Of a stretch of DNA of 64,000 bases, positions 1-64,000 are shown in pieces. Origin of the DNA: Paracoccus bogoriensis (GTDB taxonomy: Bacteria; Pseudomonadota; Alphaproteobacteria; Rhodobacterales; Rhodobacteraceae); the NCBI RefSeq assembly GCF_019431455.1, contig NZ_JAHYSR010000003.1:62001-126000 (forward strand). Direction: 5' to 3'. Positions within the stretch are counted from its first letter, which is position 1. Each line of letters begins with the position of its first letter. The position numbers and the translations under genes were made by a program. The notes under the pieces are model-generated. The model made no database searches and had not been told where the DNA came from. It saw only the letters and a list, made by a program, of their open reading frames with translations.

Positions 1-16
1 CATCTGCACAAACCGG

Positions 17-45
17 AGTGTTCAAAAGCCCGCGCACCGTGTCAA
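17..45 (-). promoter_or_regulatory. Candidate promoter reading off the left edge
   Basis: On the minus strand a perfect TTGACA -35 hexamer (45 to 40) is followed after 17 bases by AACACT (22 to 17), a weak -10 with three consensus matches. It lies downstream of fabH and points out of the window. In related genomes ihfA often follows plsX-fabH, so it may serve that gene; this is inference, since the gene is outside the window. An ATG occupies positions 3 to 1 but sits too close to the -10 to be a convincing start. Confidence 0.3.
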
Positions 46-130
46 CCGTCGTAAGTGCCGTTGCGGCAAATTTTACCATGACGTAACGGAAATTGCCGAA
101 AAATGCAGGATTCTCTGCGAGGTTGTGCGC

Positions 131-1105
131 CTACCAGCGCAGCACGACCGATCCCCAGGACAGGCCGCCCCCGATCGCCTCGGTCACGATGACCTGGCCG
201 GGCTTGAACCGGCCTTCGGCATCGGCCACGGCCAGGGCCAGCGGGATCGAGGCGGCCGAGGTGTTGCCGTGATCGGCCACGGTCAGCACGACCTTGTCCA
301 TCGGCAGCTGCATCTTCTGCGCGGTGGCGGTGATGATGCGCATGTTTGCCTGATGCGGGACCAGCCAATCGACATCGTCCGGGGTCAGCCCGGCCTTATC
401 CAGCGCGTCATGGGCCGTGCGCGCCAGCTTTTCGACTGCGTGACGAAAGACCAGATTGCCCTGCATCCGCAGATGGCCCGCCGTCCCGGTCGAGGACACG
501 CCGCCATCCACATGCAGCAGGTCGCGATAGCGCCCGTCGCTGTTGAGGTCGCTGGCCAGGATGCCGCGGTCATCGCGGGTGCCCGCGCCTTCCTGTGCCT
601 CCAGCACCACGGCGCCGGCGCCGTCGCCGAACAGCACGCAGGTGCTTCGGTCCGTCCAGTCCATGATGCGCGAGAAGGTCTCGGCCCCGATCACCAGGAT
701 ACGACGGGCCAGGCCCGCACGCAGCATCGCATCGGCATTGGCCAGCGCGAAAACGAAGCCCGCGCAGACGGCCTGCACGTCATAGGCAAAGCCGCGGGTG
801 ATGCCCAAACCCTGCTGGACCATCGTGGCGACGGCCGGAAAGGTGAAATCGGGCGTCGAGGTCGCCAGCACGATCCCGTCGATATCATCCGCTCTCAGGC
901 TTGCGCGATCCAGCGCGACACGGGCGGCGCGGATCGCCAGGTCGCTGGTCGTCTGCCCTTCGGCGGCGAAATGGCGCCGCTCGATCCCGGTGCGGGTGCG
1001 GATCCATTCGTCCGACGTGTCGAGCTTGTCCTCGAACCAGGCATTTTCGACGATGCGTTCGGGCAGGTAATGCCCGGTGCCTGTGATGAGGGAACGAATG
1101 GTCAA
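131..1105 (-). CDS. fabH: Beta-ketoacyl-ACP synthase III (FabH)
   Basis: Condenses acetyl-CoA with malonyl-ACP to start type II fatty acid synthesis in the cytoplasm. The 324-residue protein has normal family length. The catalytic Cys is residue 114 in the AVCAGF context; the catalytic His lies in VPHQAN and the Asn in GNTSAASIP, so the Cys-His-Asn triad is complete. The ATG overlaps the plsX stop by four bases (ATGA), which indicates translational coupling. It is the last gene of the DUF177-rpmF-plsX-fabH cluster inside the window. Confidence 0.97.
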   Translation of the reverse strand: MTIRSLITGTGHYLPERIVENAWFEDKLDTSDEWIRTRTGIERRHFAAEGQTTSDLAIRAARVALDRASLRADDIDGIVLATSTPDFTFPAVATMVQQGLGITRGFAYDVQAVCAGFVFALANADAMLRAGLARRILVIGAETFSRIMDWTDRSTCVLFGDGAGAVVLEAQEGAGTRDDRGILASDLNSDGRYRDLLHVDGGVSSTGTAGHLRMQGNLVFRHAVEKLARTAHDALDKAGLTPDDVDWLVPHQANMRIITATAQKMQLPMDKVVLTVADHGNTSAASIPLALAVADAEGRFKPGQVIVTEAIGGGLSWGSVVLRW

Positions 1106-2205
1106 TGCGCGGCTCCTGAATCGCCGGTTGCGGCGGGCTTGGCTTGTGCGATGCGCGCGGCCAACCGATCCTGAAAGCCGGATTTCGTCAAGGTAAAGGC
1201 CAGCTTGATCGCAGCCGACACGCCTGTCGCATCGGCCGAGCCATGCGATTTGACCACCGTGCCGTTCAGACCCAGAAAGATCCCGCCATTCACACGGCGC
1301 GGGTCGATCCGCTTCTGAAGGCGGCGCAACGAGGTCATCGCCAGAAGGGCTGCGAACCTGGACATGATCGAGTTCGAGAAAGCCTCCTTGAGGAAGTCTC
1401 CGACGAGCTTGGCGGTCCCCTCGCCGGTCTTCAAGGCGATGTTGCCGGTAAATCCGTCCGTCACGATGACATCGACGCGAGCCGATGGCAGATCGCCCCC
1501 CTCGACGAAGCCGACATAGTCGAACTGCGATTCCGCGGCGACGGCGCGGATCATCTCGTCTGCCTGCTTCAGTTCGGTCCGGCCCTTGTGTTCCTCGGTT
1601 CCGACATTCAGCAGGCCGATGCGCGGCCGGTCCAGGCCAAGGCCGTTGCGCGCATAGGACGCCCCCATCTGGGCATATTGCAGCAGGTCATGCGCGTCGG
1701 CGCGGATATCGGCGCCCACGTCCAGCATGATGTTGAAGCCTTGCGGATTGCGCGAGGGCCACAGGCAGGCGATGGCCGGTCGGTTCACGCCGGGCAGCTT
1801 GCGCAGGCGCAGCATCGACAGCGCCATCAGCGCGCCGGTATTGCCGCAGGACACGGCCGCGCTGGCCTCGCCCGAGCGCACCGATTCGATGGCGCTCCAC
1901 ATCGAGCTGTCGCCGCCCTTGCGAACCACCTGGCTGGGCTTGTCGTCCATCGTCACGACCGACGCTGCGTGCCTGATGTCGCAGCGTCCTGCCAATCCCT
2001 TGCGGCGCCCGACAAGGCGGCGCAAGGACGTTTCGTCGCCATGGAGGATAAAGCTGATCTCGGGGTTCTTGGCGGCACTGGCCGCCATTCCCGCCACGAC
2101 TGCCGCCGGGCCGCGATCGCCGCCCATTGCATCCACGGATATCACCACCTTGCCCCCGGTCTGGGCCGTGCGGGGCGCGGATTGGGGCGCGTGATCGACG
2201 CTCAT
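1102..2205 (-). CDS. plsX: Phosphate acyltransferase PlsX
   Basis: Makes acyl-phosphate from acyl-ACP, the first committed step toward phosphatidic acid in the PlsX/PlsY route. The 367-residue protein carries the family's N-terminal DAMGGDRGP motif, GNTGALMAL in the middle and TDGFTGNIALK near residue 250. It sits between rpmF (21-base gap) and fabH (four-base overlap), the classical order linking ribosome and lipid synthesis. The last residues are Ala-rich and probably disordered. Confidence 0.97.
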   Translation of the reverse strand: MSVDHAPQSAPRTAQTGGKVVISVDAMGGDRGPAAVVAGMAASAAKNPEISFILHGDETSLRRLVGRRKGLAGRCDIRHAASVVTMDDKPSQVVRKGGDSSMWSAIESVRSGEASAAVSCGNTGALMALSMLRLRKLPGVNRPAIACLWPSRNPQGFNIMLDVGADIRADAHDLLQYAQMGASYARNGLGLDRPRIGLLNVGTEEHKGRTELKQADEMIRAVAAESQFDYVGFVEGGDLPSARVDVIVTDGFTGNIALKTGEGTAKLVGDFLKEAFSNSIMSRFAALLAMTSLRRLQKRIDPRRVNGGIFLGLNGTVVKSHGSADATGVSAAIKLAFTLTKSGFQDRLAARIAQAKPAATGDSGAAH

Positions 2206-2226
2206 CGCAGGGCCGGTCGCCAGGGA

Positions 2227-2433
2227 TCAGGCCGCGTCGTCGTCCAGGTCGATCTCGTTGGCCTGGGCCACGACCTCGCGCCCGGCATAATAGCCGCAGG
2301 ACGGGCAGACGTGGTGCGGCCGCTTCAGCTCACCGCAATTCGGACATTCGTTCGGATTGCCCGCGACCAAAGCATCATGCGCGCGGCGCATGTTGCGTTT
2401 CGAGCGGGTTACGCGATTCTGAGGGACAGCCAT
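2227..2433 (-). CDS. rpmF: 50S ribosomal protein L32
   Basis: A 68-residue structural protein of the large ribosomal subunit. The start [11 protein letters not shown] is typical of alphaproteobacterial L32. Four cysteines in two pairs (C30/C33 as CPNC and C43/C46 as CPSC) form the zinc-ribbon version of the protein. It is the usual partner upstream of plsX-fabH. The start is well set by the conserved N terminus and a GGTGGTG-like stretch just upstream. Confidence 0.97.
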
Positions 2434-2666
2434 GTCACCACCTCGGTTGTCTGGGTGCGACGCAGGAACGCCTTGGCACCGTAGGATTTGAATTCGTAAA
2501 TGAACCGCGCAGATACGCGATCAACGTCGCGCCCGCAAGCCCTCGCTGCGGCGGGGCCACAGGTTTATTCGGACAAGGATGCGCTTTTGTCGCGCATTAG
2601 CCGCTGCAAGCCGCGCTGGCAACCCGTCATGGCGGCTTCCGGTGCGAATCGCCGCCGATCGCGCGG

Positions 2667-3218
2667 CTACCCGTCCCCCTTGAGCAGCTTGTCGAGACCC
2701 GCAAAGGGGCGGCGCCTGTCCTCGGCCGGTTCGAATTCGTCCTGGAGGAGCGTCAGTTCGGCGCCTTGGGCGCGCGGATAGGGCGGCAGGGCCAGTGCCA
2801 GCGCCTCGATCATGGCGGCGGTCAGGTCGATGAAGGCGCCAAGCGGTTCCAGCGTCTCGTCGCCCATCTCGACTTCGTCGCCCTCGGGCGTGGTCGCATG
2901 GGGCGAATAGCGCAGGCGCACGGGTTCGGAAATTTCACTGCGAACGGGTTTCAGCGAGACGACGCAAGCCTGCGTGACGCGTGCGCTCAACTGCCCGTCC
3001 AACCGCCAGCCCTGTGCGCCCTCGGCCCGGACCTCGCCGCGGAACTCCAGCCTGGGCAGCGCCTCGACGCCCAGTTCTTCGGCAATGGCGGCGCGTGTCT
3101 CGCCATCGGGGCGCAGTAAAAAGGGCGTGGCCGCGTTCGGGTTCAGATGCGCGACGCGCAGGCGCTGCGGATGGGCCTGAGGGTCGGTGCGGTTCCGGTC
3201 CGGCGGCGTCGGTGGCAA
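2667..3218 (-). CDS. DUF177 (YceD) family protein
   Basis: A YceD/DUF177 protein of about 183 residues. Relatives sit upstream of rpmF in many bacteria and have been linked to 23S rRNA and ribosome assembly. The core includes LRVAHLN near the start, a conserved Cys in VTQACVVSL and an acidic C-terminal region. There is no ATG. I chose TTG at 3218 because GGAG lies six bases upstream; another in-frame TTG at 3251 lacks a Shine-Dalgarno. A 233-base gap separates it from rpmF, so rpmF may also have its own promoter. The molecular function is not proven. Confidence 0.85.
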   Translation of the reverse strand: MPPTPPDRNRTDPQAHPQRLRVAHLNPNAATPFLLRPDGETRAAIAEELGVEALPRLEFRGEVRAEGAQGWRLDGQLSARVTQACVVSLKPVRSEISEPVRLRYSPHATTPEGDEVEMGDETLEPLGAFIDLTAAMIEALALALPPYPRAQGAELTLLQDEFEPAEDRRRPFAGLDKLLKGDG

Positions 3219-3353
3219 GGGCTTCTCCGCAATGCTCGGGCGGCCCGGCAAGGCCGCAGATTGTCATTCTTGAGCGTCGTGGCCGAGTTTGCTAGGCAGG
3301 GCAGGCCGCGTCAACCGCCCCCGGTCGGCGCTACAGGAAAAGGGCCTCGCCAC

Positions 3354-3803
3354 ATGCCAACCGTCAAGCGCCTGCTCGGCTTCGCGATCGTTGCAGTCCT
3401 GGGTCTGGCCGCCTGCTCTCCCGTCTATCGCAATCACGGCTATGTGCCGTCAGAGATCGAATTGGCGCAGGTCCAGCCGGGACAGACCCGCATGGACGAC
3501 CTGCCAGAGCTGATCGGCAGGCCCTCGGCCCAAGGGCTTCTGACCGGGTCGGGCTGGTATTACGTCGGCTCGCGCTGGCGCGAATACGGCGCGCTTCCCC
3601 CGCGCGAGGTCGAACGCCAGGTCGTCGCGATCTCGTTCGCGCCCAACGGCGTGGTCAGCAATGTGGAACGTTTCGGGCTGGAACGCGGTCGCGTCGTCAC
3701 CCTGTCGCGCCGCGTGACCGAAGGCAGCGTGACCGAAATCTCGCTGATCGGCCAGCTTCTGGGCAATCTGGGCAATTTCCAGGCCAGCGACTTCATCGAC
3801 TAG
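3354..3803 (+). CDS. bamE: Outer membrane assembly lipoprotein BamE
   Basis: A small outer-membrane lipoprotein of the BAM complex that inserts beta-barrel proteins (SmpA/OmlA family). The 149-residue product has a short hydrophobic signal ending in lipobox GLAAC with Cys21. The conserved core (VQPGQTRMDDLPELIGRPS, then WYYVGSRW) matches the BamE fold. The ATG follows the preceding open frame closely, but the lipoprotein signal fixes the start. It is divergent from the DUF177-rpmF-plsX-fabH cluster. Confidence 0.93.
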   Translation: MPTVKRLLGFAIVAVLGLAACSPVYRNHGYVPSEIELAQVQPGQTRMDDLPELIGRPSAQGLLTGSGWYYVGSRWREYGALPPREVERQVVAISFAPNGVVSNVERFGLERGRVVTLSRRVTEGSVTEISLIGQLLGNLGNFQASDFID

Positions 3804-4066
3804 GATCCCGGCCCGCCCAGGACCGTCGATTCTCAGGTCCGATTTGACGATCATGGGCTGGTCCGGGGCCAAGCGGTGACAGCCGCGCGCCGCCAGCACC
3901 GGCAGGGCGCGGCGGGCAGGAACAGGGATCTGCGATCCATCCCTGCAAGACCGCACCGATCGGCCCTGCTGCGTCATCACGCTTGCCTGAGTGGATGCGC
4001 GGTCTTGCCCGCGCGGCGCGGCCCGACTAGGGCAGGGGGTATCGCCACCGATGAGGGCCCGCATAC

Positions 4067-4795
4067 ATGACCGCGCTGGACGAGCTTGCCACCACCCCCT
4101 TTCATGACGCCGACGCGCCCTTGCGCGCGCGGATGCTGTCGCGGCTGGCCGATACGGAACTGTTCGTGGCCCTGGAGCGTGAGCCTCACGACGACCAGGT
4201 GCAATTGCGGCTCTTTCCGCTGGACGACGTGACCGTCGCCCTGGCCTGCGATGCCGAGGATCGGCTGGCGGGCTTTTTCGGCGCGCCCGTCGCCTATGCC
4301 GCGATGCCGGGTCGGGCGTTGGCTGCGCTGTTGCGGACCGAAGGCGCGGGCCTGCTGGTCAATCCGGGTGCGGCGTCGGAAATGCTGCTGGATGCCGGGA
4401 TGCTGGACTGGCTGACCGGCGCCCTGGCCGCCGAGCCCCAGCCCGACGAGGCGCGCCTGCGCCTGACGGGTCCGCATCCCGACACGGTCGCGGCCCTGGC
4501 CGAACCGCTTGGCGCGCGGCTTCTGGACATGCACGGGCTGATCTCGGGCGCGGCGCTGGCGGGCGTGGCCGGGGGGGGCCATGTGCTGCTGATCGCGGGC
4601 GCGGCCGCCGACCGCCAGCCCGCCATCGCCAAGGCCCTGGCCGAGGCGCTGGCCTTCCTGCCCCCGCAACCGGGTGGTGTCGATATCAGCTTCAGCGATG
4701 CGGCCCCGCCCGCAACCGCCCTGCGCTTCGAGCTGACGCCGCCGCAGGCAGAGCCGCCCGCGCCGCGCCCCAAGGGGCCTCCGATCCTGCGCTGA
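4067..4795 (+). CDS. SseB-family protein
   Basis: A 242-residue cytoplasmic protein whose N-terminal half matches the SseB N-terminal domain (TPFHDADAPLRARML, then a strand-rich segment with FFGAPVAYAAMPG). The middle is Ala/Leu-rich; the C terminus is Pro-rich and probably flexible. SseB-like domains occur in accessory proteins of varied function, and nothing here links it to type III secretion. It precedes pcs by 49 bases and may share its transcript. The specific role is unknown. Confidence 0.75.
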   Translation: MTALDELATTPFHDADAPLRARMLSRLADTELFVALEREPHDDQVQLRLFPLDDVTVALACDAEDRLAGFFGAPVAYAAMPGRALAALLRTEGAGLLVNPGAASEMLLDAGMLDWLTGALAAEPQPDEARLRLTGPHPDTVAALAEPLGARLLDMHGLISGAALAGVAGGGHVLLIAGAAADRQPAIAKALAEALAFLPPQPGGVDISFSDAAPPATALRFELTPPQAEPPAPRPKGPPILR

Positions 4796-4844
4796 GACGC
4801 GGGTGCGGTTGCACGCCGCGCCTCAACCTGCGACAAGGACGGCC

Positions 4845-5540
4845 ATGCAATTGCGTCACAAGGCCCTGTCCGTCCATCTTCTGACCGCCTCGGGCGCGGT
4901 CCTCTCGATGCTGGCCATGCTGGCGGCCGCCAATGCCGAGTGGTCGCTGATGTTCCTGTGGCTGGTCGTCGCCTTCGTCGTGGACGGGATCGACGGCCCG
5001 CTGGCCCGCCGATACGAGGTCAAGCGCAACTGGCCCGCCTATGACGGCCAGCTGATGGACCTGATCATCGACTACCTGACCTATGTGTTCATCCCCGCCT
5101 TCGCGCTGTTCCAGTCGGGGCTGCTGGCGGGCTGGACGGGCTGGTTCGCGATCATCGTCATCGTCTTCGGCAGCGTCGTCTATTTCGCCGATACCCGCAT
5201 GAAGACGCGCGACAATTCCTTTGCGGGCTTTCCGGGCTGCTGGAACATGGTCGTTCTGGTGCTCTTCGCCACCCAACCGGCGTGGGAGGCGATCCTGCTG
5301 ATCGTCTCGGTCCTGACCATCGCGATGTTCACCAACATCAAGTTCATCCACCCCGTCCGCACCGAACGCTGGCGCGCCGTGTCGCTGCCCGTGGCCGTGG
5401 CCTGGGTGGTCTTTGCGGGCTGGGCGGCGTGGCTTGATTTCGACGCGCCCGCGCTGGTCGTCGGCGGGCTGATCGCCGCCTCGATCTGGCTGCTGGTGGC
5501 CGGTGCCGCGCAGCAACTGATCCCTCCGCGCAGGGGCTGA
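4845..5540 (+). CDS. pcs: Phosphatidylcholine synthase (CDP-alcohol phosphatidyltransferase)
   Basis: Condenses CDP-diacylglycerol with choline to phosphatidylcholine in the inner membrane. The 231-residue protein is almost entirely transmembrane helices. The signature DGIDGPLARRY followed by DGQLMDLIIDY carries the family's aspartates; its spacing and NWPAYDG fit Pcs rather than PssA or PgsA. The start at 4845 is preceded by AAGGAC. recO follows after six bases. This predicts a phosphatidylcholine-containing membrane fed by choline. Confidence 0.9.
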   Translation: MQLRHKALSVHLLTASGAVLSMLAMLAAANAEWSLMFLWLVVAFVVDGIDGPLARRYEVKRNWPAYDGQLMDLIIDYLTYVFIPAFALFQSGLLAGWTGWFAIIVIVFGSVVYFADTRMKTRDNSFAGFPGCWNMVVLVLFATQPAWEAILLIVSVLTIAMFTNIKFIHPVRTERWRAVSLPVAVAWVVFAGWAAWLDFDAPALVVGGLIAASIWLLVAGAAQQLIPPRRG

Positions 5541-5546
5541 CCGCCA

Positions 5547-6263
5547 TTGGAGTGGCAGGCCGAAGGCACGGTGCTGACACGCCGCCCCCATGGCGAAAAC
5601 GCCGTGATCATCGACGTGCTGACCGCAGAACATGGCCGCCATGCGGGCCTTGTGCCGGGCGGAGCGTCGCAGAAGCGCGCCGCGATGCTGCAACCGGGGG
5701 CGCGGCTCGCCCTGCGCTGGCGGGCGCGGCGCGATGACCAGTTGGGCACAATGACGGCCGAGCCTCTGCGCCTGCGCGCGGGGCTGATGGCCGACCCTCT
5801 GGCGCTGGCCGGTCTGAACGCGGTCTGTGCGCTTCTGGTCTTTGCCCTGCCCGAACGCGACCCCCATCCCAGGCTGGCTTTGGCGACCGAGCGGCTGCTG
5901 GACCTGATGGACCGCGCCGCCGACTGGCCCGCCGATTACCTGCAATGGGAGATGCTGCTGCTGGACGAGCTTGGCCTGGGCCTCGACCTGACGGCCTGTG
6001 CGGTGACCGGCGCACGCGAGGGTCTGGCCTATGTCAGCCCGCGTTCGGGGCGTGCGGTCAGCCGGGCGGGGGCGGGGGAATGGGCGGATCGGCTGCTGCC
6101 CTTGCCCGCGATCATGGGCGGGGCAGGCGACAATCGCGGCAGGGGCTTGGCCGAGGGGCTGGCCATCACCGGCCACTTCCTGCGCGTGCGCCTGGCCGAG
6201 CAGATGGTGGGGCGCCCCTTGCCCGAGGCCCGCGCGCGCCTGCTGCGCCGGATGGCCCGCTGA
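5547..6263 (+). CDS. recO: DNA repair protein RecO
   Basis: A RecFOR mediator that loads RecA onto SSB-coated DNA. The 238-residue protein begins with the OB-fold (MEWQAEGTVLTRRPHGEN) followed by a helical C-terminal domain. It uses a TTG start, consistent with the conserved MEW N terminus of relatives; no upstream ATG fits. The alphaproteobacterial type lacks the C-terminal zinc cysteines seen elsewhere. Transcription is closed by the hairpin immediately downstream. Confidence 0.93.
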   Translation: MEWQAEGTVLTRRPHGENAVIIDVLTAEHGRHAGLVPGGASQKRAAMLQPGARLALRWRARRDDQLGTMTAEPLRLRAGLMADPLALAGLNAVCALLVFALPERDPHPRLALATERLLDLMDRAADWPADYLQWEMLLLDELGLGLDLTACAVTGAREGLAYVSPRSGRAVSRAGAGEWADRLLPLPAIMGGAGDNRGRGLAEGLAITGHFLRVRLAEQMVGRPLPEARARLLRRMAR

Positions 6264-6267
6264 AATC

Positions 6268-6287
6268 GGGCGCGCCGCAGCGCGCCC
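6268..6287. terminator. Bidirectional hairpin between recO and META gene
   Basis: A perfect inverted repeat, GGGCGCGC (6268-6275) and GCGCGCCC (6280-6287) with a four-base loop, lies in the 31-base gap between two convergent genes. There is no strong T-tract, so termination efficiency is uncertain. Confidence 0.65.
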
Positions 6288-6294
6288 GGCAGGA

Positions 6295-6744
6295 TCACTG
6301 GTTGCCGCGCGCCTGCGACAGGGCGTCGGTTGCCATGTCGGCGGGACGGCCGCTTTCAAAGATCAGCCAGGTCGGCCCCTTGATCCGCAGCACGCCGCCG
6401 AAATATTCCATCTCGTTGGCCTGTTGCAGGGCGTTCAGGTAACGCTGCTCGATCGCGGCGTCCCTGCAGTTCGTGATACCGGTCGTCTGGATCGGCTCGA
6501 AGGCGACGGCGGGCAGCGGCACGGTGTTGCGCGCGGCATAGCCGTTGCAGGGGGTGCGGCCCGACACGCCTTCGGGGCGCAGCGTCAGGGTGATGTTGCG
6601 CAGCGGCACGGTGCCGTTGCCGATCCCGACCAGCACGTAATCATTGGCGGGCAGGCCGCCCATCGGATCACCTGCGGGTTGGGTGTTGCAGGCGGCAAGC
6701 GTCATCGCGGCCAGGATCGGGGCGGCAAGGCGGAGGCTGGGCAT
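6295..6744 (-). CDS. META-domain (HslJ-like) lipoprotein
   Basis: A 149-residue lipoprotein with signal ending in lipobox TLAAC (Cys19). The mature part resembles the META/HslJ domain: NGTVPLRNITLTL, RTPCNGYAARN with a Cys, and TNCRDAAIEQRYLNAL. Such domains are often found in envelope stress or heat-inducible outer-membrane proteins. AAGGAG sits just upstream of the ATG. The exact function is unknown. Confidence 0.8.
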   Translation of the reverse strand: MPSLRLAAPILAAMTLAACNTQPAGDPMGGLPANDYVLVGIGNGTVPLRNITLTLRPEGVSGRTPCNGYAARNTVPLPAVAFEPIQTTGITNCRDAAIEQRYLNALQQANEMEYFGGVLRIKGPTWLIFESGRPADMATDALSQARGNQ

Positions 6745-7056
6745 CTTTTACTCCTTGACAGCGGGAAATACCGGACCGGATTAGCCATCTTTTCCCCGCC
6801 GCGCCAGTCTCTTGCACAGGGCCATGACGCGGCGGCGGCGCGCAGGGACGCCGCAGGCAGGCGCGCCGCGTCGGAACGCGCGATGGCTGCTGGATTTTTC
6901 CGACGCCGCCTGTGGCATCGCTGCCGCGCGGCGTTGCCCAATTCCCACAGGCAGAGAGGCAAACCCTTGGCATGGATCATCTTTTCGTCAGCCCCGGCCT
7001 GCCTTGCGCGATTCGTGGCCTTTCCCTTTCCCGACGCGGCCTGTAGCGTCCGCGGC
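6745..7056. other. 312-base spacer between divergent META and TSUP genes
   Basis: Contains the upstream regions of two divergent genes. A plus-strand TTGACA at 6755-6760 overlaps the minus-strand Shine-Dalgarno and has no good -10 at 17 bases, so I do not call it. Frames open across parts of the spacer but lack coding character. I see no RNA gene or repeat. Confidence 0.5.
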
Positions 7057-7827
7057 ATGTTCGGACTGGAGCTGTGGCAAATCCTGGCGGCCATCGGGGT
7101 CACTGCCTTCGCGGGCTTCGTCAAGGGCGCGTTGGGCTTTGCCATGCCGATGATCATGATTTCGGCCTTCGGCTCGATCATGCCCGCCATGGTCGCGCTG
7201 GCCGCGATGATCCTGCCCACGCTGATCACCAACGTGCAGCAGAGCTTTCGCGACGGTCGCCAGGCCGCCATCGGCTCGATCCGCAAGTTCCGGCTGCATA
7301 TCGCGATGGTGGCGCTGTTCATCTGCGTCTCGGCGGGCTTTGCGACCGCGATCCCGCAATGGGTGATGTATGGGCTTCTGGGCGTGCCGATCACCGCTTT
7401 TGCGATCTGGCAATTGTCGGGCCGGCCGCTGGTCCTGAACCTGCGCCACCGGAAACGAGCCGAGGCGGTCTCGGGCATCATCGGCGGGCTTTACGGCGGC
7501 ATTTCCGGGATCTGGGGGCCGCCGCTGATCGTCTATCTGCTGTCCATCGGCACCGACAAACGCGAACAGGTGCGCGTGCAGGGCGTCGTCTTTCTGATCG
7601 GCGCGGTGGTGCTGACCGGGGCGCATCTGGTCTCGGGCGTGCTGAACCCGGCGACGCTGCCCCTGTCCGCGCTGCTCTGCCTGCCCGCCATTGCCGGCAT
7701 GAAGGCGGGCTTTGCCTTGCAGGACCGGCTGGATGTGGCGCAGTTTCGCCGCTGGACGCTGATTCTTCTCATCCTGACCGGGCTGAACCTGATCCGTCGC
7801 GCCCTTGAAACCGGACCTTTCGCATGA
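7057..7827 (+). CDS. TSUP-family permease (TauE/SafE)
   Basis: A 256-residue integral membrane protein of the sulfite exporter TauE/SafE family, with about eight hydrophobic segments. Both halves carry the family's Gly-rich motifs ([17 protein letters not shown] and [15 protein letters not shown]), an internal repeat typical of TSUP. Substrates in the family include sulfite, sulfonates and other small anions; none is indicated here. The stop overlaps the dapE ATG by four bases. The Shine-Dalgarno before 7057 is weak, but hydrophobicity starts at this ATG. Confidence 0.88.
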
Positions 7828-8960
7828 CCGACCCCGCTGACCTGACCGCCCGCCTGATCCGCTGCCCCTCGGTCACCCCCGAGGAAGGCGGCGCGCTGAC
7901 CCTGCTGGAGACGCTTCTGCGCCAGGCCGGGTTCGAAACCCGTCGCATCGACCGGAACGGCACGCCGAACCTGTTCGCGCGGTGGGGCGCCAAGGGGGCG
8001 CGGACCTTCGGCTTCAACGGTCATACCGATGTCGTCCCGACCGGCGATCCGGCATCCTGGACGCATCCGCCCTTTTCCGGCCATGTCCAGGACGGCCTGA
8101 TCTGGGGGCGCGGCGCGACCGACATGAAATCGGGCGTCGCGGCCTTCGTCGCCGCTGCCATCGACTTCACCCGCCAGACGCCCCCCGACGGCGCCGTCAT
8201 CCTGACCATCACCGGGGACGAGGAAGGCCCCGGCCGCGACGGCACCATCGCCATCCTCGACTGGATGGAGAAGGCGGGCGAACGCATGGATGTCTGCATC
8301 GTGGGCGAGCCGACCAATCCCGAGCGGATGGGCGAGATGATGAAGATCGGCCGCCGGGGCTCGGCCACCTTCACCATCGCGGCGCGCGGCGTGCAGGGCC
8401 ATGCCGCCTATCCGCATCAGGCCAGGAACCCGCTGCACGCGCTGACTCGGATGCTGGCCGACCTGACCGCCGCGCCGCTGGATCAGGGGACCGCGCATTT
8501 CGACCCCTCGGGCCTGCAGATCACCACCATCGACTGCGGCAACCCGGCCTCGAACGTGATCCCGGAGATGGCGCGGGCGGTGGTGAACATCCGCTTCAAC
8601 GACCTGCATACCGGCGCCTCGCTGACCGAACGCCTGCGCGACCACGCCGCCCGGATCAGCGCGGATACCGGCGTCACGCTGACCGTCGAGGCCCAGATTT
8701 CGGGCGAGGCCTTCCTGACCGCGCCCGGCCCCTTCGTCGATCTGGTCCGCGATGTCGTGGCGGCGGAAACCGGGCGGCAGCCGGTCCTGTCCACCTCGGG
8801 CGGCACCTCGGATGCGCGTTTCGTCAAGGATCACTGCCCGGTCGTGGAATTCGGCCTTGTCGGCCATCACATGCACCAGATCGACGAACGCGTGCCGGTC
8901 GAACAGATCCACCAACTGAAGGCCATCTATCAGCGCATCCTGGAACGGTATTTCGCATGA
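7824..8960 (+). CDS. dapE: Succinyl-diaminopimelate desuccinylase
   Basis: A zinc hydrolase removing succinate from N-succinyl-LL-diaminopimelate in the lysine/peptidoglycan pathway. The 378-residue M20 protein shows the metal-site motifs [10 protein letters not shown], the catalytic EE in [10 protein letters not shown] and the C-terminal [12 protein letters not shown]. The lid/dimerisation domain lies at about residues 180-290. It overlaps the gene on each side by ATGA. lysA elsewhere in the window completes the last step of the pathway. Confidence 0.97.
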
Positions 8961-9373
8961 TCATCGAGGAAACCACCGATCTGGCGGCCTGCCACGCCCT
9001 GCGCCGCCGCGTCTTCATCGAGGAACAGAACGTCCCCGAAGCCGACGAGATGGACGATCTGGACGATCAGGCCATCCACCTTCTGGCGCATGAGGACGGC
9101 CAGCCCCTTGGCACCGCGCGGCTGATCCTCAAGGGCGACACGGGCAAGATCGGCCGCGTCGCGGTTCTGGCGCAGGCACGCGGGCGCGGCCTTGGTGCGG
9201 CGCTGATGCGGGCCGCGCTGGACGCGCTGCGGGCGCGGCCCGGCATTACCCGCGCGACCCTGTCTTCGCAGACCCACGCCATCGGCTTTTACGAGAAACT
9301 CGGCTTCGTCGCGCATGGCCCGGTTTACGACGACGCGGGCATCCCGCATCGTGACATGAGCCGCGACCTCTGA
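8957..9373 (+). CDS. GNAT-family N-acetyltransferase
   Basis: A 138-residue acetyl-CoA-dependent acyltransferase. The N terminus has the [18 protein letters not shown] pattern common in ElaA-like GNATs, followed by [19 protein letters not shown], the acetyl-CoA pyrophosphate-binding motif A (QARGRGLG), and [11 protein letters not shown] near the end. It starts inside the dapE stop (ATGA). The substrate is unknown; coupling to dapE need not mean a lysine-related role. Confidence 0.88.
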
Positions 9374-9394
9374 CAGCCACCCGAAAGCAGGACG

Positions 9395-11641
9395 ATGACC
9401 CAGATCCCCAGCAAGGCCCAGATCCTCGAATGGGTGGCCGACAACCCCGAGGCCAATTCCAAGCGCGACATCGCCAAGGCCTTCGGCATCAAGGGCGCGG
9501 CGCGGATCGAACTGAAGCGCCTGCTGAAAGAGATGGAGGCCGAAGGCGCGCTGGAACGCCGCCGCCGCCATTATCTGGACGCCGAGGCGCTGCCTCCGGT
9601 CACGGTGCTGGAACTTCTGGCCCCTGACGGGTCGGGCGATCTCTTCGCGCGGCCGCTGGAATGGCGGGGCGAGGGCGCGCTTCCGCGCATCCTCTACCTG
9701 CCGCGCCGGACCGATCCTGCACTGGGCCGGGGGGACCGCTTTCTGGCCCGCCTGATCGCCGTCCAGGCCGAGGATCACCGCTACGAGGCCCGGCTGATCC
9801 GCCGCATCACCGCCAGCGCGAACCGCATCACGGGCATCTTCCGCCGCGAAAGCCAGGGCGGGCGCATCCTGCCCATCGACAAGGGCCAGGACCGCGAATG
9901 GCGGGTGCGCGAGGATGCGACGCTTGGCGCCGAGGATGGCGAACTGGTCCAGGCCGAACAGATCGGTCCCCGCGCGCGTCTGGGTCTGCCGCTGGCGCGG
10001 ATCATCGAACGGCTGGGCGATGCCTCGGCCCCGCGCGCGGTCAGCCTCATCGCGATTCACCAGCACGGCATCCCCGACGAATTCCCCGAGACCGTCCTGA
10101 AAGAGGCCGAGGCGGCCACCCCCGCCCCCATCCAGGGACGCGAGGATCTGCGCGATCTGCCGCTTGTCACCATCGACCCCTTGGATGCGCGCGACCATGA
10201 CGATGCCGTTGCCGCCCGGATCGAGGAGGACGGCGGCGCGACGATCTGGGTCGCCATCGCGGATGTCGCCCATTACGTCCGCCCCAACAGCGCGCTGGAC
10301 CGCGAGGCATGGAAGCGCGGCAATTCGACCTATTTCCCCGACCGCGTCGTGCCGATGCTGCCCGAAGCCCTGTCAGCCGATCTCTGTTCGCTGCATGAAG
10401 GTGTGGACCGTGCGGTGATCGCCGTGCGGATGCGGCTGGATGCTCAGGGAAACAAGGTCAGCCATAGCTTTCATCGCGGCATCATGCTCAGCCGCGCCAG
10501 CCTTGCCTATGAACAGGCCCAGGCCGCCGCCGACGGCAATCCCGATGACCAGACCGCGCCGCTGATGGACAGCGTGATCCGCCCGCTCTGGCACGCTTAC
10601 GGTTTGCTGCACAAGGCCCGTGCCCGGCGGCAGCCGCTGGATCTGGACCTGCCCGAACGCCGGATCGAACTGAGCCCGGATGGCCGCGTGCAATCGGTCA
10701 ACTTCCGCGAACGCCTCGACGCCCACAAGCTGATCGAGGAATTCATGGTTCTGGCCAATGTCGCGGCCTCCGAGGAGCTGACCCGGCGCCGCCAGCCGCT
10801 TCTGTTCCGCGTCCACGAAGAACCCAGCCTGGACAAGATCGACGCCTTGCGCGATGTGGCGCAGGCCTCGGGCTTCACGCTGGCCAAGGGTCAGGTTCTG
10901 ATGACCAGCCACCTGAACCGCCTGCTGGCTCAGGCCGAGGGCAGCGATTTCGACGAACTCATCAACATCACCACCCTGCGTTCCATGACGCAGGCCTATT
11001 ACCACCCCGAGAATTTCGGCCATTTCGGGCTGGCGCTGAAAAGCTACGCGCATTTCACCTCGCCCATCCGGCGCTATGCCGATCTGGTCGTGCATCGCGC
11101 GCTGATCTCGGCCCATGGCTGGGGCAAGGACGGACTGGACGAGGCCCAGATCGAGCGCCTGCCCGAGACCGCCAAACATATCAGCGAGACCGAGCGCCGC
11201 AGCATGGCCGCCGAACGCGACACGACCGACCGTTATCTGGCGGCTTACCTGTCGGAACGCGTCGGGTCCGAAATGACAGGCCGGATCAACGGCGTGCAGA
11301 AGTTCGGCGCCTTCGTGCGGCTGGACGAAAGCGGCGCGGACGGGCTGCTGCCGATCCGGTCGATCGGGCAGGAATATTTCCACTACGATCCCGCCAGCCA
11401 GACGCTGCTGGGCAGCGATACGGGGCTGGAAATCGGCATCGGGCAGCGCGTGACCGTGCGCCTGGCCGAGGCGGTGCCGATGACCGGCGGGCTGACGCTG
11501 GAATTGCTGGAGCTTGACGGCCAGCCCTTGCCGCGCGGTCCGAACAAGGGCCGCCGGGGTCGCAGCCCGGGCCGCGTCTCGACCAAGGCGCGCCTGGCCG
11601 AGATCAAGCGCGCCTCGAAGCGTCGGCGCAAGCGCGACTGA
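9395..11641 (+). CDS. rnr: Ribonuclease R
   Basis: A processive 3'-5' exoribonuclease that degrades structured RNA. The 748-residue protein has an N-terminal winged-helix region, cold-shock-type domains, and the RNB catalytic core with VTIDPLDARDHDDAVAA supplying the metal-binding aspartates. FTSPIRRYADLVVHR closes the core. An S1 domain (GRINGVQKFGAFVRLDESGADGLL, split here from a longer stretch) lies at about residues 628-715, and the tail is Arg/Lys-rich. It follows the GNAT gene by 21 bases. Confidence 0.96.
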   Translation: MTQIPSKAQILEWVADNPEANSKRDIAKAFGIKGAARIELKRLLKEMEAEGALERRRRHYLDAEALPPVTVLELLAPDGSGDLFARPLEWRGEGALPRILYLPRRTDPALGRGDRFLARLIAVQAEDHRYEARLIRRITASANRITGIFRRESQGGRILPIDKGQDREWRVREDATLGAEDGELVQAEQIGPRARLGLPLARIIERLGDASAPRAVSLIAIHQHGIPDEFPETVLKEAEAATPAPIQGREDLRDLPLVTIDPLDARDHDDAVAARIEEDGGATIWVAIADVAHYVRPNSALDREAWKRGNSTYFPDRVVPMLPEALSADLCSLHEGVDRAVIAVRMRLDAQGNKVSHSFHRGIMLSRASLAYEQAQAAADGNPDDQTAPLMDSVIRPLWHAYGLLHKARARRQPLDLDLPERRIELSPDGRVQSVNFRERLDAHKLIEEFMVLANVAASEELTRRRQPLLFRVHEEPSLDKIDALRDVAQASGFTLAKGQVLMTSHLNRLLAQAEGSDFDELINITTLRSMTQAYYHPENFGHFGLALKSYAHFTSPIRRYADLVVHRALISAHGWGKDGLDEAQIERLPETAKHISETERRSMAAERDTTDRYLAAYLSERVGSEMTGRINGVQKFGAFVRLDESGADGLLPIRSIGQEYFHYDPASQTLLGSDTGLEIGIGQRVTVRLAEAVPMTGGLTLELLELDGQPLPRGPNKGRRGRSPGRVSTKARLAEIKRASKRRRKRD

Positions 11642-11699
11642 GCCGGGATCATGACATCGTGATGGTGGTGTCAAGACCCGGGACCAGCCTTGTGCCGGG

Positions 11700-13010
11700 T
11701 CAGATGATCCAGAGGATCCCGCCGACGATCATGCCGACCACCAACAGGTGAACCACGCAAAATCCCATGATGTCACGCGGCTTCAGCCCGGCAATGCCCA
11801 GCATGGGCAGGGCCCAGAAGGGTTGCAGCAGGTTCGTCCAGGCATCGCCCCAGGCAACCCCCATCACGACCTTGGCCACATCCGCACCCAGGGCCTCGGC
11901 CGCGGGCAGCATGACGGGGGCCTGAACCGCCCATTGCCCCCCGCCCGAGGGCACGAACAGGTTGACGATGCCCGCGCTGATAAAGGACCAGAAGGGCAGC
12001 GTCTCGGCGGTCGAGATCGATACGAACCAGCCTGACAGGCTGGCCGCCAGGCCGCTATCGGTCATGATCGCCATGATCCCCGCGTAGAAGGGAAACTGGA
12101 TCACGATCCCTGCGCCGCCGCGCACTCCCTCGTCCAGGGCCGTCAGCAGGCTGCGCGGGCTGCCATGGAACAGGATGCCCAGAAACAGGAACAGGAAGTT
12201 GACGACGTTCAGGTTCAGCGCCCCGCCGCCCAGGAAGTACAGCGCCAGCCAGGCCAGACCCGGCAGGCCGATCAGCACCATCAGAAGCGGGCTGGTTTCC
12301 AGCCAGTCCGCAGGGCTTGGGCGCGCGGAGACTGGCGCGGGGACCGGCTCGCGCAGCAGTTCGGGATCGACCAGAACCTCTTCTTCCTTCAGGGGCAGCA
12401 TCATCCGGTTGACCAGCGGAACCGCGATCACGACCGCGAGCAGGATCGCCAGGTTCCAGCTTGAAAACAGGGTCGCGGAGGTCGGGATCACGCCGATCTG
12501 CGCTTCGGAGAAGTGGCCCGGCGTCGCGATGGTCAGCGGGATCGACCCCGACAGCCCGCCATGCCAGATCACAAAGCCCGAATAGGCCGCGGCGACCAGA
12601 AGCCGGTAATCGACGCGGATCTTGCGCGCAAGCTCCTTGGCGAAGATTGCTCCGACGACCAGGCCGAAGCCCCAGTTGATCCAGCTGGCCGCCAGGGACA
12701 CCATGCTGACCAGAAGAATCGCTCCGCCGCGGCTGTCGGTCAGCCCAACCAGCTTGCCCAGAAGCCGCCGCACCGGCGGGGATGAGGCAAGAATGAAGCC
12801 CGTGACCAGGACCAGCAACATCTGCATCGAAAAGGACAGAAGCGCCCAGAAACCGTTGCCCCAGAATTCGATGAGTTGAACCGGACTTGTGCCCTGACCG
12901 AACATCGCGGCGAAAGCGGCGATCAATGTCAGGATGATCACGAAAATGAACGCGTCAGGCAGCCACCGCTCCATCAGGCGGGTCGCCGGCCGGGACAGGA
13001 TACGCAGCAT
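11700..13010 (-). CDS. Short-chain fatty acid transporter (AtoE family)
   Basis: A 436-residue polytopic membrane protein of the AtoE/TIGR00366 family, predicted to import short-chain fatty acids such as acetoacetate or butyrate. Typical features are RLMERWLPDAFIFV at the start, SWINWGFGLVVGA and the late motif NLFVPSGGGQWAVQAP. The ATG at 13010 is preceded by GAGGAGG; an upstream in-frame start would add 21 residues without a ribosome site. A link to polyhydroxybutyrate metabolism (phaAB at 24-26 kb) is possible but inferred. Confidence 0.9.
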   Translation of the reverse strand: MLRILSRPATRLMERWLPDAFIFVIILTLIAAFAAMFGQGTSPVQLIEFWGNGFWALLSFSMQMLLVLVTGFILASSPPVRRLLGKLVGLTDSRGGAILLVSMVSLAASWINWGFGLVVGAIFAKELARKIRVDYRLLVAAAYSGFVIWHGGLSGSIPLTIATPGHFSEAQIGVIPTSATLFSSWNLAILLAVVIAVPLVNRMMLPLKEEEVLVDPELLREPVPAPVSARPSPADWLETSPLLMVLIGLPGLAWLALYFLGGGALNLNVVNFLFLFLGILFHGSPRSLLTALDEGVRGGAGIVIQFPFYAGIMAIMTDSGLAASLSGWFVSISTAETLPFWSFISAGIVNLFVPSGGGQWAVQAPVMLPAAEALGADVAKVVMGVAWGDAWTNLLQPFWALPMLGIAGLKPRDIMGFCVVHLLVVGMIVGGILWII

Positions 13011-13069
13011 CGGGGGTCCTCCTCTTTTCCAAAGGAAGTCTGACCGATCAAGGGGGCGGTCGCAACCGC

Positions 13070-14377
13070 TCACCCCTCGCGGAAGGCGCGGTTGAAATAG
13101 ACGGTCAGAGGTTTCATCAGATAGGCCAAGGGGCTGCGTTCCGATGTGCGGATATAGATTTCCACCGGCATTCCCGGCAGCAGGACCACCCCCTCCAGCA
13201 GCGCCAGTGCGTCGGGGGGAATGGCGATTTCGACGCGGTAATAGGGCGCCCCGGTCGCAGGGTCGGTCAACGCATCCGCCGAGACGCGCTCCAGCCGGCC
13301 CGTGATCTCGGGGGTGATGCGTGCCGAAAGGGACGAGAAGCGCAGCGAGACCGCCTGCCCGATCTGCAATTCGTCCACATTGTTTGTCGCAATCCGCGCG
13401 CCGATCTGCAGGGGTCGGTCCTGCGGCACCAGATACAGAAGCGTCTCGGCCCCGCGCACGACCGAACGCGGCGTCGTCACCTGCATGTTGTGGACGACCC
13501 CCGCGACCGGCGCGCGGATCTCCAGTCGGGCGATGCGTTCGGCCAGCGCCCGCCTCCGTTCCGCCAGTTCCAGCTCGCGATAGCCCAGGTCGCGCAGTTC
13601 AGTCTCGGCCTGCTCGCGCCGGGCCGCGCCAAGACGCAGGCGCTGGATGCCGATTTCCGTGCGCCGGATCTGCGCCGCCGCGCGTTGGGCCTGCAATGCG
13701 CCAAGCTCTCCCTCAAGCCGCGCGGCTTCACGCTCCAGCGCCAGAACGCGCGAGGCCTGTGCGAGGCCGCGATCCAGCAGGTTGCGCTGGTCGCGCAATT
13801 CCTGCGCGATCAGCGCGCCTTGCGCGGATAGTGCCTGCATCTGCGCGTCGATCCCCGCAATTTCCGAGCCGATCTGTTCGGATTGGGCCGCCAATTGCCC
13901 AAGCGACTGGCGCAGCGTCTCGCGGCGCGACCGAAAGAGGCGCATCTGCCCCTCGATCAGGCTTGCCAGTGCGGGCTGCGCCTGCGCGCCCTGGATCAGT
14001 TCGTCGGGGAAATCCGGGGCCTCGGCCTCGTCACGTTCGGCCTCCAGCCGGCCGCGGCGGGCGAGGATCTCGAAATATTGTCCCTCGACGATGGCCAGTT
14101 CGGATTGCAGCAGCGTCCCGTCCAGCGCGATCAGCAGATCGCCCGCCGCGACTGTCATCCCCTCGGACACCGCGATGCGCGCGACGACCCCGCCATCGGG
14201 GTGCTGGACGATCTGACGCTGCTGCTGAACCTCGACCTGGCCGCCGGCGACGACCGCGCCGCTGATCCGCGCGCCGGTGCCCCAGAGCACAAGCCCCGCC
14301 ACCAGCACCGCAAGCGCCAGAAGCCCGACCAGAATCGGTGCGCGGACGGGCCAGTCCTGTTCTCTGCCCTCGCTCAT
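13070..14377 (-). CDS. Type I secretion membrane fusion protein (HlyD family)
   Basis: A 435-residue periplasmic adaptor bridging the inner-membrane ABC exporter and a TolC-type channel. One N-terminal membrane helix (about residues 18-37) is followed by a lipoyl half-motif (GGVVARIAVSEGMTV), a long Arg/Glu/Gln-rich coiled-coil hairpin (about 90-275), the second lipoyl half (EIRAPVAGVVHNMQV) and the beta-barrel part with VVLLPGMPVEIYI. PrtE/HlyD-type C terminus. The start overlaps the ABC gene stop (ATGA). No outer-membrane channel gene is nearby. Confidence 0.92.
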   Translation of the reverse strand: MSEGREQDWPVRAPILVGLLALAVLVAGLVLWGTGARISGAVVAGGQVEVQQQRQIVQHPDGGVVARIAVSEGMTVAAGDLLIALDGTLLQSELAIVEGQYFEILARRGRLEAERDEAEAPDFPDELIQGAQAQPALASLIEGQMRLFRSRRETLRQSLGQLAAQSEQIGSEIAGIDAQMQALSAQGALIAQELRDQRNLLDRGLAQASRVLALEREAARLEGELGALQAQRAAAQIRRTEIGIQRLRLGAARREQAETELRDLGYRELELAERRRALAERIARLEIRAPVAGVVHNMQVTTPRSVVRGAETLLYLVPQDRPLQIGARIATNNVDELQIGQAVSLRFSSLSARITPEITGRLERVSADALTDPATGAPYYRVEIAIPPDALALLEGVVLLPGMPVEIYIRTSERSPLAYLMKPLTVYFNRAFREG

Positions 14378-16122
14378 GTCACGCCTCCCTGCCGACCGGC
14401 CGCTTGTGCGCGCCGGATCTGGGCCGAGTTCTCGACCATCTCCTGCAGCACGCGATCGCGTGGCCCGAAGGCACGTGGCCAGCCCCGTTCCAGCACCAGA
14501 AGCAATTCGCATTCGTTGATCGCGGCCGGGCGATGCGCCATGATCACCACCGCGCCGCCCTGCGCCTTGATCCGCCGGATCGCGCGGTTCAGCGCCTCTG
14601 ATCCGTGATTGTCCAGATTGGCGTTCGGCTCGTCCAGAACCAGCATCACCGGGTCGGGGTAAAGCGCCCGCGCCAGCCCGATTCGCTGAATCTGTCCGCC
14701 CGAGAGCCGCCCGCCCGTCTGACTGATCCGCGTGTCATAGCCCTGCGGCAGGTCCAGGATCATCTGGTGCGCATCCGCTGCCTGCGCCGCGCGGACCACG
14801 CGGTCGGCATCGGGATGGGGATCCAGCCGGGCGATGTTCTCGGCGATGGTGCCGTCGAACAGCGTCACTTGCTGGGGCAGATATCCGATCAGCGCGCCCA
14901 GCATGTCGGGTGCGTATTGGTCCAGTGTCGCGCCTCCAAGGCGCACCTGTCCCGAGGCCGGCGCCCAGGCCCCGATCAGGGCGCGGGCCAGGGTCGATTT
15001 GCCCGCGCCGGACGCGCCGATGACGCCAAGCGCCTGTCCTGGCCCGATGGACAGCGACAGGCCTCGCAGGACTGGCACCGCCTCGCCCGGGGGCGCGACA
15101 GTCAGGTTGCGCACCTCAAGCCGCGCCTCGGGCCGGGGCAGGGGGGTGCGCGGCGTCTCGGGCGGGTTGCGCCCCAGTAGCCCCGCCAGCCGCGCCCAGC
15201 CGTCCTGCGCCGCTTGCACCGAGGGCCAGCCGCCGACCACCTGGTCGATCGGCGCCAGCGCCCGGCCCATCATGATCGAGCTGGCGATCATCGCGCCCGG
15301 CGTCAATTCGTTGCGCAGGACCAGCCAGGCCCCCGCCGCCAGCAGCGCGCTTTGCAGAAACAGCCTGAAACCGCGCGAAAAGACCGCCATGCCGGAACCG
15401 CGATCCGTGCCCGCCACAGCATGACGCTGTGCCTGATCGCGCAGGGCCTGCCAACGCCGATACGTGTTGCCATGCATTCCAAGCGCGCCCACGGCCTCGC
15501 CCTGGTCGCGGAACAGATCGGCCATACGTTGCGCCTGCGCTGCTGACAGAGCGGCATTCTGCAATGGCGCGCACGTCAAGCGCCGCGTTACCACCATCGC
15601 CAGCACCAGCACCAGGCCGCCGACCAGCGCCACCGCGCCCAGAAGCGGGTGAAACAGGAAGATCACCGTCAGAAACAGAGGCGCCCAGGGCAGGTCGAAC
15701 AATGCCATCAGCACGGGCGAGGCCAGAAAACGGTTCACCGCATCAAGATCGCGCAGCCCGCCGGTTGCGGCCTCGGACCCGCGCTGCAGCGCGCTCTCGC
15801 GCAGGGCGGCGGCAAAGACCCGCCCCTCGATCCGTTGCTGGAAGCGCGCGGCGACGCGGGTCATCACCCGGTTGCGAGACCAGTCCAGCACACCCATCAG
15901 CAGATAGAGAAACACCACCAGCAGAAACAGCGCCGCCAGCGTTTCGACCGAGCGTGAGGCCAACACCCGGTCATAGACCTGAAGCATGAAGACCGGTCCC
16001 GTCAGCATCAGCAGGTTCACAGACGCCGAAAACAGCCCGATGACGAGAAGAAGCCCCGGCCCCGTCGCACGCGCCCTGCGCAATTCCTCGGCGCCGCGCG
16101 GAAAACCCGCCTCGAACGACAT
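14374..16122 (-). CDS. Type I secretion ABC transporter (PrtD-like)
   Basis: A 582-residue fused membrane/ATPase protein of the PrtD/LapB type without an N-terminal C39 peptidase domain. Transmembrane part: about residues 20-290. The nucleotide-binding domain has Walker A GASGAGKST (about residue 365), signature LSGGQIQRIGLARAL and Walker B VMLVLDEPNANLD. The start at 16122 gives the family N terminus; the Shine-Dalgarno (AAAGGG) is rather far, and longer in-frame starts exist. No RTX or bacteriocin-like substrate is encoded next to it. Confidence 0.92.
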   Translation of the reverse strand: MSFEAGFPRGAEELRRARATGPGLLLVIGLFSASVNLLMLTGPVFMLQVYDRVLASRSVETLAALFLLVVFLYLLMGVLDWSRNRVMTRVAARFQQRIEGRVFAAALRESALQRGSEAATGGLRDLDAVNRFLASPVLMALFDLPWAPLFLTVIFLFHPLLGAVALVGGLVLVLAMVVTRRLTCAPLQNAALSAAQAQRMADLFRDQGEAVGALGMHGNTYRRWQALRDQAQRHAVAGTDRGSGMAVFSRGFRLFLQSALLAAGAWLVLRNELTPGAMIASSIMMGRALAPIDQVVGGWPSVQAAQDGWARLAGLLGRNPPETPRTPLPRPEARLEVRNLTVAPPGEAVPVLRGLSLSIGPGQALGVIGASGAGKSTLARALIGAWAPASGQVRLGGATLDQYAPDMLGALIGYLPQQVTLFDGTIAENIARLDPHPDADRVVRAAQAADAHQMILDLPQGYDTRISQTGGRLSGGQIQRIGLARALYPDPVMLVLDEPNANLDNHGSEALNRAIRRIKAQGGAVVIMAHRPAAINECELLLVLERGWPRAFGPRDRVLQEMVENSAQIRRAQAAGRQGGVT

Positions 16123-16252
16123 CGCTGACAACACCCTTTCGCGCCGGTTTCCGCCCAGCCGGGCCATGGCCCGCAGACGGGGCTTGCCCGGCCCCGGCGG
16201 CAGTCCTATCACCGTCCCAGCCACCCCATCAGCCAAACCATCGCGGTAGAAG

Positions 16253-17038
16253 ATGAAGATTTCCTTGCCTGCGGCCCGCCTCGGGCCGATTTTTCTGGCC
16301 TTGGCGCTGGCCGGTTGCGCCAGCGCGCCGCAGATGCAGGACGGCATTCTCATCAACGACCCCCACGAGGGCACCAACCGCCGCATCCATGCCTTCAACA
16401 AGGGGGTCGATGCCACCCTGATCGCGCCCGTCGCGAATCGCCTGCGGGGCAGTGGCGAGGCCCGGCCCCGAGACCCCTCGGACCCGATCGGGCCGATGCA
16501 GATGGTGGTCAACGCGGGCCGCAACCTGTCGCTGCCGGGCAAGGCCGTCAACGGCCTGCTTCAGGGCCGCCCCGGCGATGCGGGCCGCAATCTGGCGCGT
16601 TTTGCAGTGAACAGCACGGTCGGTCTGGCGGGTCTCTTCGATCCGGCGGGCGATAATTTCGGCCTGACCGAGCGCGACACCGATTTCGGCGCCACCCTCG
16701 CGGCCTGGGGCGTCCCCGAGGGCGCCTATCTGGAATTGCCGCTGATCGGGCCCTCGACCGCGCGGGATGCGACGGGGAGGGTGGTCGATCTGGTCTTTGA
16801 TCCGGTGAACAACGTCCTGTCGGGGCGCGACCGCCGGGCGGCTTTTGGCCTGCGCGTCGCGTCAAAAGCCGGTGAACGGGCGCGCTTTGGCGATAGCGTG
16901 GATGGTGTTTTGCAGGGCAGTGCGGATAGCTATGCGCAAGTGCGGCTGATCTGGCTGATGAACCGCCGCCATGAACTGGGAGAGGACCGTGACGATTTCG
17001 ACCCCTATGACGATGTCATCGACCCATACGAGGATTGA
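16253..17038 (+). CDS. mlaA: MlaA/VacJ outer-membrane lipoprotein
   Basis: Removes misplaced phospholipids from the outer leaflet of the outer membrane. The 261-residue protein has a signal ending in lipobox LAGC (Cys22). The MlaA core follows: NDPHEGTNRRIHAFNKGVD, RNLARFAVNSTVGLAGLFDPA, and WGVPEGAYLELPLIGPST. The C-terminal tail is acidic. mlaC overlaps its 3' end. It is divergent from the type I secretion pair across 130 bases. Confidence 0.95.
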   Translation: MKISLPAARLGPIFLALALAGCASAPQMQDGILINDPHEGTNRRIHAFNKGVDATLIAPVANRLRGSGEARPRDPSDPIGPMQMVVNAGRNLSLPGKAVNGLLQGRPGDAGRNLARFAVNSTVGLAGLFDPAGDNFGLTERDTDFGATLAAWGVPEGAYLELPLIGPSTARDATGRVVDLVFDPVNNVLSGRDRRAAFGLRVASKAGERARFGDSVDGVLQGSADSYAQVRLIWLMNRRHELGEDRDDFDPYDDVIDPYED

Positions 17039-17627
17039 GCGTCGCGGCTTTCTGGGCCTGATGGCAGGGGCGGGGCTTCTGGCGATGATGCCCTTCTCGG
17101 CCCATGCCCAGAATGTGGAGGCTGCCCGCGCCCATATCCAGCGCGCCGTGGATGAAGTCTATCGCGTCATCAATGCCGGTGAGCCGGCCGAGCGCATGTT
17201 TGCGCGCTTCGAGGATATCCTGTCGCGCTATGCCGATGTGGACGTGATGGCGCGATCAGCCCTCGGGCCGGCCGCGCGTCAGACCCCACCCGCCGAATTC
17301 GCCGCCTATCGTCAGGCCTTTCAGGGCTATATCGGGCGCAAATACGGGCGACGGTTCCGCGAATTCATCGGCTCTCGGGTCGAGGTGACGGGCGCACGCC
17401 CGCTGAAAAGCTTCGTCGCGGTGACCTCGGTGGCCCATCTTCGTGGCCGCGCCCCGATGGAGGTCGAATGGCATGTCTCGGACCGGTCGGGTCAGATCCG
17501 CTTCTTCAACATCATCATCGAGGGCGTGAACCTGCTTTCCTCCGAGCGGGCCGAGATTGCCGCACTTCTGGCGCGGCAGCGTGGCAGCGTGGCCGGTCTG
17601 GCGGCAGAGTTGCGTCAGGCGGGCTGA
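16989..17627 (+). CDS. mlaC: MlaC-type phospholipid-binding protein (Tat-exported)
   Basis: A periplasmic lipid carrier of the Ttg2D/MlaC family, predicted to shuttle phospholipid between MlaA and an inner-membrane complex. A twin-arginine signal (ERRGFLGLMAGAG... AHA) precedes the mature domain with FEDILSRYADVDVMARSALG and KYGRRFREFIG. I place the start at GTG 16989 because GGGAGAGG lies just upstream; ATG 17013 is the main alternative and gives a shorter signal. Either way it overlaps mlaA. MlaFEDB genes are not in this window. Confidence 0.88.
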   Translation: MTISTPMTMSSTHTRIERRGFLGLMAGAGLLAMMPFSAHAQNVEAARAHIQRAVDEVYRVINAGEPAERMFARFEDILSRYADVDVMARSALGPAARQTPPAEFAAYRQAFQGYIGRKYGRRFREFIGSRVEVTGARPLKSFVAVTSVAHLRGRAPMEVEWHVSDRSGQIRFFNIIIEGVNLLSSERAEIAALLARQRGSVAGLAAELRQAG

Positions 17628-17762
17628 CCCGTTCGATTGTTTGTGATCGCAGCCGCGGAACCGGTGGATGGCGTTGCGGTTCACCTGTCATGCGCGGCAC
17701 TGGTCAAGGCCTGACGGCGTTCCGAGCCAGCGAAGAGAATGGATGATCGACTACCGCGCAAG

Positions 17763-17790
17763 GCCCCGCCCGACATCGTCGGAGCGGGGC
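17763..17790. terminator. Bidirectional terminator between mlaC and DUF333 gene
   Basis: A strong hairpin: GCCCCGC and CCGAC (17763-17774) pair with GTCGG and GCGGGGC (17778-17790) around a three-base loop, with one bulged A at 17783. It lies between convergent genes. Confidence 0.75.
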
Positions 17791-17797
17791 TTCTGGT

Positions 17798-18016
17798 TCA
17801 GCGCGGATTGCGGCTGCGCCACAGATCCCACTCGTCGATCAGCCGCCCGTCCGGCATCAGGCAGAAGCCCTGCTGGCCCTGGGCCGTGGCGCGGATCTGG
17901 CTCTGCCCGCCCAGATCCTGGCAGAAGCGGCTGGCCGGGTTCGGCATGTCCGGCCCCGCCGCCGCGCAGGCGGTCAAGGCAAGCACGGGAAGGGCAAGGA
18001 TCGACAGGGCCTTCAT
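17798..18016 (-). CDS. DUF333 small lipoprotein
   Basis: A 72-residue lipoprotein: lipobox ALTAC (Cys17), then the DUF333 pattern with SRFCQDLGG, GQQGFCLMPDGRLIDEWDLWR. DUF333 proteins are often labelled putative hemolysin, which is not supported by function. AGAGGG precedes the ATG at 18016, favouring this start over longer in-frame ones. It is 45 bases downstream of the PBP gene and could be co-transcribed. Confidence 0.85.
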   Translation of the reverse strand: MKALSILALPVLALTACAAAGPDMPNPASRFCQDLGGQSQIRATAQGQQGFCLMPDGRLIDEWDLWRSRNPR

Positions 18017-18061
18017 CGGTATCCCTCTGGTCATCGGCACCGTTTCGACCGGACAGCGCAT

Positions 18062-20356
18062 CTAGTTGCTGCCGATGATGTCCTGCAACGCACGGGTCAA
18101 CGCATCCTCGGAATCGGCGGCGCTGGTCGATCCGGGCGTCTGCGGCGCGGCGCCAGTGATCTCGGTCGGGGCGACGATTTCGCGCGGGGCCTGGCCCGTG
18201 CGCTGGGCCTCGATCGTGTTCATCACGTCGGCCAGGGCGGCGGCCAGCGGGTCGTCGGCTGACCCATAGGTCACCACGCGGCCGGCCGTTTCGCTCTGCG
18301 ACAGCACGATTCCGCTACCATCGGGCGAGACGGTCGAGACGGGCAGTTCCGGCAGCCCCTCGTGGATCTCGGCCATGACCGCCTGCCAGATCTCGGCGGG
18401 CAAGCCACCGCCGGTCACACCTTGCAGGGGCGTGTTGTCGTCATAGCCCATCCAGACGCCGGTGACATATTGCTCGGTGAAGCCGACGAACCAGGCATCG
18501 CGATAGCTGCTGGTCGTGCCGGTCTTGCCCGCCACCGGGCGAGAGCCCAGCTTGGCGCGCGTGCCGGTTCCCGAGCTGATCACCTGCTGCATCATGTAGA
18601 TCAGCTGCCCCGCCGCACGCTGGCTGATGACGCGCTGCCCATAGCCGCCGGTCTGGCCCATCAGCGGGCGGTCATCGCCGCGCATGGTCAGGCTGACCAC
18701 ACCATAGGGCGCGACCGAGGTGCCGCCGTTGCGGATGCCTGCATAGGCGCCGGTCAGCTCCAGCAGCGTCGCTTCGGACGCGCCCAGCCCCAGCGAAGGG
18801 CTGGTGGTCAGGTTGCTGACAATGCCGAAATCATGGGCGATCTGGCGCACGCGGTCGCGGCCCACGGCCTCTTGCAGGCGGATGGTCGAGGTGTTCAGAG
18901 ACTGCGCCAGCGACTGCGTCAGTGTCACCGTGCCGCGGAAGTTGCGGCTGTAGTTCTGCGGAGACCAGCTACGCCCGCCGGGAAGGCGGATCGTCAGCGG
19001 TGCGTCCTGCACCGTATCGTTGGGCGAATAGCCCACCTCCAGCGCGGCGGCATAGACAAAGGGCTTGAAGCTGGATCCGGTCTGCCGCTTGGCCTGAGTG
19101 GCGCGGTTGAACGTGCCATGGCTGCGCGTGTCGCGCCCGCCGATCATGGCGCGCACCGCGCCGTCTGCCGACATGACGACCACCGCCGCTTGCGCCCCCG
19201 AGTCGTCACGCACCTTCTCGTCGAAGACGCGCTGCATCGCCCGTTCGGCCGCGCGCTGGATGCGCTGGTCGAAGGTTGTGGTGATGGTCACGTCCTCGGT
19301 CGTCTCGCTGGTCAGGAAGCCGGGGCCCGATTCCATCACCCAATCCGCAAAGGCGCCGCCTGCGCGCGCCGAGGCGGCCTGCGACAGCGTCGCCGGATTG
19401 GCGCGGTAATGGGCGACTTCCTCGGCGGTCAGATAGCCCTCTTCCTGCATCAGGCCCAGGATCACGCTGGCCCGCGCCTGGCTACGCGCCAGGTTTGCGG
19501 TCGGGGCGTAATAGCTGGGCGCGCGCAGCAGACCCGCCAGCATCGCGGCCTCGGCCGCGTTCACCTGGCTTGCAGGCTTGTTGAAGTAGCGCTGGCTGGC
19601 GGCCTCGAAGCCGCGCGCACCGGCGCCCAGATAGGACCGGTTCATGTAGATGTTGAGGATGTCCTCCTTGGAATACTTTGCCTCCATCGCGAAGGCATAG
19701 GGGACTTCCTTGATCTTGCGCCACACCCCGCCGCTGCGGCAATCGGCCTCGAACTCGGCCTCGTTGGCAAAGCGGGTCGGATCGAAGGTCTCGCCCAGGC
19801 AGAGCAGCTTGGCGACCTGCTGCGTGATGGTCGAGCCGCCGTGACCTTCAAGCGGGCCGCGGCCTGCAGCCAGGTTGATGCGGATGGCGCTGGCGATGCC
19901 GCGCGGACTGATGCCCAGATGGCTGTAGAAGCGACGGTCCTCGGTGGCAATCACGGCCTCTTTCAGGACGGGGGCGATCTGGTCGGCGGTCACGGCGCCG
20001 TAGGTCTCGCCGCGCCAGGCGAAGACGCGGCCGTCGCGGTCCAGCATCGTCACCGAGCCGCGCGCGCGCCCGTCGAACAGATCCTCGGCCTCGGGCAAGG
20101 TGGCGTAGAAATAGGCCGTGGCCGATCCGATGATCAGACCGACCACCATGGCCAGCCGCCACAGCGATCCCCAGATGATCCGCCAGACCAGCACGACCAG
20201 CGCCGCGAACCAGCCCAGGATGCCGCCCCGGCGCGGGGCGCGCGGGTTGTGGCGCCGAACCTTGCGGGGTTTTTCGGGCGTCTCGTCGGAAAAGGATCGC
20301 TTTTCGGCGACGGGGCGCCTGCCCGTGCCTTTGGGGGTGCCGGTGGGTTTTGTCAT
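18062..20356 (-). CDS. Class A penicillin-binding protein (PBP1A-like)
   Basis: A bifunctional peptidoglycan glycosyltransferase/transpeptidase of 764 residues anchored by an N-terminal helix (about 64-85) after a basic, Pro-rich cytoplasmic tail. The GT51 domain has EDRRFYSHLGISPRG and GGSTITQQVAKLL. The transpeptidase domain has the active Ser in TGSSFKPFVY, SLN (QSLNTSTIR) and KTGT (VAGKTGTTSSYRDAWFVG). AGGAAAGCAGGC precedes the ATG at 20356. The acidic/Pro-rich C-terminal tail looks flexible. Confidence 0.94.
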   Translation of the reverse strand: MTKPTGTPKGTGRRPVAEKRSFSDETPEKPRKVRRHNPRAPRRGGILGWFAALVVLVWRIIWGSLWRLAMVVGLIIGSATAYFYATLPEAEDLFDGRARGSVTMLDRDGRVFAWRGETYGAVTADQIAPVLKEAVIATEDRRFYSHLGISPRGIASAIRINLAAGRGPLEGHGGSTITQQVAKLLCLGETFDPTRFANEAEFEADCRSGGVWRKIKEVPYAFAMEAKYSKEDILNIYMNRSYLGAGARGFEAASQRYFNKPASQVNAAEAAMLAGLLRAPSYYAPTANLARSQARASVILGLMQEEGYLTAEEVAHYRANPATLSQAASARAGGAFADWVMESGPGFLTSETTEDVTITTTFDQRIQRAAERAMQRVFDEKVRDDSGAQAAVVVMSADGAVRAMIGGRDTRSHGTFNRATQAKRQTGSSFKPFVYAAALEVGYSPNDTVQDAPLTIRLPGGRSWSPQNYSRNFRGTVTLTQSLAQSLNTSTIRLQEAVGRDRVRQIAHDFGIVSNLTTSPSLGLGASEATLLELTGAYAGIRNGGTSVAPYGVVSLTMRGDDRPLMGQTGGYGQRVISQRAAGQLIYMMQQVISSGTGTRAKLGSRPVAGKTGTTSSYRDAWFVGFTEQYVTGVWMGYDDNTPLQGVTGGGLPAEIWQAVMAEIHEGLPELPVSTVSPDGSGIVLSQSETAGRVVTYGSADDPLAAALADVMNTIEAQRTGQAPREIVAPTEITGAAPQTPGSTSAADSEDALTRALQDIIGSN

Positions 20357-20622
20357 GCCTGCTTTCCTGCCCGGCCGTGTTTTCCGGCCCGAATGCCGCG
20401 CAGTATACAGGAAGATTCGCTGCGATGGAATTGCACTGACCAATCCGTGATTTGCCTTGAGAACAGGCATACAGCCCCGGTTTCGCCCGTTTCCGCGCCA
20501 GCTCATGTTTCTGCGCGGCAGCATCCCGCCCGTCGCTTGTGCAAAGCCGGGGCGATTGCGGATGAAAGCAGCGATGGCGGTCGATTTCACGGGCCGCAGG
20601 TCCAGAAGACAGGTGACGACTG

Positions 20623-21969
20623 ATGAAACAGATGATTCCCGGACTGGTCGCGGCCACAGCGCTTTTCGCGTTGCACGCGACCGCGCAGGACGCCCTGCCA
20701 GCCGATCTCGAAACTGCAGCCGCCGCGGCCGAGGCCGTCACGGCAGAGGTGGCTTATATCTTCGACACGCTGCTGTTTCTGATCGGCGGCATCCTGGTGT
20801 TCTGGATGGCGGCGGGCTTTGCCATGCTCGAGGCCGGGCTGGTCCGCTCGAAGAACGTGACGACGCAGCTGACCAAGAACATCGCGCTCTTTTCGATCGC
20901 GTCCCTGATGTATTGGATCATCGGCTACAATCTCATGTATCCGGGCGACTGGACCATCGCGGGCTGGATCGGCGAGCTGTTCAGCCCTGCCAGTCTTGAT
21001 CCGGTGGCCGCGGCCGATCTGGACAACGGCTTTTCGGTCGGCTCGGACTTCTTCTTTCAGTTGATGTTCTGCGCCACCACCGCGTCCATCGTCTCGGGCA
21101 CGCTGGCCGAGCGCGTGCGCCTGTGGCCCTTCCTGATTTTCACCGTTATCCTGACTGGCCTGATCTACCCGATCGAGGCAAGCTGGCAATGGGGCGAGGG
21201 CTGGCTGTATGACATGGGCTTTTCCGACTTCGCCGGCTCGACCCTGGTCCATGCGGCGGGCGGCTTCGCGGCGCTGGCAGGCGCCATCGTGCTGGGCGCG
21301 CGCCATGGCAAGTATCGCCCCGATGGCCGGATGCAGCCGATGCCGGGCAGCAACCTGGCGCTGGCCACGCTTGGCACGTTCATCCTGTGGATGGGCTGGT
21401 TCGGCTTCAACGGCGCCTCGCAACTGGCCATGGGCACGATCGACGACGTGGCCGATGTCAGCCGCATCTTCGTGAACACCAACCTGGCCGCCGCCGCCGG
21501 TGCCGTCGCCGCAATGCTGCTGATGCAAGCCATGTATGGCAAGGTGGATCTGACCATGGTGCTGAACGGCGCGCTGGCGGGCCTCGTCTCGATCACGGCC
21601 GAGCCGCTGACGCCCTCGATCCCGGCGGCCGTGCTGATCGGCGCGGTGGGCGGCGTGATCGTGGTCCTTGCGGTTCCGATGCTGGACAAGCTCAGGATCG
21701 ACGATGTGGTTGGCGCCATCCCGGTTCACCTGATCGCGGGCATCTGGGGCACGCTGATCGTCCCGGCCACCAATTCGGATGCCAGCTACATCACGCAGCT
21801 GGTCGGCGTGGTCGCCATTGGCGCCTTTGTCTTCCTGGCCAGCCTGGCGGTCTGGCTGATTTTGAAGGCGACCATGGGCATCCGCGCAAGCCAGGAAGCC
21901 CAGATCAGCGGCCTCGACATCAGCGAGATGGGGATGGAGGCCTATCCCGATTTCGTCCAGGCCAAATAG
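20623..21969 (+). CDS. amt: Ammonium transporter (Amt)
   Basis: Conducts ammonia/ammonium across the inner membrane. The 448-residue protein has a cleavable-type N-terminal signal, a short Ala-rich external segment, then eleven helices. The twin pore histidines are present: His210 in STLVHAAGG and the second in AIPVHLIAGIWG. The ammonium family segment FCATTASIVSG is also seen. No glnK gene is adjacent on either side. I see no clear sigma-54 promoter in the 266 bases upstream. A hairpin follows the stop. Confidence 0.95.
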   Translation: MKQMIPGLVAATALFALHATAQDALPADLETAAAAAEAVTAEVAYIFDTLLFLIGGILVFWMAAGFAMLEAGLVRSKNVTTQLTKNIALFSIASLMYWIIGYNLMYPGDWTIAGWIGELFSPASLDPVAAADLDNGFSVGSDFFFQLMFCATTASIVSGTLAERVRLWPFLIFTVILTGLIYPIEASWQWGEGWLYDMGFSDFAGSTLVHAAGGFAALAGAIVLGARHGKYRPDGRMQPMPGSNLALATLGTFILWMGWFGFNGASQLAMGTIDDVADVSRIFVNTNLAAAAGAVAAMLLMQAMYGKVDLTMVLNGALAGLVSITAEPLTPSIPAAVLIGAVGGVIVVLAVPMLDKLRIDDVVGAIPVHLIAGIWGTLIVPATNSDASYITQLVGVVAIGAFVFLASLAVWLILKATMGIRASQEAQISGLDISEMGMEAYPDFVQAK

Positions 21970-21996
21970 TCCATCACCGGTCTCTTCCCGGAGAGG

Positions 21997-22022
21997 GGGC
22001 GGGTCGCGCAAGCGGCTCGCCC
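21997..22022 (+). terminator. Terminator after amt
   Basis: A ten-pair stem (21997-22006 with 22013-22022, two G-U pairs, six-base loop) followed by TTTCC, 27 bases after the amt stop. It probably also insulates the convergent polyprenyl synthase gene. Confidence 0.65.
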
Positions 22023-22118
22023 TTTCCGCCTTGCGCCTTTGGTCAAGAGCGTCCGGGAGCCCGTCCAACATCAGAGCCCGCAGGGTGCACCGCCTGTGAA
22101 CAGGTCGTGCGAACGTTG

Positions 22119-23120
22119 TCAGGCGACGCGGCTGACGACGAATTGCGCCAGATCGGACAGCATCTCGCGGATCGGATGATCGGGCAGCGTGGTCAGCGCG
22201 GCGCGTGCGCGGGCGGCGTGACCCAGCGCATCGCGCCGGGCCGCCTCCATCGCGCCGTGGCGCGCCAACAGGCTCAGTGCGTGGTCCAGATCGCCCTCGC
22301 GCTGGTCGCCCGCCTCGATGGTGCGCGACCAGAAGGCGCGTTCCTCGGGGGTGGCCCTGGCGACCGCCTTGATGACCGGCAAGGTCAGCTTGCGTTCGCG
22401 GAAATCGTCGCCGACATTCTTGCCGATCGTATCCGTCGCGCCGCCGTAATCCAGCAGGTCATCGACGATCTGGAAGGCGATGCCAAGCGCGTCGCCATAA
22501 TCGAAAAGCGCCCGGACCTGATCCGCGCTGCCGCCGGCGATGACGCCGCCCACCTCGGTCGCGGCCGAGAAAAGCGCGGCCGTCTTGCCGCGAACCACCT
22601 GAAGATAGACGCTTTCATCCGTCGCCAGATCCTGTGCCGCTGTCAGTTGCAGCACTTCGCCTTCGGCGATGGTGGCGCTGGCATTGGCCAGGATCTCAAG
22701 CGTGCGCAGGTTGCCCGGCTCGACCATCAGCTGAAAGCTGCGCGCAAAGAGATAATCGCCGACAAGAACGCTGGACTTGTTGTCCCACAGCAGATTCGCG
22801 GTCGGTCGCCCGCGCCGCTGGCGGCTTTCATCCACCACATCGTCATGCAGCAGGGTCGCCGTATGGATGAACTCGACCGTCGCGGCCAGATGCACGTGCC
22901 AAGGGCCGTCATAGCCCATCAGCCGCGCCGAGGCCAAGGTCAGCATCGGCCGCAACCGCTTGCCCCCGGCGCCGATCAGATGCGCGGTGACCTCGGGGAT
23001 GCGCGGCGCGTGCTGACTGGTCATCCGCTCTCGGATCAGGGCGTCAACGGCATCCATTTCGTCGGCGAGGGCCTCGGCCAGACGATCCAGCGGTTTGCGG
23101 ACATTCTCCTGCACGGTCAT
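22119..23120 (-). CDS. Trans-polyprenyl diphosphate synthase
   Basis: An all-trans prenyltransferase of 333 residues, expected to make the ubiquinone side chain (decaprenyl in Paracoccus relatives). GGKRLRP (53-59), the first aspartate-rich motif DDVVD (93-97) and the second DDLLD with FQIVDD before it are all present. The start at 23120 is preceded by GGGGAC; longer in-frame ATGs would add non-family sequence. Chain length cannot be read from the motif alone. ubiG in this window belongs to the same pathway. Confidence 0.92.
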   Translation of the reverse strand: MTVQENVRKPLDRLAEALADEMDAVDALIRERMTSQHAPRIPEVTAHLIGAGGKRLRPMLTLASARLMGYDGPWHVHLAATVEFIHTATLLHDDVVDESRQRRGRPTANLLWDNKSSVLVGDYLFARSFQLMVEPGNLRTLEILANASATIAEGEVLQLTAAQDLATDESVYLQVVRGKTAALFSAATEVGGVIAGGSADQVRALFDYGDALGIAFQIVDDLLDYGGATDTIGKNVGDDFRERKLTLPVIKAVARATPEERAFWSRTIEAGDQREGDLDHALSLLARHGAMEAARRDALGHAARARAALTTLPDHPIREMLSDLAQFVVSRVA

Positions 23121-23195
23121 GGCGAGTCCCCGTTTCTGCGGTTTCGCATTGCCACGCCATCGACAAAGACGCAACCGCAGCTTAGCTTTCGCGCC

Positions 23196-23405
23196 ATGAA
23201 AGAGCTTTTCCGCAGCACCGATCCGGTCCGCATTTCCGCCGCCGTCAGCCTTCTGGAGTCCGAAGGCATCCGCTGCTTCGAGATGGATCAGCACATGAGC
23301 ACGCTGGAAGGCTCGATCGGGATTCTGCCGCGCAGGGTCATGGTGGCGGACCGCGACCTGTTCATGGCCCGCGCTATCCTGCGCGACACGGGGCTGGATG
23401 ACTGA
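23196..23405 (+). CDS. DUF2007 small protein
   Basis: A 69-residue protein beginning MKELFRSTDPVRISAAVSLL, with LESEGI and RRVMVADRDLFMARAIL. This is the DUF2007 (putative signal-transducing protein) fold, a small ferredoxin-like domain of unknown role. It is divergent from the polyprenyl synthase gene and overlaps the next gene by eight bases, so the two are probably one transcript. Confidence 0.85.
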   Translation: MKELFRSTDPVRISAAVSLLESEGIRCFEMDQHMSTLEGSIGILPRRVMVADRDLFMARAILRDTGLDD

Positions 23406-24156
23406 GACCCGGATCGACGGCTTCCTCGGCGGGCGCCTGAGGGTCGAGCAGCCTGCGCGCGGCTATCGCTCGGGGATGGACGCGGTCATGTTGGCGGCGG
23501 CTTGTCCAGCAAAATCAGGGCAGTCGGTGCTGGAACTGGGTTGCGGGGCCGGGGTGGCCAGCCTCTGCCTGGGCTGGCGGCTGCCCGGGCTGGCGCTGAC
23601 GGGGCTTGAACAGCAGGAAGACTATGCCGCCCTGGCCCGTGCGAATGCTGCCGCGAATGGTATCGCGCTTGAGGTGCTGACCGGCGACCTGGCGCGCCCG
23701 CCTGCGGAATTGCGGGCGCGGGCCTTCGATCATGTGATGATGAACCCGCCCTATTTCCTGTCAGGCACGGCCTCGCCCGATTCCGGCCGGGCGATGGCGC
23801 GTCAAGAAGTCACGCCCTTGACCCTGTGGATCGAGGCCGCTCTTCGACGGCTGCGCCCGGGCGGCTGGCTGACGCTGATCCAGCGCACCGACCGGCTGGA
23901 TGGCGTGATCGCGGCCCTGGCGGGGCGGGCCGGAGGGCTGGTCATCCTGCCCGTCGCGCCGCGCGCGGGGCGCGCGGCCGGGCGCGTGATCCTGCGCGCG
24001 TGCAAGGGGTCGCGCGCGCCCTTGCGCCTGCTGGCGCCCCTGATCCTGCATGCCGCACCTGCCCATACGGCGGATGGCGAGGACTTGACGCCAGAGGCCA
24101 GCGCGATTCTGCGCAACGGAATGGCAATCGGTAACATCGACGCGAAACACCGGTGA
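23398..24156 (+). CDS. tRNA1(Val) adenine-N6 methyltransferase-like protein
   Basis: A 252-residue class I SAM-dependent methyltransferase. SAM-binding motif VLELGCGAGVASL (44-56) and the N6-adenine/N-type catalytic motif NPPYF (116-120) are clear. The early RVEQPARGYRSGMDAVMLA resembles TrmN6/YfiC, which modifies A37 of tRNA1(Val). Related NPPY enzymes modify other substrates, so specificity is inferred. It overlaps the DUF2007 gene by eight bases. Confidence 0.85.
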   Translation: MTETRIDGFLGGRLRVEQPARGYRSGMDAVMLAAACPAKSGQSVLELGCGAGVASLCLGWRLPGLALTGLEQQEDYAALARANAAANGIALEVLTGDLARPPAELRARAFDHVMMNPPYFLSGTASPDSGRAMARQEVTPLTLWIEAALRRLRPGGWLTLIQRTDRLDGVIAALAGRAGGLVILPVAPRAGRAAGRVILRACKGSRAPLRLLAPLILHAAPAHTADGEDLTPEASAILRNGMAIGNIDAKHR

Positions 24157-24214
24157 CAGAATCGTAAAGCTGTGCTGCACTGCTCACATCGGTCAGATGT
24201 GAAGGAGAACGCGA

Positions 24215-24379
24215 ATGTCGGTTTCATCCCATATCAACGAACTGCGCAGAAAGCATCAAATGCTGTCGGAGGCTGTCGAACGGGCGCAGAAGAGCCCCGG
24301 CAGCAACGATCTTGAAATCACCCAGATGAAGCGGCAGAAGCTGCGTCTCAAGGAACAGATCGAGCGGCTGGCTCACTGA
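24215..24379 (+). CDS. DUF465 (YdcH-like) small coiled-coil protein
   Basis: A 54-residue protein: MSVSSHINELRRKHQML, a short Pro/Gly turn, then ITQMKRQKLRLKEQIERLA. This is the DUF465/YdcH helical hairpin found in many alphaproteobacteria. GAAGGAG seven bases upstream supports the ATG. It is followed by a strong terminator. Function unknown. Confidence 0.88.
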   Translation: MSVSSHINELRRKHQMLSEAVERAQKSPGSNDLEITQMKRQKLRLKEQIERLAH

Positions 24380-24404
24380 GCGAAAGCTTTGCCGCGAATG
24401 TCGA

Positions 24405-24431
24405 AAGGCCCGCGCGAATCGCGCGGGCCTT
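24405..24431. terminator. Bidirectional terminator between DUF465 gene and phaB
   Basis: A perfect 12-pair stem, AAGGCCCGCGCG (24405-24416) and CGCGCGGGCCTT (24420-24431), with a three-base loop, between two convergent genes. Confidence 0.85.
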
Positions 24432-24447
24432 GTCGATCGGGTGAGGT

Positions 24448-25173
24448 TCAGATGAAATATTGTCCGCCATTCGCGCTGATCGTCGAGCCGGTGATGAAGC
24501 CCGCCTCGTCAGAGGCCAGGAACAACACGCAGCGCGCGATCTCTTCCGGCTCGCCCAGTCGGCCCACGGGGATCTGCGGGATGATGCGCTCGTTCAGCAC
24601 CTTTTCGTCGATGGCGCGCACCATCTCTGTTCCGATATAGCCGGGGCAGATCGCGTTCACGGTGATGCCGGCGCGCGCGCCCTCTTGTGCGAGCGCCTTG
24701 GTAAAGCCCAGATCACCCGATTTCGCGGCCGCGTAATTGGCCTGGCCTGCCTGACCTTTCTGCCCGTTGATCGAACTGATGTTGATAATGCGGCCGAATT
24801 TGCGCTCGCGCATACCGGTCCAGACGGGGTGGGTCATGTTGAACAGGCCAGTAAGGTTCGTGTCGATGACCTCTTTCCATTGCTGCGGCGTCATCTTGTG
24901 GAACATCGCATCGCGCGTGATGCCGGCGTTGTTGACCAGAACCGCGATCGGTCCCAGCTCGGCCTCGACCTGCGCGATGCCGGCGGCGCAGGCGTCGTAA
25001 TCGGCGACGGACCATTTGTAGGTCTTGATGCCGGTCTCATCGGTAAAGGCTTTTGCAGCGTCGTCATTGCCGGCGTAATTGGCCGCGACGGTGTAGCCCG
25101 CCTGTTTGAGCGCCTTCGAGATGGCCGCGCCGATGCCGCGCGAGCCGCCAGTGACCAGTGCAACTTTAGACAT
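24448..25173 (-). CDS. phaB: Acetoacetyl-CoA reductase
   Basis: NADPH-dependent reduction of acetoacetyl-CoA to (R)-3-hydroxybutyryl-CoA in polyhydroxybutyrate synthesis. The 241-residue short-chain dehydrogenase has GGSRGIG (9-15), NNAGITRD, the Ser of ISSINGQKGQ and the YAAAK catalytic pair, ending SANGGQYFI as in PhaB. A strong AGAAGGGGGG lies before the ATG. phaA is upstream, separated by 142 bases with a large hairpin. A polymer synthase gene is not present here. Confidence 0.96.
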   Translation of the reverse strand: MSKVALVTGGSRGIGAAISKALKQAGYTVAANYAGNDDAAKAFTDETGIKTYKWSVADYDACAAGIAQVEAELGPIAVLVNNAGITRDAMFHKMTPQQWKEVIDTNLTGLFNMTHPVWTGMRERKFGRIINISSINGQKGQAGQANYAAAKSGDLGFTKALAQEGARAGITVNAICPGYIGTEMVRAIDEKVLNERIIPQIPVGRLGEPEEIARCVLFLASDEAGFITGSTISANGGQYFI

Positions 25174-25276
25174 AATTCCCCCCTTCTGTTGGCCAGTGCA
25201 AGATCAGGCTAAGGGGCGGGGGACCGCGCCGCAAGTCGCATCCGGGGGAGCATCCGACAAAGTTGCCTTGGGTTCG

Positions 25277-25309
25277 GCATGGCGGCCGGTATTCGCGGCC
25301 GCCATGCCA
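25277..25309 (-). terminator. Large hairpin between phaA and phaB
   Basis: A perfect 13-pair stem, GGCATGGCGGCCG (25277-25289) and CGGCCGCCATGCC (25297-25309), with a seven-base loop. It starts seven bases after the phaA stop and about 100 bases before phaB in the direction of transcription. There is no T-tract, so it could be an imperfect terminator, an mRNA-stabilising 3' structure or a processing site. Confidence 0.6.
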
Positions 25310-25315
25310 GGTCGA

Positions 25316-26488
25316 TCAGCGCTCGAGGCACATGGCGACGCCCATGCCGCCGCCGATGCAGAGAGTGGCAAGGCCCTTCTTCGCATCGCGGCGGCGCATC
25401 TCGAAGAGCAGCGTGTTCAGGATACGGCAGCCCGAGGCGCCGATCGGATGGCCGATGGCGATAGCGCCGCCATTGACATTCACGATGGACGGATCCCAGC
25501 CCATATCCCTGTTCACCGCGCAGGCCTGCGCTGCAAAGGCCTCGTTCGCCTCGACCAGATCCAGCTCGCCGACTGACCAGCCCGCCTTTTCCAACGCCTT
25601 GCGGCTGGCCGGGATAGGGCCGGTGCCCATGATGGCCGGATCCAGACCTGCGGTGGCATAGCTGGCGATGCGGGCCAGCGGCGTCAGACCCCGGCGCGCG
25701 GCCTCGTTCTCGGTCATGACCATCACGGCGGCCGCGCCGTCATTCAGGCCCGAGGCATTCGCGGCCGTCACGCTGCCATCCTTGGTAAAGGCGGGGCGCA
25801 GTTTCTGCATGTTGTCCAGCGTGGCCCCGTGGCGGATATATTCGTCCTTGTCCACCACGATGTCGCCCTTGCGGGTCTTGACGGTGAAGCCCACGATCTC
25901 GTCGTCGAAGCGGCCCTCTTTCTGGGCGGCCTCGGCCTTATGCTGCGAGGCCAGCGCGAATTCGTCCTGCTGCTCGCGGGTGATTTCCCATTGCCTGGCG
26001 ACGTTTTCGGCCGTCTGGCCCATGTGATAGCCGTTGAAGGCATCCCACAGGCCGTCGCGGATCATCGTGTCGATCATTTGCATGTCGCCCATCTTCTGTC
26101 CCGCACGAAGATAGGCGGCATGGGGCGCCAGAGACATGCTTTCCTGACCGCCTGCCAGAACGACGCGCGCATCGCCCAGAATGACCTGCTGTGCGGCCAG
26201 CGCCACCGCGCGCAGCCCCGAGCCGCAAACCTGGTTGATCAGCCAGGCCGAGGCTTCCTTGGGCAAGCCGGCCTTGATATGGGCTTGGCGCGCGGGGTTC
26301 TGACCTTGCGCGGCGGTCAGAACCTGTCCCATGATCGTCTCGCTGACCTCGGAAGGGTCAATCCCGGCGCGGGCGACGACCTCGGCCAGGACCGCGGCGC
26401 CCAGTTCATGGGCGGGAGTGTTGGCGAACGATCCGAGGAAACTGCCCACGGGCGTGCGGGCAGCGGCGACGATAACGGCTTTTGTCAT
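25316..26488 (-). CDS. phaA: Acetyl-CoA acetyltransferase (beta-ketothiolase)
   Basis: Condenses two acetyl-CoA to acetoacetyl-CoA, the first step of polyhydroxybutyrate synthesis. The 390-residue thiolase has the acylated Cys in [12 protein letters not shown], the catalytic His in [14 protein letters not shown] and the second Cys in [12 protein letters not shown] at the end. The length and ends are standard. With phaB it forms the acetyl-CoA to hydroxybutyryl-CoA segment. Confidence 0.97.
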
Positions 26489-26598
26489 TGCAGGCTCCTT
26501 GGCAATCTGGCCGGATTTGGCCCAGCTTCGCCTGTCAGGATGCGGTTTCGTAACGCCACGTCAAGCACCATGCGCCACGGGTTCCAATCGCCCTTGTC

Positions 26599-27414
26599 CT
26601 ATCGCCTGGCCACGGAGGGAGGGTTTTTCCATGGGGGCGCGATGGTCGGGGCGCCGAAGTAATAGCCCTGAAGGCAGTCGATCCCCAGTTCGATCAGGAA
26701 GCTGGCATCGTCCGCCGTCTCGACCTGTTCGGCCACGGTGAACATCTCGAAATGCTGACCGATGACCTGCAGCGCGCGCGTCAGCACCTGATTGTCGCGG
26801 TGACTGGCGATCTGGCGCACGAACTGGCCGTCAATCTTGATCATGTCGAAGCAGAAATCCCGCAGATAGCGGAACGAGGTATAACCGGCCCCGAAATCGT
26901 CCAGCGCAAGGCTGATCCCGTGGGATTGCACCTCGGCCATGAAATCCAGCACGGCCTCGGGCATGGCCATGGCCGAGCTTTCGGTGATTTCCAGGATCAG
27001 CCTTTCGCCCAAGGTCGAATCCGCAGAAAGGCCCCTGCGCAGTGTGTCCAGCCAGCCCTCATGCACGACGGAACGCGCCGACATGTTGATGGATAGCCGC
27101 AATCCGGGATCCTCGTGCAGCGTATTCAGGCCCAGGGACAGCGACAGACAGTCGATCTGGCGGCCAAGTTCGTTATCTTCGGCAAGGGGCATGAAGTCCT
27201 TCAGCGGGACGAGGCGCCCGGCCTCGTCCATGATGCGGATCAGCCCCTCGTAAAAGGCGACCCGGTCGGTCTGGCACGACTGGACGATCGGCTGAAAGGC
27301 CAGCACACCTCTGCCGCGCGAGACGGCAGCCTGCACTGCGGGCATCGTGATGAGATCCTGGTGCCGGATCGCGCCTTCCAGCGGCGAGCCGGCGTCGTCG
27401 CAAATGTCCGTCAT
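26599..27414 (-). CDS. EAL-domain c-di-GMP phosphodiesterase
   Basis: A 271-residue protein that is almost only an EAL domain, expected to cut c-di-GMP to pGpG. The signature is YEGLIR (EGL in place of EAL) near residue 55. The other catalytic positions look intact: N in LSINMSARS, E in LILEITES, DD in LALDDFGAGYTS, K in MIKIDGQF, E in VAEQVET and QGYYFG near the end. No GGDEF, membrane or sensor domain is present. Likely active, but the A-to-G change deserves a test. Confidence 0.88.
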   Translation of the reverse strand: MTDICDDAGSPLEGAIRHQDLITMPAVQAAVSRGRGVLAFQPIVQSCQTDRVAFYEGLIRIMDEAGRLVPLKDFMPLAEDNELGRQIDCLSLSLGLNTLHEDPGLRLSINMSARSVVHEGWLDTLRRGLSADSTLGERLILEITESSAMAMPEAVLDFMAEVQSHGISLALDDFGAGYTSFRYLRDFCFDMIKIDGQFVRQIASHRDNQVLTRALQVIGQHFEMFTVAEQVETADDASFLIELGIDCLQGYYFGAPTIAPPWKNPPSVARR

Positions 27415-27797
27415 GTCGGGCCTCGTTCCATGGGTCGTCTTGCAGATAACGCATCATGTCCTAATCGGGCGCTAAGGCGCAGCGCTTTTTGCCAGAAGGG
27501 TTAATAAATCATCACGCGGCGCAACTGTTGCGGTAGCGATCGGCTATATATCGCCTGGCACGACATGAAGCGGGGTGTGCCGCAGCATGACGGGCGCGCC
27601 GTAGAAATCTCTGATGCCCAAAGAGTGCAAGAAGAATTGCAACGGGGTCACGGCGCTGCTCAAGCGCTTTGCCTTACGCGCCGACCCCGAGCGGATTGCT
27701 CGCCGGGACGAGGTCCGGCTTGTTCAGGCGCCGACCCCCCTGCAGGCCGATGACCTCGTCAACGATCAGTTCGCCGGCTGGGTTGGTCACGCCCGGA
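27415..27797. other. 383-base spacer between EAL gene and tlpA
   Basis: The part nearest the EAL gene (about 27480-27560) is unusually A/T-rich for this window and holds GGTTAATAAATCATC and TATATAT runs, so it probably carries the EAL promoter. The rest is GC-rich. A 38-codon minus-strand frame (27790 to 27674, GTG start, no Shine-Dalgarno) follows tlpA; its product starts VTNPAGELIVDEVIGLQ. I could not assign it, and it is probably not a gene. Confidence 0.45.
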
Positions 27798-28349
27798 TCA
27801 GGGCGCTGCCGCAACCATCTGGCTGACCAGAGCTTTCGCCGCATCCGACGCCCAGTCTGCATCGCCCAGATAGCGCGCGACCTCGTTGCCCTGGCGGTCG
27901 ATCAGCACGGTGACGGGCAGGCCCATCACCCCCATGTCACGCGCGACCTGCTGGCGAGGGTCCAGCAGCACGGGCAGGTGATCGACACCCACCTCGGCGA
28001 AGAAGGCGTCGATGCGATCCACCGCGTTGCGGCCGGTGGCGATGGTCACAACCTCGAAATCCTCTGCGCCCAGTTCGGCCTGCAACGCGTCCAGCGCGGG
28101 CATTTCCTCTCGGCAGGGCGCGCACCATGTGGCCCAGAAGTTCAGCAGCACCACCTTGCCGCGCCAGTCGGCCAGGCTGTGTTCGCCGCCGTCGCGGTCG
28201 GTGAAGGTGACATCGCTGACCGGGACGGGGCTGTCGGCGACGATCAGCTTGTCCAGCCCGCCTTCGCGTGCGGCTTGCCAGTCTGGTTCGGCGAAGGCTG
28301 CGTTTGCACCGAAAACAAGGGCCGTATAAAGCAGGGCAGAACGAAGCAT
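27798..28349 (-). CDS. TlpA-like periplasmic thioredoxin
   Basis: A 183-residue exported thiol-disulfide protein of the TlpA/ResA group. A cleavable signal (residues 1-20, ending AFA) precedes a thioredoxin fold with [16 protein letters not shown] (Cys76, Cys79) and the cis-Pro region [11 protein letters not shown]. Relatives reduce apocytochrome c or the copper site of cytochrome oxidase. GGAGG lies four bases before the ATG. It is divergent from argH by 22 bases, a pairing common in alphaproteobacteria. Confidence 0.92.
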
Positions 28350-28371
28350 GTGACCTCCGAAGGACTTTCTG

Positions 28372-29772
28372 ATGACAGACCGGCCAGCGACCTCTGCCAA
28401 CAGCATGTGGGGCGGGCGCTTTGCCGCCGGACCCGACGCGATCATGGAGGCCATCAACGCCTCGATCGGCTTCGACCGGCGGCTTTACGCCCAGGATATC
28501 CGGGGCAGCCGGGCCCATGCCGCGATGCTGGCCGCCACGGGCATCATCAGCGATAGCGATGCGAAAGCCATCGGGGAAGGGCTGCTCACCGTCTTGTCAG
28601 AGATCGAGGCAGGGGATTTCCCCTTCCGCACCGATCTTGAGGATATCCACATGAATGTGGAGGCCCGCCTGAAAGAGATCATCGGCGAACCCGCGGGTCG
28701 GCTGCATACGGGCCGGTCGCGCAACGATCAGGTGGCCACCGATTTCCGCCTATGGGTGCGCGATCAATGCGATGCGGCCATCGAGGGGCTGGGCGCGCTG
28801 ATGCGCGCCGCCCTGGCGCAGGCCGAGGCCGGGGCCGATTGGGTCATGCCGGGCTTCACCCATCTGCAGACCGCGCAGCCTGTGACCTGGGGCCATCACA
28901 TGATGGCCTATGTCGAGATGTTCGGCCGCGACCTGTCGCGCTTTCAGGACGCGCGGCGGCGGATGAACGAATCGCCTCTGGGCGCGGCGGCCCTGGCCGG
29001 GACGGGCTATCCCATCGACCGCGAGATGACCGCCGCTGCGTTGGGCTTCGACCGGCCGATGGCCAACAGCCTCGACGCGGTCAGCGATCGGGATTTCGCG
29101 CTGGAATTCCTGTCGGCGGCCTCGATCTGCGCCGTCCACCTGTCGCGGCTGGCCGAGGAGCTGGTGATCTGGTCCTCGGCGCAGTTCCGCTTCGTCTCGA
29201 TGTCGGACAAGTGGTCCACCGGTTCGTCGATCATGCCGCAAAAGCGCAACCCCGACGCGGCTGAACTGATCCGCGCCAAGATCGGGCGAATCCTGGGGGC
29301 GACGGTGGCGCTGTTCACGGTGATGAAGGGGCTGCCGCTGGCCTATTCCAAGGACATGCAGGAGGACAAGGAGCAGGTCTTCGACGCGGCCGACAGCCTG
29401 ATGCTGGCGCTGGCGGCGATGACCGGGATGCTGTCCGACCTGACCGCGAACCGCGACCGGCTGGAGGCGGCTGCGTCCAGCGGCTTTTCCACCGCGACCG
29501 ATCTGGCCGACTGGCTGGTGCGCGAACTGGGCCTGCCCTTCCGCGACGCTCATCACGTGACCGGCAGCCTTGTCGCGCTGGCCGAGGGGCGCGGCGTCGA
29601 TCTGCCCGACCTGACGCTGGACGACATGCGATCGGTCCATCCGGATATCACGCAAGACGTGTTTTCCGTGCTTGGCGTGCATAATTCCGTCGCGTCGCGG
29701 CAAAGCTATGGCGGCACGGCGCCCGATCAGGTCCGTGCCCAGATCGCCCGCTGGAAGGAGAAACTGGCATGA
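28372..29772 (+). CDS. argH: Argininosuccinate lyase
   Basis: Cleaves argininosuccinate to arginine and fumarate, the last step of arginine synthesis. The 466-residue fumarase-superfamily protein has [13 protein letters not shown], the [11 protein letters not shown] region with the catalytic His, and the signature [12 protein letters not shown]. Its stop overlaps the start of the following small lipoprotein gene (ATGA), tying arginine synthesis to the lysA transcript. Confidence 0.97.
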
Positions 29773-29927
29773 AGACCCCGACCCTTGCCCTGATCGCGGG
29801 GCTGTTCGCGCTGTCCGCCTGCGGCGTCGATGGGCCGCCGCAGCGGCCGCCGGAAAAGCCGCTGCAGCAGCAGATCGGCGTCAGTATTGGCGGCGATGCG
29901 CGGGTGGGCGTCTCGGCGCGGCTCTGA
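29769..29927 (+). CDS. Small LptM/YifL-like lipoprotein
   Basis: A 52-residue lipoprotein coupled to argH (ATGA) and to lysA (its stop TGA shares a base with the lysA ATG). The signal [18 protein letters not shown] ends with Cys18. The Cys is followed by [13 protein letters not shown], resembling the CG-x-x-GP-x-x-P start of mature LptM (E. coli YifL), a small lipoprotein acting with LptD. The tail [19 protein letters not shown] differs. LptM identity is a hypothesis from the motif and the neighbouring diaminopimelate/lysine gene. Confidence 0.75.
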
Positions 29928-31192
29928 TGGATCACTTCAACTATCGCCAAGGTGAGCTCTTCGCCGAGGATGTGGCCCTGTCCTGCATTGCGCGGCAGGT
30001 CGGCAGCCCGGTCTATATCTATTCGGCCGCGACGCTTCGCAGGCATTTCGGCCTGTTCCGGCAGGCCCTGGACTGGACCGATCACCTGGTCTGCTTCGCG
30101 GTCAAGTCGAACAGCAATCTCGCCGTGCTCAAGCTGATGGGCGACATGGGGGCGGGGATGGATGTTGTCTCGGGCGGGGAATATGCCCGCGCCCGGGCGG
30201 CGGGCGTGCCGGGCGACCGGATCGTCTTTTCGGGCGTCGGCAAGACCCTGGCCGAGATGCGCATGGCCATCGAAGGCGGCATCCGCCAGTTCAACATCGA
30301 GAGCGAACCCGAGATGCAGGCCCTGTCGGCGCTGGCCGCCAGCATGGGTGCGACCGTGCCCGTGGCGATCCGCGTCAACCCGGACGTGGATGCCAAGACC
30401 CACGAGAAGATCGCCACCGGCAAGTCCGAGAACAAGTTCGGCATCCCCATCTCTCGCGCGCGCGAGGTCTATGCCGAGGCCGCAGCCCTGCCGGGGCTGC
30501 GTGTGGTGGGCGTGGATGTGCATATCGGCAGCCAACTGACCGATCTGGCACCTTTTCGCGCGGCCTATGCCAAGGTCGCGGAACTGACGCAGGCATTGCG
30601 CGCCGAAGGCCACGACATCACCCGCCTGGATCTGGGCGGCGGGCTTGGCATCCCCTATCGCCGTGACAACAACGCGCCGCCCCTGCCCATCGAATACGGC
30701 GCCGTCATCCGCGAGACCGTGGGCCATCTGGGCTGCGAGATCGAGATCGAGCCGGGGCGCAACATCGTTGGCAATGCGGGCGTGCTGCTGAGCCAGGTGA
30801 TCTACGTCAAGCGCGGCGAGGATCGTGATTTCCTGATCGTGGACGCGGCGATGAACGACCTGCTGCGCCCGGCCATGTATGGCGCTCATCACGACATCGT
30901 GCCGGTCGTCGAGGCCGCGCCCGGCGCCCCCGTCCAGCCCTATGACGTGGTGGGCCCCGTCTGCGAATCCGGCGACACGTTCCAGAAGGGCGCCGAACTG
31001 CCCGCCATGGCGGCGGGTGACCTGATCGCCTTCCGCTCGGCGGGGGCCTATGGCGCGGTGATGGCGTCTGAATACAATTCGCGGCCTCTGGTGCCGGAAG
31101 TGCTGGTCGAGGGCGATCACTTCGCCGTCATCAGGGCGCGTCCGACATATGAGGAGATGCTGAGCCGGGATAGCATCCCGGCATGGCTTTGA
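29927..31192 (+). CDS. lysA: Diaminopimelate decarboxylase
   Basis: A PLP enzyme converting meso-diaminopimelate to lysine. The 421-residue protein has the PLP Lys in CFAVKSNSN, HIGSQLTDL, the glycine loop GGGLGIPY, EPGRNIVGNAG and the late CESGDTF that supplies the active-site Cys of the partner subunit. The ATG at 29927 overlaps the previous stop. The DUF4175 gene overlaps its 3' end by ten bases. Confidence 0.96.
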   Translation: MDHFNYRQGELFAEDVALSCIARQVGSPVYIYSAATLRRHFGLFRQALDWTDHLVCFAVKSNSNLAVLKLMGDMGAGMDVVSGGEYARARAAGVPGDRIVFSGVGKTLAEMRMAIEGGIRQFNIESEPEMQALSALAASMGATVPVAIRVNPDVDAKTHEKIATGKSENKFGIPISRAREVYAEAAALPGLRVVGVDVHIGSQLTDLAPFRAAYAKVAELTQALRAEGHDITRLDLGGGLGIPYRRDNNAPPLPIEYGAVIRETVGHLGCEIEIEPGRNIVGNAGVLLSQVIYVKRGEDRDFLIVDAAMNDLLRPAMYGAHHDIVPVVEAAPGAPVQPYDVVGPVCESGDTFQKGAELPAMAAGDLIAFRSAGAYGAVMASEYNSRPLVPEVLVEGDHFAVIRARPTYEEMLSRDSIPAWL

Positions 31193-33756
31193 CGCGGCAT
31201 CACGATGCGGAAGAAGCGCCGGGGGCCGATGGTCTCCGGGCACAGCCTGACGATGACCTGATCGCGGAAGGGCGCGGCCCGGTCGCGCGCGCGCTGCGGC
31301 TGACGCGGTGGGGCATGGTCTGGGAACGGGCCGCGCGGGCTTTCTGGCCGCTGGCGGCGCTGGTGGCCGTCGGGTTCTCGATCCTCTGGCTGGGTCTGGC
31401 CGAGCCGCTTGGCCCCGCGCTGCCCTGGACGGCGGGTCTGTGGCTGGCGGCCGTAATCGTGACGGCGATCCGGGGCGGGCTGCACTTTGTGCCGGTGCGG
31501 GATGCCGATGCGCTGGCCCGGCTGGACCGGACGCTGCCGGGGCGGCCTCTGTCGGCCCTGTCCGACCGCGCAGCAATCGGCGGCGAGGGTGCCTTGTGGC
31601 GCGCGCATCTGGCGCAGATGCGGGCGGCCGCGCTTCAGGCGCGCCCGGTGCCGCCCGACGCCCAGCTTGCGCGGCGCGACCCCTATGCGCTGCGGCTGGC
31701 CGCGATGCTGGCCCTGGTCATGGCGCTGATCTTCGGCGGCGCGGGCCAGATGGGGCAGGGCCTGTCGGCCATCGCCGCCACGATGAACCCCGCCGCTGCG
31801 CCGCAGGTGGCCACCGGCCCCTCGTGGGAGGGCTGGGCCGAGCCGCCCGCCTATACCCGCCGGCCGACGCTTTACCTGAATGCCCTGCCCGAGGGCGAGG
31901 AACTGATCCTGCCCAAGGGCTCAGTTCTGACCTTCCGTCTCTATGGCGGCGCGCAGGAGGTGGCGCAGGATATCGGCCCCTCGCTGTCGGACGACCCACT
32001 GGCCCCAAGGATCCGCGCCGAGGACAGCGGCAGCGTCGAACTGGCCGGGCGCCGTTTTCGGGTCGAGGTCTTGCCCGACCAGCCTCCGGTGATCCGCGCG
32101 GGCGCCGCGCCGATGCGCCGCGCCGATGGACGCATGGTCCAGGATTTCACCGCCGAGGATGACCATGGCGTGATTGCGGCCCATGCCGTGATCGCGCTGG
32201 ATCTGGCTGCGGTCGATCGCCGCTTTGGCCTGGCCGTCGCGCCTGAGCCGCGCGAGGACATCGAGCTGACCTTGCCCCTGCCGCGCGGGGATCGCCGTCA
32301 GGTGCAGGGCCAGCTGGTCGAGGATCTGGCCCGCCACCCCTGGGCGAACCTGCCCGTGACGCTGACCTTGCGCGCCCAGGACGGGATCGAACAGGTGGCC
32401 CATGCGCCCGCCATGCGTCTTGACCTGCCGGGACGGCGCTTTTTCAACCCCTTGGCTGCCGCGCTGATCGAGATACGGCGCGATCTGCTGTGGTCGCGCG
32501 AGAATGCCCGCCGCAGCGCCCAGATCCTGCGCGCCGTGACATGGCGCCCCGAGGGCTTTGTCGAGCACGCGCTTTATGCCGAACTGCGCTCGGCCGTGAC
32601 GTTGCTGGAAAGCGGCCCGCTAACCCCCGAGGCCCGCGACCGCTTGGCCGAAGCCTTGTGGCAGGCCGCGCTGGAGCTTGAGGATGGCGGTCTGGCCGAT
32701 GCGCTCGCGCGGATGCGCGAGGCGCAGGAGAAGCTGTCCGAGGCGATCCGCAACGGCGCCAGCCCCGACGAGATCCAGCGCCTGATGGACGAACTGCGCG
32801 AGGCGACCGAGGCCCATACCCGGATGCTGGCGGAACAGAGCCAGCGTCAGGACCGGACCGACAGCCCCGACCGTGGCCAGAAGGGCCAGCAGATCACCGG
32901 CGATCAGATCCAGCAGATGATGGACGAGATCCAGCGCCTGATGAACGAAGGCCGGATGGCCGAGGCCGCCGCCCTGCTGGAACAGTTCAACCGCATGATG
33001 GAAAACCTTCAGGTCCAGCAGGGCGAGGGCGGCGAAGGCCATGGTCAGGGCAGTGGCGAGGGCAACCAGTCGATGAACCGCCTGGCCGACACACTACGCG
33101 AGCAGCAGCGCCTGTCCGACGACGCCTTTCGCGAGATGCAGCGCCAGTTCGGACAGGGTTTCGGCCAGGATCAGGACGGCGATCAGGCCGAGGGAACCTC
33201 GCCCGGTGAACTGGCCGAACGCCAGCGCGAACTGCGCGAGGAACTGGGCCGCCAGCGGGGTCTGATGCCCGGCCAGGGCTCGGAGGCGGGCGACCGCGCG
33301 CGGCGGCAGCTGGACGAGGCGGGTCGCGCGATGGAGGATGCCGAGGACGCGCTGCGTCGGGGCGATACGGGCGAGGCGCTGCAACGGCAGGCCGACGCGA
33401 TCCAGTCGATGCGCGAGGGTATGCGCGCGCTTGGCGACATGCTGGCGGGCGACCAGGCCCCGGCGCAGCAGGGTGAGGGCCAGGACCGGGCCGAGGCGCA
33501 GGGCGCTCAGCAACCCGGCCCAGACCAACCGGGCGCGCAGGGGGCGCCGGTGGATGGCCGGCCGCAGCTTGATCCTCTGGGACGCCCGCGCCCCGGCAGC
33601 GGCAGCGTGATCACCGGCGGAGATCCCTTGGCCGAGGGGCTGGACCCGGCGCGGCGGGCGCGCGATCTGCTGGACGAGATCCGCCGCCGCAGCGGCGAGA
33701 TCGCCCGCCCGCGCGAGGAACGCGATTATCTGGGCCGCCTGCTTGAACGGTTCTGA
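31183..33756 (+). CDS. DUF4175 (TIGR02302) large membrane protein
   Basis: An 857-residue protein of a family common in alphaproteobacteria, of unknown function. Three N-terminal membrane helices (about 54-71, 80-97, 172-190) precede a periplasmic beta-rich region (about 200-410). The C-terminal half is helical and very rich in Gln, Glu, Arg, Met and Gly (repeated QRLMDELREA- and QMMDEIQRLM-like blocks), likely coiled coil and disordered. It overlaps lysA by ten bases. An envelope role is plausible but unproven. Confidence 0.85.
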   Translation: MALTRHHDAEEAPGADGLRAQPDDDLIAEGRGPVARALRLTRWGMVWERAARAFWPLAALVAVGFSILWLGLAEPLGPALPWTAGLWLAAVIVTAIRGGLHFVPVRDADALARLDRTLPGRPLSALSDRAAIGGEGALWRAHLAQMRAAALQARPVPPDAQLARRDPYALRLAAMLALVMALIFGGAGQMGQGLSAIAATMNPAAAPQVATGPSWEGWAEPPAYTRRPTLYLNALPEGEELILPKGSVLTFRLYGGAQEVAQDIGPSLSDDPLAPRIRAEDSGSVELAGRRFRVEVLPDQPPVIRAGAAPMRRADGRMVQDFTAEDDHGVIAAHAVIALDLAAVDRRFGLAVAPEPREDIELTLPLPRGDRRQVQGQLVEDLARHPWANLPVTLTLRAQDGIEQVAHAPAMRLDLPGRRFFNPLAAALIEIRRDLLWSRENARRSAQILRAVTWRPEGFVEHALYAELRSAVTLLESGPLTPEARDRLAEALWQAALELEDGGLADALARMREAQEKLSEAIRNGASPDEIQRLMDELREATEAHTRMLAEQSQRQDRTDSPDRGQKGQQITGDQIQQMMDEIQRLMNEGRMAEAAALLEQFNRMMENLQVQQGEGGEGHGQGSGEGNQSMNRLADTLREQQRLSDDAFREMQRQFGQGFGQDQDGDQAEGTSPGELAERQRELREELGRQRGLMPGQGSEAGDRARRQLDEAGRAMEDAEDALRRGDTGEALQRQADAIQSMREGMRALGDMLAGDQAPAQQGEGQDRAEAQGAQQPGPDQPGAQGAPVDGRPQLDPLGRPRPGSGSVITGGDPLAEGLDPARRARDLLDEIRRRSGEIARPREERDYLGRLLERF

Positions 33757-33766
33757 GGAACGTGCC

Positions 33767-34552
33767 TCAACCCGTCAGATCGCGCGCCCGATCCTGAAGC
33801 CAGAGACGGGCACGGTCCACCTCTTGCCGCATCTCCATCATCCTTTCGCCAAAGGGATTGTTGCTGGCCGCCAGTCCGGGGGCCAGCAGATACAGCGCCA
33901 CGCAAGAGGCGGCGACCATCAGCGACAGGCCGAAGCCCGCCCAGTAGGCACCGCTACGCCGCCGTTTGCGCGGGGCGGGCCGGGGGTCATGCCGGCGGAT
34001 GACCTGCGGGGTGGGCCGCGCGATGCCGGTGGCCGCAGAGGGCTCTGCGGGTGGCATGGCCAATGGCCGGGTGATCGGGCGCGGCGTCTCGATGCGCTGC
34101 GGCTGCGGATCGGCGCGCCGTCCGGGCCTCTCCGTCAGGGGCCGAACCTCGGGCCCAGGGGCTTTCGCGACGGGCGCGCGCTCGTCGGTATCGGTGACGG
34201 TCGTGGCGGGCCAGTCGGTCTCGTCCTCGGGCAGGACGGTCCTGATCGCGGGCGTCGGTTCTGCCCTTTCGCTTTCGCGCAGGCGGCGTTCGTGTTCGAC
34301 CTCCTGCCGCAGGATGTCCAGCACATCGGCGGGCAGGCGGCTGCTGGGCGGAGGCAGGACCGGACCAGGCGCCGGAGCTGCGGCGGCGAAATCGCCCAGA
34401 TCCAGCCGCGCGGGCGCTGCGTCGGGGCGGCGGGCGATCCAGACATGCCCGCAGGCGCTGCACTCGACCTCGCGGCCCGAAGCGGGGATGGCATCGGAGG
34501 GCAGCCGGTATTCGGCCTCGCAGCCGGGACAGATCAAGCTCATTTCAGACAT
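33767..34552 (-). CDS. Zinc-ribbon membrane protein (MJ0042-type)
   Basis: A 261-residue protein. The N-terminal zinc ribbon has CPGC (Cys8, Cys11) and CSAC (Cys31, Cys34). A long Pro/Arg-rich low-complexity linker follows (about 45-195), then one membrane helix (about 201-224) and a short C-terminal helix. Such proteins are common beside ftsEX in Rhodobacteraceae; the function is unknown. It converges on DUF4175 with a ten-base gap and diverges from ftsE. ATG 34543 is an alternative start. Confidence 0.8.
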   Translation of the reverse strand: MSEMSLICPGCEAEYRLPSDAIPASGREVECSACGHVWIARRPDAAPARLDLGDFAAAAPAPGPVLPPPSSRLPADVLDILRQEVEHERRLRESERAEPTPAIRTVLPEDETDWPATTVTDTDERAPVAKAPGPEVRPLTERPGRRADPQPQRIETPRPITRPLAMPPAEPSAATGIARPTPQVIRRHDPRPAPRKRRRSGAYWAGFGLSLMVAASCVALYLLAPGLAASNNPFGERMMEMRQEVDRARLWLQDRARDLTG

Positions 34553-34666
34553 GCCGACCCTCGTAATCGCCTTGCAGCTGTTTTATCAAGCCGGGAACCG
34601 GGTTGCAAAGCGGCAGGTCGGGACAGGCCGCGACAGAACGGCTTTGGGCAGCGAACGAGGTAGCAC

Positions 34667-35341
34667 GTGATCGAGATGCGGGATGTCGGCTTCGGCTATC
34701 ACGGAGAGGCCGATCTGTTGTCGGGCATGACGCTGACATTGCAGCCGGGCATGTTCCATTTCCTGACCGGGCCGTCGGGATCGGGCAAGACCACGCTGCT
34801 GCGGCTGTGCTATGCTGACTTGTTGCCGCGGTCGGGGCAGATGACCGCCTTCGGCCACGACATGCAGACGCTGGACCGCGACGGGATCGCCCTGCTGCGT
34901 CGCCGTGTCGGTGTCGTCCATCAGGATCCGCAATTCCTGGACCATCTGCCTCTGGCGGAAAACGTGGCCCTGCCCATGACCGTGTCCGGCGAGCCGGTCG
35001 ATATGGAGGCGCTGCGCGACCTTCTGGGCTGGGTGCAGCTGTCGCAACATGCCCGCGCACTGCCGCCGTCGCTGTCGGGCGGCGAAAGGCAGCGGGCGGC
35101 GCTGGCGCGGGCGGTGATCCTGTCGCCCGATCTGGTTCTGGCGGACGAGCCGACCGGTAATCTGGACTGGGAGATGTCGATGCGGCTTTTGCAGCTGCTG
35201 ATCGAATTGAACAAATCGGGCAAGACCGTGCTTGTCGCGACCCATGACCTGAACCTGATCCGGGCGGCCAAGGCGCAGGTCTCGGCGCGGGTGCTGCGGA
35301 TCTCGGGCGGCAGGCTGCAACTGGCGGGGGCGGATCTATGA
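34667..35341 (+). CDS. ftsE: Cell division ATP-binding protein FtsE
   Basis: The ATPase of the FtsEX complex, which controls peptidoglycan hydrolases at the septum. The 224-residue protein has Walker A GPSGSGKTT (35-43), signature LSGGERQRAALARA and Walker B LVLADEPTGNLDW. It is the first gene of ftsE-ftsX-plsC; its stop overlaps ftsX by four bases. Confidence 0.95.
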   Translation: MIEMRDVGFGYHGEADLLSGMTLTLQPGMFHFLTGPSGSGKTTLLRLCYADLLPRSGQMTAFGHDMQTLDRDGIALLRRRVGVVHQDPQFLDHLPLAENVALPMTVSGEPVDMEALRDLLGWVQLSQHARALPPSLSGGERQRAALARAVILSPDLVLADEPTGNLDWEMSMRLLQLLIELNKSGKTVLVATHDLNLIRAAKAQVSARVLRISGGRLQLAGADL

Positions 35342-36267
35342 GGCGCAAGCGCGTCATGCCGCCCGTTCTGACGGGGCTGGTCCGGGAATTGATCGGCAGC
35401 GAGGGCGGCAAGGGCGACCGTATCGTGCCGCCGACCGGGTTCACCGCGCAGTTGACGCTGTTCTCGGCGGGGGCGATGGCGTTTCTGGCGGTGTTTGCGC
35501 TGTCGCTGGCCCTGGCGACGGGGCGGCTGGCGGATCGGTGGTCGTCGGAACTGGCCGGTTCGGTCACGGTGCGGGTCAGCGCACCCGCGGCGCAGCTTGA
35601 TGCGCGGGTGCAGTCGGTGCTGACGATCCTTCAGACAACGCCTGGCGCAGGTCAGGCCCGCCGCCTGCCGCAAGACGAGGTCGCGGCGCTTCTGGAGCCG
35701 TGGTTCGGTCCCGACATGCCGGTCGATGCGCTGCCGGTGCCGGCGCTGATCGACCTGCCGGTCTCGGGGCGGGATTTCGACCCGGAAGGCCTGGCCTTGC
35801 GCCTTGAGGCCGAGGTGCCGGGCGCGGTGCTGGACGATCACAGCACATGGCGGCGTCCTCTGGTCTCGGCCGCGCAGAGGCTGCGCGTGTTGGGTATGGT
35901 CTCGCTCTTGCTGATCGGCGCGGCCTCGGCGGCAATGATCACGCTGGCGGCCAAGGCAGCCCTGGCGGCGAACGGTCAGGTCATCCGCGTTCTGCGCCTG
36001 ATCGGGGCGCGCGACATCACCATCGCCACGGCCTTCGTGCGCCGCTTCACCCGCCGTGCGGCGGTGGGCGCCAGCGTCGGCACGCTGGCCGGGATGGCAG
36101 CGGTCGCCATGCTGCCCGATACCAGCGCGGCGGGCGGCTTTCTGACAGGACTGGGCTTTCAGGGCTGGGGCTGGCTGCTGCCGCTGCTGATCCCGGTTGC
36201 CGCAGCCGGGGTCGGCTTTGTTGCGACCCGTTGGGCCGCGCTGAAGATGCTGGAGGCGGTGCGATGA
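35338..36267 (+). CDS. ftsX: Cell division permease FtsX
   Basis: The membrane partner of FtsE. The 309-residue protein has a cytoplasmic start, a first helix (LTLFSAGAMAFLAVFALSLA, about residues 40-60), a periplasmic loop with LPVSGRDFDPEGL, and three C-terminal helices. The fold is the FtsX/MacB permease type. It overlaps both neighbours by ATGA. No EnvC-like activator is encoded here. Confidence 0.93.
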   Translation: MRRKRVMPPVLTGLVRELIGSEGGKGDRIVPPTGFTAQLTLFSAGAMAFLAVFALSLALATGRLADRWSSELAGSVTVRVSAPAAQLDARVQSVLTILQTTPGAGQARRLPQDEVAALLEPWFGPDMPVDALPVPALIDLPVSGRDFDPEGLALRLEAEVPGAVLDDHSTWRRPLVSAAQRLRVLGMVSLLLIGAASAAMITLAAKAALAANGQVIRVLRLIGARDITIATAFVRRFTRRAAVGASVGTLAGMAAVAMLPDTSAAGGFLTGLGFQGWGWLLPLLIPVAAAGVGFVATRWAALKMLEAVR

Positions 36268-37061
36268 GGCGCCATGAGAACCCTCGTCCGGGGCGTCTGA
36301 CGGCGTGGCAATACGTGCAAAACGTCCTCTATTATCTGCACATCGCGCTGGCAACGCTGGTGATCGGGCTTTTCGGCATCGTGCTGGTGCTGGCGCAGGG
36401 CAGGGCCGGTGCCAACAGGGTTGCGACCTTCTGGATCGGCTATGTGATCTGGGCCGCGCGTCTGCATCTGGGCCTGACCTGCGAGATCCGCGGCACGCCT
36501 CCGACCGGGGATTGCATCGTCGCGGCCAAGCATCAGTGCTTCTGGGACATCCTTGTCATCGCCCATGCGGTGCCGCGCCGCGCCTTCATCATGAAGCGCG
36601 AGGTGATGCGCGTGCCGATCATGGGTTGGTATGCGTGGAAGGTGGGCTGCATCCCCATCGACCGCTCGCGCGGGCGCGATGCGATGGCGGCGATTTCGGC
36701 CACGATCAATCAGCGGATCGCGGGTGACGGGCTGGGGCAGCTGATCATCTATCCCGAGGGCACACGCACTCTGCCGGGCCAGCGCCGTCCCTACAAACAA
36801 GGCGTGGCCACGATCCGCGCCGCGACCGGGCTGCCTGTCGTACCGGTCGCGGTCAATACCGGCATGTTCTGGCCGCGCAAGGGCTGGGGCATCCGCCCCG
36901 GCCGCGCCGTGGTCGAGTTCCTGCCCGCGATCGGCCCCGACCTGCCCCAGGAAGCATTGATGACCCGGCTCGAGGCCGAGATCGAGACGCGCTCGGATCT
37001 GCTGATGGCCGAGGCAGGGTTGATCCTGCCCCGGCCGGACGCCGATCAGCGCAGCTCGTAA
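36264..37061 (+). CDS. plsC: 1-acylglycerol-3-phosphate acyltransferase (PlsC-like)
   Basis: Adds the second acyl chain to lysophosphatidic acid. The 265-residue membrane protein has an N-terminal helix (about 20-42). The catalytic motif is AAKHQCFWDI, HxxxxD-like (His and Asp in HQCFWD), followed by the substrate motif YPEGTRTLPG. It overlaps ftsX by four bases. Its last 16 bases overlap the end of the gene on the other strand. With PlsX it supplies phosphatidic acid. A related acyltransferase role cannot be excluded. Confidence 0.9.
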   Translation: MRRHENPRPGRLTAWQYVQNVLYYLHIALATLVIGLFGIVLVLAQGRAGANRVATFWIGYVIWAARLHLGLTCEIRGTPPTGDCIVAAKHQCFWDILVIAHAVPRRAFIMKREVMRVPIMGWYAWKVGCIPIDRSRGRDAMAAISATINQRIAGDGLGQLIIYPEGTRTLPGQRRPYKQGVATIRAATGLPVVPVAVNTGMFWPRKGWGIRPGRAVVEFLPAIGPDLPQEALMTRLEAEIETRSDLLMAEAGLILPRPDADQRSS

Positions 37062-37276
37062 TAGCGCGGCACCGTCGGCGGCTCGGGCGGCAGGCCGATG
37101 TCGCGCCGCATATGCGGACTGAGGCGGTAGGGGTCGGGCGGCCTGGGCCGCCGCCGTCTGGGCAGAAGCAATGCCCGGATCATCGCCCATAGGACCGCCG
37201 CGCGTCCATGGCGGGCGATCAGGCGGTGAAGGGCAGGGTTCAGGCGCGAAGCCTGCGGATGCAGTTCGGCGATCAT
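37046..37276 (-). CDS. Small basic protein with RDIGL motif
   Basis: A 76-residue protein, Arg/Pro-rich, starting MIAELHPQASRLNPALHRL and containing LSPHMRRDIGLPPEPP. The L-x-x-x-RDIGL element resembles DUF1127 proteins, some of which bind RNA or influence phosphate and carbon metabolism. GAGGAG six bases before the ATG supports the start. Its 3' end overlaps plsC by 16 bases on the opposite strand. Family assignment is tentative. Confidence 0.7.
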   Translation of the reverse strand: MIAELHPQASRLNPALHRLIARHGRAAVLWAMIRALLLPRRRRPRPPDPYRLSPHMRRDIGLPPEPPTVPRYYELR

Positions 37277-37447
37277 CGTCGTCTCCTCGGCCCGGCCAAG
37301 GCGGGGCCATGTCTGGATTGCGGTCGGAAAGGCGCCATGCCGGACAGCCGCGCGAAAGCGCAGCTTCGGTGCGGGTATCAGATCGTGGCGCGGTGGGTGT
37401 GCCCGCCGTTCCGGCCCGAAACGGGCGCAGAGGGCGTATCGAAGGCC

Positions 37448-37519
37448 TCAGGCGCGGTTGCGCGAGCGGTCTTGTCGGTTCGCCTTGCGGGACGGGCGGG
37501 TTGCCTGGCGATGGATCAT
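37448..37519 (-). CDS. Candidate 23-residue basic microprotein
   Basis: An ATG at 37519 preceded by AGGAGGGG at ideal spacing opens a 23-codon frame: MIHRQATRPSRKANRQDRSR, ending NRA. The product is strongly basic. The Shine-Dalgarno is better than those of most genes in the window. Its ATG overlaps the TGA of a 40-codon Cys-rich frame. It may be a leader peptide or a real microprotein; coding status is unproven. Confidence 0.4.
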   Translation of the reverse strand: MIHRQATRPSRKANRQDRSRNRA

Positions 37520-37638
37520 CTGCGCCCCTCCTGTCTTGCAAATTGCGGGCATGGGACTGCTGGCACCATTTTGCACAGCGCGCAATTGGCCGTGCAACAG
37601 ACCGGGCAGTTTTCCCCAGCCTGTTGCCGATGGATCAC
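37516..37638 (-). CDS. Candidate 40-residue Cys-rich microORF
   Basis: A GTG at 37638 opens 40 codons with six cysteines: GENCPVCCTANCALCKM has the spacing C-x2-CC-x3-C-x2-C, which could bind a metal. There is no Shine-Dalgarno before the GTG, and the frame continues open upstream into accA in another frame. The stop overlaps the ATG of the 23-codon ORF. The shared IHRQ in both products comes from the repeated 10-base word. Low-confidence call. Confidence 0.25.
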   Translation of the reverse strand: MIHRQQAGENCPVCCTANCALCKMVPAVPCPQFARQEGRR

Positions 37639-37639
37639 A

Positions 37640-37661
37640 ATGTCGTAATGATGTCGTAATG
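37640..37661. repeat. Exact tandem 11-base repeat
   Basis: ATGTCGTAATG occurs twice without a gap (37640-37650, 37651-37661), followed by a partial TCGT. It lies 16 bases after the accA stop in the direction of transcription. Confidence 0.85.
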
Positions 37662-37676
37662 TCGTCAGGTGGCGCG

Positions 37677-38639
37677 TCAGGCGGCCAGCGCGTGGGCACC
37701 CATCGCGCGAAACTTTTCGCGCCGGTCGCGGATCAGATCGGCGGGCTTCATGCCCGACAATTCCGCCAGCATCGCGCCGATCTCGACGCCTACGGCAGCG
37801 ATGGCGGCGGCGGGATCGCGCTGCGCGCCGCCGATCGGTTCGGGGATGATTCGGTCGATCACGTCCAGCTTCTTGAGATCCTGCGCGGTCAGGCGCAGCG
37901 CCTCGGCCGCGTCGCGCATCTTTTCGGCATCCTTCCACAGGATCGAGGCGCAGCCCTCGGGCGAGATCACGGAATAGATCGAATGCTCCAGCATGGCGAT
38001 GCGGTTGGCAGTGGCGAAGGCCACGGCGCCGCCCGACCCGCCCTCGCCAATGATGACGCTGACCAACGGCACGCCGATTTCCAGGCATTTCATCGTGCAA
38101 CGCGCGATGGCTTCGGATTGGCCGCGTTCTTCGGCGCCCTTGCCTGGATAGGCGCCGGGCGTATCGACCAGCGTGATGACCGGCAGGCCGAAGCGGTGCG
38201 CCATGTCCATCAGGCGGATCGCCTTGCGATAGCCCTCGGGGCGGGCCATGCCGAAATTGTGGTGGATGCGCGATTTGGTGTCGTTGCCCTTTTCATGGCC
38301 GATCACCATGCAGGGCATCTCATTGAAGCGCGCAAGGCCAGCCATCACCGCATGATCGTCGCCAAAGGCGCGGTCGCCTGCCAGGGGCGTGAATTCGGTG
38401 AACAGCGCTTGGACATAGTCGCTGCAATGAGGGCGGTCGGCATGGCGCGCAACCAGCGTCTTGCGCCAGGGCGTCAGCGAGGCGTAAAGTTCGCCCAGCA
38501 TCTGCTGCGCCTTGGCATCCAGCGCGGCGGCCTCTTTCTCGACATCGACGGCCCCTTCGCCCTTGCGGGCCATGGCGCGAAGTTCTTCGGCCTTGGCCTC
38601 GATATCGGCAAGCGGCTTTTCGAAATCCAGATAGACCAT
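37677..38639 (-). CDS. accA: Acetyl-CoA carboxylase carboxyltransferase subunit alpha
   Basis: The alpha half of the carboxyltransferase that makes malonyl-CoA. The 320-residue protein starts [20 protein letters not shown] and contains [19 protein letters not shown]-like [33 protein letters not shown] and [10 protein letters not shown]. All are standard. It supplies malonyl-CoA to the FabH step. The gene stands alone on the strand between the spacer and the PatB-type gene 86 bases upstream. Confidence 0.97.
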
Positions 38640-38724
38640 GCGCGGCGCCCCTTGGGTTCGGATCTGGCGCTATATAGGCCGGGCCGACGCATCATGCAAC
38701 GCGCCTGACCCCTGTGACGGGCCT

Positions 38725-39909
38725 CTATTGCAGATCCGCAAAGGCGGCGGTCAGACGCTGGACCGCCTCGGCCACGCGGGCGCGCGGCGTGGCCAGGTTG
38801 AAGCGCAGGAAGTTCTCGCCTCCCGCGCCGAAGCTGGCGCCGTGATTGGCGGCAATCCGGGCCTGCCCCTCGACCCGCGCGATGAATTCGGGCGGCGCCA
38901 TGCCGGTCCCCGAGAAATCGACCCAGGCCAGATAGGTCGCCTGCAAGGGCATCGACCGCAGCCCGGGGATCGCGTTCACGCCTTGGTCGAACAGCCGCCG
39001 GTTGCCGTCCAGATAGGCGCAGAGATGGTCGATCCATTCCGCGCCTTCGGGCGAATAGGCGGCGGCGACCATGTCCATCCCCATGAAGGCGGGCGAGATG
39101 CCGCGCGCCAGAAGCGTTGCCTTGAACCGCGCCCGCAGGTCGGGATCGGCGATGATCGCATTGCCGATATGAGCGCCCGCGATATTGAAGCTTTTGGTGG
39201 CGGCGGTCAGCGTCACCAGCCGGTCGGCGATTTCGGGGATCAGGGCGGCGATCATCCGATGGCGCGGCGCGCCGGGCATGACCAGATCGCAATGGATGTC
39301 GTCGGACACAAGGATCAGGTCGTTGCGGATGCAGAAATCGGCCACCTCGCGCAGCTCGGTCTCGGACCAGACCCGGCCGCCGGGATTGTGCGGCGAACAG
39401 AGGATCAACATACGCTCGTCCCCCGTCAGCTGCGTCTGCCAGCTCTGCCAGTCCATCCGGTAGAGGCCCTGATCCAGTGCCAGAGGCAGCTCGACCAGCC
39501 TGCGCCCCGAGGCCCGGATCGTGCGGGCAAAGGCGTGATAGACCGGGCTCATCACGATGACCCCGTCGCCCGGCTGCGTCAGCGCGTCGAGCGCCATGGC
39601 AACGCCATTGACCAGCCCCGCGCAGGTCAGCACCCATTCGGGTTGGATCTGCCAGCCGTGGCGCGCCTGCATCCACCAGCAGATCGCGTCCAGATAGGGC
39701 CGGTTCGCGCCGGGATAGCCATAGATGCCGTGGGCCGCATGAGCCTCGACCGCGCGCTGGACGGCGGCGGGCGGGCGGAAATCCATGTCCGCCACCCACA
39801 TGGCGATGCCGTCATGCGGCGAGACGCCGTAATGCGCCGCCATGTCATCCCATTTGCTGCAATAAGTGCCGCGACGGTCGATGATTTCGTCAAAATCGGG
39901 GGTGGTCAC
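38725..39909 (-). CDS. PatB/MalY-type PLP C-S lyase (cystathionine beta-lyase)
   Basis: A 394-residue fold type I PLP enzyme. The N terminus DFDEIIDRRGTYCSKWDD and IAMWVADMDFRPP are characteristic of the MalY/PatB group. The PLP Lys lies in TAATKSFNIAGAHIGN, with LCSPHNPGGRVW and VSDDIHCDLV before it. Members cleave cystathionine or cysteine conjugates; specificity is not clear from sequence. It is divergent from def. Confidence 0.9.
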   Translation of the reverse strand: MTTPDFDEIIDRRGTYCSKWDDMAAHYGVSPHDGIAMWVADMDFRPPAAVQRAVEAHAAHGIYGYPGANRPYLDAICWWMQARHGWQIQPEWVLTCAGLVNGVAMALDALTQPGDGVIVMSPVYHAFARTIRASGRRLVELPLALDQGLYRMDWQSWQTQLTGDERMLILCSPHNPGGRVWSETELREVADFCIRNDLILVSDDIHCDLVMPGAPRHRMIAALIPEIADRLVTLTAATKSFNIAGAHIGNAIIADPDLRARFKATLLARGISPAFMGMDMVAAAYSPEGAEWIDHLCAYLDGNRRLFDQGVNAIPGLRSMPLQATYLAWVDFSGTGMAPPEFIARVEGQARIAANHGASFGAGGENFLRFNLATPRARVAEAVQRLTAAFADLQ

Positions 39910-39986
39910 GGGATGTCCTGTCCTTTGCCTGTCGCGGGGATTGCCGCGTTGTTGCGTCGCGCGCGAGCTTCGCCTACATGCGCGTC

Positions 39987-40508
39987 ATGAGCCTGAGACC
40001 CATCCTGATCCATCCCGATCCGCGCCTCAAGCGTGTGGCCGACCCGATTGCCCGCATCACGCCGGACATCGAGACCCTGGCCGCCGACATGATCGCGACG
40101 ATGTATGACGCGCCCGGCATCGGCCTGGCCGGCCCGCAGGTCGGCGTGTTGCAGCGCATCTTCGTGATGGACGCGACCCGCGACCCCGAGGCCGAGCCCG
40201 ATCCGATGGTTCTGGTGAACCCGGAACTGGTCTGGCGATCGGACGCGACGAATGTCTATGAGGAAGGCTGCCTGTCGATCCCCGACCAATATGCCGAGGT
40301 GACGCGCCCGGCCGAGGTCCGGCTGCGCTGGCTGGGGCTTGACGGCAAGGTTCACGAGCGCGATTTCGACGGGCTGGCCGCGACCTGCGCCCAGCATGAA
40401 CTGGATCATCTGGACGGAGTGCTGTTCATCGACCACCTCTCGGCGATCCGGCGCCAGATGATCACGCGAAAGATGCAGAAGCTCAAGCGGGACCGGGCGC
40501 GCAGCTGA
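39987..40508 (+). CDS. def: Peptide deformylase
   Basis: Removes the formyl group from nascent N termini. The 173-residue metalloenzyme has all three motifs: GIGLAGPQVG, EEGCLSIP (metal Cys) and QHELDHLDG (two metal His and the catalytic Glu). I chose ATG 39987 (MSLRPILIHPDPRLK) because relatives begin this way; ATG 39978 would add three residues. Neither has a clear Shine-Dalgarno. It heads def-def paralogue-fmt. Confidence 0.95.
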   Translation: MSLRPILIHPDPRLKRVADPIARITPDIETLAADMIATMYDAPGIGLAGPQVGVLQRIFVMDATRDPEAEPDPMVLVNPELVWRSDATNVYEEGCLSIPDQYAEVTRPAEVRLRWLGLDGKVHERDFDGLAATCAQHELDHLDGVLFIDHLSAIRRQMITRKMQKLKRDRARS

Positions 40509-40546
40509 AGCTCGCGTCGCGCCCTCTTTGGACAAGGACCAGCGCC

Positions 40547-41050
40547 ATGGCCGTGCGGCCCTTCATCCCCTATTCCGACCCGCGCCTGCATCGCCCGGCC
40601 GAGCCCGTCGAAGCCGTGAACGAGGCCGTGCGGATGATCTGGGACGACATGATCGACACGATGGAGGCGATGCCGGGCGTGGGCCTTGCCGCGCCGCAGA
40701 TCGGGATCATGCTGCGTCTGGCGGTGGTCGATGCGTCCGACAAGCGTGGTCAGGCGGTACGGATGGCCAATCCCGAGATCCTGTATGCCAGCGTTCAGTT
40801 GCGCAGCCATGACGAGGCGAGCCCCAACCTGCCCGGCGTCTGGGCGCCGGTGAAGCGGCCGCGCGCCGTCACGGTGCGGTTCCTCAACGAACAGGGGCAG
40901 ATCGAGGATCGCGATTTCGTCGGCCTGTGGGCGACCAGCGTGCAGCATCAGATCGACCATCTGGAGGGGCGGGTTTATGTGGATTATCTGACGCCCTTGC
41001 GGCGCAGGATGCTGGTCGCGAGATCGGCGAAGCTGGCGCGGAGGGGATAG
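40547..41050 (+). CDS. Degenerate peptide deformylase paralogue
   Basis: A 167-residue PDF-fold protein, 38 bases after def. Motif I is intact ([10 protein letters not shown]). Motif II is lost: where EGCLS should be, the sequence is [13 protein letters not shown] with no Cys. Motif III is HQIDH instead of HExxH, so the catalytic Glu is Gln although both His remain. It should not deformylate by the standard mechanism. The frame is clean and the start well placed (AAGGACCAGCGCC before the ATG), so it is a maintained gene rather than a pseudogene. Confidence 0.88.
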
Positions 41051-41111
41051 CGCCAGGGATTGCCTGCCCCTGGACCGCCGGGGATGTTCGGATCAAGGCA
41101 AAGGAGTGGCC

Positions 41112-42005
41112 ATGCGCGTCATTTTCATGGGGACGCCAGATTTTTCGGTTCCTGCCCTGCGCGAGATCGCCGCGCGCCATGAGATCGTGGCGGTTTATAC
41201 GCAGCCGCCCAGGGCGGCCGGGCGCGGGCAGAAGCCGCGCGTCTCGCCGGTTCAAGCGGCGGCCGAGGCTCTGGGCCTGCCGGTGCGCCATCCCGAGCAG
41301 TTGCGCGATCCGGCCGAGCAGGGCGCCTTTGCTGCGTTGGACGCGGATGTGGCGGTCGTGGTGGCCTATGGGCTGATCCTGCCGCAGCCGGTTCTGGACG
41401 CGCCGCGGCTGGGCTGTCTGAATATCCATGCCTCGATCCTGCCGCGCTGGCGAGGGGCCGCGCCCATTCAGCGGGCCATCATGGCGGGGGATGCCGAAAC
41501 GGGCGTTGCGATCATGCAGATGGAGGCCGGGCTGGATACCGGTCCGGTCCTGGCCGAGGCGCGCACGCCCATTGGCACCGAGGAGACCGCTGCCGATCTG
41601 CATGACCGTTTGTCCGGCATGGGTGCAACCTTGATCTGCGATGTGCTGGGGCGCCTGCCTCTGCCCGCTGTGCCGCAGGCGTCGGAGGGTGTCACCTATG
41701 CCTCCAAGATCCTGAAGGACGAGGCGCGCATCGACTGGACAAGGCCCGCGGCCGAGATCGACCGACAGATCCGTGGCCTGTCGCCTTTTCCCGGCGCCTG
41801 GTGCGATATCGGCGGAGAACGCGTCAAGCTGCTCCGCGCGCGGCTGATCGAGGGCGAGGGTGCGCCGGGCGAGGTTCTGGGAGGATTTCGGGTGGCCTGC
41901 GGGACAGGCGCGCTGGAAATCACCGAGGCCCAGCGTGCGGGAAAGAGGGCTATGCGTGCCGATGATCTTGTGCGCGGATGGGCGCTGCCTTTGCGTTTGG
42001 GGTAG
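41112..42005 (+). CDS. fmt: Methionyl-tRNA formyltransferase
   Basis: Formylates initiator Met-tRNA using 10-formyl-THF. The 297-residue protein begins [19 protein letters not shown] and has the catalytic region [17 protein letters not shown], then [10 protein letters not shown]. The C-terminal domain (about 205-297) carries [10 protein letters not shown]. The ATG at 41112 has AAGGAG five bases upstream; an in-frame GTG at 41106 overlaps that site and is excluded. It ends the def-def-fmt run. Confidence 0.96.
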
Positions 42006-42024
42006 GGCCGGGCAGGGCCCGGCC
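42006..42024. terminator. First hairpin between fmt and secA
   Basis: A perfect eight-pair stem, GGCCGGGC and GCCCGGCC with a three-base loop, begins at the base after the fmt stop. Confidence 0.6.
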
Positions 42025-42038
42025 TCGCGCCTGGCCGT

Positions 42039-42057
42039 GGCGGGGCTTGTCCCCGCC
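42039..42057. terminator. Second hairpin between fmt and secA
   Basis: A perfect seven-pair stem, GGCGGGG and CCCCGCC with loop CTTGT. With the first hairpin it forms a tandem pair between two convergent genes; neither has a T-tract. Confidence 0.55.
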
Positions 42058-42104
42058 CGGCGGGCGCGATCCTGTCGCGGGACGCAATCCGTCTTGCGGC
42101 GATT

Positions 42105-44822
42105 TCAGAAAGCGCCGTGGCAGTGCTTGAATTTCTTGCCCGAACCGCAGGGACAGGGTTCGTTGCGCGAGGGGTTGCCCCAGGTTGCGGGATCGGCCTC
42201 GTCGAAGCCCTCGATCAGCGGCACAGGCTTCCTTGCGTCCGAGGCAGACTGGCTGTCTGCCCCATGCGCCTGGCTCAGGCGATCCTGCGCAGCCCTCTGC
42301 TGTTCGGCCATCTGGCGCAGCATCTCTTCGCGTTCGGCATCGGTCAGCGGGCGGATCTGCGACAGGCGCTGCGTCACGTCGAAGCGCAGGCTGTCCAGCA
42401 GCGATTCGAAAAGCTGGAAGGCCTCGGTCTTGTATTCCGAGAGCGGGTCGCGCTGCGCGTAGCCGCGGAAGCCCACGACCGAGCGCAGATGTTCCAGCGT
42501 CAGCAGGTGGTCGCGCCATTTCTGGTCGATCATCTGCAGCAGCACCTGCTTTTCGACGGTCTTCATCGTCTCGGGGCCGAAGGCGGCGGCCTTTTCGGCC
42601 ATGTAGCGGTCGCTCGCTTCGGTAATCCGCTCGCGCATCACCTCTTGATCGACGCCCTCTTCCTCGGCCCACTCGACGATGGGCAGGTTCATGTTCAGTT
42701 TTTCACGAACTGCGTTTTTCAGGCCCTCGGTATCCCACTGGTCGGCATAAGTCCTGGCAGGCATGAAATCCTCGACCAGATCGTCGATGACCTGGTGGCG
42801 CATGTCGGCGGTGATCTCGCCCACTTCGTCGCTGTCCATGATCTCGCGGCGCTGGCCGAAGATGGCCTTGCGCTGATCGTTCATCACGTCGTCGAACTTC
42901 AGCAACTGCTTGCGGATGTCGAAATTGCGCCCCTCGACCTTGGCCTGGGCGCGTTCCAGCGACTTGTTCACCCAAGGGTGCACGATCGCCTCGCCTTCTT
43001 TCATGCCGAGGGTCGAGAGCACCTTGTCCAGCCGGTCAGAGCCGAAAATCCGCATCAGGTCGTCTTCCAGCGACAGGAAGAACAGCGACCTGCCCGGATC
43101 GCCCTGACGGCCCGAACGGCCGCGCAGCTGGTTGTCGATCCGGCGGCTTTCATGACGTTCGGTGCCCAGGACGAACAGGCCGCCCGACTCGAGCACCTTC
43201 TGCCTGTCGGCGGCGTGTTCGGCCTCGATCCGGGCGCGGGTGGCGTCGGGATCGGCCGAGGGATCGGCCCTCAGCGCCTCCATCACCTTCATCTCGACAT
43301 TGCCGCCAAGCTGGATGTCGGTGCCGCGTCCGGCCATGTTGGTGGCGATGGTCACCGCGCCGGGCTTACCCGCATCGGCGACGATCTGCGCCTCGGCCTC
43401 GTGCTGGCGGGCGTTCAGGACGTTATGCGCGATCCCCTCGCGGCTCAGCAGTCCCGACAGCATCTCGGATTTCTCGATGCTGGTCGTGCCGACCAGGATC
43501 GGCTGGCCCTTGGCATGAGCCTCCTTGATGGCCTCGACGACGGCGGCGTATTTTTCCTTGGCGGTGCGATAGACGCGGTCATGTTCGTCGATTCGCGCGA
43601 TGCCGCGATTGGTCGGAACCTCGACAACGCCCAGCTTGTAGATTTCCTGGAATTCCTCGGCCTCGGTCGCGGCCGTGCCGGTCATTCCGGCCAGTTTGGA
43701 ATAAAGCCGGAAATAGTTCTGGAAGGTCACGCTGGCCAGGGTCACGTTCTCGGGCTGGATATCCACGCCCTCCTTGGCCTCGATCGCCTGATGCAACCCG
43801 TCGGACAGGCGGCGGCCCTTCATCATCCGGCCGGTGAATTCGTCGATCAGCATCACCTCGCCGTTGCGGACCATGTAATGCTGATCCTTCAGGAACAGCT
43901 TGTGCGCGCGCAGCGCCTGGTTGGCGTGGTGAACGATGGTGGTCGATTCCGGGTCATAGAGCGTCTGCCCCTCGGGCAGCACCCCATCGGCCTGAAGCCG
44001 CTGTTCGAGAAACTCGTTGCCCTCTTCGGTGAAGGTGGCGTTGCGCGCCTTCTCGTCCAGCTTGTAATGCTGGTCCGTCAGAAGCGGGATATACTTGTCC
44101 AGCACGCGGTAAAGTTCCGACCGGTCCTGGCTGGGCCCCGAGATGATCAGCGGCGTGCGCGCCTCGTCGATGAGGATGCTGTCCACCTCGTCCACGATGG
44201 CGAAATTGTGGCCGCGCTGGACCATTTCGGCCACCGAGCCCTTCATGTTGTCGCGCAGATAGTCGAAGCCCAGCTCGTTATTGGTCGCATAGGTCACGTC
44301 GCAGGCATAGGCGGCGCGCTTTTCGTCCTCGGGCTGGAAAGGATAGACGACGCCGCAGGTCATGCCCAGCTGCGTATAGACCTTGGACATCCATTCCGCG
44401 TCGCGCTTGGCCAGGTAGTCGTTGACCGTGACCACATGCACGCCCTTGCCCGACAGCGCGTTCAGATAGGCCGGGAAGGTCGCGACCAGGGTCTTGCCCT
44501 CGCCGGTCTTCATCTCGGCGATGTTGCCCTGATGCAGAAAGATCCCGCCCATCAGCTGCACATCGAAGGCGCGCAGGCCAAGCGCGCGGCGCGCGCCCTC
44601 GCGGCAATTCGCAAAGGCCTCGGGCAGGATGTCGTCGAGGCTCTCGCCCCCCGCCACGCGGTTCCGGAATTCGCGCGTCTTTTCGATCAGCCCTTGGTCG
44701 GACAGCGCCTTGAACTCGGCCTCCAGCGCGTTGATTCGCGCGACAAGCGGGCGCGTGGCCTTGATCTTGCGGTCATTGGGCGTGCCAAAGACCATCTTCG
44801 CCAGATTTCCGATGCCGAGCAT
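42105..44822 (-). CDS. secA: Protein translocase ATPase SecA
   Basis: The motor of the Sec pathway. The 905-residue protein has the N-terminal [21 protein letters not shown], Walker [24 protein letters not shown], the second motor region with [10 protein letters not shown], and the C-terminal zinc motif [15 protein letters not shown] for SecB/ribosome contact. AAGGTGAC precedes the ATG at 44822; an upstream in-frame start is not family-like. It is divergent from ppiC-argJ-mutT. Confidence 0.98.
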
Positions 44823-44983
44823 GTCACCTTCGCAATCACGTTGTTGGGAAAGGCGCCTGTGCCGCGGGCCACTTGCCCGCACAGGCCGCATTGCCGTATC
44901 AGGGGCCTGAACGAAACGCGGCGGCGGCGCCTTCCACGGAGTTGCTCCGGGATGTAGGCCCCGCATGGCCGAGTGTCAATGTT

Positions 44984-45011
44984 GGCCCGGTCCGTCGATG
45001 CGGTCCGGGCC
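44984..45011 (+). other. Hairpin in the 5' region of the PpiC gene
   Basis: GGCCCGGTCCG (44984-44994) pairs with CGGTCCGGGCC (45001-45011), 11 positions with one T-T mismatch and a six-base loop, ending 22 bases before the start codon. No T-tract. It may shape translation or be a relic; a role is not shown. Confidence 0.4.
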
Positions 45012-45033
45012 GTGATCTGCAGGGGGTTGCGAC

Positions 45034-45873
45034 ATGCTGAAAGCGTCTTGTCTGGCACTGGCAATAGGGCTCGGGGCACTTGTGCCCGCCGCCCTGGCCG
45101 AGGAAAGCGAGGCCGACCGCGTGGTCGCCACCGTGAACGGCCAGCCGATCACCTTGGGCCAGATGATCCTGATGCGCCAGTCGATGACCGACCCGATGGC
45201 GCAGCAACTGCCCGATCAGGCGATGTGGGATCTGATGCTGGACCAGCTGATCCGCCAGACCGCCGTGGCCGAGGCCGCCCGGGACAGCGCCGGTCTGCGC
45301 GCCCAGATCGAATTGCAGCGCCGCAATGCGATGGCCACCGCCACCGTCAGTCGCCTGGCCGAGGCCGAACCCTCGGACGAGGCGATTGCGGCCGCCTATG
45401 ATCGCCTGTTCGGCAATGCCGAGCCGACGACCGAATACAACGCCGCCCACATCCTGGTCGAGACCGAGGAAGAGGCTGCCGAGATCAAGGCCCTGATCGA
45501 CGGCGGTGCCGATTTCGGCGACCTGGCCGAGCAGCGTTCCACCGGGCCTTCGGGGCCGAACCGCGGCGATCTGGGTTGGTTCTCGGCCGATCAGATGGTG
45601 CCGCCCTTTGCCGAGGCCGTGGCCGCGATGCAGCCGGGCGAGGTCTCTGATCCGGTGCAGACCGAATTCGGCTGGCACGTGATCCGGCTGGCGGAAACGC
45701 GCCTGCGCGAGGCGCCCGAACTGGCCGAAATCCGCGACCAGCTCGCGCAGATGGTCTTGCGCGAGACGGTCGAGACCGAGATTCAGCGACTCGTGTCCGA
45801 AGCCGATGTCCAGCGCGTCGAGGACATCGACCCTGCGCTGATCAATGACACCAGCCTGCTGGAGGCAGAGTGA
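45034..45873 (+). CDS. Parvulin-type peptidyl-prolyl isomerase
   Basis: A 279-residue exported foldase of the PpiC/SurA/PrsA kind. A signal peptide (about 1-22, ending ALA) is followed by a SurA-like helical N-terminal region and the parvulin domain (about 130-225) with AAHILVETEEEAAEI, FGDLAEQRSTGPSG, GDLGWFSADQMVPPF and TEFGWHVIRL. The C-terminal helix resembles the alphaproteobacterial family next to secA. GGAGG near its 3' end is the argJ ribosome site. Confidence 0.9.
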   Translation: MLKASCLALAIGLGALVPAALAEESEADRVVATVNGQPITLGQMILMRQSMTDPMAQQLPDQAMWDLMLDQLIRQTAVAEAARDSAGLRAQIELQRRNAMATATVSRLAEAEPSDEAIAAAYDRLFGNAEPTTEYNAAHILVETEEEAAEIKALIDGGADFGDLAEQRSTGPSGPNRGDLGWFSADQMVPPFAEAVAAMQPGEVSDPVQTEFGWHVIRLAETRLREAPELAEIRDQLAQMVLRETVETEIQRLVSEADVQRVEDIDPALINDTSLLEAE

Positions 45874-47126
45874 TGGGCAAGGCCGGCTCTTCCGTTTCGC
45901 CGCTGGCGCCTGCGCGCTTTCCCGACCTGCCGGTGATCGAGGGCGTCGAATTCGCCAGCGCCGCCGCAGGCATCAAGTATCAGGGCCGCACCGATGTCAC
46001 GCTGATCCGTGTGGCGCCAGGCAGCACGCTGGCAGGGGCGTTCACGCGGTCCTCGACCCGCGCGGCTTGCGTTCTGGACAATCAGGCCAAGCTGGCCAAG
46101 GGGGGCGATGCGCCGGACGGGGCCGCGATCATCATCAATTCGGGCAATGCCAATGCCTTCACTGGTGCGCGCGGGCAGGAATCGGTCGATGCGGTGACCG
46201 GGGCTGTTGCACGGGCGCTTGGGCTGGGACAGGAGCGGGTCTTTTCGTCCTCGACCGGGGTGATCGGAGAGCCGCTGCCTCATGAGCGCATCATTGCGGT
46301 CATCGACGACCTGGTCGGTCGGCTGGATGCCGCCGGAGCCGCCGAGGCTGCGCGCGCGATCATGACCACCGACACCTTCTCCAAGGGCGCCTCGGCCGTC
46401 CTGCCGGGCGAGGGCGGCGAAATCCGCATCATGGGCATCGCCAAGGGGTCGGGCATGATCGCGCCCGACATGGCGACGATGCTCGTCTATCTGTTCACCG
46501 ACGCGGCCATCCCCGCCGACCTGCTGCAACAGGCACTGAGCGCGGGGCTGGACACGACGTTCAACGCGATCACAGTGGACAGCGACACCTCGACCTCGGA
46601 TGCGCTTATCCTGGCGGCGACGGGGCGCAGCAAGGCCGCGCCGATCACCAATCTGGGCAGCGCCACCGGACGGGCTTTTGTCGCGGCACTGCATGGTGTG
46701 ATGCGCGAACTGGCGCATCTGGTCGTGCGCGATGGCGAAGGCGCCACGAAATTCGTCGAAATCGCCGTGACAGGCGCGCGCGATCCTGCCGACGCGCATC
46801 GCGTGGCCATGGCGATCGCCAATTCGCCATTGGTCAAGACCGCCATCGCGGGCGAGGACGCCAATTGGGGACGCATCGTCGCCGCCATCGGCAAATCGGG
46901 CGCCGAGGCCGACCGCGACCGTCTGACGATCCGCTTTGGCGACATGATCGTGGCGCGCGACGGCTGGCGCGACCCCTTCTATGACGAACAGGCAGCCAGC
47001 GCCTACATGAAGAACCAGAATCTGCGGATCGGGGTCGATCTGGGGCTGGGGCAGGGCGCGCGCACCGTCTGGACCTGCGATCTGACGCATGGCTACATCG
47101 ACATCAACGCGGATTACCGCTCGTGA
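45873..47126 (+). CDS. argJ: Bifunctional ornithine acetyltransferase/N-acetylglutamate synthase
   Basis: Recycles the acetyl group in arginine synthesis. The 417-residue precursor self-cleaves into alpha and beta chains at the Ala-Thr bond of MIAPDMATML, present here. MTTDTFSKGAS and NSGNANAFTG are further family motifs. I use ATG 45873, with GGAGG at 45861-45865; GTG 45870 is an alternative. The start overlaps the previous stop by one base. Together with argH it covers two steps of the pathway. Confidence 0.96.
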   Translation: MGKAGSSVSPLAPARFPDLPVIEGVEFASAAAGIKYQGRTDVTLIRVAPGSTLAGAFTRSSTRAACVLDNQAKLAKGGDAPDGAAIIINSGNANAFTGARGQESVDAVTGAVARALGLGQERVFSSSTGVIGEPLPHERIIAVIDDLVGRLDAAGAAEAARAIMTTDTFSKGASAVLPGEGGEIRIMGIAKGSGMIAPDMATMLVYLFTDAAIPADLLQQALSAGLDTTFNAITVDSDTSTSDALILAATGRSKAAPITNLGSATGRAFVAALHGVMRELAHLVVRDGEGATKFVEIAVTGARDPADAHRVAMAIANSPLVKTAIAGEDANWGRIVAAIGKSGAEADRDRLTIRFGDMIVARDGWRDPFYDEQAASAYMKNQNLRIGVDLGLGQGARTVWTCDLTHGYIDINADYRS

Positions 47127-47521
47127 AGTCGGTTCTGGTCTCGGCGGTGGCGCTGATCGACGTGGATGGACGCGTCCTGCTTGCACAGCGCCCCGAGGGC
47201 AAGTCCATGGCTGGACTCTGGGAATTTCCTGGCGGCAAGGTCGAGCCGGACGAGACCCCCGAAGCCGCGCTGATCCGTGAATTGCACGAAGAACTGGGCA
47301 TCGAGACCTGGTCCTCTTGCCTGGCGCCACTGACCTTCGCCAGCCATCAATATGACAATTTTCACCTGCTGATGCCGCTTTTTGCCTGCCGCAGGTGGCA
47401 AGGTATCCCGAAGCCGCGCGAGGGACAGCGGTTGGCCTGGGTCAAGGCGGCGGATTTGTCCCACTATCCGATGCCCGCTGCCGATCTTCCGCTGATTCCG
47501 ATTCTGCGAATGTGGCTGTAA
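47123..47521 (+). CDS. mutT: MutT Nudix hydrolase
   Basis: Hydrolyses 8-oxo-dGTP and protects against A:T to C:G changes. The 132-residue protein has a complete Nudix box: GGKVEPDETPEAALIRELHE followed by ELGI, that is G-x5-E-x7-REUxEExGU. The GTG start overlaps the argJ stop (GTGA). Downstream is a 122-base gap before a small ORF. Confidence 0.93.
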   Translation: MKSVLVSAVALIDVDGRVLLAQRPEGKSMAGLWEFPGGKVEPDETPEAALIRELHEELGIETWSSCLAPLTFASHQYDNFHLLMPLFACRRWQGIPKPREGQRLAWVKAADLSHYPMPAADLPLIPILRMWL

Positions 47522-47643
47522 CGTCGCACTGACCTTGGATCTCGTTCAAATGCTGCCCAATTCGTAGAAGAGTTGAATGGGTGTTTAGTGGATTTTTAAC
47601 CAGTTCATGCCAACCTCACCCGGTGGGGCAGAGGAGGATTAAG

Positions 47644-47772
47644 ATGATTCGCACCATCTCGATCAGTCGTTACATATCCATTCAGGGCGTTTTCGAGGGG
47701 ACCGCCGCCGATGGAAATATCGTGGTGCGTGTTGGCAGCCGAACGTATGAAGGTCGTCCTGTCGGCAAGTGA
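47644..47772 (+). CDS. 42-residue small protein with strong ribosome site
   Basis: MIRTISISRYISIQGVFEGT, then a segment with GNIVVRVGSRTYEG and a PVGK end. AGGAGG six bases before the ATG is among the best Shine-Dalgarno sites in the window. The upstream region is A/T-rich, suggesting its own promoter. A clear terminator follows 39 bases after the stop. The product looks beta-rich and soluble; I do not recognise a function. Confidence 0.72.
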   Translation: MIRTISISRYISIQGVFEGTAADGNIVVRVGSRTYEGRPVGK

Positions 47773-47810
47773 AGGCTCGGCAAGTGAACTGCCCCGCGAA
47801 GGGCAAGAGA

Positions 47811-47838
47811 GCAAGGGCGGCGTGCGGGCCGCCCTTGC
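47811..47838 (+). terminator. Terminator after the 42-residue gene
   Basis: A perfect 11-pair stem, GCAAGGGCGGC (47811-47821) and GCCGCCCTTGC (47828-47838), six-base loop. No long T-tract follows. Confidence 0.75.
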
Positions 47839-48221
47839 GCATGTCCTGCCATCGACCGTGGCTCTGCTTTCTGGCCGAAGGCGGCCTCGGATCACCCCTG
47901 TCAGATATGCCATGGCGTGACATGCCTCGGTCACACCCGATGCCCCCCTGCCTGGCATCGACGTGATCGTGCAAGGGGTTTCCTGCCTGAGGGGGAAGGC
48001 GCAAGGGCAGATTTCAGCAACCCTTCGCCCGAAGCCGACACGACTATGCCTTTGGTGTTCTGGGGCCATCCTACCCATAAGGACCAAGACCCTGATGGCG
48101 CAAGCGGGTGGAGGGCATCTTGCTCCTGCGCGGCCCTTTGGCGTGCGGGAGGCGCATCGGGATCGCGGCTCGGCCGTCGGTCATGCAGGCCAACACAAAG
48201 CCGGACCTGGACCGCAGATGA
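47839..48221. other. 383-base spacer bounded by two terminators
   Basis: Lies between the terminator after the 42-residue gene and that after infB. Frames crossing it have no coding character and no good ribosome site. I see no tRNA, tmRNA or 4.5S-like landmarks and no repeats. Both strands remain possible for a small RNA. Confidence 0.4.
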
Positions 48222-48251
48222 GAAAAGAGCCGCGGCACCGCGGCTCTTTTC
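48222..48251 (-). terminator. Intrinsic terminator after infB
   Basis: A perfect 13-pair stem, GAAAAGAGCCGCG (48222-48234) and CGCGGCTCTTTTC (48239-48251), four-base loop. Read on the minus strand the distal arm ends in TTTTC. It sits 16 bases after the infB stop. Confidence 0.88.
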
Positions 48252-48266
48252 CTGTGTCGTGACGAT

Positions 48267-50831
48267 CTACAGCGTGCGTTCAACCTCTTCACGCTCGAAG
48301 ATCTCGATGACATCGCCTTGACGGATATCGTCGTAGTTTTCGAAGGCCATGCCGCATTCCTGCCCGGATTGCACTTCCTTGACCTCATCCTTGAAGCGCT
48401 TGAGCGTCTTCAGCGTGCCTTCGTGGATCACCACGTTGTCGCGCAGCAGACGCACGCCCGCCGAGCGGCGTGCGACGCCCTCGGTGACAAGGCAGCCGGC
48501 GACCTTGCCGACGCCCGTGACCTTGAAAACCTCGCGGATCTGGGCATAGCCGATGAAGTTCTCGCGAACCTCGGCAGACAAAAGGCCCGACGCAGCGGCT
48601 TTGATGTCATCGACCAGATCGTAGATGATCGAGTAATAGCGGATCTCGACACCCTTCTGATTGGCAGAATTCCGGGCCGGCGCGTTGGCCCGCACGTTGA
48701 AGCCGATGACGGGGGCCTTGCTGGCCTCGGCCAGACCGATATCGGATTCGGTGATCGCGCCCACGCCGTAGTGAAGGACACGCACACGCACCTCGTCGTT
48801 GCCAACCTTCTCCAGCGCCTGGACGATCGCTTCGGCCGAGCCCTGCACGTCGGCCTTGACGACCACCGGCAGTTCCGCGACGTTCTGATCCGCCTTGGCC
48901 TTCGCCATCAGCTGCTCCAGCGTCGTGGCCGCGCCGGCGGCTGCGCGCCTGTCCTTGGCCTGCTGAATACGGAATGCGGCGATTTCGCGGGCCTGCGCCT
49001 CGGTCTCGACCACGTTCAGCACGTCCCCAGCCTCAGGAGTGCCGTTCAGGCCCAGCACCTCGACAGGCATGGACGGGCCGGCCTCTTCGACGCGCGCGCC
49101 CTGGTCGTTGATCAGCGCACGGACCTTGCCCCACTGCTCGCCCACGACAAAGATATCGCCACGGCGCAGGGTGCCATGCTGGACCAGAACCGTGGCAACA
49201 GGACCGCGGCCGACGTCAAGTTTCGCCTCGATCACGGCACCTTGTGCGGCGCGGTTGGGGTTCGCCTTGAGTTCCAGGATCTCGGCCTGAAGCGCGATGG
49301 CTTCCAGCAGGTTGTCGAGGCCCTGGCCGGTCTTGGCCGAAACTTCGACATCCTGCACATCGCCCGACATCGATTCGACGACCACTTCGTGCTGGAGCAG
49401 GTCGGTGCGGACCTTTTGCGGATCGGCGGTCGGCTTGTCGATCTTGTTGATTGCCACGATCATCGGGACGCCGGCGGCCTTGGCATGGTTGATCGCCTCG
49501 ACCGTCTGCGGCATCACTGCGTCGTCGGCGGCCACGACCAGCACGACAATATCCGTCACCTGGGCGCCCCGCGCACGCATCGAGGTAAAGGCCGCGTGGC
49601 CCGGTGTATCGAGGAAGCAAAGCACAGCGCCGCTTTCGGTCGTCACCTGATAGGCGCCGATATGCTGGGTGATCCCGCCAGCCTCGCCGGCCACCACGTT
49701 CGCGTTGCGGATCGCATCCAGAAGCGAGGTCTTCCCGTGGTCAACATGGCCCATGATCGTGATGATCGGCGGCCGCGGGCGCAGATCCTCGGGCTTGTCC
49801 TCGACGCTGTCGATGACCTGCTCGACATCGCTGTCGCTGACGCGCACGGCGCGGTGGCCGAATTCCTCGATTACCAATTCGGCGGTATCGGCGTCGATCG
49901 CCTGGTTCATGGACACCATCATGCCCATCTTCATCAGCGCCTTGACCACGTCGGCGGCGCGTTCGGCCATCCGGTTGGCCAGTTCCGACACCACAATGGT
50001 TTCGGGCAGCTGGACATCGCGCACCTGCTTTTCGATGCGCTGGCTGCCGCCCATCGCCTTTTGACGGGCCTTGTCCTGCTTGCGTTTCATGGCGGCAAGC
50101 GATCGCTGGCGCCCGCCCTCGCTGTCAAGCGCCTGCGTGAGGGACAGCTTGCCGGTGCGGCGGTTGTCGTCACGGGCGGCCTTGCCTCGGTCGCGTTCCG
50201 AGGCGCGTTCCACTCGGTCGCGTTCGGGCTTGCGCGGCGCGCCGGTTGCCACGCCCTTGATTTCGGCACGCGAAGCGGCGGCCTCGATGGCAGCCTGATC
50301 GGGGGCGGCGGGCTTCGCATCCGAGACCGCGGGCTTCGCGCGCGGCTCGGCCTTGCGCCTGGCGGCTTCTTCGGCCTCGCGCGCGGCGCGAGCCTCTGCC
50401 TCGGCCTTGGCTTTCAGGGCTTCCTCGCGCTCGCGCTCTTCGCGGGCCTTGGCCTCGATCTCGGCGCGGCGGCGCTCACGCTCTTCCTCGCGCGCCTTTT
50501 CTTCGGCGGCGCGTCTGGCGGCATCCTCGGCCTCGCGGGCCTTGGCGGCGGCCAGCGCCTTGAGGCGGCGCTCCATCTCGGCATCCGAGATACCGGCAGG
50601 GCGTTTCGACGGATCGCCAGCCATCCGGGCGGTCAGCGGGTTCTTTTCCTTCTGCGCGTCGGTCATCTGCGTGGCGCCCGCCTTGGGCACCACGACGCGC
50701 TTGCGCTTGGTTTCGACGACCACGCTCTTGGTGCGGCCATGGCTGAAGCTTTGCTTGACCTGGCCGGAACGGCCGCTGCCGCCAAGCCCCAGGGTCTTTT
50801 TACCGTCGTTATCGCTCATCTGCGTATTCAT
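48267..50831 (-). CDS. infB: Translation initiation factor IF-2
   Basis: The GTPase placing initiator tRNA on the 30S subunit. The 854-residue protein has a long N-terminal region very rich in Ala, Glu and Arg (about 85-190, coiled-coil-like), then the G domain with [27 protein letters not shown] and NKIDKP, and domains II-IV. The start overlaps the ylxR stop (ATGA). AAGGA directly abuts ATG 50831, so MSDND at 50819 is a possible true start. No rbfA or truB follows. Confidence 0.97.
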
Positions 50832-51457
50832 TCCTTCCCGACGGCCGTATTGCCGCCGTCATGCCCGCGCAGACCCGTCAGTCTGCCGGCTTCCAAGATC
50901 ACCTTGTCCGTCAGTCCACCCGCCGCAAGCGCGCCGTGTATGACATGATCGCGCCCAAAGGACAAACCCAATTCTGAGGCGGTCAGACAGCCGAACCAGC
51001 GTCCGCCAGTGGGCGTCCACAGCTTGCCCTTGCCCCTTTCCGACCCGTCGCTGGCCTGCAGCAGCACTTTGGCGCGCCCCTCTGCCAGCCAGCCCTTGAC
51101 CTTCTCGAATCCGGCGACCGCCCGGCCGGACTTGCGCGCCAGCGAGATCAGATCGACCAGCCGCCGCGCCAGGGCCGCCTCGACCAGATCGGTCAGCCCC
51201 CCGGGCACCGTCACCGGCATACGCGCGGCGCGGGAAAACAATCCCCTGGACGCCGCGCGATCCAGCGCTGCGCGGTCGGCAGCCACCCAGATCCCGCGAC
51301 CGGGCAGCTTTTCGGCCAGATCCGGCACAAGCTGACCCTCGGGGCCGACCACAAAGCGGATCAGCCCGCGTTTGGGCTGCGTCTCGCCGGTGGCGATGCA
51401 GCGCCGTTCGGGTTCGTCCCGGTCCTTGTCACGTCCGCCACGGCTCAATTGATGCAT
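50828..51457 (-). CDS. YlxR-family RNA-binding protein with L7Ae-like domain
   Basis: A 209-residue protein. The N-terminal YlxR/DUF448 domain has [20 protein letters not shown] and [13 protein letters not shown]. The C-terminal part (about 90-190) resembles an L7Ae-like RNA-binding fold, a fusion common in alphaproteobacteria. It lies between nusA and infB, as in most bacteria, with a 17-base gap to nusA and a four-base overlap with infB. YlxR has been linked to RNase P in other bacteria; function here is not shown. Confidence 0.9.
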
Positions 51458-51474
51458 CCGTCCGGGGCGCGCGA

Positions 51475-53154
51475 TCAGGCCCCGGCCTCCTCTTCGTCGG
51501 TTTCGCCATCTTCCTCGGCATCGGCTTCAAGCTCGGTGGGATCGACCCAGCCCAGCAGCACACGTGCCGTCATCACCATTGTCTGTGCCTCTTCCAGGCT
51601 GACGCCGAAGGGCTCCAGCAGGCCTTCGTCCTTGACGCGCTGGCCGTTCACCGTGGTCCAGCCGCCCGCCAGTTCCCAATCGGCGCAGGTGGCAAAGTCT
51701 TCCAGCGTCTTGATGCCGTCCTTGGCCAGTGCCTCGACCATCTGGGGCGTCAGGCCCTCGAATTCAATGAGACTGTCCTCGGCGCCAAGCGCGCGGGCAT
51801 TGTCCAGAGCAGCCTTGTTCCGGGCTTCGAGCACGTCGCGGGCACGGGCCTGAAGCTCTTCGGCGGTGCTTTCATCCACACCTTCGATCGCCAGCAGCTC
51901 GTCCATTTCGACATAGGCGACTTCTTCCAGATCGGTAAAGCCTTCGGCCACCAGAAGCTGGGCGAAGAACTCGTCCAGATCCAGCGCTTCCATGAACAGG
52001 GCCGTGCGGGTGTTGAACTCGGCCTGACGGCGCTTGGATTCTTCTTCTTCGGTCAGAATGTCGATGTCCAGACCGGTCAGCTGGCTGGCCAGGCGCACGT
52101 TCTGACCGCGGCGGCCGATGGCAAGGCTCAGCTGCCCCTCGGGGACCACGACCTCGATCTTGCCTGCCTCCTCGTCAAAGACGACCTTGCTGACCTCGGC
52201 CGGTTGCAGCGCGTTCACAAGGAAGGTCGCCTGATCCTCATTCCAGGGGATGATGTCGATCTTTTCGCCCTGGAGTTCGCCCACCACCGCCTGGACGCGG
52301 CTGCCGCGCATCCCCACGCAGGCGCCGACCGGGTCGATCGAGTTATCATAGCTGATGACGGCAATCTTGGCGCGACTGCCCGGATCGCGGGCCACGGCCT
52401 TGATCTCGATGACACCGTCATAGATTTCGGGCACTTCCATCTTGAACAATTCGGCCATGAATTGCGGGTCGGTGCGCGACAGGAATATCTGGGGGCCGCG
52501 GTTCTCGCGGCGCACGTCCTTGACATAGGCGCGGATGCGGTCGTTCGGGCGATAGCTTTCGCGGCCGATCTTTTCGTTGCGGCGCAGGATCGCCTCGCCC
52601 CGGCCCACATCGACGATGATATTGCCGTATTCCTCGCGCTTGACGACACCGTTGATGATGGTGCCGACGCGGTCCTTGAATTCCTCGTATTGGCGATCAC
52701 GCTCGGCCTCGCGGACGCGCTGCAGGATCACCTGCTTGGCCGATTGTGCGGCGATGCGGCCCAGATCGACCGGAGGCACCTGCTCCTGGAACACGTCGCC
52801 GACCTGCGGACCACCGGCGAAATCGGTGACGGCCTGACCGCCGCGCATCCAGACCGAGCGGCCATCCCTGGACGGCTCGAAGTAAGGCTTGGCCTGATCG
52901 ACCGTGAACTCGGCCTGGTAATTTTCCAGCGATTCTTCCTCGACCACGGTGCGGGCGCGGGTGAAGGTGGCGTTGCCGGTCTTGCGGTCGATGCGGACGC
53001 GAATGTCCATCTCGGAGCCATAGCGGGACTTGGCGGCGCGGGCCAGGCTGTCCTCCATCGCCTCGATGACCAATTCGGGGTCGATCATCTTCTCGCGAGC
53101 AACGGCCTCGGCCGTCTGAAGCAGTTCAAGCTGGTTGGCAGAGGTGATCGCCAT
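51475..53154 (-). CDS. nusA: Transcription factor NusA
   Basis: Binds RNA polymerase and governs pausing, termination and antitermination. The 559-residue protein has the N-terminal polymerase-binding domain, an S1 domain (about 135-200, [20 protein letters not shown]), KH domains ([15 protein letters not shown]), and C-terminal acidic HhH repeats ([19 protein letters not shown]). I chose ATG 53154 with AAGGAG nine bases upstream; GTG 53160 has only three bases of spacing. The rimP stop is seven bases upstream. Confidence 0.97.
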
Positions 53155-53160
53155 CGCCAC

Positions 53161-53778
53161 TCACTCCTTGGTCTCGGCGTTCTCGGCGCCGTCATTGTCA
53201 TCGGTTTCGATCGCGTCAAAGGCCGATTCGTCGAGATTCTCGATCTCGATTCCGGCTTCTTTCTTCTGACGCAGCATTTCGCGGATCAATTCGTCGGTCA
53301 GCACCAGCTTGGCATCGGCCAGAAGGTCGAAGTTCAGCCCGATCGTGTGTTCCTCGCCGTTCTCGGTGATGTTCAGCAGGACTTCCTCGCCCTCGACGCC
53401 CGCCAGGACGCCCTTGAAGCGCTTGCGCCCGTCGATCGGCTGGTTCAGGTCCAGCCGGGCCTCGTAACCCTCGAACGTGGCGAAATCCTTGAGGCGCGTC
53501 AGCGGCCGGTCGATGCCGGGGCTGGACACTTCAAGGTGGTAATTGTCCTCGATCGGATCCTCGACATCCAGCGTGGCGCTGACCATCGTGGAAATCTCGG
53601 CGCAGTCATCGACATTGATCCCGCCTTCGGGCCGGTCCACCATGATCTGCAACGTCGCCGCCTTTCCGCCCTGAAGGCGCAGGCGGACCAGTTCGTAGCC
53701 CATATCCTCGATCACTGGGGCGACAATCTCGGCCAGGCGCCGGTCGATGGCGGTCTTGGCGATCAGGTCATATGACAT
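53161..53778 (-). CDS. rimP: Ribosome maturation factor RimP
   Basis: Needed for 30S subunit maturation. The 205-residue protein starts [19 protein letters not shown] and has [16 protein letters not shown]-like [18 protein letters not shown] and [15 protein letters not shown]. The C-terminal extension is acidic, as in alphaproteobacterial members. AGAGGACCCC precedes the ATG. A terminator-like hairpin lies only 19 bases before the start, within the leader. It heads the nusA-infB operon. Confidence 0.95.
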
Positions 53779-53796
53779 GGGGTCCTCTCGGATGTG

Positions 53797-53866
53797 AAAA
53801 AGGGGCCTTCAGCGGAGGCCCCATGCGGAAGATCCGGTGGGCAGGGTGTGGACCCCTGCACCGCTG
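53797..53866 (-). promoter_or_regulatory. Attenuator-like leader of the rimP-nusA-infB operon
   Basis: On the minus strand an intrinsic terminator shape (GGGGCCT, seven-base loop, AGGCCCC, then TTTTT; 53822 to 53797) ends 18 bases before the rimP ATG. An upstream hairpin (53854-53859 with 53841-53846, extended by 53860-53863 with 53835-53838) precedes it. CAGCGG in the leader (53861-53866) is complementary to CCGCTG in the terminator loop (53810-53815). No promoter fits between hairpin and ATG, so operon transcripts must cross it. It could also simply end the pip-tspO transcript. Confidence 0.6.
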
Positions 53867-53910
53867 TTGACGCTATCCTTAGCGCAAGGCCGCGCAAAAG
53901 GCAAGCCGCA

Positions 53911-54369
53911 TCACGTGGCGCCCGCGCCGGGATTGTCGCGCATGATGCGCCAGTTCAGCCCCGTGGCCACGCCCAGCCAGCCCAGATAGGGCAGCAGCAT
54001 CAGCCCTGCGATCCAGTCCAGCCGCCAGAAGGTCACGGTCATCGCCGCCACGACCACGACCAGAATGGCCATGCAGATCATCGCCAGCCCCATCCGGCGC
54101 GCCCCGAAGAACAGCGGCGTCCACAGCGTGTTCAGCGCGATCTGCGCCGACCACAGGGCCAGCGCCACGCCCGCGCCGGGCAGCACCGCGACCCGCGTGG
54201 CCGCCAGCGCCGACAGAAGGTAGATCACCGTCCAGGCCAGGGGAAAGGCCCAGTTCGGCGGCGTGAACGAAGGCTTGCGCAGCGCCGCATACCAGGGGCC
54301 GGGTCGAAAGACGATGCCCGTCGCCGCAGCGGCGCCCGAGGCCAGCAGGAAGATCGGGAACAGGATCAT
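53911..54369 (-). CDS. tspO: TspO/MBR-family membrane protein
   Basis: A 152-residue five-helix membrane protein that binds porphyrins and cholesterol-like ligands; in Rhodobacter relatives TspO tunes pigment and heme gene expression with oxygen. Family motifs include WYAALRKPSFTPPNWAF (split here), LAWTVIYLLSALAATRV, and ALNTLWTPLFFG-like LNTLWTPLFFGARR. AAGGAG precedes the ATG. It overlaps pip by four bases. hemH is in the same window but not adjacent. Confidence 0.92.
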   Translation of the reverse strand: MILFPIFLLASGAAAATGIVFRPGPWYAALRKPSFTPPNWAFPLAWTVIYLLSALAATRVAVLPGAGVALALWSAQIALNTLWTPLFFGARRMGLAMICMAILVVVVAAMTVTFWRLDWIAGLMLLPYLGWLGVATGLNWRIMRDNPGAGAT

Positions 54370-55358
54370 GCGCGCTCCTTTTCGTGATCGTCGTCTCGGA
54401 TGCCGTCCATCACCCGGACCAGTTCGGCGCTGATATAGGGCTCGGACAGCGCATGGCCCGACGCCGGCACCATGATCAATTCGCAATTTTCCCAGGCCTG
54501 CGCCAGTTCCCAGGCCGAAACCGGAGGACAGACCATGTCATAGCGGCCCTGCACGATCACGGCGGGCAGATGGCGGATGCGGTCGAGGTCGCGCAGCAAC
54601 TGCCCCTCGTCCAGGAAGCAGGCATTGTGGAAATAGTGATTTTCGAGCCGGGCGAAGGCGCGCGCATAATCGGTGGGCGCCCCCGAGGCGGGCGCGGATT
54701 GCAGCCCCGCCAGCGCGTTTTCCCACATCAGCCAGGGCAGGGCGTAGCGGCCCTGACGGCCCAGGTCCGGGTCGAACAGGCGCCGATGATAGGCCGCGAT
54801 CATGTCGCCGCGCTCGGCCGGGGGAATGGGCTCCTGGAAGCGCGCCCACAGATCGGGAAAGAAGCGCCCCGCGCCCCCGCCGTAGAACCAGTCCAGCTCT
54901 GCCCGCGTCCCCAGGAACACGCCGCGCAGGATCAGCCCGGCCACATGTTCGGGATGCGCTTGGGCATAGGCCAGCGCCAGCGTCGCGCCCCAGCTGCCGC
55001 CGAACAGCAGCCACCGCCCGGCCATGCCTAACCGTCGCCGGATCAGCGCGATGTCGGCAATCAGATCCTGCGTCGTGTTCGCCTTGACCGAAGCCGTCGG
55101 TTGCGAGCGCCCACAACCGCGCTGGTCGAACAGGATCACCCGATAATGCGCGGGGTCGAAGAAACGCCGCATATAGGGGCTGCATCCGCCGCCCGGACCG
55201 CCATGCAGGACAAGGACCGGCCGCCCCTTGGGATTGCCACATTCCTCGACATAGAGCCTGTGACCGCCCGGCACCTCGATCATGTGGCGCGCAAAAGGCT
55301 CGGCCGCCGGATAGAGGCGACCAGGTGACGCGGTGATTTGTCCTGCCAATCGGTTCAT
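54366..55358 (-). CDS. pip: Proline iminopeptidase
   Basis: An alpha/beta hydrolase releasing N-terminal proline. The 330-residue protein has [18 protein letters not shown] (oxyanion region), [11 protein letters not shown], the nucleophile Ser in [12 protein letters not shown] and the catalytic His in [10 protein letters not shown]. Standard length. The start at 55358 lacks a strong Shine-Dalgarno but begins the conserved MNRLAGQ region; longer frames are not family-like. It is divergent from ubiG. Confidence 0.93.
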
Positions 55359-55405
55359 CCTGTCACTATAAGGACAGACTGACCCGCCCGCCAGAAGGAC
55401 CGCCC

Positions 55406-56155
55406 ATGACTTCGATGTCCCAGACCAGTGCCAGCGTCGATCAGGCAGAGATCGCCAAATTCGAGGCAATGGCGGCAGAATGGTGGGATCCGAACGGCAA
55501 GTTCCGTCCGCTGCATCTGATGAACCCGCTGCGTCTGGACTATATTGCCGCGCAGATCACGGCCGAATTCGGGCGGGACGGCAAGGCGCGGATGCCTCTG
55601 GCGGGGCTCAGGCTGCTGGATATCGGCTGCGGCGGCGGGCTTGTGGCCGAGCCGATGGCGCGGTTGGGCGCCGATGTCACGGGCGCCGACGCAGCGGCGG
55701 GCAATATCGCCGTCGCGCGCCTGCACGCCGAGGCGCAGGGCATTGCCATCGACTATCGCGCGACCACGGCCGAGGCGCTGGCGGATATGGGCGAGCGCTT
55801 CGACGTGGTTCTCGCGCTCGAAATCATCGAGCATGTGAGCAACCCGGCAGGCTTTGTCGCCACCTGCCAATCCTTGTTGAAGCCAGGGGGGTTGTTGATC
55901 CTGTCCACGCTGAACCGCACCGCGCGCAGTTTCGCAGCCGCGATCATCGGGGCCGAGTGGGTCATGCGCTGGCTGCCGCGCGGCACGCATGACTGGCGGC
56001 GCTTCATCACGCCGGACGAGCTGGCCGGTCTGGTCAAGGGCGCAGGGCTGCAGGTGGCCGACCGGCGCGGCATGGTCTTCAACCCGCTGACTTTCGGCTG
56101 GCGGCTGTCGGATCGCGACCTGTCGGTAAACTACCTTCTGACCGCGCGCCGCTAG
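55406..56155 (+). CDS. ubiG: Ubiquinone biosynthesis O-methyltransferase UbiG
   Basis: Carries out both O-methylations of ubiquinone synthesis. The 249-residue SAM enzyme has [20 protein letters not shown] at the start, [20 protein letters not shown] as motif I, and [20 protein letters not shown] (20-residue excerpt). The end [12 protein letters not shown] is typical. Its TAG stop shares the CTAG tetranucleotide with the stop of the convergent marR gene. The polyprenyl synthase at 22 kb serves the same pathway. Confidence 0.96.
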
Positions 56156-56622
56156 GTCTGCTGTTCAAGTCGTCGGCGCAATTCTCGCAGGACCGGCAGC
56201 GCCATGCGCACGCGGTCCACGCCGATATCGCGCACGATCCCCGCAATCGCTGGCATGAAGGCGGACAGCGCCGCATCGCGCGCCGCCCGCCCTGCCGGGC
56301 TCAGCGACACGAACTTGCGCCGCGCATCATCCCAGTCGGGGCGGATATGGATATGCCCCGCCCATTCCAGCCGCGACAGCGTGTTCGTCATGGCGCCGCG
56401 CGTGACGTGAAAGGCTTCGGCCAGCTGGGCAGGCGTGCGTTCCTCGTTCACATGCGCCAGAAGATTCAGCACCGAGAAATGCGAGATCTGCATCCCGCGC
56501 GGCAGCGCCCCTCCGATCAGGTCGCGTGACAATTGTTCGGCGATCAGCAGCTCGGCAAAGAGACTGGCGGCCAGACGGTCGGCGGCCTCGGGATGCTCAG
56601 GATTGGGCGCTTGGGACGTCAT
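56152..56622 (-). CDS. MarR-family transcriptional regulator
   Basis: A 156-residue winged-helix regulator. The helix-turn-helix region is [20 protein letters not shown] and the wing [20 protein letters not shown]. The 5' end overlaps the nitrilase gene by 26 bases in another frame, so the two are one transcript. I chose ATG 56622 (GAAGG just upstream); ATG 56652 is possible. Target and ligand are unknown. Confidence 0.88.
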
Positions 56623-57484
56623 GGCCTTCGGGACCGGCAAAGGGTCGATCATGCGAGAGGGAAGGGATGCGGGACCGTGCCCTGTCAACCGCCTGAAGGT
56701 CAAGCGAAACAATCATCACGCCCGGCAGGGTTCCGGCATCGGCCAGCACCTCGCCCCATGGCGCCACGACCAGGCTGTGGCCGTAGCTGCGCCGGATGGG
56801 GCGGTCCGGGCTATGGGGTGCCGGATGGGTGCCGCATTGCGCGGGCGCCAGCACGAAACAACCGGTCTCGATCGCGCGGGCGCGCAGCAGAACCTCCCAA
56901 TGGGCGGCGCCGGTGGTGGGGTTGAAGGCCGAAGGGACGGTCAGGATGCGCGCCCCCGCCTGCGCCAGCCGCCGGTAGAGATGCGGAAAGCGCAGGTCAT
57001 AGCAGATGCTGAGCCCCAGCCCGATCCCATCCACATGCGCCAGAACCGCCCGGTCGCCAGGACAGTAGGCGGCGCTTTCGCGATAGGATTCCGTGTCGCT
57101 GATTGTCACGTCGAACATGTGCAGCTTGTCATAGCGCGCGACAATCCCGCCGCCCGGCGCGATCAGCAGGCTGCGATTGGCAAAGCGGCCGGCCGCGTCG
57201 TCGGTCCTCAGCGACAGTGAGCCGATCAGCAGCCAGACGCCAAGCGCCCGCGCCTCGGCGCGCAGGGCGGCCAAGGTGGAATCGTCAGCCTCGGGGCGCA
57301 GCACCCGTGCCTGATGCTTGCGATCGGGCGACAGAAGGTTCGTCGCCTCGGGCGTCAGGATCAGCCTGGCGCCCTTCGCCGCTGCCTGCCGGATCAGACC
57401 CAGCGTCGCGGGCAGATTCGCGGCCGGGTCGTCCCCGACCGTCAGCTGCACCAGTCCGACCGTCAGGGACGAGGGCAGGTTCAT
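56597..57484 (-). CDS. Carbon-nitrogen hydrolase (nitrilase superfamily)
   Basis: A 295-residue Nit1/omega-amidase-like hydrolase. The Glu-Lys-Cys triad is in LTPEATN, RYDKLHMFDV and LSICYDLRFPHLYR. The DKLHMFDV form resembles Nit1/deaminated-glutathione amidase, which fits the neighbouring glutaredoxin gene; this is inference. The start overlaps the grxC stop (ATGA) and the 3' end overlaps marR by 26 bases. Confidence 0.9.
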   Translation of the reverse strand: MNLPSSLTVGLVQLTVGDDPAANLPATLGLIRQAAAKGARLILTPEATNLLSPDRKHQARVLRPEADDSTLAALRAEARALGVWLLIGSLSLRTDDAAGRFANRSLLIAPGGGIVARYDKLHMFDVTISDTESYRESAAYCPGDRAVLAHVDGIGLGLSICYDLRFPHLYRRLAQAGARILTVPSAFNPTTGAAHWEVLLRARAIETGCFVLAPAQCGTHPAPHSPDRPIRRSYGHSLVVAPWGEVLADAGTLPGVMIVSLDLQAVDRARSRIPSLSHDRPFAGPEGHDVPSAQS

Positions 57485-57741
57485 GCCGCGCCCTTCAGCA
57501 GCGGGTCCAGCTTGCCCGCCCGCTCCAGCGCGTAGAGGTCGTCGCAGCCGCCGACATGGGTCTGTCCGACGAAGATCTGCGGCACGGTGCGCTTGCCGCC
57601 CGCCCGCCGGGTCATCGCCTCGCGCAGCGCGGGGTCGGCGCCCACGTCGATTTCGGTGTAGCGCGCGCCTTTCTGGTCCAGCAGCGCCTTGGCGCGGTGG
57701 CAGAAGGGGCAGGTGCGGGTCGTGTAGATCTCGATGCTCAT
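57481..57741 (-). CDS. grxC: Glutaredoxin 3
   Basis: An 86-residue dithiol glutaredoxin: CPFC (Cys11, Cys14), then the TVPQIFVGQ cis-Pro region and GGCDDLYALE glutathione-binding motif. Reduces disulfides with glutathione. It overlaps the nitrilase gene by four bases. comF is 30 bases upstream on the same strand, so comF-grxC-nitrilase-marR may be one operon. Confidence 0.95.
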   Translation of the reverse strand: MSIEIYTTRTCPFCHRAKALLDQKGARYTEIDVGADPALREAMTRRAGGKRTVPQIFVGQTHVGGCDDLYALERAGKLDPLLKGAA

Positions 57742-57771
57742 GGCGGGTCCGATGCTGTTTTCGGCCCCAAT

Positions 57772-58527
57772 CTAGGCATCCTTGACCGCCCGCGCCAGAA
57801 CCGCGACCGAGATCGAGCCAAGCCCGGCTTCGGACAGGCGCTCGGTCGCCTCGGCCAGGGTCGCGCCCGAGGCCATCACGTCGTCGATCAGCAGGACCGG
57901 CCTCCCCCGCAGGCGTGCGGCACGCGCCGCATCGACGGCCAACGCCCCCGCGACATTGGCGTGACGATCCATGACGCTGCGGTGATCCTGTCCTTCCGTG
58001 TGGCGGATACGCCTCAGAAGGCGGGGCTGGTGGTCCAGCCCGTGATGCTTTGACAAGGCTGCAGCCAGCAATTCGGCCTGATTGTATTTGCGCCGTAACA
58101 TCCGCCGCAGATGCAGCGGCACGGGCACCACGATCATCTCGGGCGCGATCAGATCGGCCGCCGCCCGCGCCAGCCAGAGCCCAAGCGCGGGCGCCAGATC
58201 GGGGCGGTCGCCATGTTTCAGCGCCAGGACCAACTTGCGCGCCGTGCCGCCATAGACCAGTGCCGCGCGCCCTCTGTCCCAGGGGCGGGGCAGGCGCAGA
58301 CAATCGTCGCATTGCAGGTCGGGTGCCGGATCGCCCGGCAGAGGCGCGCCGCAGCAATCGCAGCGGGTCGCGCCCACAAAGACCGCATCGGGCCAGCAGG
58401 TAGGGCACAGATGCACCGCCCCCCCGCCCTGCGCCACCGTCTCCCCGCAGGACAGGCATTGCGGCGGATAGATCAGCGCCAAGCCCGCTTTAACCGCCCT
58501 CGAAAGATGCCTATGTTCCAGCCCCAT
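57772..58527 (-). CDS. ComF-family phosphoribosyltransferase-like protein
   Basis: A 251-residue ComF protein. The N-terminal zinc finger has CLSC, CPTC, CDCC and CDDC pairs; the C-terminal PRTase domain has the PRPP loop VLLIDDVMASGATL. Related to natural-transformation ComF but widespread in non-competent bacteria. I chose ATG 58527; its CATG also contains the ATG of the divergent gene. A GTG at 58539 would add four residues. Confidence 0.9.
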   Translation of the reverse strand: MGLEHRHLSRAVKAGLALIYPPQCLSCGETVAQGGGAVHLCPTCWPDAVFVGATRCDCCGAPLPGDPAPDLQCDDCLRLPRPWDRGRAALVYGGTARKLVLALKHGDRPDLAPALGLWLARAAADLIAPEMIVVPVPLHLRRMLRRKYNQAELLAAALSKHHGLDHQPRLLRRIRHTEGQDHRSVMDRHANVAGALAVDAARAARLRGRPVLLIDDVMASGATLAEATERLSEAGLGSISVAVLARAVKDA

Positions 58528-59365
58528 GAACAGGCCCACCGATCAACGCCCTCTTCTGACCGACCGCGCGGCCCTTGACCGCAACCGCGCCCGCGCGCGG
58601 CGGACGGGCCATGCCGATCTGTTCCACCGCATCGCCGCAGACGAGGTCGAGGATAGGCTGGCCGAGGTTAACAGGACGTTTACGGCCCCCGCCATCGTGA
58701 CGGGTTTTCCTGATTTCTGGGCTGAGCGGTTTCCGCAAGCGCGGGTCGTGGCGGACGAGGACCGCCTGGATCTTGCCCCCGGCGCGCATGATCTGGTGAT
58801 CCATGCACTGGCCCTGCACTGGGCCGACGACCCGGTCGGCCAGATCGTGCAGGCGCGCCGCGCGCTGCGCGAGGACGGGCTGTTCCTGGGCGTCTGCTTC
58901 GGCAACCAGACCCTGCACGAATTGCGCGCCGCCCTGGCCCAGGCCGAGGCCGAGGTGACTGGTGGCCTGTCGCCCCGCATCCTGCCCATGGGCGAGATTC
59001 GCGATCTGGGCGCGCTGCTGCAACGCGCGGGTCTGGCGCTGCCGGTGGCCGACGGCTTCAGCCAGCGCGTCAGCTACCGCGACCTGTTTCATCTGGCCCG
59101 CGACCTGCGCGCCATGGGCGAGGGCAATGCCATGGCCGCCCGCCTGCGCCGCCCCACCCGGCGCGAGGTTCTGGCCCGTGCCGCCGCCCATCTGGCCGCG
59201 CATCACCCCGACCGCGACGATCCGTCCCGTGTCGCCGTCACATTCGATCTGGTCTTTCTGACGGGCTGGGCGCCCTCGGACAGCCAGCCCAAGCCGCTGC
59301 GCCCCGGTTCGGCGCAGAGATCCCTGGCAGACGCCTTGAACGACATCAGGAAGCAACAGAAATGA
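58526..59365 (+). CDS. NDUFAF5-like SAM methyltransferase-fold protein
   Basis: A 279-residue protein similar to BioC/NDUFAF5. DRNRARARRTGHADLFHRIA at the start resembles the region before the SAM fold in NDUFAF5, which hydroxylates a complex I arginine. LVIHALALHWADDPVGQIVQ and EDGLFLGVCFG follow. A canonical glycine-rich motif I is weak. Its ATG shares CATG with comF and its stop overlaps hemH (ATGA). Complex I assembly is inferred, not shown. Confidence 0.82.
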   Translation: MNRPTDQRPLLTDRAALDRNRARARRTGHADLFHRIAADEVEDRLAEVNRTFTAPAIVTGFPDFWAERFPQARVVADEDRLDLAPGAHDLVIHALALHWADDPVGQIVQARRALREDGLFLGVCFGNQTLHELRAALAQAEAEVTGGLSPRILPMGEIRDLGALLQRAGLALPVADGFSQRVSYRDLFHLARDLRAMGEGNAMAARLRRPTRREVLARAAAHLAAHHPDRDDPSRVAVTFDLVFLTGWAPSDSQPKPLRPGSAQRSLADALNDIRKQQK

Positions 59366-60390
59366 CCACCAGCCCTCTGCCCGCCGACCACCCCCCGGTT
59401 CTGCCTGCCAAGACCGGCATTCTGATCGCCAATCTGGGAACGCCGGACGGCTATGATTACTGGTCGATGCGCCGCTACCTGAACGAATTCCTGTCGGATC
59501 GCCGCGTCATCGACATCAACCGTCTGATCTGGCAGCCGCTGTTGCAACTGGTCATCCTGACCAAGCGGCCCTTCACCTCGGGCGCGAACTACAAGCTGAT
59601 CTGGAACCACGAGGCGAATGAAAGCCCGCTGATGACGATCACCAAATCCCAGACCGAGATGCTGCGCGCCCGCGCCCATGAGGAGTGGGGCGATCAGGTC
59701 ATGGTCGATTTCTGTATGCGCTACGGCAACCCCTCGACCCCGGATGTCGTGGACCGCATGGTCAAGGCGGGCTGCCGGCGGATCGTGTTCCTGCCGCTTT
59801 ATCCGCAATATGCGGGTCCGACCTCGGCCACGGCGAACGACCAGCTGTTCCGGGCGCTGATGCAGCAGACCTGGCAACCCGCCATCCGCACGGTCGAGCC
59901 CTACCTGAACCGTCCCGACTATATCAAGGCCCTGGCCGATAGCGTGCGTCGCGCGCTGGGCGACAGGATTCCGCCCAAGCTGGTGGCCAGCTATCACGGG
60001 ATGCCGCAGCGCTACCTGATGCAGGGCGACCCCTATCACTGCCAGTGCCAGAAGACATCACGCCTGCTCAAGGAAGAACTGGGCTGGCCCGACGGGGTGA
60101 TTGACACGACCTTTCAGTCGGTCTTTGGCCGCGAGGAATGGCTGCGGCCCTACACGGTCGAACATGTGGCCGAACTGGCCAGGCAGGGCATCACCGAAAT
60201 CGCCGTGATCTCGCCGGCCTTCGCCTCGGACTGCATCGAGACGCTCGAGGAGATCAACGGCGAGATCCGGGAGAGCTTTGAAGAAGCAGGGGGGCACGAA
60301 TTCACCTATATCCCCTGCCTGAATGACGATCCGGCGCATATCGAGGTGATGCTGAACGTCGTGCGCGAAAACATCGTGGGCTGGGTCTGA
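59362..60390 (+). CDS. hemH: Ferrochelatase
   Basis: Inserts ferrous iron into protoporphyrin IX, the last step of heme synthesis. The 342-residue protein has NLGTPDGYDYWSMRRYLNEF, the catalytic SYHGMPQRYLMQGDPY with the iron-binding His, and SPAFASDCIETLEEI near the end. Standard alphaproteobacterial length. It follows the NDUFAF5-like gene with a four-base overlap and ends before a terminator. Confidence 0.96.
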   Translation: MTTSPLPADHPPVLPAKTGILIANLGTPDGYDYWSMRRYLNEFLSDRRVIDINRLIWQPLLQLVILTKRPFTSGANYKLIWNHEANESPLMTITKSQTEMLRARAHEEWGDQVMVDFCMRYGNPSTPDVVDRMVKAGCRRIVFLPLYPQYAGPTSATANDQLFRALMQQTWQPAIRTVEPYLNRPDYIKALADSVRRALGDRIPPKLVASYHGMPQRYLMQGDPYHCQCQKTSRLLKEELGWPDGVIDTTFQSVFGREEWLRPYTVEHVAELARQGITEIAVISPAFASDCIETLEEINGEIRESFEEAGGHEFTYIPCLNDDPAHIEVMLNVVRENIVGWV

Positions 60391-60405
60391 TCCGGCCAGC
60401 GACAA

Positions 60406-60435
60406 GCACAGGGGGCCGCAAGGGCCCCCTTGTGC
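60406..60435. terminator. Bidirectional terminator between hemH and L,D-transpeptidase
   Basis: GCACAGGGGGCC (60406-60417) pairs with the GGGCCCCCTTGTGC arm (60422-60435) around GCAA, with a small bulge. It lies between convergent genes. Confidence 0.72.
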
Positions 60436-60438
60436 GTT

Positions 60439-61038
60439 TCAGATGATCAGAACCTGCGTGCCGATCTTCGTCAGATCGTAAAGTTCGGCGATGTGTTCGT
60501 TGTAAAGCCCGATACAGCCGTTCGAGGACGGGCGACCGATCTTGCGCGTGTCATGGGTGCCGTGGATGCGGTAATATTGCCAGCTCAGCCACAGGGCATG
60601 GGTGCCAAGCGGATTGTCCGGTCCCGGCGGCACGAAATCCGGCCAGTCGGGGTTGCGCTCTTTCATGGCGGGGGTGGGCGCCCATGAGGGGCCCTCGACC
60701 TTGCGGATGATCTCGGTCCGGCCGGTGCGGGTGAGGTCTTCGCTGACGGGGATCGACGAGGGATAGACGCGATAGGTCTGCTGATCTTCGGACCAGAAAT
60801 GCAGCGCCCGCGACTTCAGATCGCACAACACCGCGCCATTGGTCAGGTTCTGGAAATAGGGCCGCCAGTCCTGCATCCGGAAGCTCGAAATATTGTGCTG
60901 CGGCCCGGTGTTGACAGGCGCTGCCGCAGGCATCGGCTCGGCGAATTGCGCCAGCGCCGGGGCAGCCAGCCCTGCTGCGCCCATGGCCGCCACCGAGCCG
61001 ATGAAGGCACGGCGGTTGAAGAAAGGTGAATTGCTCAT
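60439..61038 (-). CDS. L,D-transpeptidase (YkuD), Tat-exported
   Basis: A 199-residue periplasmic enzyme making 3-3 peptidoglycan crosslinks or lipoprotein attachment. The twin-arginine signal NRRAFIGSVAAMGAAG is followed by the YkuD domain, whose catalytic motifs are YRIHGTHDTRKIG and SSNGCIGLYNEHI (catalytic Cys in SNGCIGL). ATG 61038 sets the Tat signal; a longer frame adds unrelated residues. It shares a small block with the CAP and second YkuD genes. Confidence 0.92.
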   Translation of the reverse strand: MSNSPFFNRRAFIGSVAAMGAAGLAAPALAQFAEPMPAAAPVNTGPQHNISSFRMQDWRPYFQNLTNGAVLCDLKSRALHFWSEDQQTYRVYPSSIPVSEDLTRTGRTEIIRKVEGPSWAPTPAMKERNPDWPDFVPPGPDNPLGTHALWLSWQYYRIHGTHDTRKIGRPSSNGCIGLYNEHIAELYDLTKIGTQVLII

Positions 61039-61195
61039 CGTCTCATGTCCTGCGTTCGGGCACGCTCTACCGGCGTGCTTGCCGATTCCTGTGGTTCCGA
61101 TCCCGAAAAAGATAGACAGCGCAGGCGATTCCGGCAATTCACCGCGCCGTCAGGCATAAGGCCGTTCTTCTTGCGCCCCTCACGCAGAGTTGGAT

Positions 61196-61224
61196 TTGAA
61201 GCTCGCGCGCCTATTCGCTACATC
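61196..61224 (+). promoter_or_regulatory. Candidate promoter of the CAP lipoprotein gene
   Basis: TTGAAG (61196-61201), 17-base spacer, TACATC (61219-61224): four and three matches to consensus. It lies 34 bases before the ATG with GGAGACAG between. Plausible but weak. Confidence 0.3.
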
Positions 61225-61257
61225 TGTGCGCAGGCTGGGGCAGGAGACAGATAAAAA

Positions 61258-61773
61258 ATGTTGAAAACAAAAGCGATTTCTGTGGTCTGCGTGCTGGTTC
61301 TGGCAGGTTGCGCGCCGCGCTACATGGCGCCGCCGGTCCAGCCGGTCGCCGCCGAGCCCGAAATTCCCGGCCAGATCAGCGAATTCGAGGCCGCTGCGAT
61401 TCCGCAAAGGGTGTTGCAGCAGATCAACAGCCTGCGTGCCAACATCGCCTTGCAGCCCCTGGCGCTGAACCAGCAACTGACGGCCGCAGCCATGGCCCAT
61501 TCCCGCGACATGTCTGCCCAGAACCGCGCGTGGCATTGGGGCTCGGACGGGTCTTCGCCCCTGGACCGCGTGCGCCGTCAGGGCTATCCTGGCAATCTGG
61601 TGGGCGAGAACATCTCGGAATCCTTCGAGAACGATATCCAGACGCTGGCGGCTTGGATGGGCGTGCGCGAGACACGCGACGTTATCATGGACCCTGCCGC
61701 GACGCAGTTGGGCCTTGCATGGTATCAGGAGCCGTCGGGCAAGATCTGGTGGACGCTGCTGACCGGGAACTGA
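61258..61773 (+). CDS. CAP-domain lipoprotein
   Basis: A 171-residue lipoprotein with lipobox LAGC (Cys18) and a CAP/SCP domain. Motifs are LQQINSLRANIALQPLALN, MAHSRDMSAQNRAWHWG, VGENISES and RDVIMDPAATQLGLAWY. Bacterial CAP proteins are envelope-associated and some modulate peptidoglycan amidases. GGAG lies upstream of the ATG with an A-rich spacer. Two YkuD genes flank it. The substrate is unknown. Confidence 0.9.
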   Translation: MLKTKAISVVCVLVLAGCAPRYMAPPVQPVAAEPEIPGQISEFEAAAIPQRVLQQINSLRANIALQPLALNQQLTAAAMAHSRDMSAQNRAWHWGSDGSSPLDRVRRQGYPGNLVGENISESFENDIQTLAAWMGVRETRDVIMDPAATQLGLAWYQEPSGKIWWTLLTGN

Positions 61774-61783
61774 GGCCCCACGC

Positions 61784-61811
61784 AAAAAGCCCCGCGATGA
61801 CGGGGCCTTTT
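61784..61811. terminator. Bidirectional terminator between CAP and second YkuD gene
   Basis: AAAAAGCCCCG (61784-61794) pairs with CGGGGCCTTTT (61801-61811) with one bulge and a six-base loop. The A/T-rich outer arms supply a T-tract for both strands. Confidence 0.82.
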
Positions 61812-61833
61812 CGGGCACCGCGGGCAGGCCTGG

Positions 61834-62355
61834 TCAGGGCAGGATGATGATCGGGGTGTGGATCTGGATGGCGGCGTAGATCTCTTCCATTTCCGCGTCG
61901 CTGACGGCGATGCAGCCTGCGGTCCAGTCGCGCTGACGCGGAAAGAGGTTGTTGCCCTCGGGGCCGCGACCATGGATGAAGATGTCGCCGCCCGGATCCC
62001 GCCCATGCGCGGCGGCAAAGGCCCTGTCGCGTTCGTTCGGGTAGCTGATCCCCGCCGAGAGGTGATAGCGGCTGCGCGGATTGAAGCGGTCGATGAAATA
62101 GACGCCTTCGGGCGTCTTGCCGTCGCCCTCGAACTGCTTGTGGCCGACAGGCTGAAAGCCCAGGCTGACGTCATAGGACCGCACCACGTTCGAGCCGCTG
62201 AGCAGGTGCATCCGACGCTGGCCCTTGTTCACCTGGATCCGGGTGATCGGCGGGCCGTCATAGCGCCGGAACTTGCTGGGCTGTTGTGGAGCCCCGCAAG
62301 CCGCCAGAAAGGCAAGCATGGAAAGTGAAAAGGTACGACGGGTCGTTCTGCTCAT
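61834..62355 (-). CDS. L,D-transpeptidase (YkuD) lipoprotein
   Basis: A 173-residue YkuD-domain lipoprotein. Signal TRRTFSLSMLAFLAAC ends at Cys20 and looks Tat-like. The domain has ITRIQVNKGQRRMHLLSG, KTPEGVYFID, FIHGRGPEGNN and the catalytic DWTAGCIAVSDAEM. ATG 62355 is chosen because the signal starts there. Shorter than the first YkuD protein; together they suggest paralogous crosslinking enzymes. Confidence 0.9.
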   Translation of the reverse strand: MSRTTRRTFSLSMLAFLAACGAPQQPSKFRRYDGPPITRIQVNKGQRRMHLLSGSNVVRSYDVSLGFQPVGHKQFEGDGKTPEGVYFIDRFNPRSRYHLSAGISYPNERDRAFAAAHGRDPGGDIFIHGRGPEGNNLFPRQRDWTAGCIAVSDAEMEEIYAAIQIHTPIIILP

Positions 62356-62418
62356 CACTGCCTCGGGACGTGTTCTGATTTTTATGGTTTCGGGATACCA
62401 TGTTTTGGACGGCAATGC

Positions 62419-63642
62419 CTAGCAGAGCGTTAAGGCTGCGACGATTTCGACATGGGGCGAAAAGCGGAACTGATCGACCACCGCAAGACGGGTGATCCGG
62501 TATCCCGCATCGGCCAGAATTCGCACATCGCCGGAAAAAGTGACCGGATCGCACGAAACCGAGACCACCCGGCGCACGCCCGAAGCCGCGATGTGTCGCA
62601 TCTGTGCGGCCGCCCCGGCGCGCGGCGGGTCGATCACGATCGCGTCATGCCGTGCCAGTTCGTCCCCGAGCAGTGGCCTGCGGGCCAGGTCGCGCACCTC
62701 GGTCGTGACCCGGCGCAACCCCACGGCACCGCGCCAGGCCGAATCAAGCGCGGCCAGCGGAGAGGCGAGTCCCTCGACCGCATGAAGCTCGGCCTCGGCC
62801 GCCAGGGGCAGGGTGAAGGTGCCGATCCCGGCGAAAAGATCCACGATCCGCGAGGCGCCCGCGACTGCCTTGTGCACCTCGGCCAAAAGCGCGGTCTCGC
62901 CCTCGGCGGTGGCTTGCAGGAATGCTCCCGGCGGCGGGATAACCTGCGCGCGGCCCATCGGCAACAGGGGTGGTCGGCGCGTGAGCGACTGCCCGTTCCA
63001 GTCCAGCCGCGCCAGATCGCCCTCTTGCGCCAGCGCCGCCAGCGTCTGGAACAGCGCAGGCTCCATCGGCCTGCCGCCGCGCACGGCCACATCCAGCCCC
63101 GCCGGACCGTGGATCACGGTCATGCTGATCTCGGCCGAACGCGAGGCCCCCGCAACGACGATACGGCGCAGCAGCGGCAGCGCGGCGGTGATCGACGGGT
63201 GCATTACATGACATTCAGACAAATCCACGATCAGATCGGATGCACGGGCGTGAAAGCCCAGCAGCGCGCCCTTCCTGATGCGGCGTCCCGATAGCACCGC
63301 CCGCCTGCGCGAACGCAGCGGCGAGACATGCAGCGAAGGTGCAGGGGCCTCGACCCCTTGGGCCGCAAGTGCCGCCATCACGACCTGACGCTTCCATTCC
63401 GCCGTGAAGTCGTCCGAGGCATGCATCAGCGAACAGCCGCCGCAGGCGCGATAATGCGCGCAGATCGGCCGCACCCGCTCCGGCGAGGGCGTCACGATGC
63501 GCGGCGCGGCAATGCGGCCATCGACCGCCTCGCCTTCGATCTCTTCGCCCGGCAAGACAAGGGGCGCCAGCGCGCGTCCCTGATCGCCGATGGCGATGCC
63601 GTCGCCCTTGCGGCCAAGCCGCTCGATCCGCCAGCGGCTCAT
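62419..63642 (-). CDS. RNA m5U methyltransferase (RlmD/TrmA family)
   Basis: A 407-residue iron-sulfur SAM enzyme methylating uridine-C5 in rRNA or tRNA. Four cluster cysteines are at C61, C67, C70 ([10 protein letters not shown]) and C144 (SECHVM), the RlmD spacing. The SAM motif is [15 protein letters not shown] and the catalytic Cys is in [11 protein letters not shown] short TRAM-like domain starts the protein ([13 protein letters not shown]). Target base not determined. The start overlaps the ABC stop (ATGA). Confidence 0.92.
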
Positions 63643-64000
63643 TCGGCGGCCTCGTCCAGCGCCAGCACGCCGCCCGATTGATGCGCCCAGTAGCGGGCAT
63701 AGCGTCCGCCGGCCGCCAGCAGATCGTCATGGCGGCCCTGTTCGACGATACGGCCATCCTCGATCACGATGATGCGATCCAGTTCGGCGATGGTGGACAG
63801 GCGATGCGCGATGGCCAGCACGGTCTTGCCCTGCATGGCGCGCGACAGGGCGGTCTGGACCTGGGCCTCGACCTCGCTGTCCAGCGCGCTGGTGGCCTCG
63901 TCCAGGACCAGGATCGGCGCGTCCTTCAGGATCGCCCGAGCGAGCGCGATGCGCTGGCGCTGGCCCCCCGACAGCTTGACGCCGCGTTCGCCCAGATGCG
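63639..64000 (-). CDS. ABC exporter, C-terminal end (truncated by window)
   Basis: The 120 residues visible are the end of an ATP-binding domain: signature [16 protein letters not shown], Walker [13 protein letters not shown], then the switch His in AIAHRLST and a tail ending LALDEAAE. Typical of MsbA-like fused exporters. The N-terminal membrane part and start lie beyond the right edge. Substrate not determinable. Confidence 0.88.

Follow-up and report, generated by a model that had tools for sequence, protein, structure and literature searches.

DefC, a putative pseudodeformylase conserved beside canonical deformylase genes in the Rhodobacter/Roseobacter family

Directly downstream of an intact peptide deformylase (PDF) gene, Paracoccus bogoriensis encodes a second protein of the PDF fold, here called DefC, in which catalytic residues are replaced, and the same replacements are found throughout its orthologues. 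The gene defC lies at 40547..41050 (+) of the window, which is the whole analysed stretch of 64,000 nucleotides (contig NZ_JAHYSR010000003.1, positions 62,001 to 126,000); the assignment is based on the ORF, profile matches, orthologues and an AF2 model. From the sequence it is strongly inferred that DefC would lack deformylase activity. With a little more belief than doubt, we read it as a conserved, ribosome-anchored pseudodeformylase that would meet nascent N-termini without hydrolysis.

The upstream neighbour defA (39978..40508, +) encodes a canonical PDF with intact motifs I to III and a basic C-terminal tail, as judged from its ORF, the PF01327 and TIGR00079 profiles and the charge of the tail. 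After a gap of 38 nt it is followed by defC, whose ORF starts with ATG and comprises 167 codons for amino acids in a clean frame. Further downstream lies fmt, the gene for methionyl-tRNA formyltransferase (about 41106..42005, +; TIGR00460, 284.4 bits); to judge from the sequence, its translation more probably starts at the ATG at 41112, which is preceded by an AAGGAG. DefC belongs to the structural family PF01327 by both its modelled fold and the Pfam profile (4.5e-39, 134 bits, cut-off 22.8). As it also exceeds the cut-off of the NCBIfam profile TIGR00079 'peptide deformylase' (124.8 bits, cut-off 103.95), automatic annotation and public records probably name it 'peptide deformylase'. In the source genome (3.0 Mb) defA and defC are the sole matches to the PDF family. 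The named orthologues closest to DefC of the window belong, among the matches listed, mostly to Paracoccus and related Paracoccaceae.

Motif I of DefC (GVGLAAPQ; 40676..40699, +) is kept in the sequence and in the orthologue rows, with Gly46 and Gln51 present in 138 of 138 unique rows. Motif II reads EASPNLP (40814..40834, +) in place of the canonical EGCLSIP, or, in its wider context, DEASPNLPG where canonical enzymes have EEGCLSIP; the metal-binding Cys is exchanged for Ser, Leu91 for Pro and the motif's Ser for Asn. In motif III, QHQIDHL (40943..40963, +) stands for QHExDHL, with the general-base Glu exchanged for Gln and both His kept. Neither the EGCxS with ligand Cys (EASPN in the window) nor the HExxH with general-base Glu (HQIDH) of a working enzyme is thus present. 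The preliminary description had reported a PDF-fold protein right after an intact def gene that keeps motif I, lacks the Cys of EGCLS and has HQIDH for HExxH, and a second reading of the sequence proved this correct. Beyond that first reading, the second pocket Cys (E. coli Cys129 position) is Ser in DefC, which like the exchange of Leu91 and the kept basic helix had not been part of it.

In PDFs, Cys and two His bind the metal and Glu serves as general base, which in the numbering of the E. coli enzyme are Cys90 for the metal ligand and Glu133 for the base. The backbone NH of Leu91 holds the formyl oxygen. By the structural alignment, from which the residue offset was taken, Ser92, Pro93, Ser131 and Gln135 of DefC correspond to Cys90, Leu91, Cys129 and Glu133 of E. 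coli PDF. As proline does not offer such a backbone NH, the three exchanges Cys to Ser, Glu to Gln and Leu91 to Pro would together remove the metal ligand, the general base and the Leu91 amide. According to part of a docking study (PMC4964514), a ligand forms bonds with the backbone of Leu91 and with the side chain of Gln50. DefC retains both His and the counterparts of E. coli Gln50, Gly45 and Glu88.

Throughout the 138 unique orthologue rows, REPLACEMENTS is fixed in DefC. Positions 92, 93, 94, 131, 134, 135 and 138 read SPNSHQH in 133 rows, SPCSHQH in three and PPNSHQH and SPNPHQH in one each, while all 152 unique DefA rows have CLSCHEH at the same seven positions. Pro93, Gln135, His134 and His138 are present in 138/138 rows; the metal-Cys position 92 is Ser in 137 rows and Pro in a single one (L145). 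The Tyr which precedes motif I in 152/152 DefA rows is Glu or Asp in 133/138 DefC rows. The 138 rows include loci chosen by the peptide patterns WxDM[IV][DE]TM and WATSVQHQ, the latter of which includes part of motif III, and since this choice overlaps the motif, 65 rows from whole-genome searches that were not chosen by any motif pattern (mostly top-scoring matches of the family, class and order searches, plus weak family ones) form the fairer sample. There, Gln135 and Pro93 occur in 65/65 rows and Ser92 in 64/65, and both His stay. The earlier conclusion that DefC is not a normal deformylase is borne out by these rows: the proposed collection of orthologues found the altered motifs conserved family-wide, no row out of 138 contains the catalytic Glu or the metal Cys, and orthologues with intact motifs did not occur among them. 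A sequencing error or local pseudogene decay in the source genome is practically negligible as an explanation and was rejected, as the change is common to the 138 unique orthologue rows and no point was found in its favour; the clean frame of 40547..41050 noted earlier was likewise seen. A stop inside some orthologue matches turned out to be the natural final stop in the two that were checked (L022, L024).

Some divergent rows deserve mention. In L148, L151 and L152 motif II reads SPCLPG and contains a Cys, which lies two positions further downstream than the original one. The most degraded DefC seen (L155, genome G224) has SVGLAAPQ as motif I, Pro131 and QHQANH as motif III and is perhaps decaying.

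That DefC could still be a weak or conditional deformylase, for example under oxidative stress as both pocket Cys are now Ser, appears very improbable. Ser indeed replaces Cys at the E. coli Cys90 and Cys129 positions, and the consulted part of PMC12690207 suggests such a role for type 3 PDFs, citing active PDFs with altered motifs. However, replacements affect the general base as well as the metal ligand and the amide of Leu91 in the 138 unique rows, and a canonical DefA row exists in the same locus for 134 of the 138 DefC loci (identical rows removed).

The replaced pocket is conserved to the same degree as that of the canonical enzyme. For 64 matched loci, the mean conservation of 30 motif columns is 0.961 in DefC and 0.959 in DefA, which argues for a pocket under selection rather than a drifting one. 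Of the eleven sites which are conserved in both DefC and DefA but differ between them, eight (91-95, 98, 131, 135) are located in or beside motifs II and III. An unused pocket would be expected to drift, and to judge from these columns the pocket of DefC is held in a new state. A frozen pocket without decay, with both His in 138/138 rows and Ser92 in 137/138, would also suit an enzyme of altered chemistry, which acts via Ser92, His134 and His138, with a metal or none, on another substrate or bond. This alternative is considered unlikely, as an amide (Gln) takes the place of the general base in 138/138 rows, the exchange of Leu91 for Pro takes away the backbone NH beside the ligand, and L145 has at position 92 a Pro, which is incompatible with a Ser nucleophile.

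Over the whole protein, mean identity across 64 loci from whole-genome searches is 0.667 for DefC versus 0.699 for DefA, so that DefC evolves slightly faster; in 13 loci selected for weak DefC matches the values are 0.543 versus 0.684. For 35 loci with all three clustered copies, DefA reaches 0.698, DefC 0.671 and the third copy, DefB, only 0.532. By these identities the constraint on DefC is nearly that of the canonical enzyme and above that of the catalytically intact DefB. Values of dN (DefA 0.232 and DefC 0.183 in 78 loci; DefB 0.446 in 31 loci) favour DefC because the loci were picked by closeness of DefC. A claim of stronger constraint on DefC than on DefA was consequently dropped, as the identities from whole-genome-search loci point the other way.

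An AF2 model of DefC, computed from alignment A2, has a pLDDT of 96.5 and a pTM of 0.92, with the qualification that A2 contains canonical PDFs and the model therefore leans towards the canonical fold. It replaced an earlier model from alignment A1 only (pLDDT 77), which showed the same fold family at lower confidence. The A2 model superimposes on E. coli PDF (1xen) with Z 27.9 and 1.1 A over 165 residues, including the C-terminal helix, and Foldseek agrees. This helix comprises residues 150-166 (40994..41044, +) and corresponds, according to the model, the structural alignment through residue 167, the charge of the tail and the K/R columns, to the helix with which E. coli PDF binds the ribosome. 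The E. coli helix sits between uL22 and L32 via L149, K150, R153 and K157 and touches 23S rRNA with K160 and R163, as described in part of PMC12690207; binding of the PDF C-terminal helix to uL22 is also described in the accessible part of PMC9099147. Helix columns 152, 153, 159 and 162 are basic in 99-100% of the DefC, DefA and outgroup rows, with 152, 159 and 162 corresponding to E. coli K150, K157 and K160. In DefB these three columns are basic in only 0-3% of the rows, and column 153 in 55%. At the counterpart of R153, which contacts uL22 in E. coli, 128/138 DefC rows have Met, while DefA has either Met or Leu and most outgroup rows have Met; the counterpart of R163 is basic in 54% of DefC, 95% of DefA and 32% of outgroup rows. 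The median charge of the C-terminal tail is +6 in DefC, DefA and the outgroup and -1 in DefB. A C-terminal alpha-3 helix with predicted basic ribosome contacts, as is typical for type 1B PDFs, is hence found in DefC by model and residue columns. This retained helix lends support to a role at the ribosome exit, which had been put forward at the outset beside a regulatory role or altered chemistry, although the conserved basic helix could also be inherited baggage.

Loss of catalysis combined with retention of the basic helix, an outcome seen in two other lineages as well, might alternatively point to a pure decoy, which competes with DefA and the aminopeptidase at the uL22 site and never engages a nascent chain. 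The pocket of such a decoy should drift, yet the motif columns are conserved as in an active enzyme. A plain decoy is thus regarded as quite improbable, and the frozen pocket rather favours engagement of a ligand.

DefB, when present, is encoded between defA and defC (e.g., L004, L008, L020) and shares with DefC the status of a tandem PDF paralogue in one cluster. In contrast to DefC, its motif I is GRGLAAPQ (with Arg), it has the catalytic Cys, His, Glu and His, it lacks a basic C-terminal tail and it evolves at a higher rate, which makes it a mirror image of DefC. CLS and HEH are kept in 64/64 DefB rows and the Gly of EGC in 43/64; these 64 rows exclude those of less than 140 aa or less than 60 bits, so that decayed copies are outside the count. 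With DefB being catalytic by its motifs and tail-less, and DefC tailed and devoid of the catalytic residues, the two would have lost opposite halves of the PDF job.

Gene order was analysed in 80 named loci out of at least 580 stretches encoding relatives, with 3.3-4 kb downstream examined. The order is defA-defC-fmt in 42 loci and defA-defB-defC-fmt in 24; fmt was not in range in 12, and two loci show other orders. A PDF gene is located upstream of defC in 79/80 loci (defA in 49, defB in 30), and the gap between them is -10 to 30 nt in 69/79 loci, with 4-nt overlaps being frequent. Downstream, fmt follows within 150 nt in 61/80 loci, is farther away in seven and was not found within 3.3-4 kb in 12. 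By these gaps and absences, the linkage of defC to the deformylase genes is closer than its linkage to fmt. The 12 loci without fmt in range, in which defC still accompanies defA or defB (L065, L077, L083, L087, L093, L094, L096, L103, L123, L126, L127, L133), belong to Paracoccus (eight), Salipiger (three) and Citreicella (one).

Such overlaps or near-zero gaps to upstream defA or defB would fit a partner subunit, with DefC stabilising or regulating DefA (or DefB) as part of a heteromer and its pocket having no role. Type 1 PDFs, however, are monomers, a scaffold would not require an invariant new pocket, and genomes such as G101 and G289 possess one PDF and no DefC. A function purely as partner subunit therefore seems rather improbable.

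DefC is widespread within the Rhodobacter/Roseobacter family. It was found in 145 of 148 genomes of the order sample (completeness at least 95), the exceptions being G101, G289 and G696 with a single PDF match each. As G101 and G289 are well assembled and contain one DefA only, DefC is dispensable there. Three PDF matches were counted in 92 genomes of this sample, two in 53 and a single one in three, which agrees with the 62.5% of three-gene PDF clusters given in the portion of PMC12690207 at hand. A search of the family with the DefC protein yielded some PDF match in 287/295 genomes. The 60 weakest genomes, including eight without a match, were searched again with the orthologue profile A1 at a cut of 188 bits, which assigned DefC to 14 and left 46 without it; the other 235 were counted as carriers on the score of the first search alone (E 1.7e-54 or better), so that about 249/295 genomes contain DefC. 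The profile behind this cut contains the motif, and the margin is narrow (187.2 bits for DefA of G004, 188.1 bits for a partial DefC of G147). The 46 DefC-less genomes include the eight without any PDF match, G098, where a fragment resembling DefC lies at the edge of a contig, and G157, whose frames are broken.

Outside the family, none of the genomes among 337 of the class reached a DefC-level score with the A1 profile, the best value (175.9 bits) being at the level of ordinary PDFs, while the five family members in this set scored 267 bits or more. A search of the same 337 genomes with the DNA pattern for QHQxDHL gave 60 matches in 54 genomes (reversed control: six), four of which lie inside DefC genes; the pattern missed the DefC of G210, and no PDF was present in any of the 30 matching loci that were read. 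Horizontal or mobile spread was considered and rejected, as plasmid and phage records searched with the window protein gave no sign of it: only one of 989 matching plasmid records reached 60-80% identity (a 1.58 Mb replicon of Pseudorhodobacter turbinis), the others being lower, and all 151 matching phage records stayed below 60%.

In the phylogeny the 35 DefC rows included fall into a single clade with a long stem (SH-aLRT 100), and with the seven trait columns removed the clade is recovered with support 100/99 (16 rows, the degraded L155 left out). DefC would thus have originated once from a PDF paralogue, within or at the base of the family. DefA of the DefC-less genomes G265, G083 and G054 groups near the outgroup, as does DefA of the carrier G004, and DefA of DefC-less G292 is nested among carriers beside G147. 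In this weakly supported DefA tree, the placements make loss of DefC likely and original absence possible.

Catalytic residues appear to have been exchanged elsewhere in the Alphaproteobacteria as well. A search covered 76 alphaproteobacterial genomes, of which G000 and G210 were set aside; in the other 74, which lie outside the family, all 129 PDF matches were read, with G544 giving no match. The Cys, His, Glu and His are kept in 125 of them, and four carry a Cys-to-Ser exchange together with replacement of the second His by Tyr or Gln. Exchange of Glu for Gln or of Leu for Pro was absent from these 129 matches, which makes the signature of DefC its own. The four proteins form two pairs on separate tree branches (L331/L343 and L341/L344). 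The L331/L343 type (EASLS, HExDY) was found in 8/18 genomes of one family, all eight read and with basic tails, the best matches of the other ten being ordinary EGCLS/HExxH PDFs. The L341/L344 type (EGS[VI]S, HEIDQ) was read in four genomes of two families, again all with basic tails. Further loci belonging to these two lineages are L363-L370, L388, L391 and L395-L398. Both types resemble DefC in the Cys-to-Ser exchange, a metal site lost by sequence and the basic tail, a parallel outcome seen in 12/12 genomes read across the two lineages; unlike DefC, they keep the Glu and the hydrophobe at the Leu91 position and have lost the second His. DefC is split from the L341/L344 type by one branch (support 92/83, in a tree with a long-branch warning). 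Given the separate branches, catalysis would most simply have been lost, and the ribosome helix kept, three times.

Inactive or weak accessory PDFs are already known as type 3 PDFs. According to parts of PMC12690207 and PMC5591237, these archaeal, trypanosomatid and second S. aureus and S. pneumoniae copies are weak or inactive, and DefC, which carries the substitution in at least one conserved motif that defines the type, resembles them, as far as these parts go, in its motif substitutions and as an accessory copy beside a working PDF. It differs from the type 3 PDFs of these sources by its place in a def-fmt cluster, its one fixed signature and its own clade among alphaproteobacterial PDFs, in trees that were built without type 3 sequences. 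With the type 1B enzymes, E. coli Def and DefA of the operon, DefC has in common the fold (as a model), motif I, the metal-binding His pair, the Glu of motif II and the basic helix; it is set apart by Cys to Ser, Leu91 to Pro, Glu to Gln, the second Cys to Ser and, in 133/138 rows, Tyr to Glu/Asp. A 2025 survey (PMC12690207) states, in its main-text parts, that PDF genes are clustered in 98.1% of the Rhodobacterales reference species and calls the rationale elusive; a dead member of the clusters is not stated in these parts, and the supplementary tables might give the motif status. Within the open full-text literature, that is, outside subscription papers and supplements, no description of a catalytically dead PDF in the Rhodobacterales def-fmt cluster was found.

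Taken together, DefC carries replacements of the metal ligand, of the general base and of the amide on the oxyanion side, after which its pocket appears to have been frozen in the new state, and it has kept the basic C-terminal helix that anchors PDF at the ribosomal tunnel exit. Less certain are the further steps, in which DefC may be produced together with DefA, may dock close to the exit at the uL22 site and may sample or hold nascent (formyl-)Met N-termini without cutting them, and might thereby tune the timing of DefA, methionine aminopeptidase or targeting factors. The retrieved parts of PMC9099147, PMC8185961 and PMC5454389 describe that PDF and methionine aminopeptidase compete at the tunnel exit, that PDF is slow to release the nascent chain and that SRP blocks deformylation. 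In view of this competition, a ribosome-docked, non-cutting PDF would fit as a brake or a reader. It is conceivable, though doubtful, that the dedicated function of DefC at the exit is to read N-formyl-methionine on nascent chains without hydrolysis, so that deformylation is delayed or the chains are directed to targeting or to quality control by the fMet-degron; in that case, deformylases that are catalytically dead but anchored to the ribosome would represent a recurring device, which evolved, most simply, three times in the sampled Alphaproteobacteria.

For the family, the finding means that defC is probably named a deformylase in hundreds of genomes. It also offers a candidate rationale for the PDF clusters, which would combine a canonical enzyme with a tail-less DefB that is catalytic by its residues and a tailed DefC without catalysis. 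Should DefC bind formyl-Met at the tunnel exit, deformylation, a step treated as constitutive and an antibiotic target, would gain a further level of regulation.

Follow-up and report, generated by a model that had tools for sequence, protein, structure and literature searches.

We identified, in front of the rimP-nusA-infB operon of Paracoccus bogoriensis, a leader that we consider fairly likely to be a transcription attenuator, lying in the 5' untranslated region (5' UTR) of the operon and acting as a kinetic switch linked to NusA. The window, i.e., the whole stretch of 64,000 nucleotides that was analyzed, carries the operon on the minus strand. Its first gene is rimP (53161..53778, with the ATG at 53778; RimP_N family match), followed by nusA (51475..53160), coding for the proposed effector and target, and further down by infB (48267..50831), the last two being identified from the translated ORFs. 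Upstream of rimP and its Shine-Dalgarno-like AGAGGA (53788-53783), on the same strand, is an intrinsic terminator hairpin, GGGGCCU-CCGCUGA-AGGCCCC (53802..53822), composed of the arms GGGGCCT (53822-53816) and AGGCCCC (53808-53802) and the loop CCGCTGA (53815-53809). A UUUUU tract (53797..53801) follows, leaving 18 nt to the rimP ATG. A sequence-only reading of this DNA had described the hairpin, the T-run, this distance and the complementarity between CAGCGG and CCGCTG, and the coordinates were confirmed on the minus strand. A consensus scan returned one terminator-like site against 1.5 expected, which is not beyond chance; the hairpin stands out because it is conserved across relatives.

The same reading had placed no promoter between the hairpin and the rimP ATG, and none was found there. 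It overlooked a promoter just upstream of the leader. In relatives, a conserved promoter, CTTGCA-N17-CTATAT, is found 5' of the hairpin; therefore, the whole terminator is placed in the 5' UTR of rimP-nusA-infB, and operon transcripts must cross it, as had been proposed. Of 312 distinct upstream regions, 280 had the pattern CTTG-N19..21-TATA, compared with a mean of 0.2 in mononucleotide shuffles, and in nearly all, the -10 box ended 5 to 6 nt ahead of the C of CAACAG. The corresponding -35 box of the window is TTGCCT (53899..53904, minus strand), 6 nt past the tspO stop and aligned with CTTGCA of the relatives. It is separated by 17 nt from a weak -10 box, TAAGGA (53876..53881), where most relatives have CTATAT; CTAAGGA is shared with L031, the closest relative. 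A sigma70 consensus scan of the window did not detect this promoter because the -10 box is weak in P. bogoriensis, so that the promoter is visible only through comparison. Based on the alignment with relatives, the leader is predicted to start near 53868, with AACAGCGG as the 5' end of the transcript (53861..53868, at a spacing of 6 to 8 nt from the -10 box) and CAGCGG inside the first ~8 nt.

RimP was found in 288 of 298 genomes of the family and in 120 of 121 genomes of the same genus, and upstream regions were taken for a large share of them. Nearly all of these regions displayed the same order: CTTGCA, 17 nt, CTATAT, about 6 nt, TCAACAGCGGYGC, a hairpin and GCYCCACCGG, then a short linker, ACGGGCC...GGCCCGUUUUU and finally rimP. 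In an alignment of 107 leaders, ACAGCGG and GGG...CCC were near-invariant. In the window's genome, a covariance model built from the leader alignment (R1) gave a single strong match (E = 1.9e-11), which lies at rimP, the runner-up having E = 1.26. R1 matched each of the 149 genomes sampled from the order, all of them members of one family, with E values down to 7.7e-23. Across the class, 37 of 289 genomes had matches, including 4 from the window's own family, and six matches outside this family were directly upstream of rimP (L209, L211, L215, L216, L227, and L231). At L209 (G645), which belongs to another family of the class, CAGCGG was present close to the predicted start, and the loop of the rimP terminator contained CCGCUG. 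A blind pattern scan was run on a collection of about 85,000 genomes (genome_contigs), and the matches listed were Rhodobacteraceae-type records and MAGs. Among these, rimP was located 80 to 163 nt downstream in 79 of 79 assessable loci, one further locus ending before the gene, and the upstream gene was oppositely oriented in 31 of 79 by a crude longest-ORF criterion. Of 36 rimP upstream regions from outside the order, most had a hairpin of the GGGC/GCCC type, the terminator of the published rimP-leader, with a T-run; the exceptions were a few AT-rich regions (e.g., L241, L242, L258, and L261). The terminator motif is thus class-wide, and the 5' part is found chiefly in Rhodobacterales. Most alphaproteobacterial rimP leaders from outside the order (e.g., L243, L254, and L260) carry GUGGGCC...GGCCCAC followed by a U-tract. 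The GUG/CAC on either side seems to be conserved, and a class-wide family of the Rfam type could be defined from it.

From the predicted start to the U-tract, the leader measures about 72 nt. Its first hairpin, P2 (GCAGGG-GUCCACA-CCCUGC, 53841..53859, minus strand), showed strong co-variation, with two-sided changes at 8 of 8 consensus pairs, and a variable loop without a universal binding motif. The alignment also revealed a conserved CCACCGG immediately 3' of P2 (53834..53840). In the terminator, the outer pair varied in step, and the core GGG/CCC was nearly invariant (alignments A1 and A2). The shuffles used for these structures ignore shared descent; slid controls, which retain it, scored far below the actual structure. 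On the basis of these comparisons, we have high confidence that the predicted promoter, leader and terminator are real. Other folds were examined and not retained. P1, in which the CGG of the 5' end could pair with the CCG within CCACCGG (53837-53835) as an anti-antiterminator, is possible and showed no co-variation: it was either invariant or broken, its fourth pair (U11:A48) failing in 85 of 104 rows, and it varies too little to be judged. Between CCACCGG and the terminator, a linker hairpin was weak and variable. Folding the window leader as far as the ATG also gave a CAUGGGG:CCCCAUG pairing (53826-53777, minus strand), in which the 5' arm of the terminator, through CAUGGG(G), meets (C)CCCAUG at the rimP start; the start codon of read-through RNA could be hidden in this way. 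We dropped its occlusion from the claim because 6 bp or more could be formed in just 14 of the 89 leaders of the genus, the window and 13 others, and compensatory changes were not seen.

The second pairing of the leader connects its 5' end (CAGCGG, 53866-53861, within a nearly invariant ACAGCGG) to the loop of the terminator (CCGCUG, 53810..53815), both on the minus strand. Since indels in the loop misregister a column-based count, we used an alignment-free comparison, in which the first ~11 nt of each leader were paired either with the apex of its own terminator or with those of other leaders. The mean duplex energy was -11.13 kcal/mol with the own apex and -10.58 kcal/mol (standard deviation, 0.10) with shuffled ones, better than all 2,000 shuffles; these statistics ignore kinship, and the independent co-changes number only about three to four. 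In the 11 leaders without GCGG, the own pairing reached -8.55, compared with -5.70 in the background, and 0 of 5,000 draws were as good. Relative to a shuffled 5' segment, the mean pairing length was 5.57 versus 3.38 bp in the genus and 4.94 versus 3.40 bp in the rest of the family. Lack of co-variation between 53810-53815 and 53861-53866 in relatives had been set beforehand as a refuting test by the sequence-only reading, and co-variation was present: CAGAGG:CCUCUG occurred twice, once in L013/L314 and once in L084, at distant positions on a tree of RimP and NusA, and ACAGG:CCUGU was found once, in L025. L023, close to L084 on this tree, has CAGCGG:CCGCUG. The own pairings of L013 and L084 beat every background loop, and for L025, L266, L302 and L284, 3.8%, 2.8%, 5.7% and 6.6% of the background loops, respectively, matched the own pairing. 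The misfits fell into one clade, L088 and L315 having just 3 bp and L100 and L285 pairing better with typical loops than with their own. This clade (L069, L095, L100, L285, L293, L302, L304, L088, L315, and L284) has a rewired leader, with a weak or shifted antiterminator pairing, UACCG in place of CCACCG, terminator loops of the UGUU type and a possible CAACAG:CUGUUG pairing. In the secondary-structure model, the antiterminator excludes the terminator; this mutual exclusion is not certain in the window because the CCGCUG segment sits in the loop. Our confidence that the 5' end acts as an antiterminator is moderate.

The order in which the two structures could form was analyzed with minimum-energy folds of successive prefixes. 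The 5'-end pairing appeared at about 57 to 66 nt and gave way to the terminator once the 3' arm had been made. Forcing the antiterminator cost a mean of 4.2 kcal/mol over 228 leaders and 5.7 kcal/mol in the window; alternative full-length folds were near in energy for L084 and, at the far 3' end, for L013. Being an equilibrium calculation on prefixes, with neither polymerase nor NusA, this analysis demonstrates a possible order of events rather than an actual one. In the mechanism that we propose, the promoter just past tspO would start the RNA near 53868, and the first nucleotides would be followed by P2 and then by the intrinsic terminator. When the RNA is ~60 nt long, the 5'-terminal CAGCGG may pair with CCGCUG in the emerging 5' arm and loop of the terminator, forming an antiterminator that would enclose P2. 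Upon emergence of the 3' arm, the more stable terminator could displace it. The outcome would probably be kinetic. With a slow or paused polymerase, when NusA is present, hairpin formation at the U-tract would be favored by NusA and the transcript would end at ~72 nt; with NusA scarce, fast escape would keep the antiterminator in place and let the polymerase enter rimP-nusA-infB. In this scheme, the promoter, P2, the terminator and the co-variation of the 5' end with the loop come from comparison, the folding order comes only from the energy calculation, and the start site, termination and read-through are predictions.

One genome, G247, carries a second complete promoter and leader between rimP and nusA (locus L021, 1346-1423, minus strand), with nusA as the next gene. 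This copy is well preserved (82 bits; E = 6.3e-20), and the copy at rimP is decayed (54 bits). The presence of an additional copy right in front of nusA, in better condition than the one at rimP, points to nusA as the target, and if nusA is what the leader serves, relocation would give this picture; G247 is the one sampled genome of its genus, and the nusA-proximal copy was seen in this genome only. A simple duplication with drift is an alternative. We regard NusA as the effector or sensor at about even chances, or slightly in its favor, by analogy; it is favored because of the precedent in other bacteria, the G247 copy and the invariant GGGC...GCCC core.

Several known systems resemble this leader. 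The rimP-leader (Naville and Gautheret, 2010; Rfam RF01770; PMC2965389) was proposed as the most widespread attenuator of bacteria. The sequence-only reading was thus right that a rimP leader attenuator had been proposed and too narrow in limiting it to Pseudomonas. As in that motif, GGGc(...)gCCC and a T-run lie between a promoter and rimP, upstream of rimP-nusA-infB, and control by NusA has been proposed (PMC2965389, which cites repression of the operon by NusA in Escherichia coli). The published motif has no larger conserved element and a visible antiterminator only in some Gammaproteobacteria (PMC2965389), in contrast to the ~72-nt leader described here, with P2, CCACCGG and a co-varying 5'-terminal antiterminator. 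A search with RF01770 failed to match the window up to E = 1 or its genome up to E = 10, and the 47-bit cutoff was reached in none of 20 relatives; Rfam scans of the window and seven loci gave no credible match. Because the motif is present in the window (GGGGCCU/AGGCCCC-UUUUU, within the 5' UTR from the predicted promoter), yet a larger conserved element is present too and RF01770 is unmatched, we class the Rhodobacterales leader as a lineage-specific form of the rimP-leader/NusA attenuators already known. A literature search found no paper on the Rhodobacterales version of the rimP leader. NusA-autoregulated leaders likewise have a terminator between the operon promoter, predicted here, and the first gene. 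In Bacillus subtilis, autoregulation of NusA through a terminator in the 5' leader has been reported (PMC12288461, a recent review), i.e., the same operon, an intrinsic terminator in the leader and a proposed negative feedback by NusA. In the part of the Streptococcus agalactiae study available to us (PMC4448216), a short and a long RNA of gbs0413-gbs0418 arise from one start, a terminator soon after the start precedes rimP-nusA-infB, and autoregulation of NusA through it is proposed; there, unlike here, termination occurs 31 nt past the start, and that part mentions no extra hairpin or antiterminator. Transcripts of the E. coli metY-rimP-nusA-infB operon must also cross terminators (t1/t2) upstream of rimP, and NusA regulates that operon, but its leader differs in having the metY tRNA gene, several promoters and RNase III sites (PMC6511841). 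By analogy with these systems, NusA may well limit its own production through the Rhodobacterales leader.

Other explanations were weighed against the NusA-linked switch. It is rather unlikely that the terminator is tuned by NusA without any switch, NusA-stimulated termination alone setting the read-through as in B. subtilis and the 5'-end pairing being a minor stabilizer, e.g., a contact between the loop and the 5' end in the finished short RNA. Evidence against it comes from the clean compensatory changes of L013/L314 and L084 and from relatives with 4-nt loops, in which a 6-bp pairing cannot coexist with the stem. In its favor, coexistence could occur in the window, where CCGCUG is wholly inside the 7-nt loop; one clade has a weak or rewired pairing, the GGGC...GCCC core is invariant class-wide and the 5' pairing is not, and a precedent without an antiterminator exists. 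The mechanism in the original report on the B. subtilis nusA leader reportedly did not rely on an antiterminator. The Rhodobacterales leader differs from that leader by conserving an antiterminator-type pairing, and its dependence on NusA is proposed by analogy. The same attenuator could instead respond, via P2 and CCACCGG, to RimP, the 30S subunit or a ribosomal protein, growth rate or cold. We find this unlikely: the loop of P2 varies and offers no universal binding motif, and the extra copy in G247 precedes nusA, downstream of rimP, even though CCACCGG and ACAGCGG are conserved beyond the needs of pairing and RimP feedback has been named as possible (PMC2965389).

The ~72-nt terminated product, with its own promoter, compact fold and strong terminator, could also be mainly a trans-acting small RNA, the operon being fed by read-through. 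This seems improbable given that the leader is always attached to rimP or nusA, among the matches listed and in G247, that the co-variation is in cis, and that the available main text of a Paracoccus small RNA paper does not mention rimP, nusA or infB. The simpler possibility kept by the sequence-only reading, a plain terminator for pip-tspO, fits the common strand and the position of the hairpin, 89 nt past the tspO stop in the window. It has become highly improbable: a promoter is predicted between tspO and the hairpin, and among the matches listed, tspO was present in 10 of 80 leader-carrying loci and not found in the other 70, with rimP at the distance given above in all 79 assessable ones.

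The rimP-nusA-infB operon is the source of essential transcription and translation factors, and proposals of NusA feedback have so far come mostly from Bacillus, Streptococcus and E. coli. The leader described here offers a defined and testable case for a large group that includes Rhodobacter, Paracoccus and marine bacteria of the Roseobacter type. It adds a proposed antiterminator made of the extreme 5' end of the transcript, with natural compensatory variants that can stand in for engineered mutants. A further natural copy of the leader, located at nusA, points to the regulated gene. It is possible, rather than probable, that the attenuator operates throughout the Rhodobacterales, the first ~8 nt serving as the antiterminator and NusA or polymerase speed being read as a race between the 5'-end pairing and the terminator; the choice of the start nucleotide could then also tune it.
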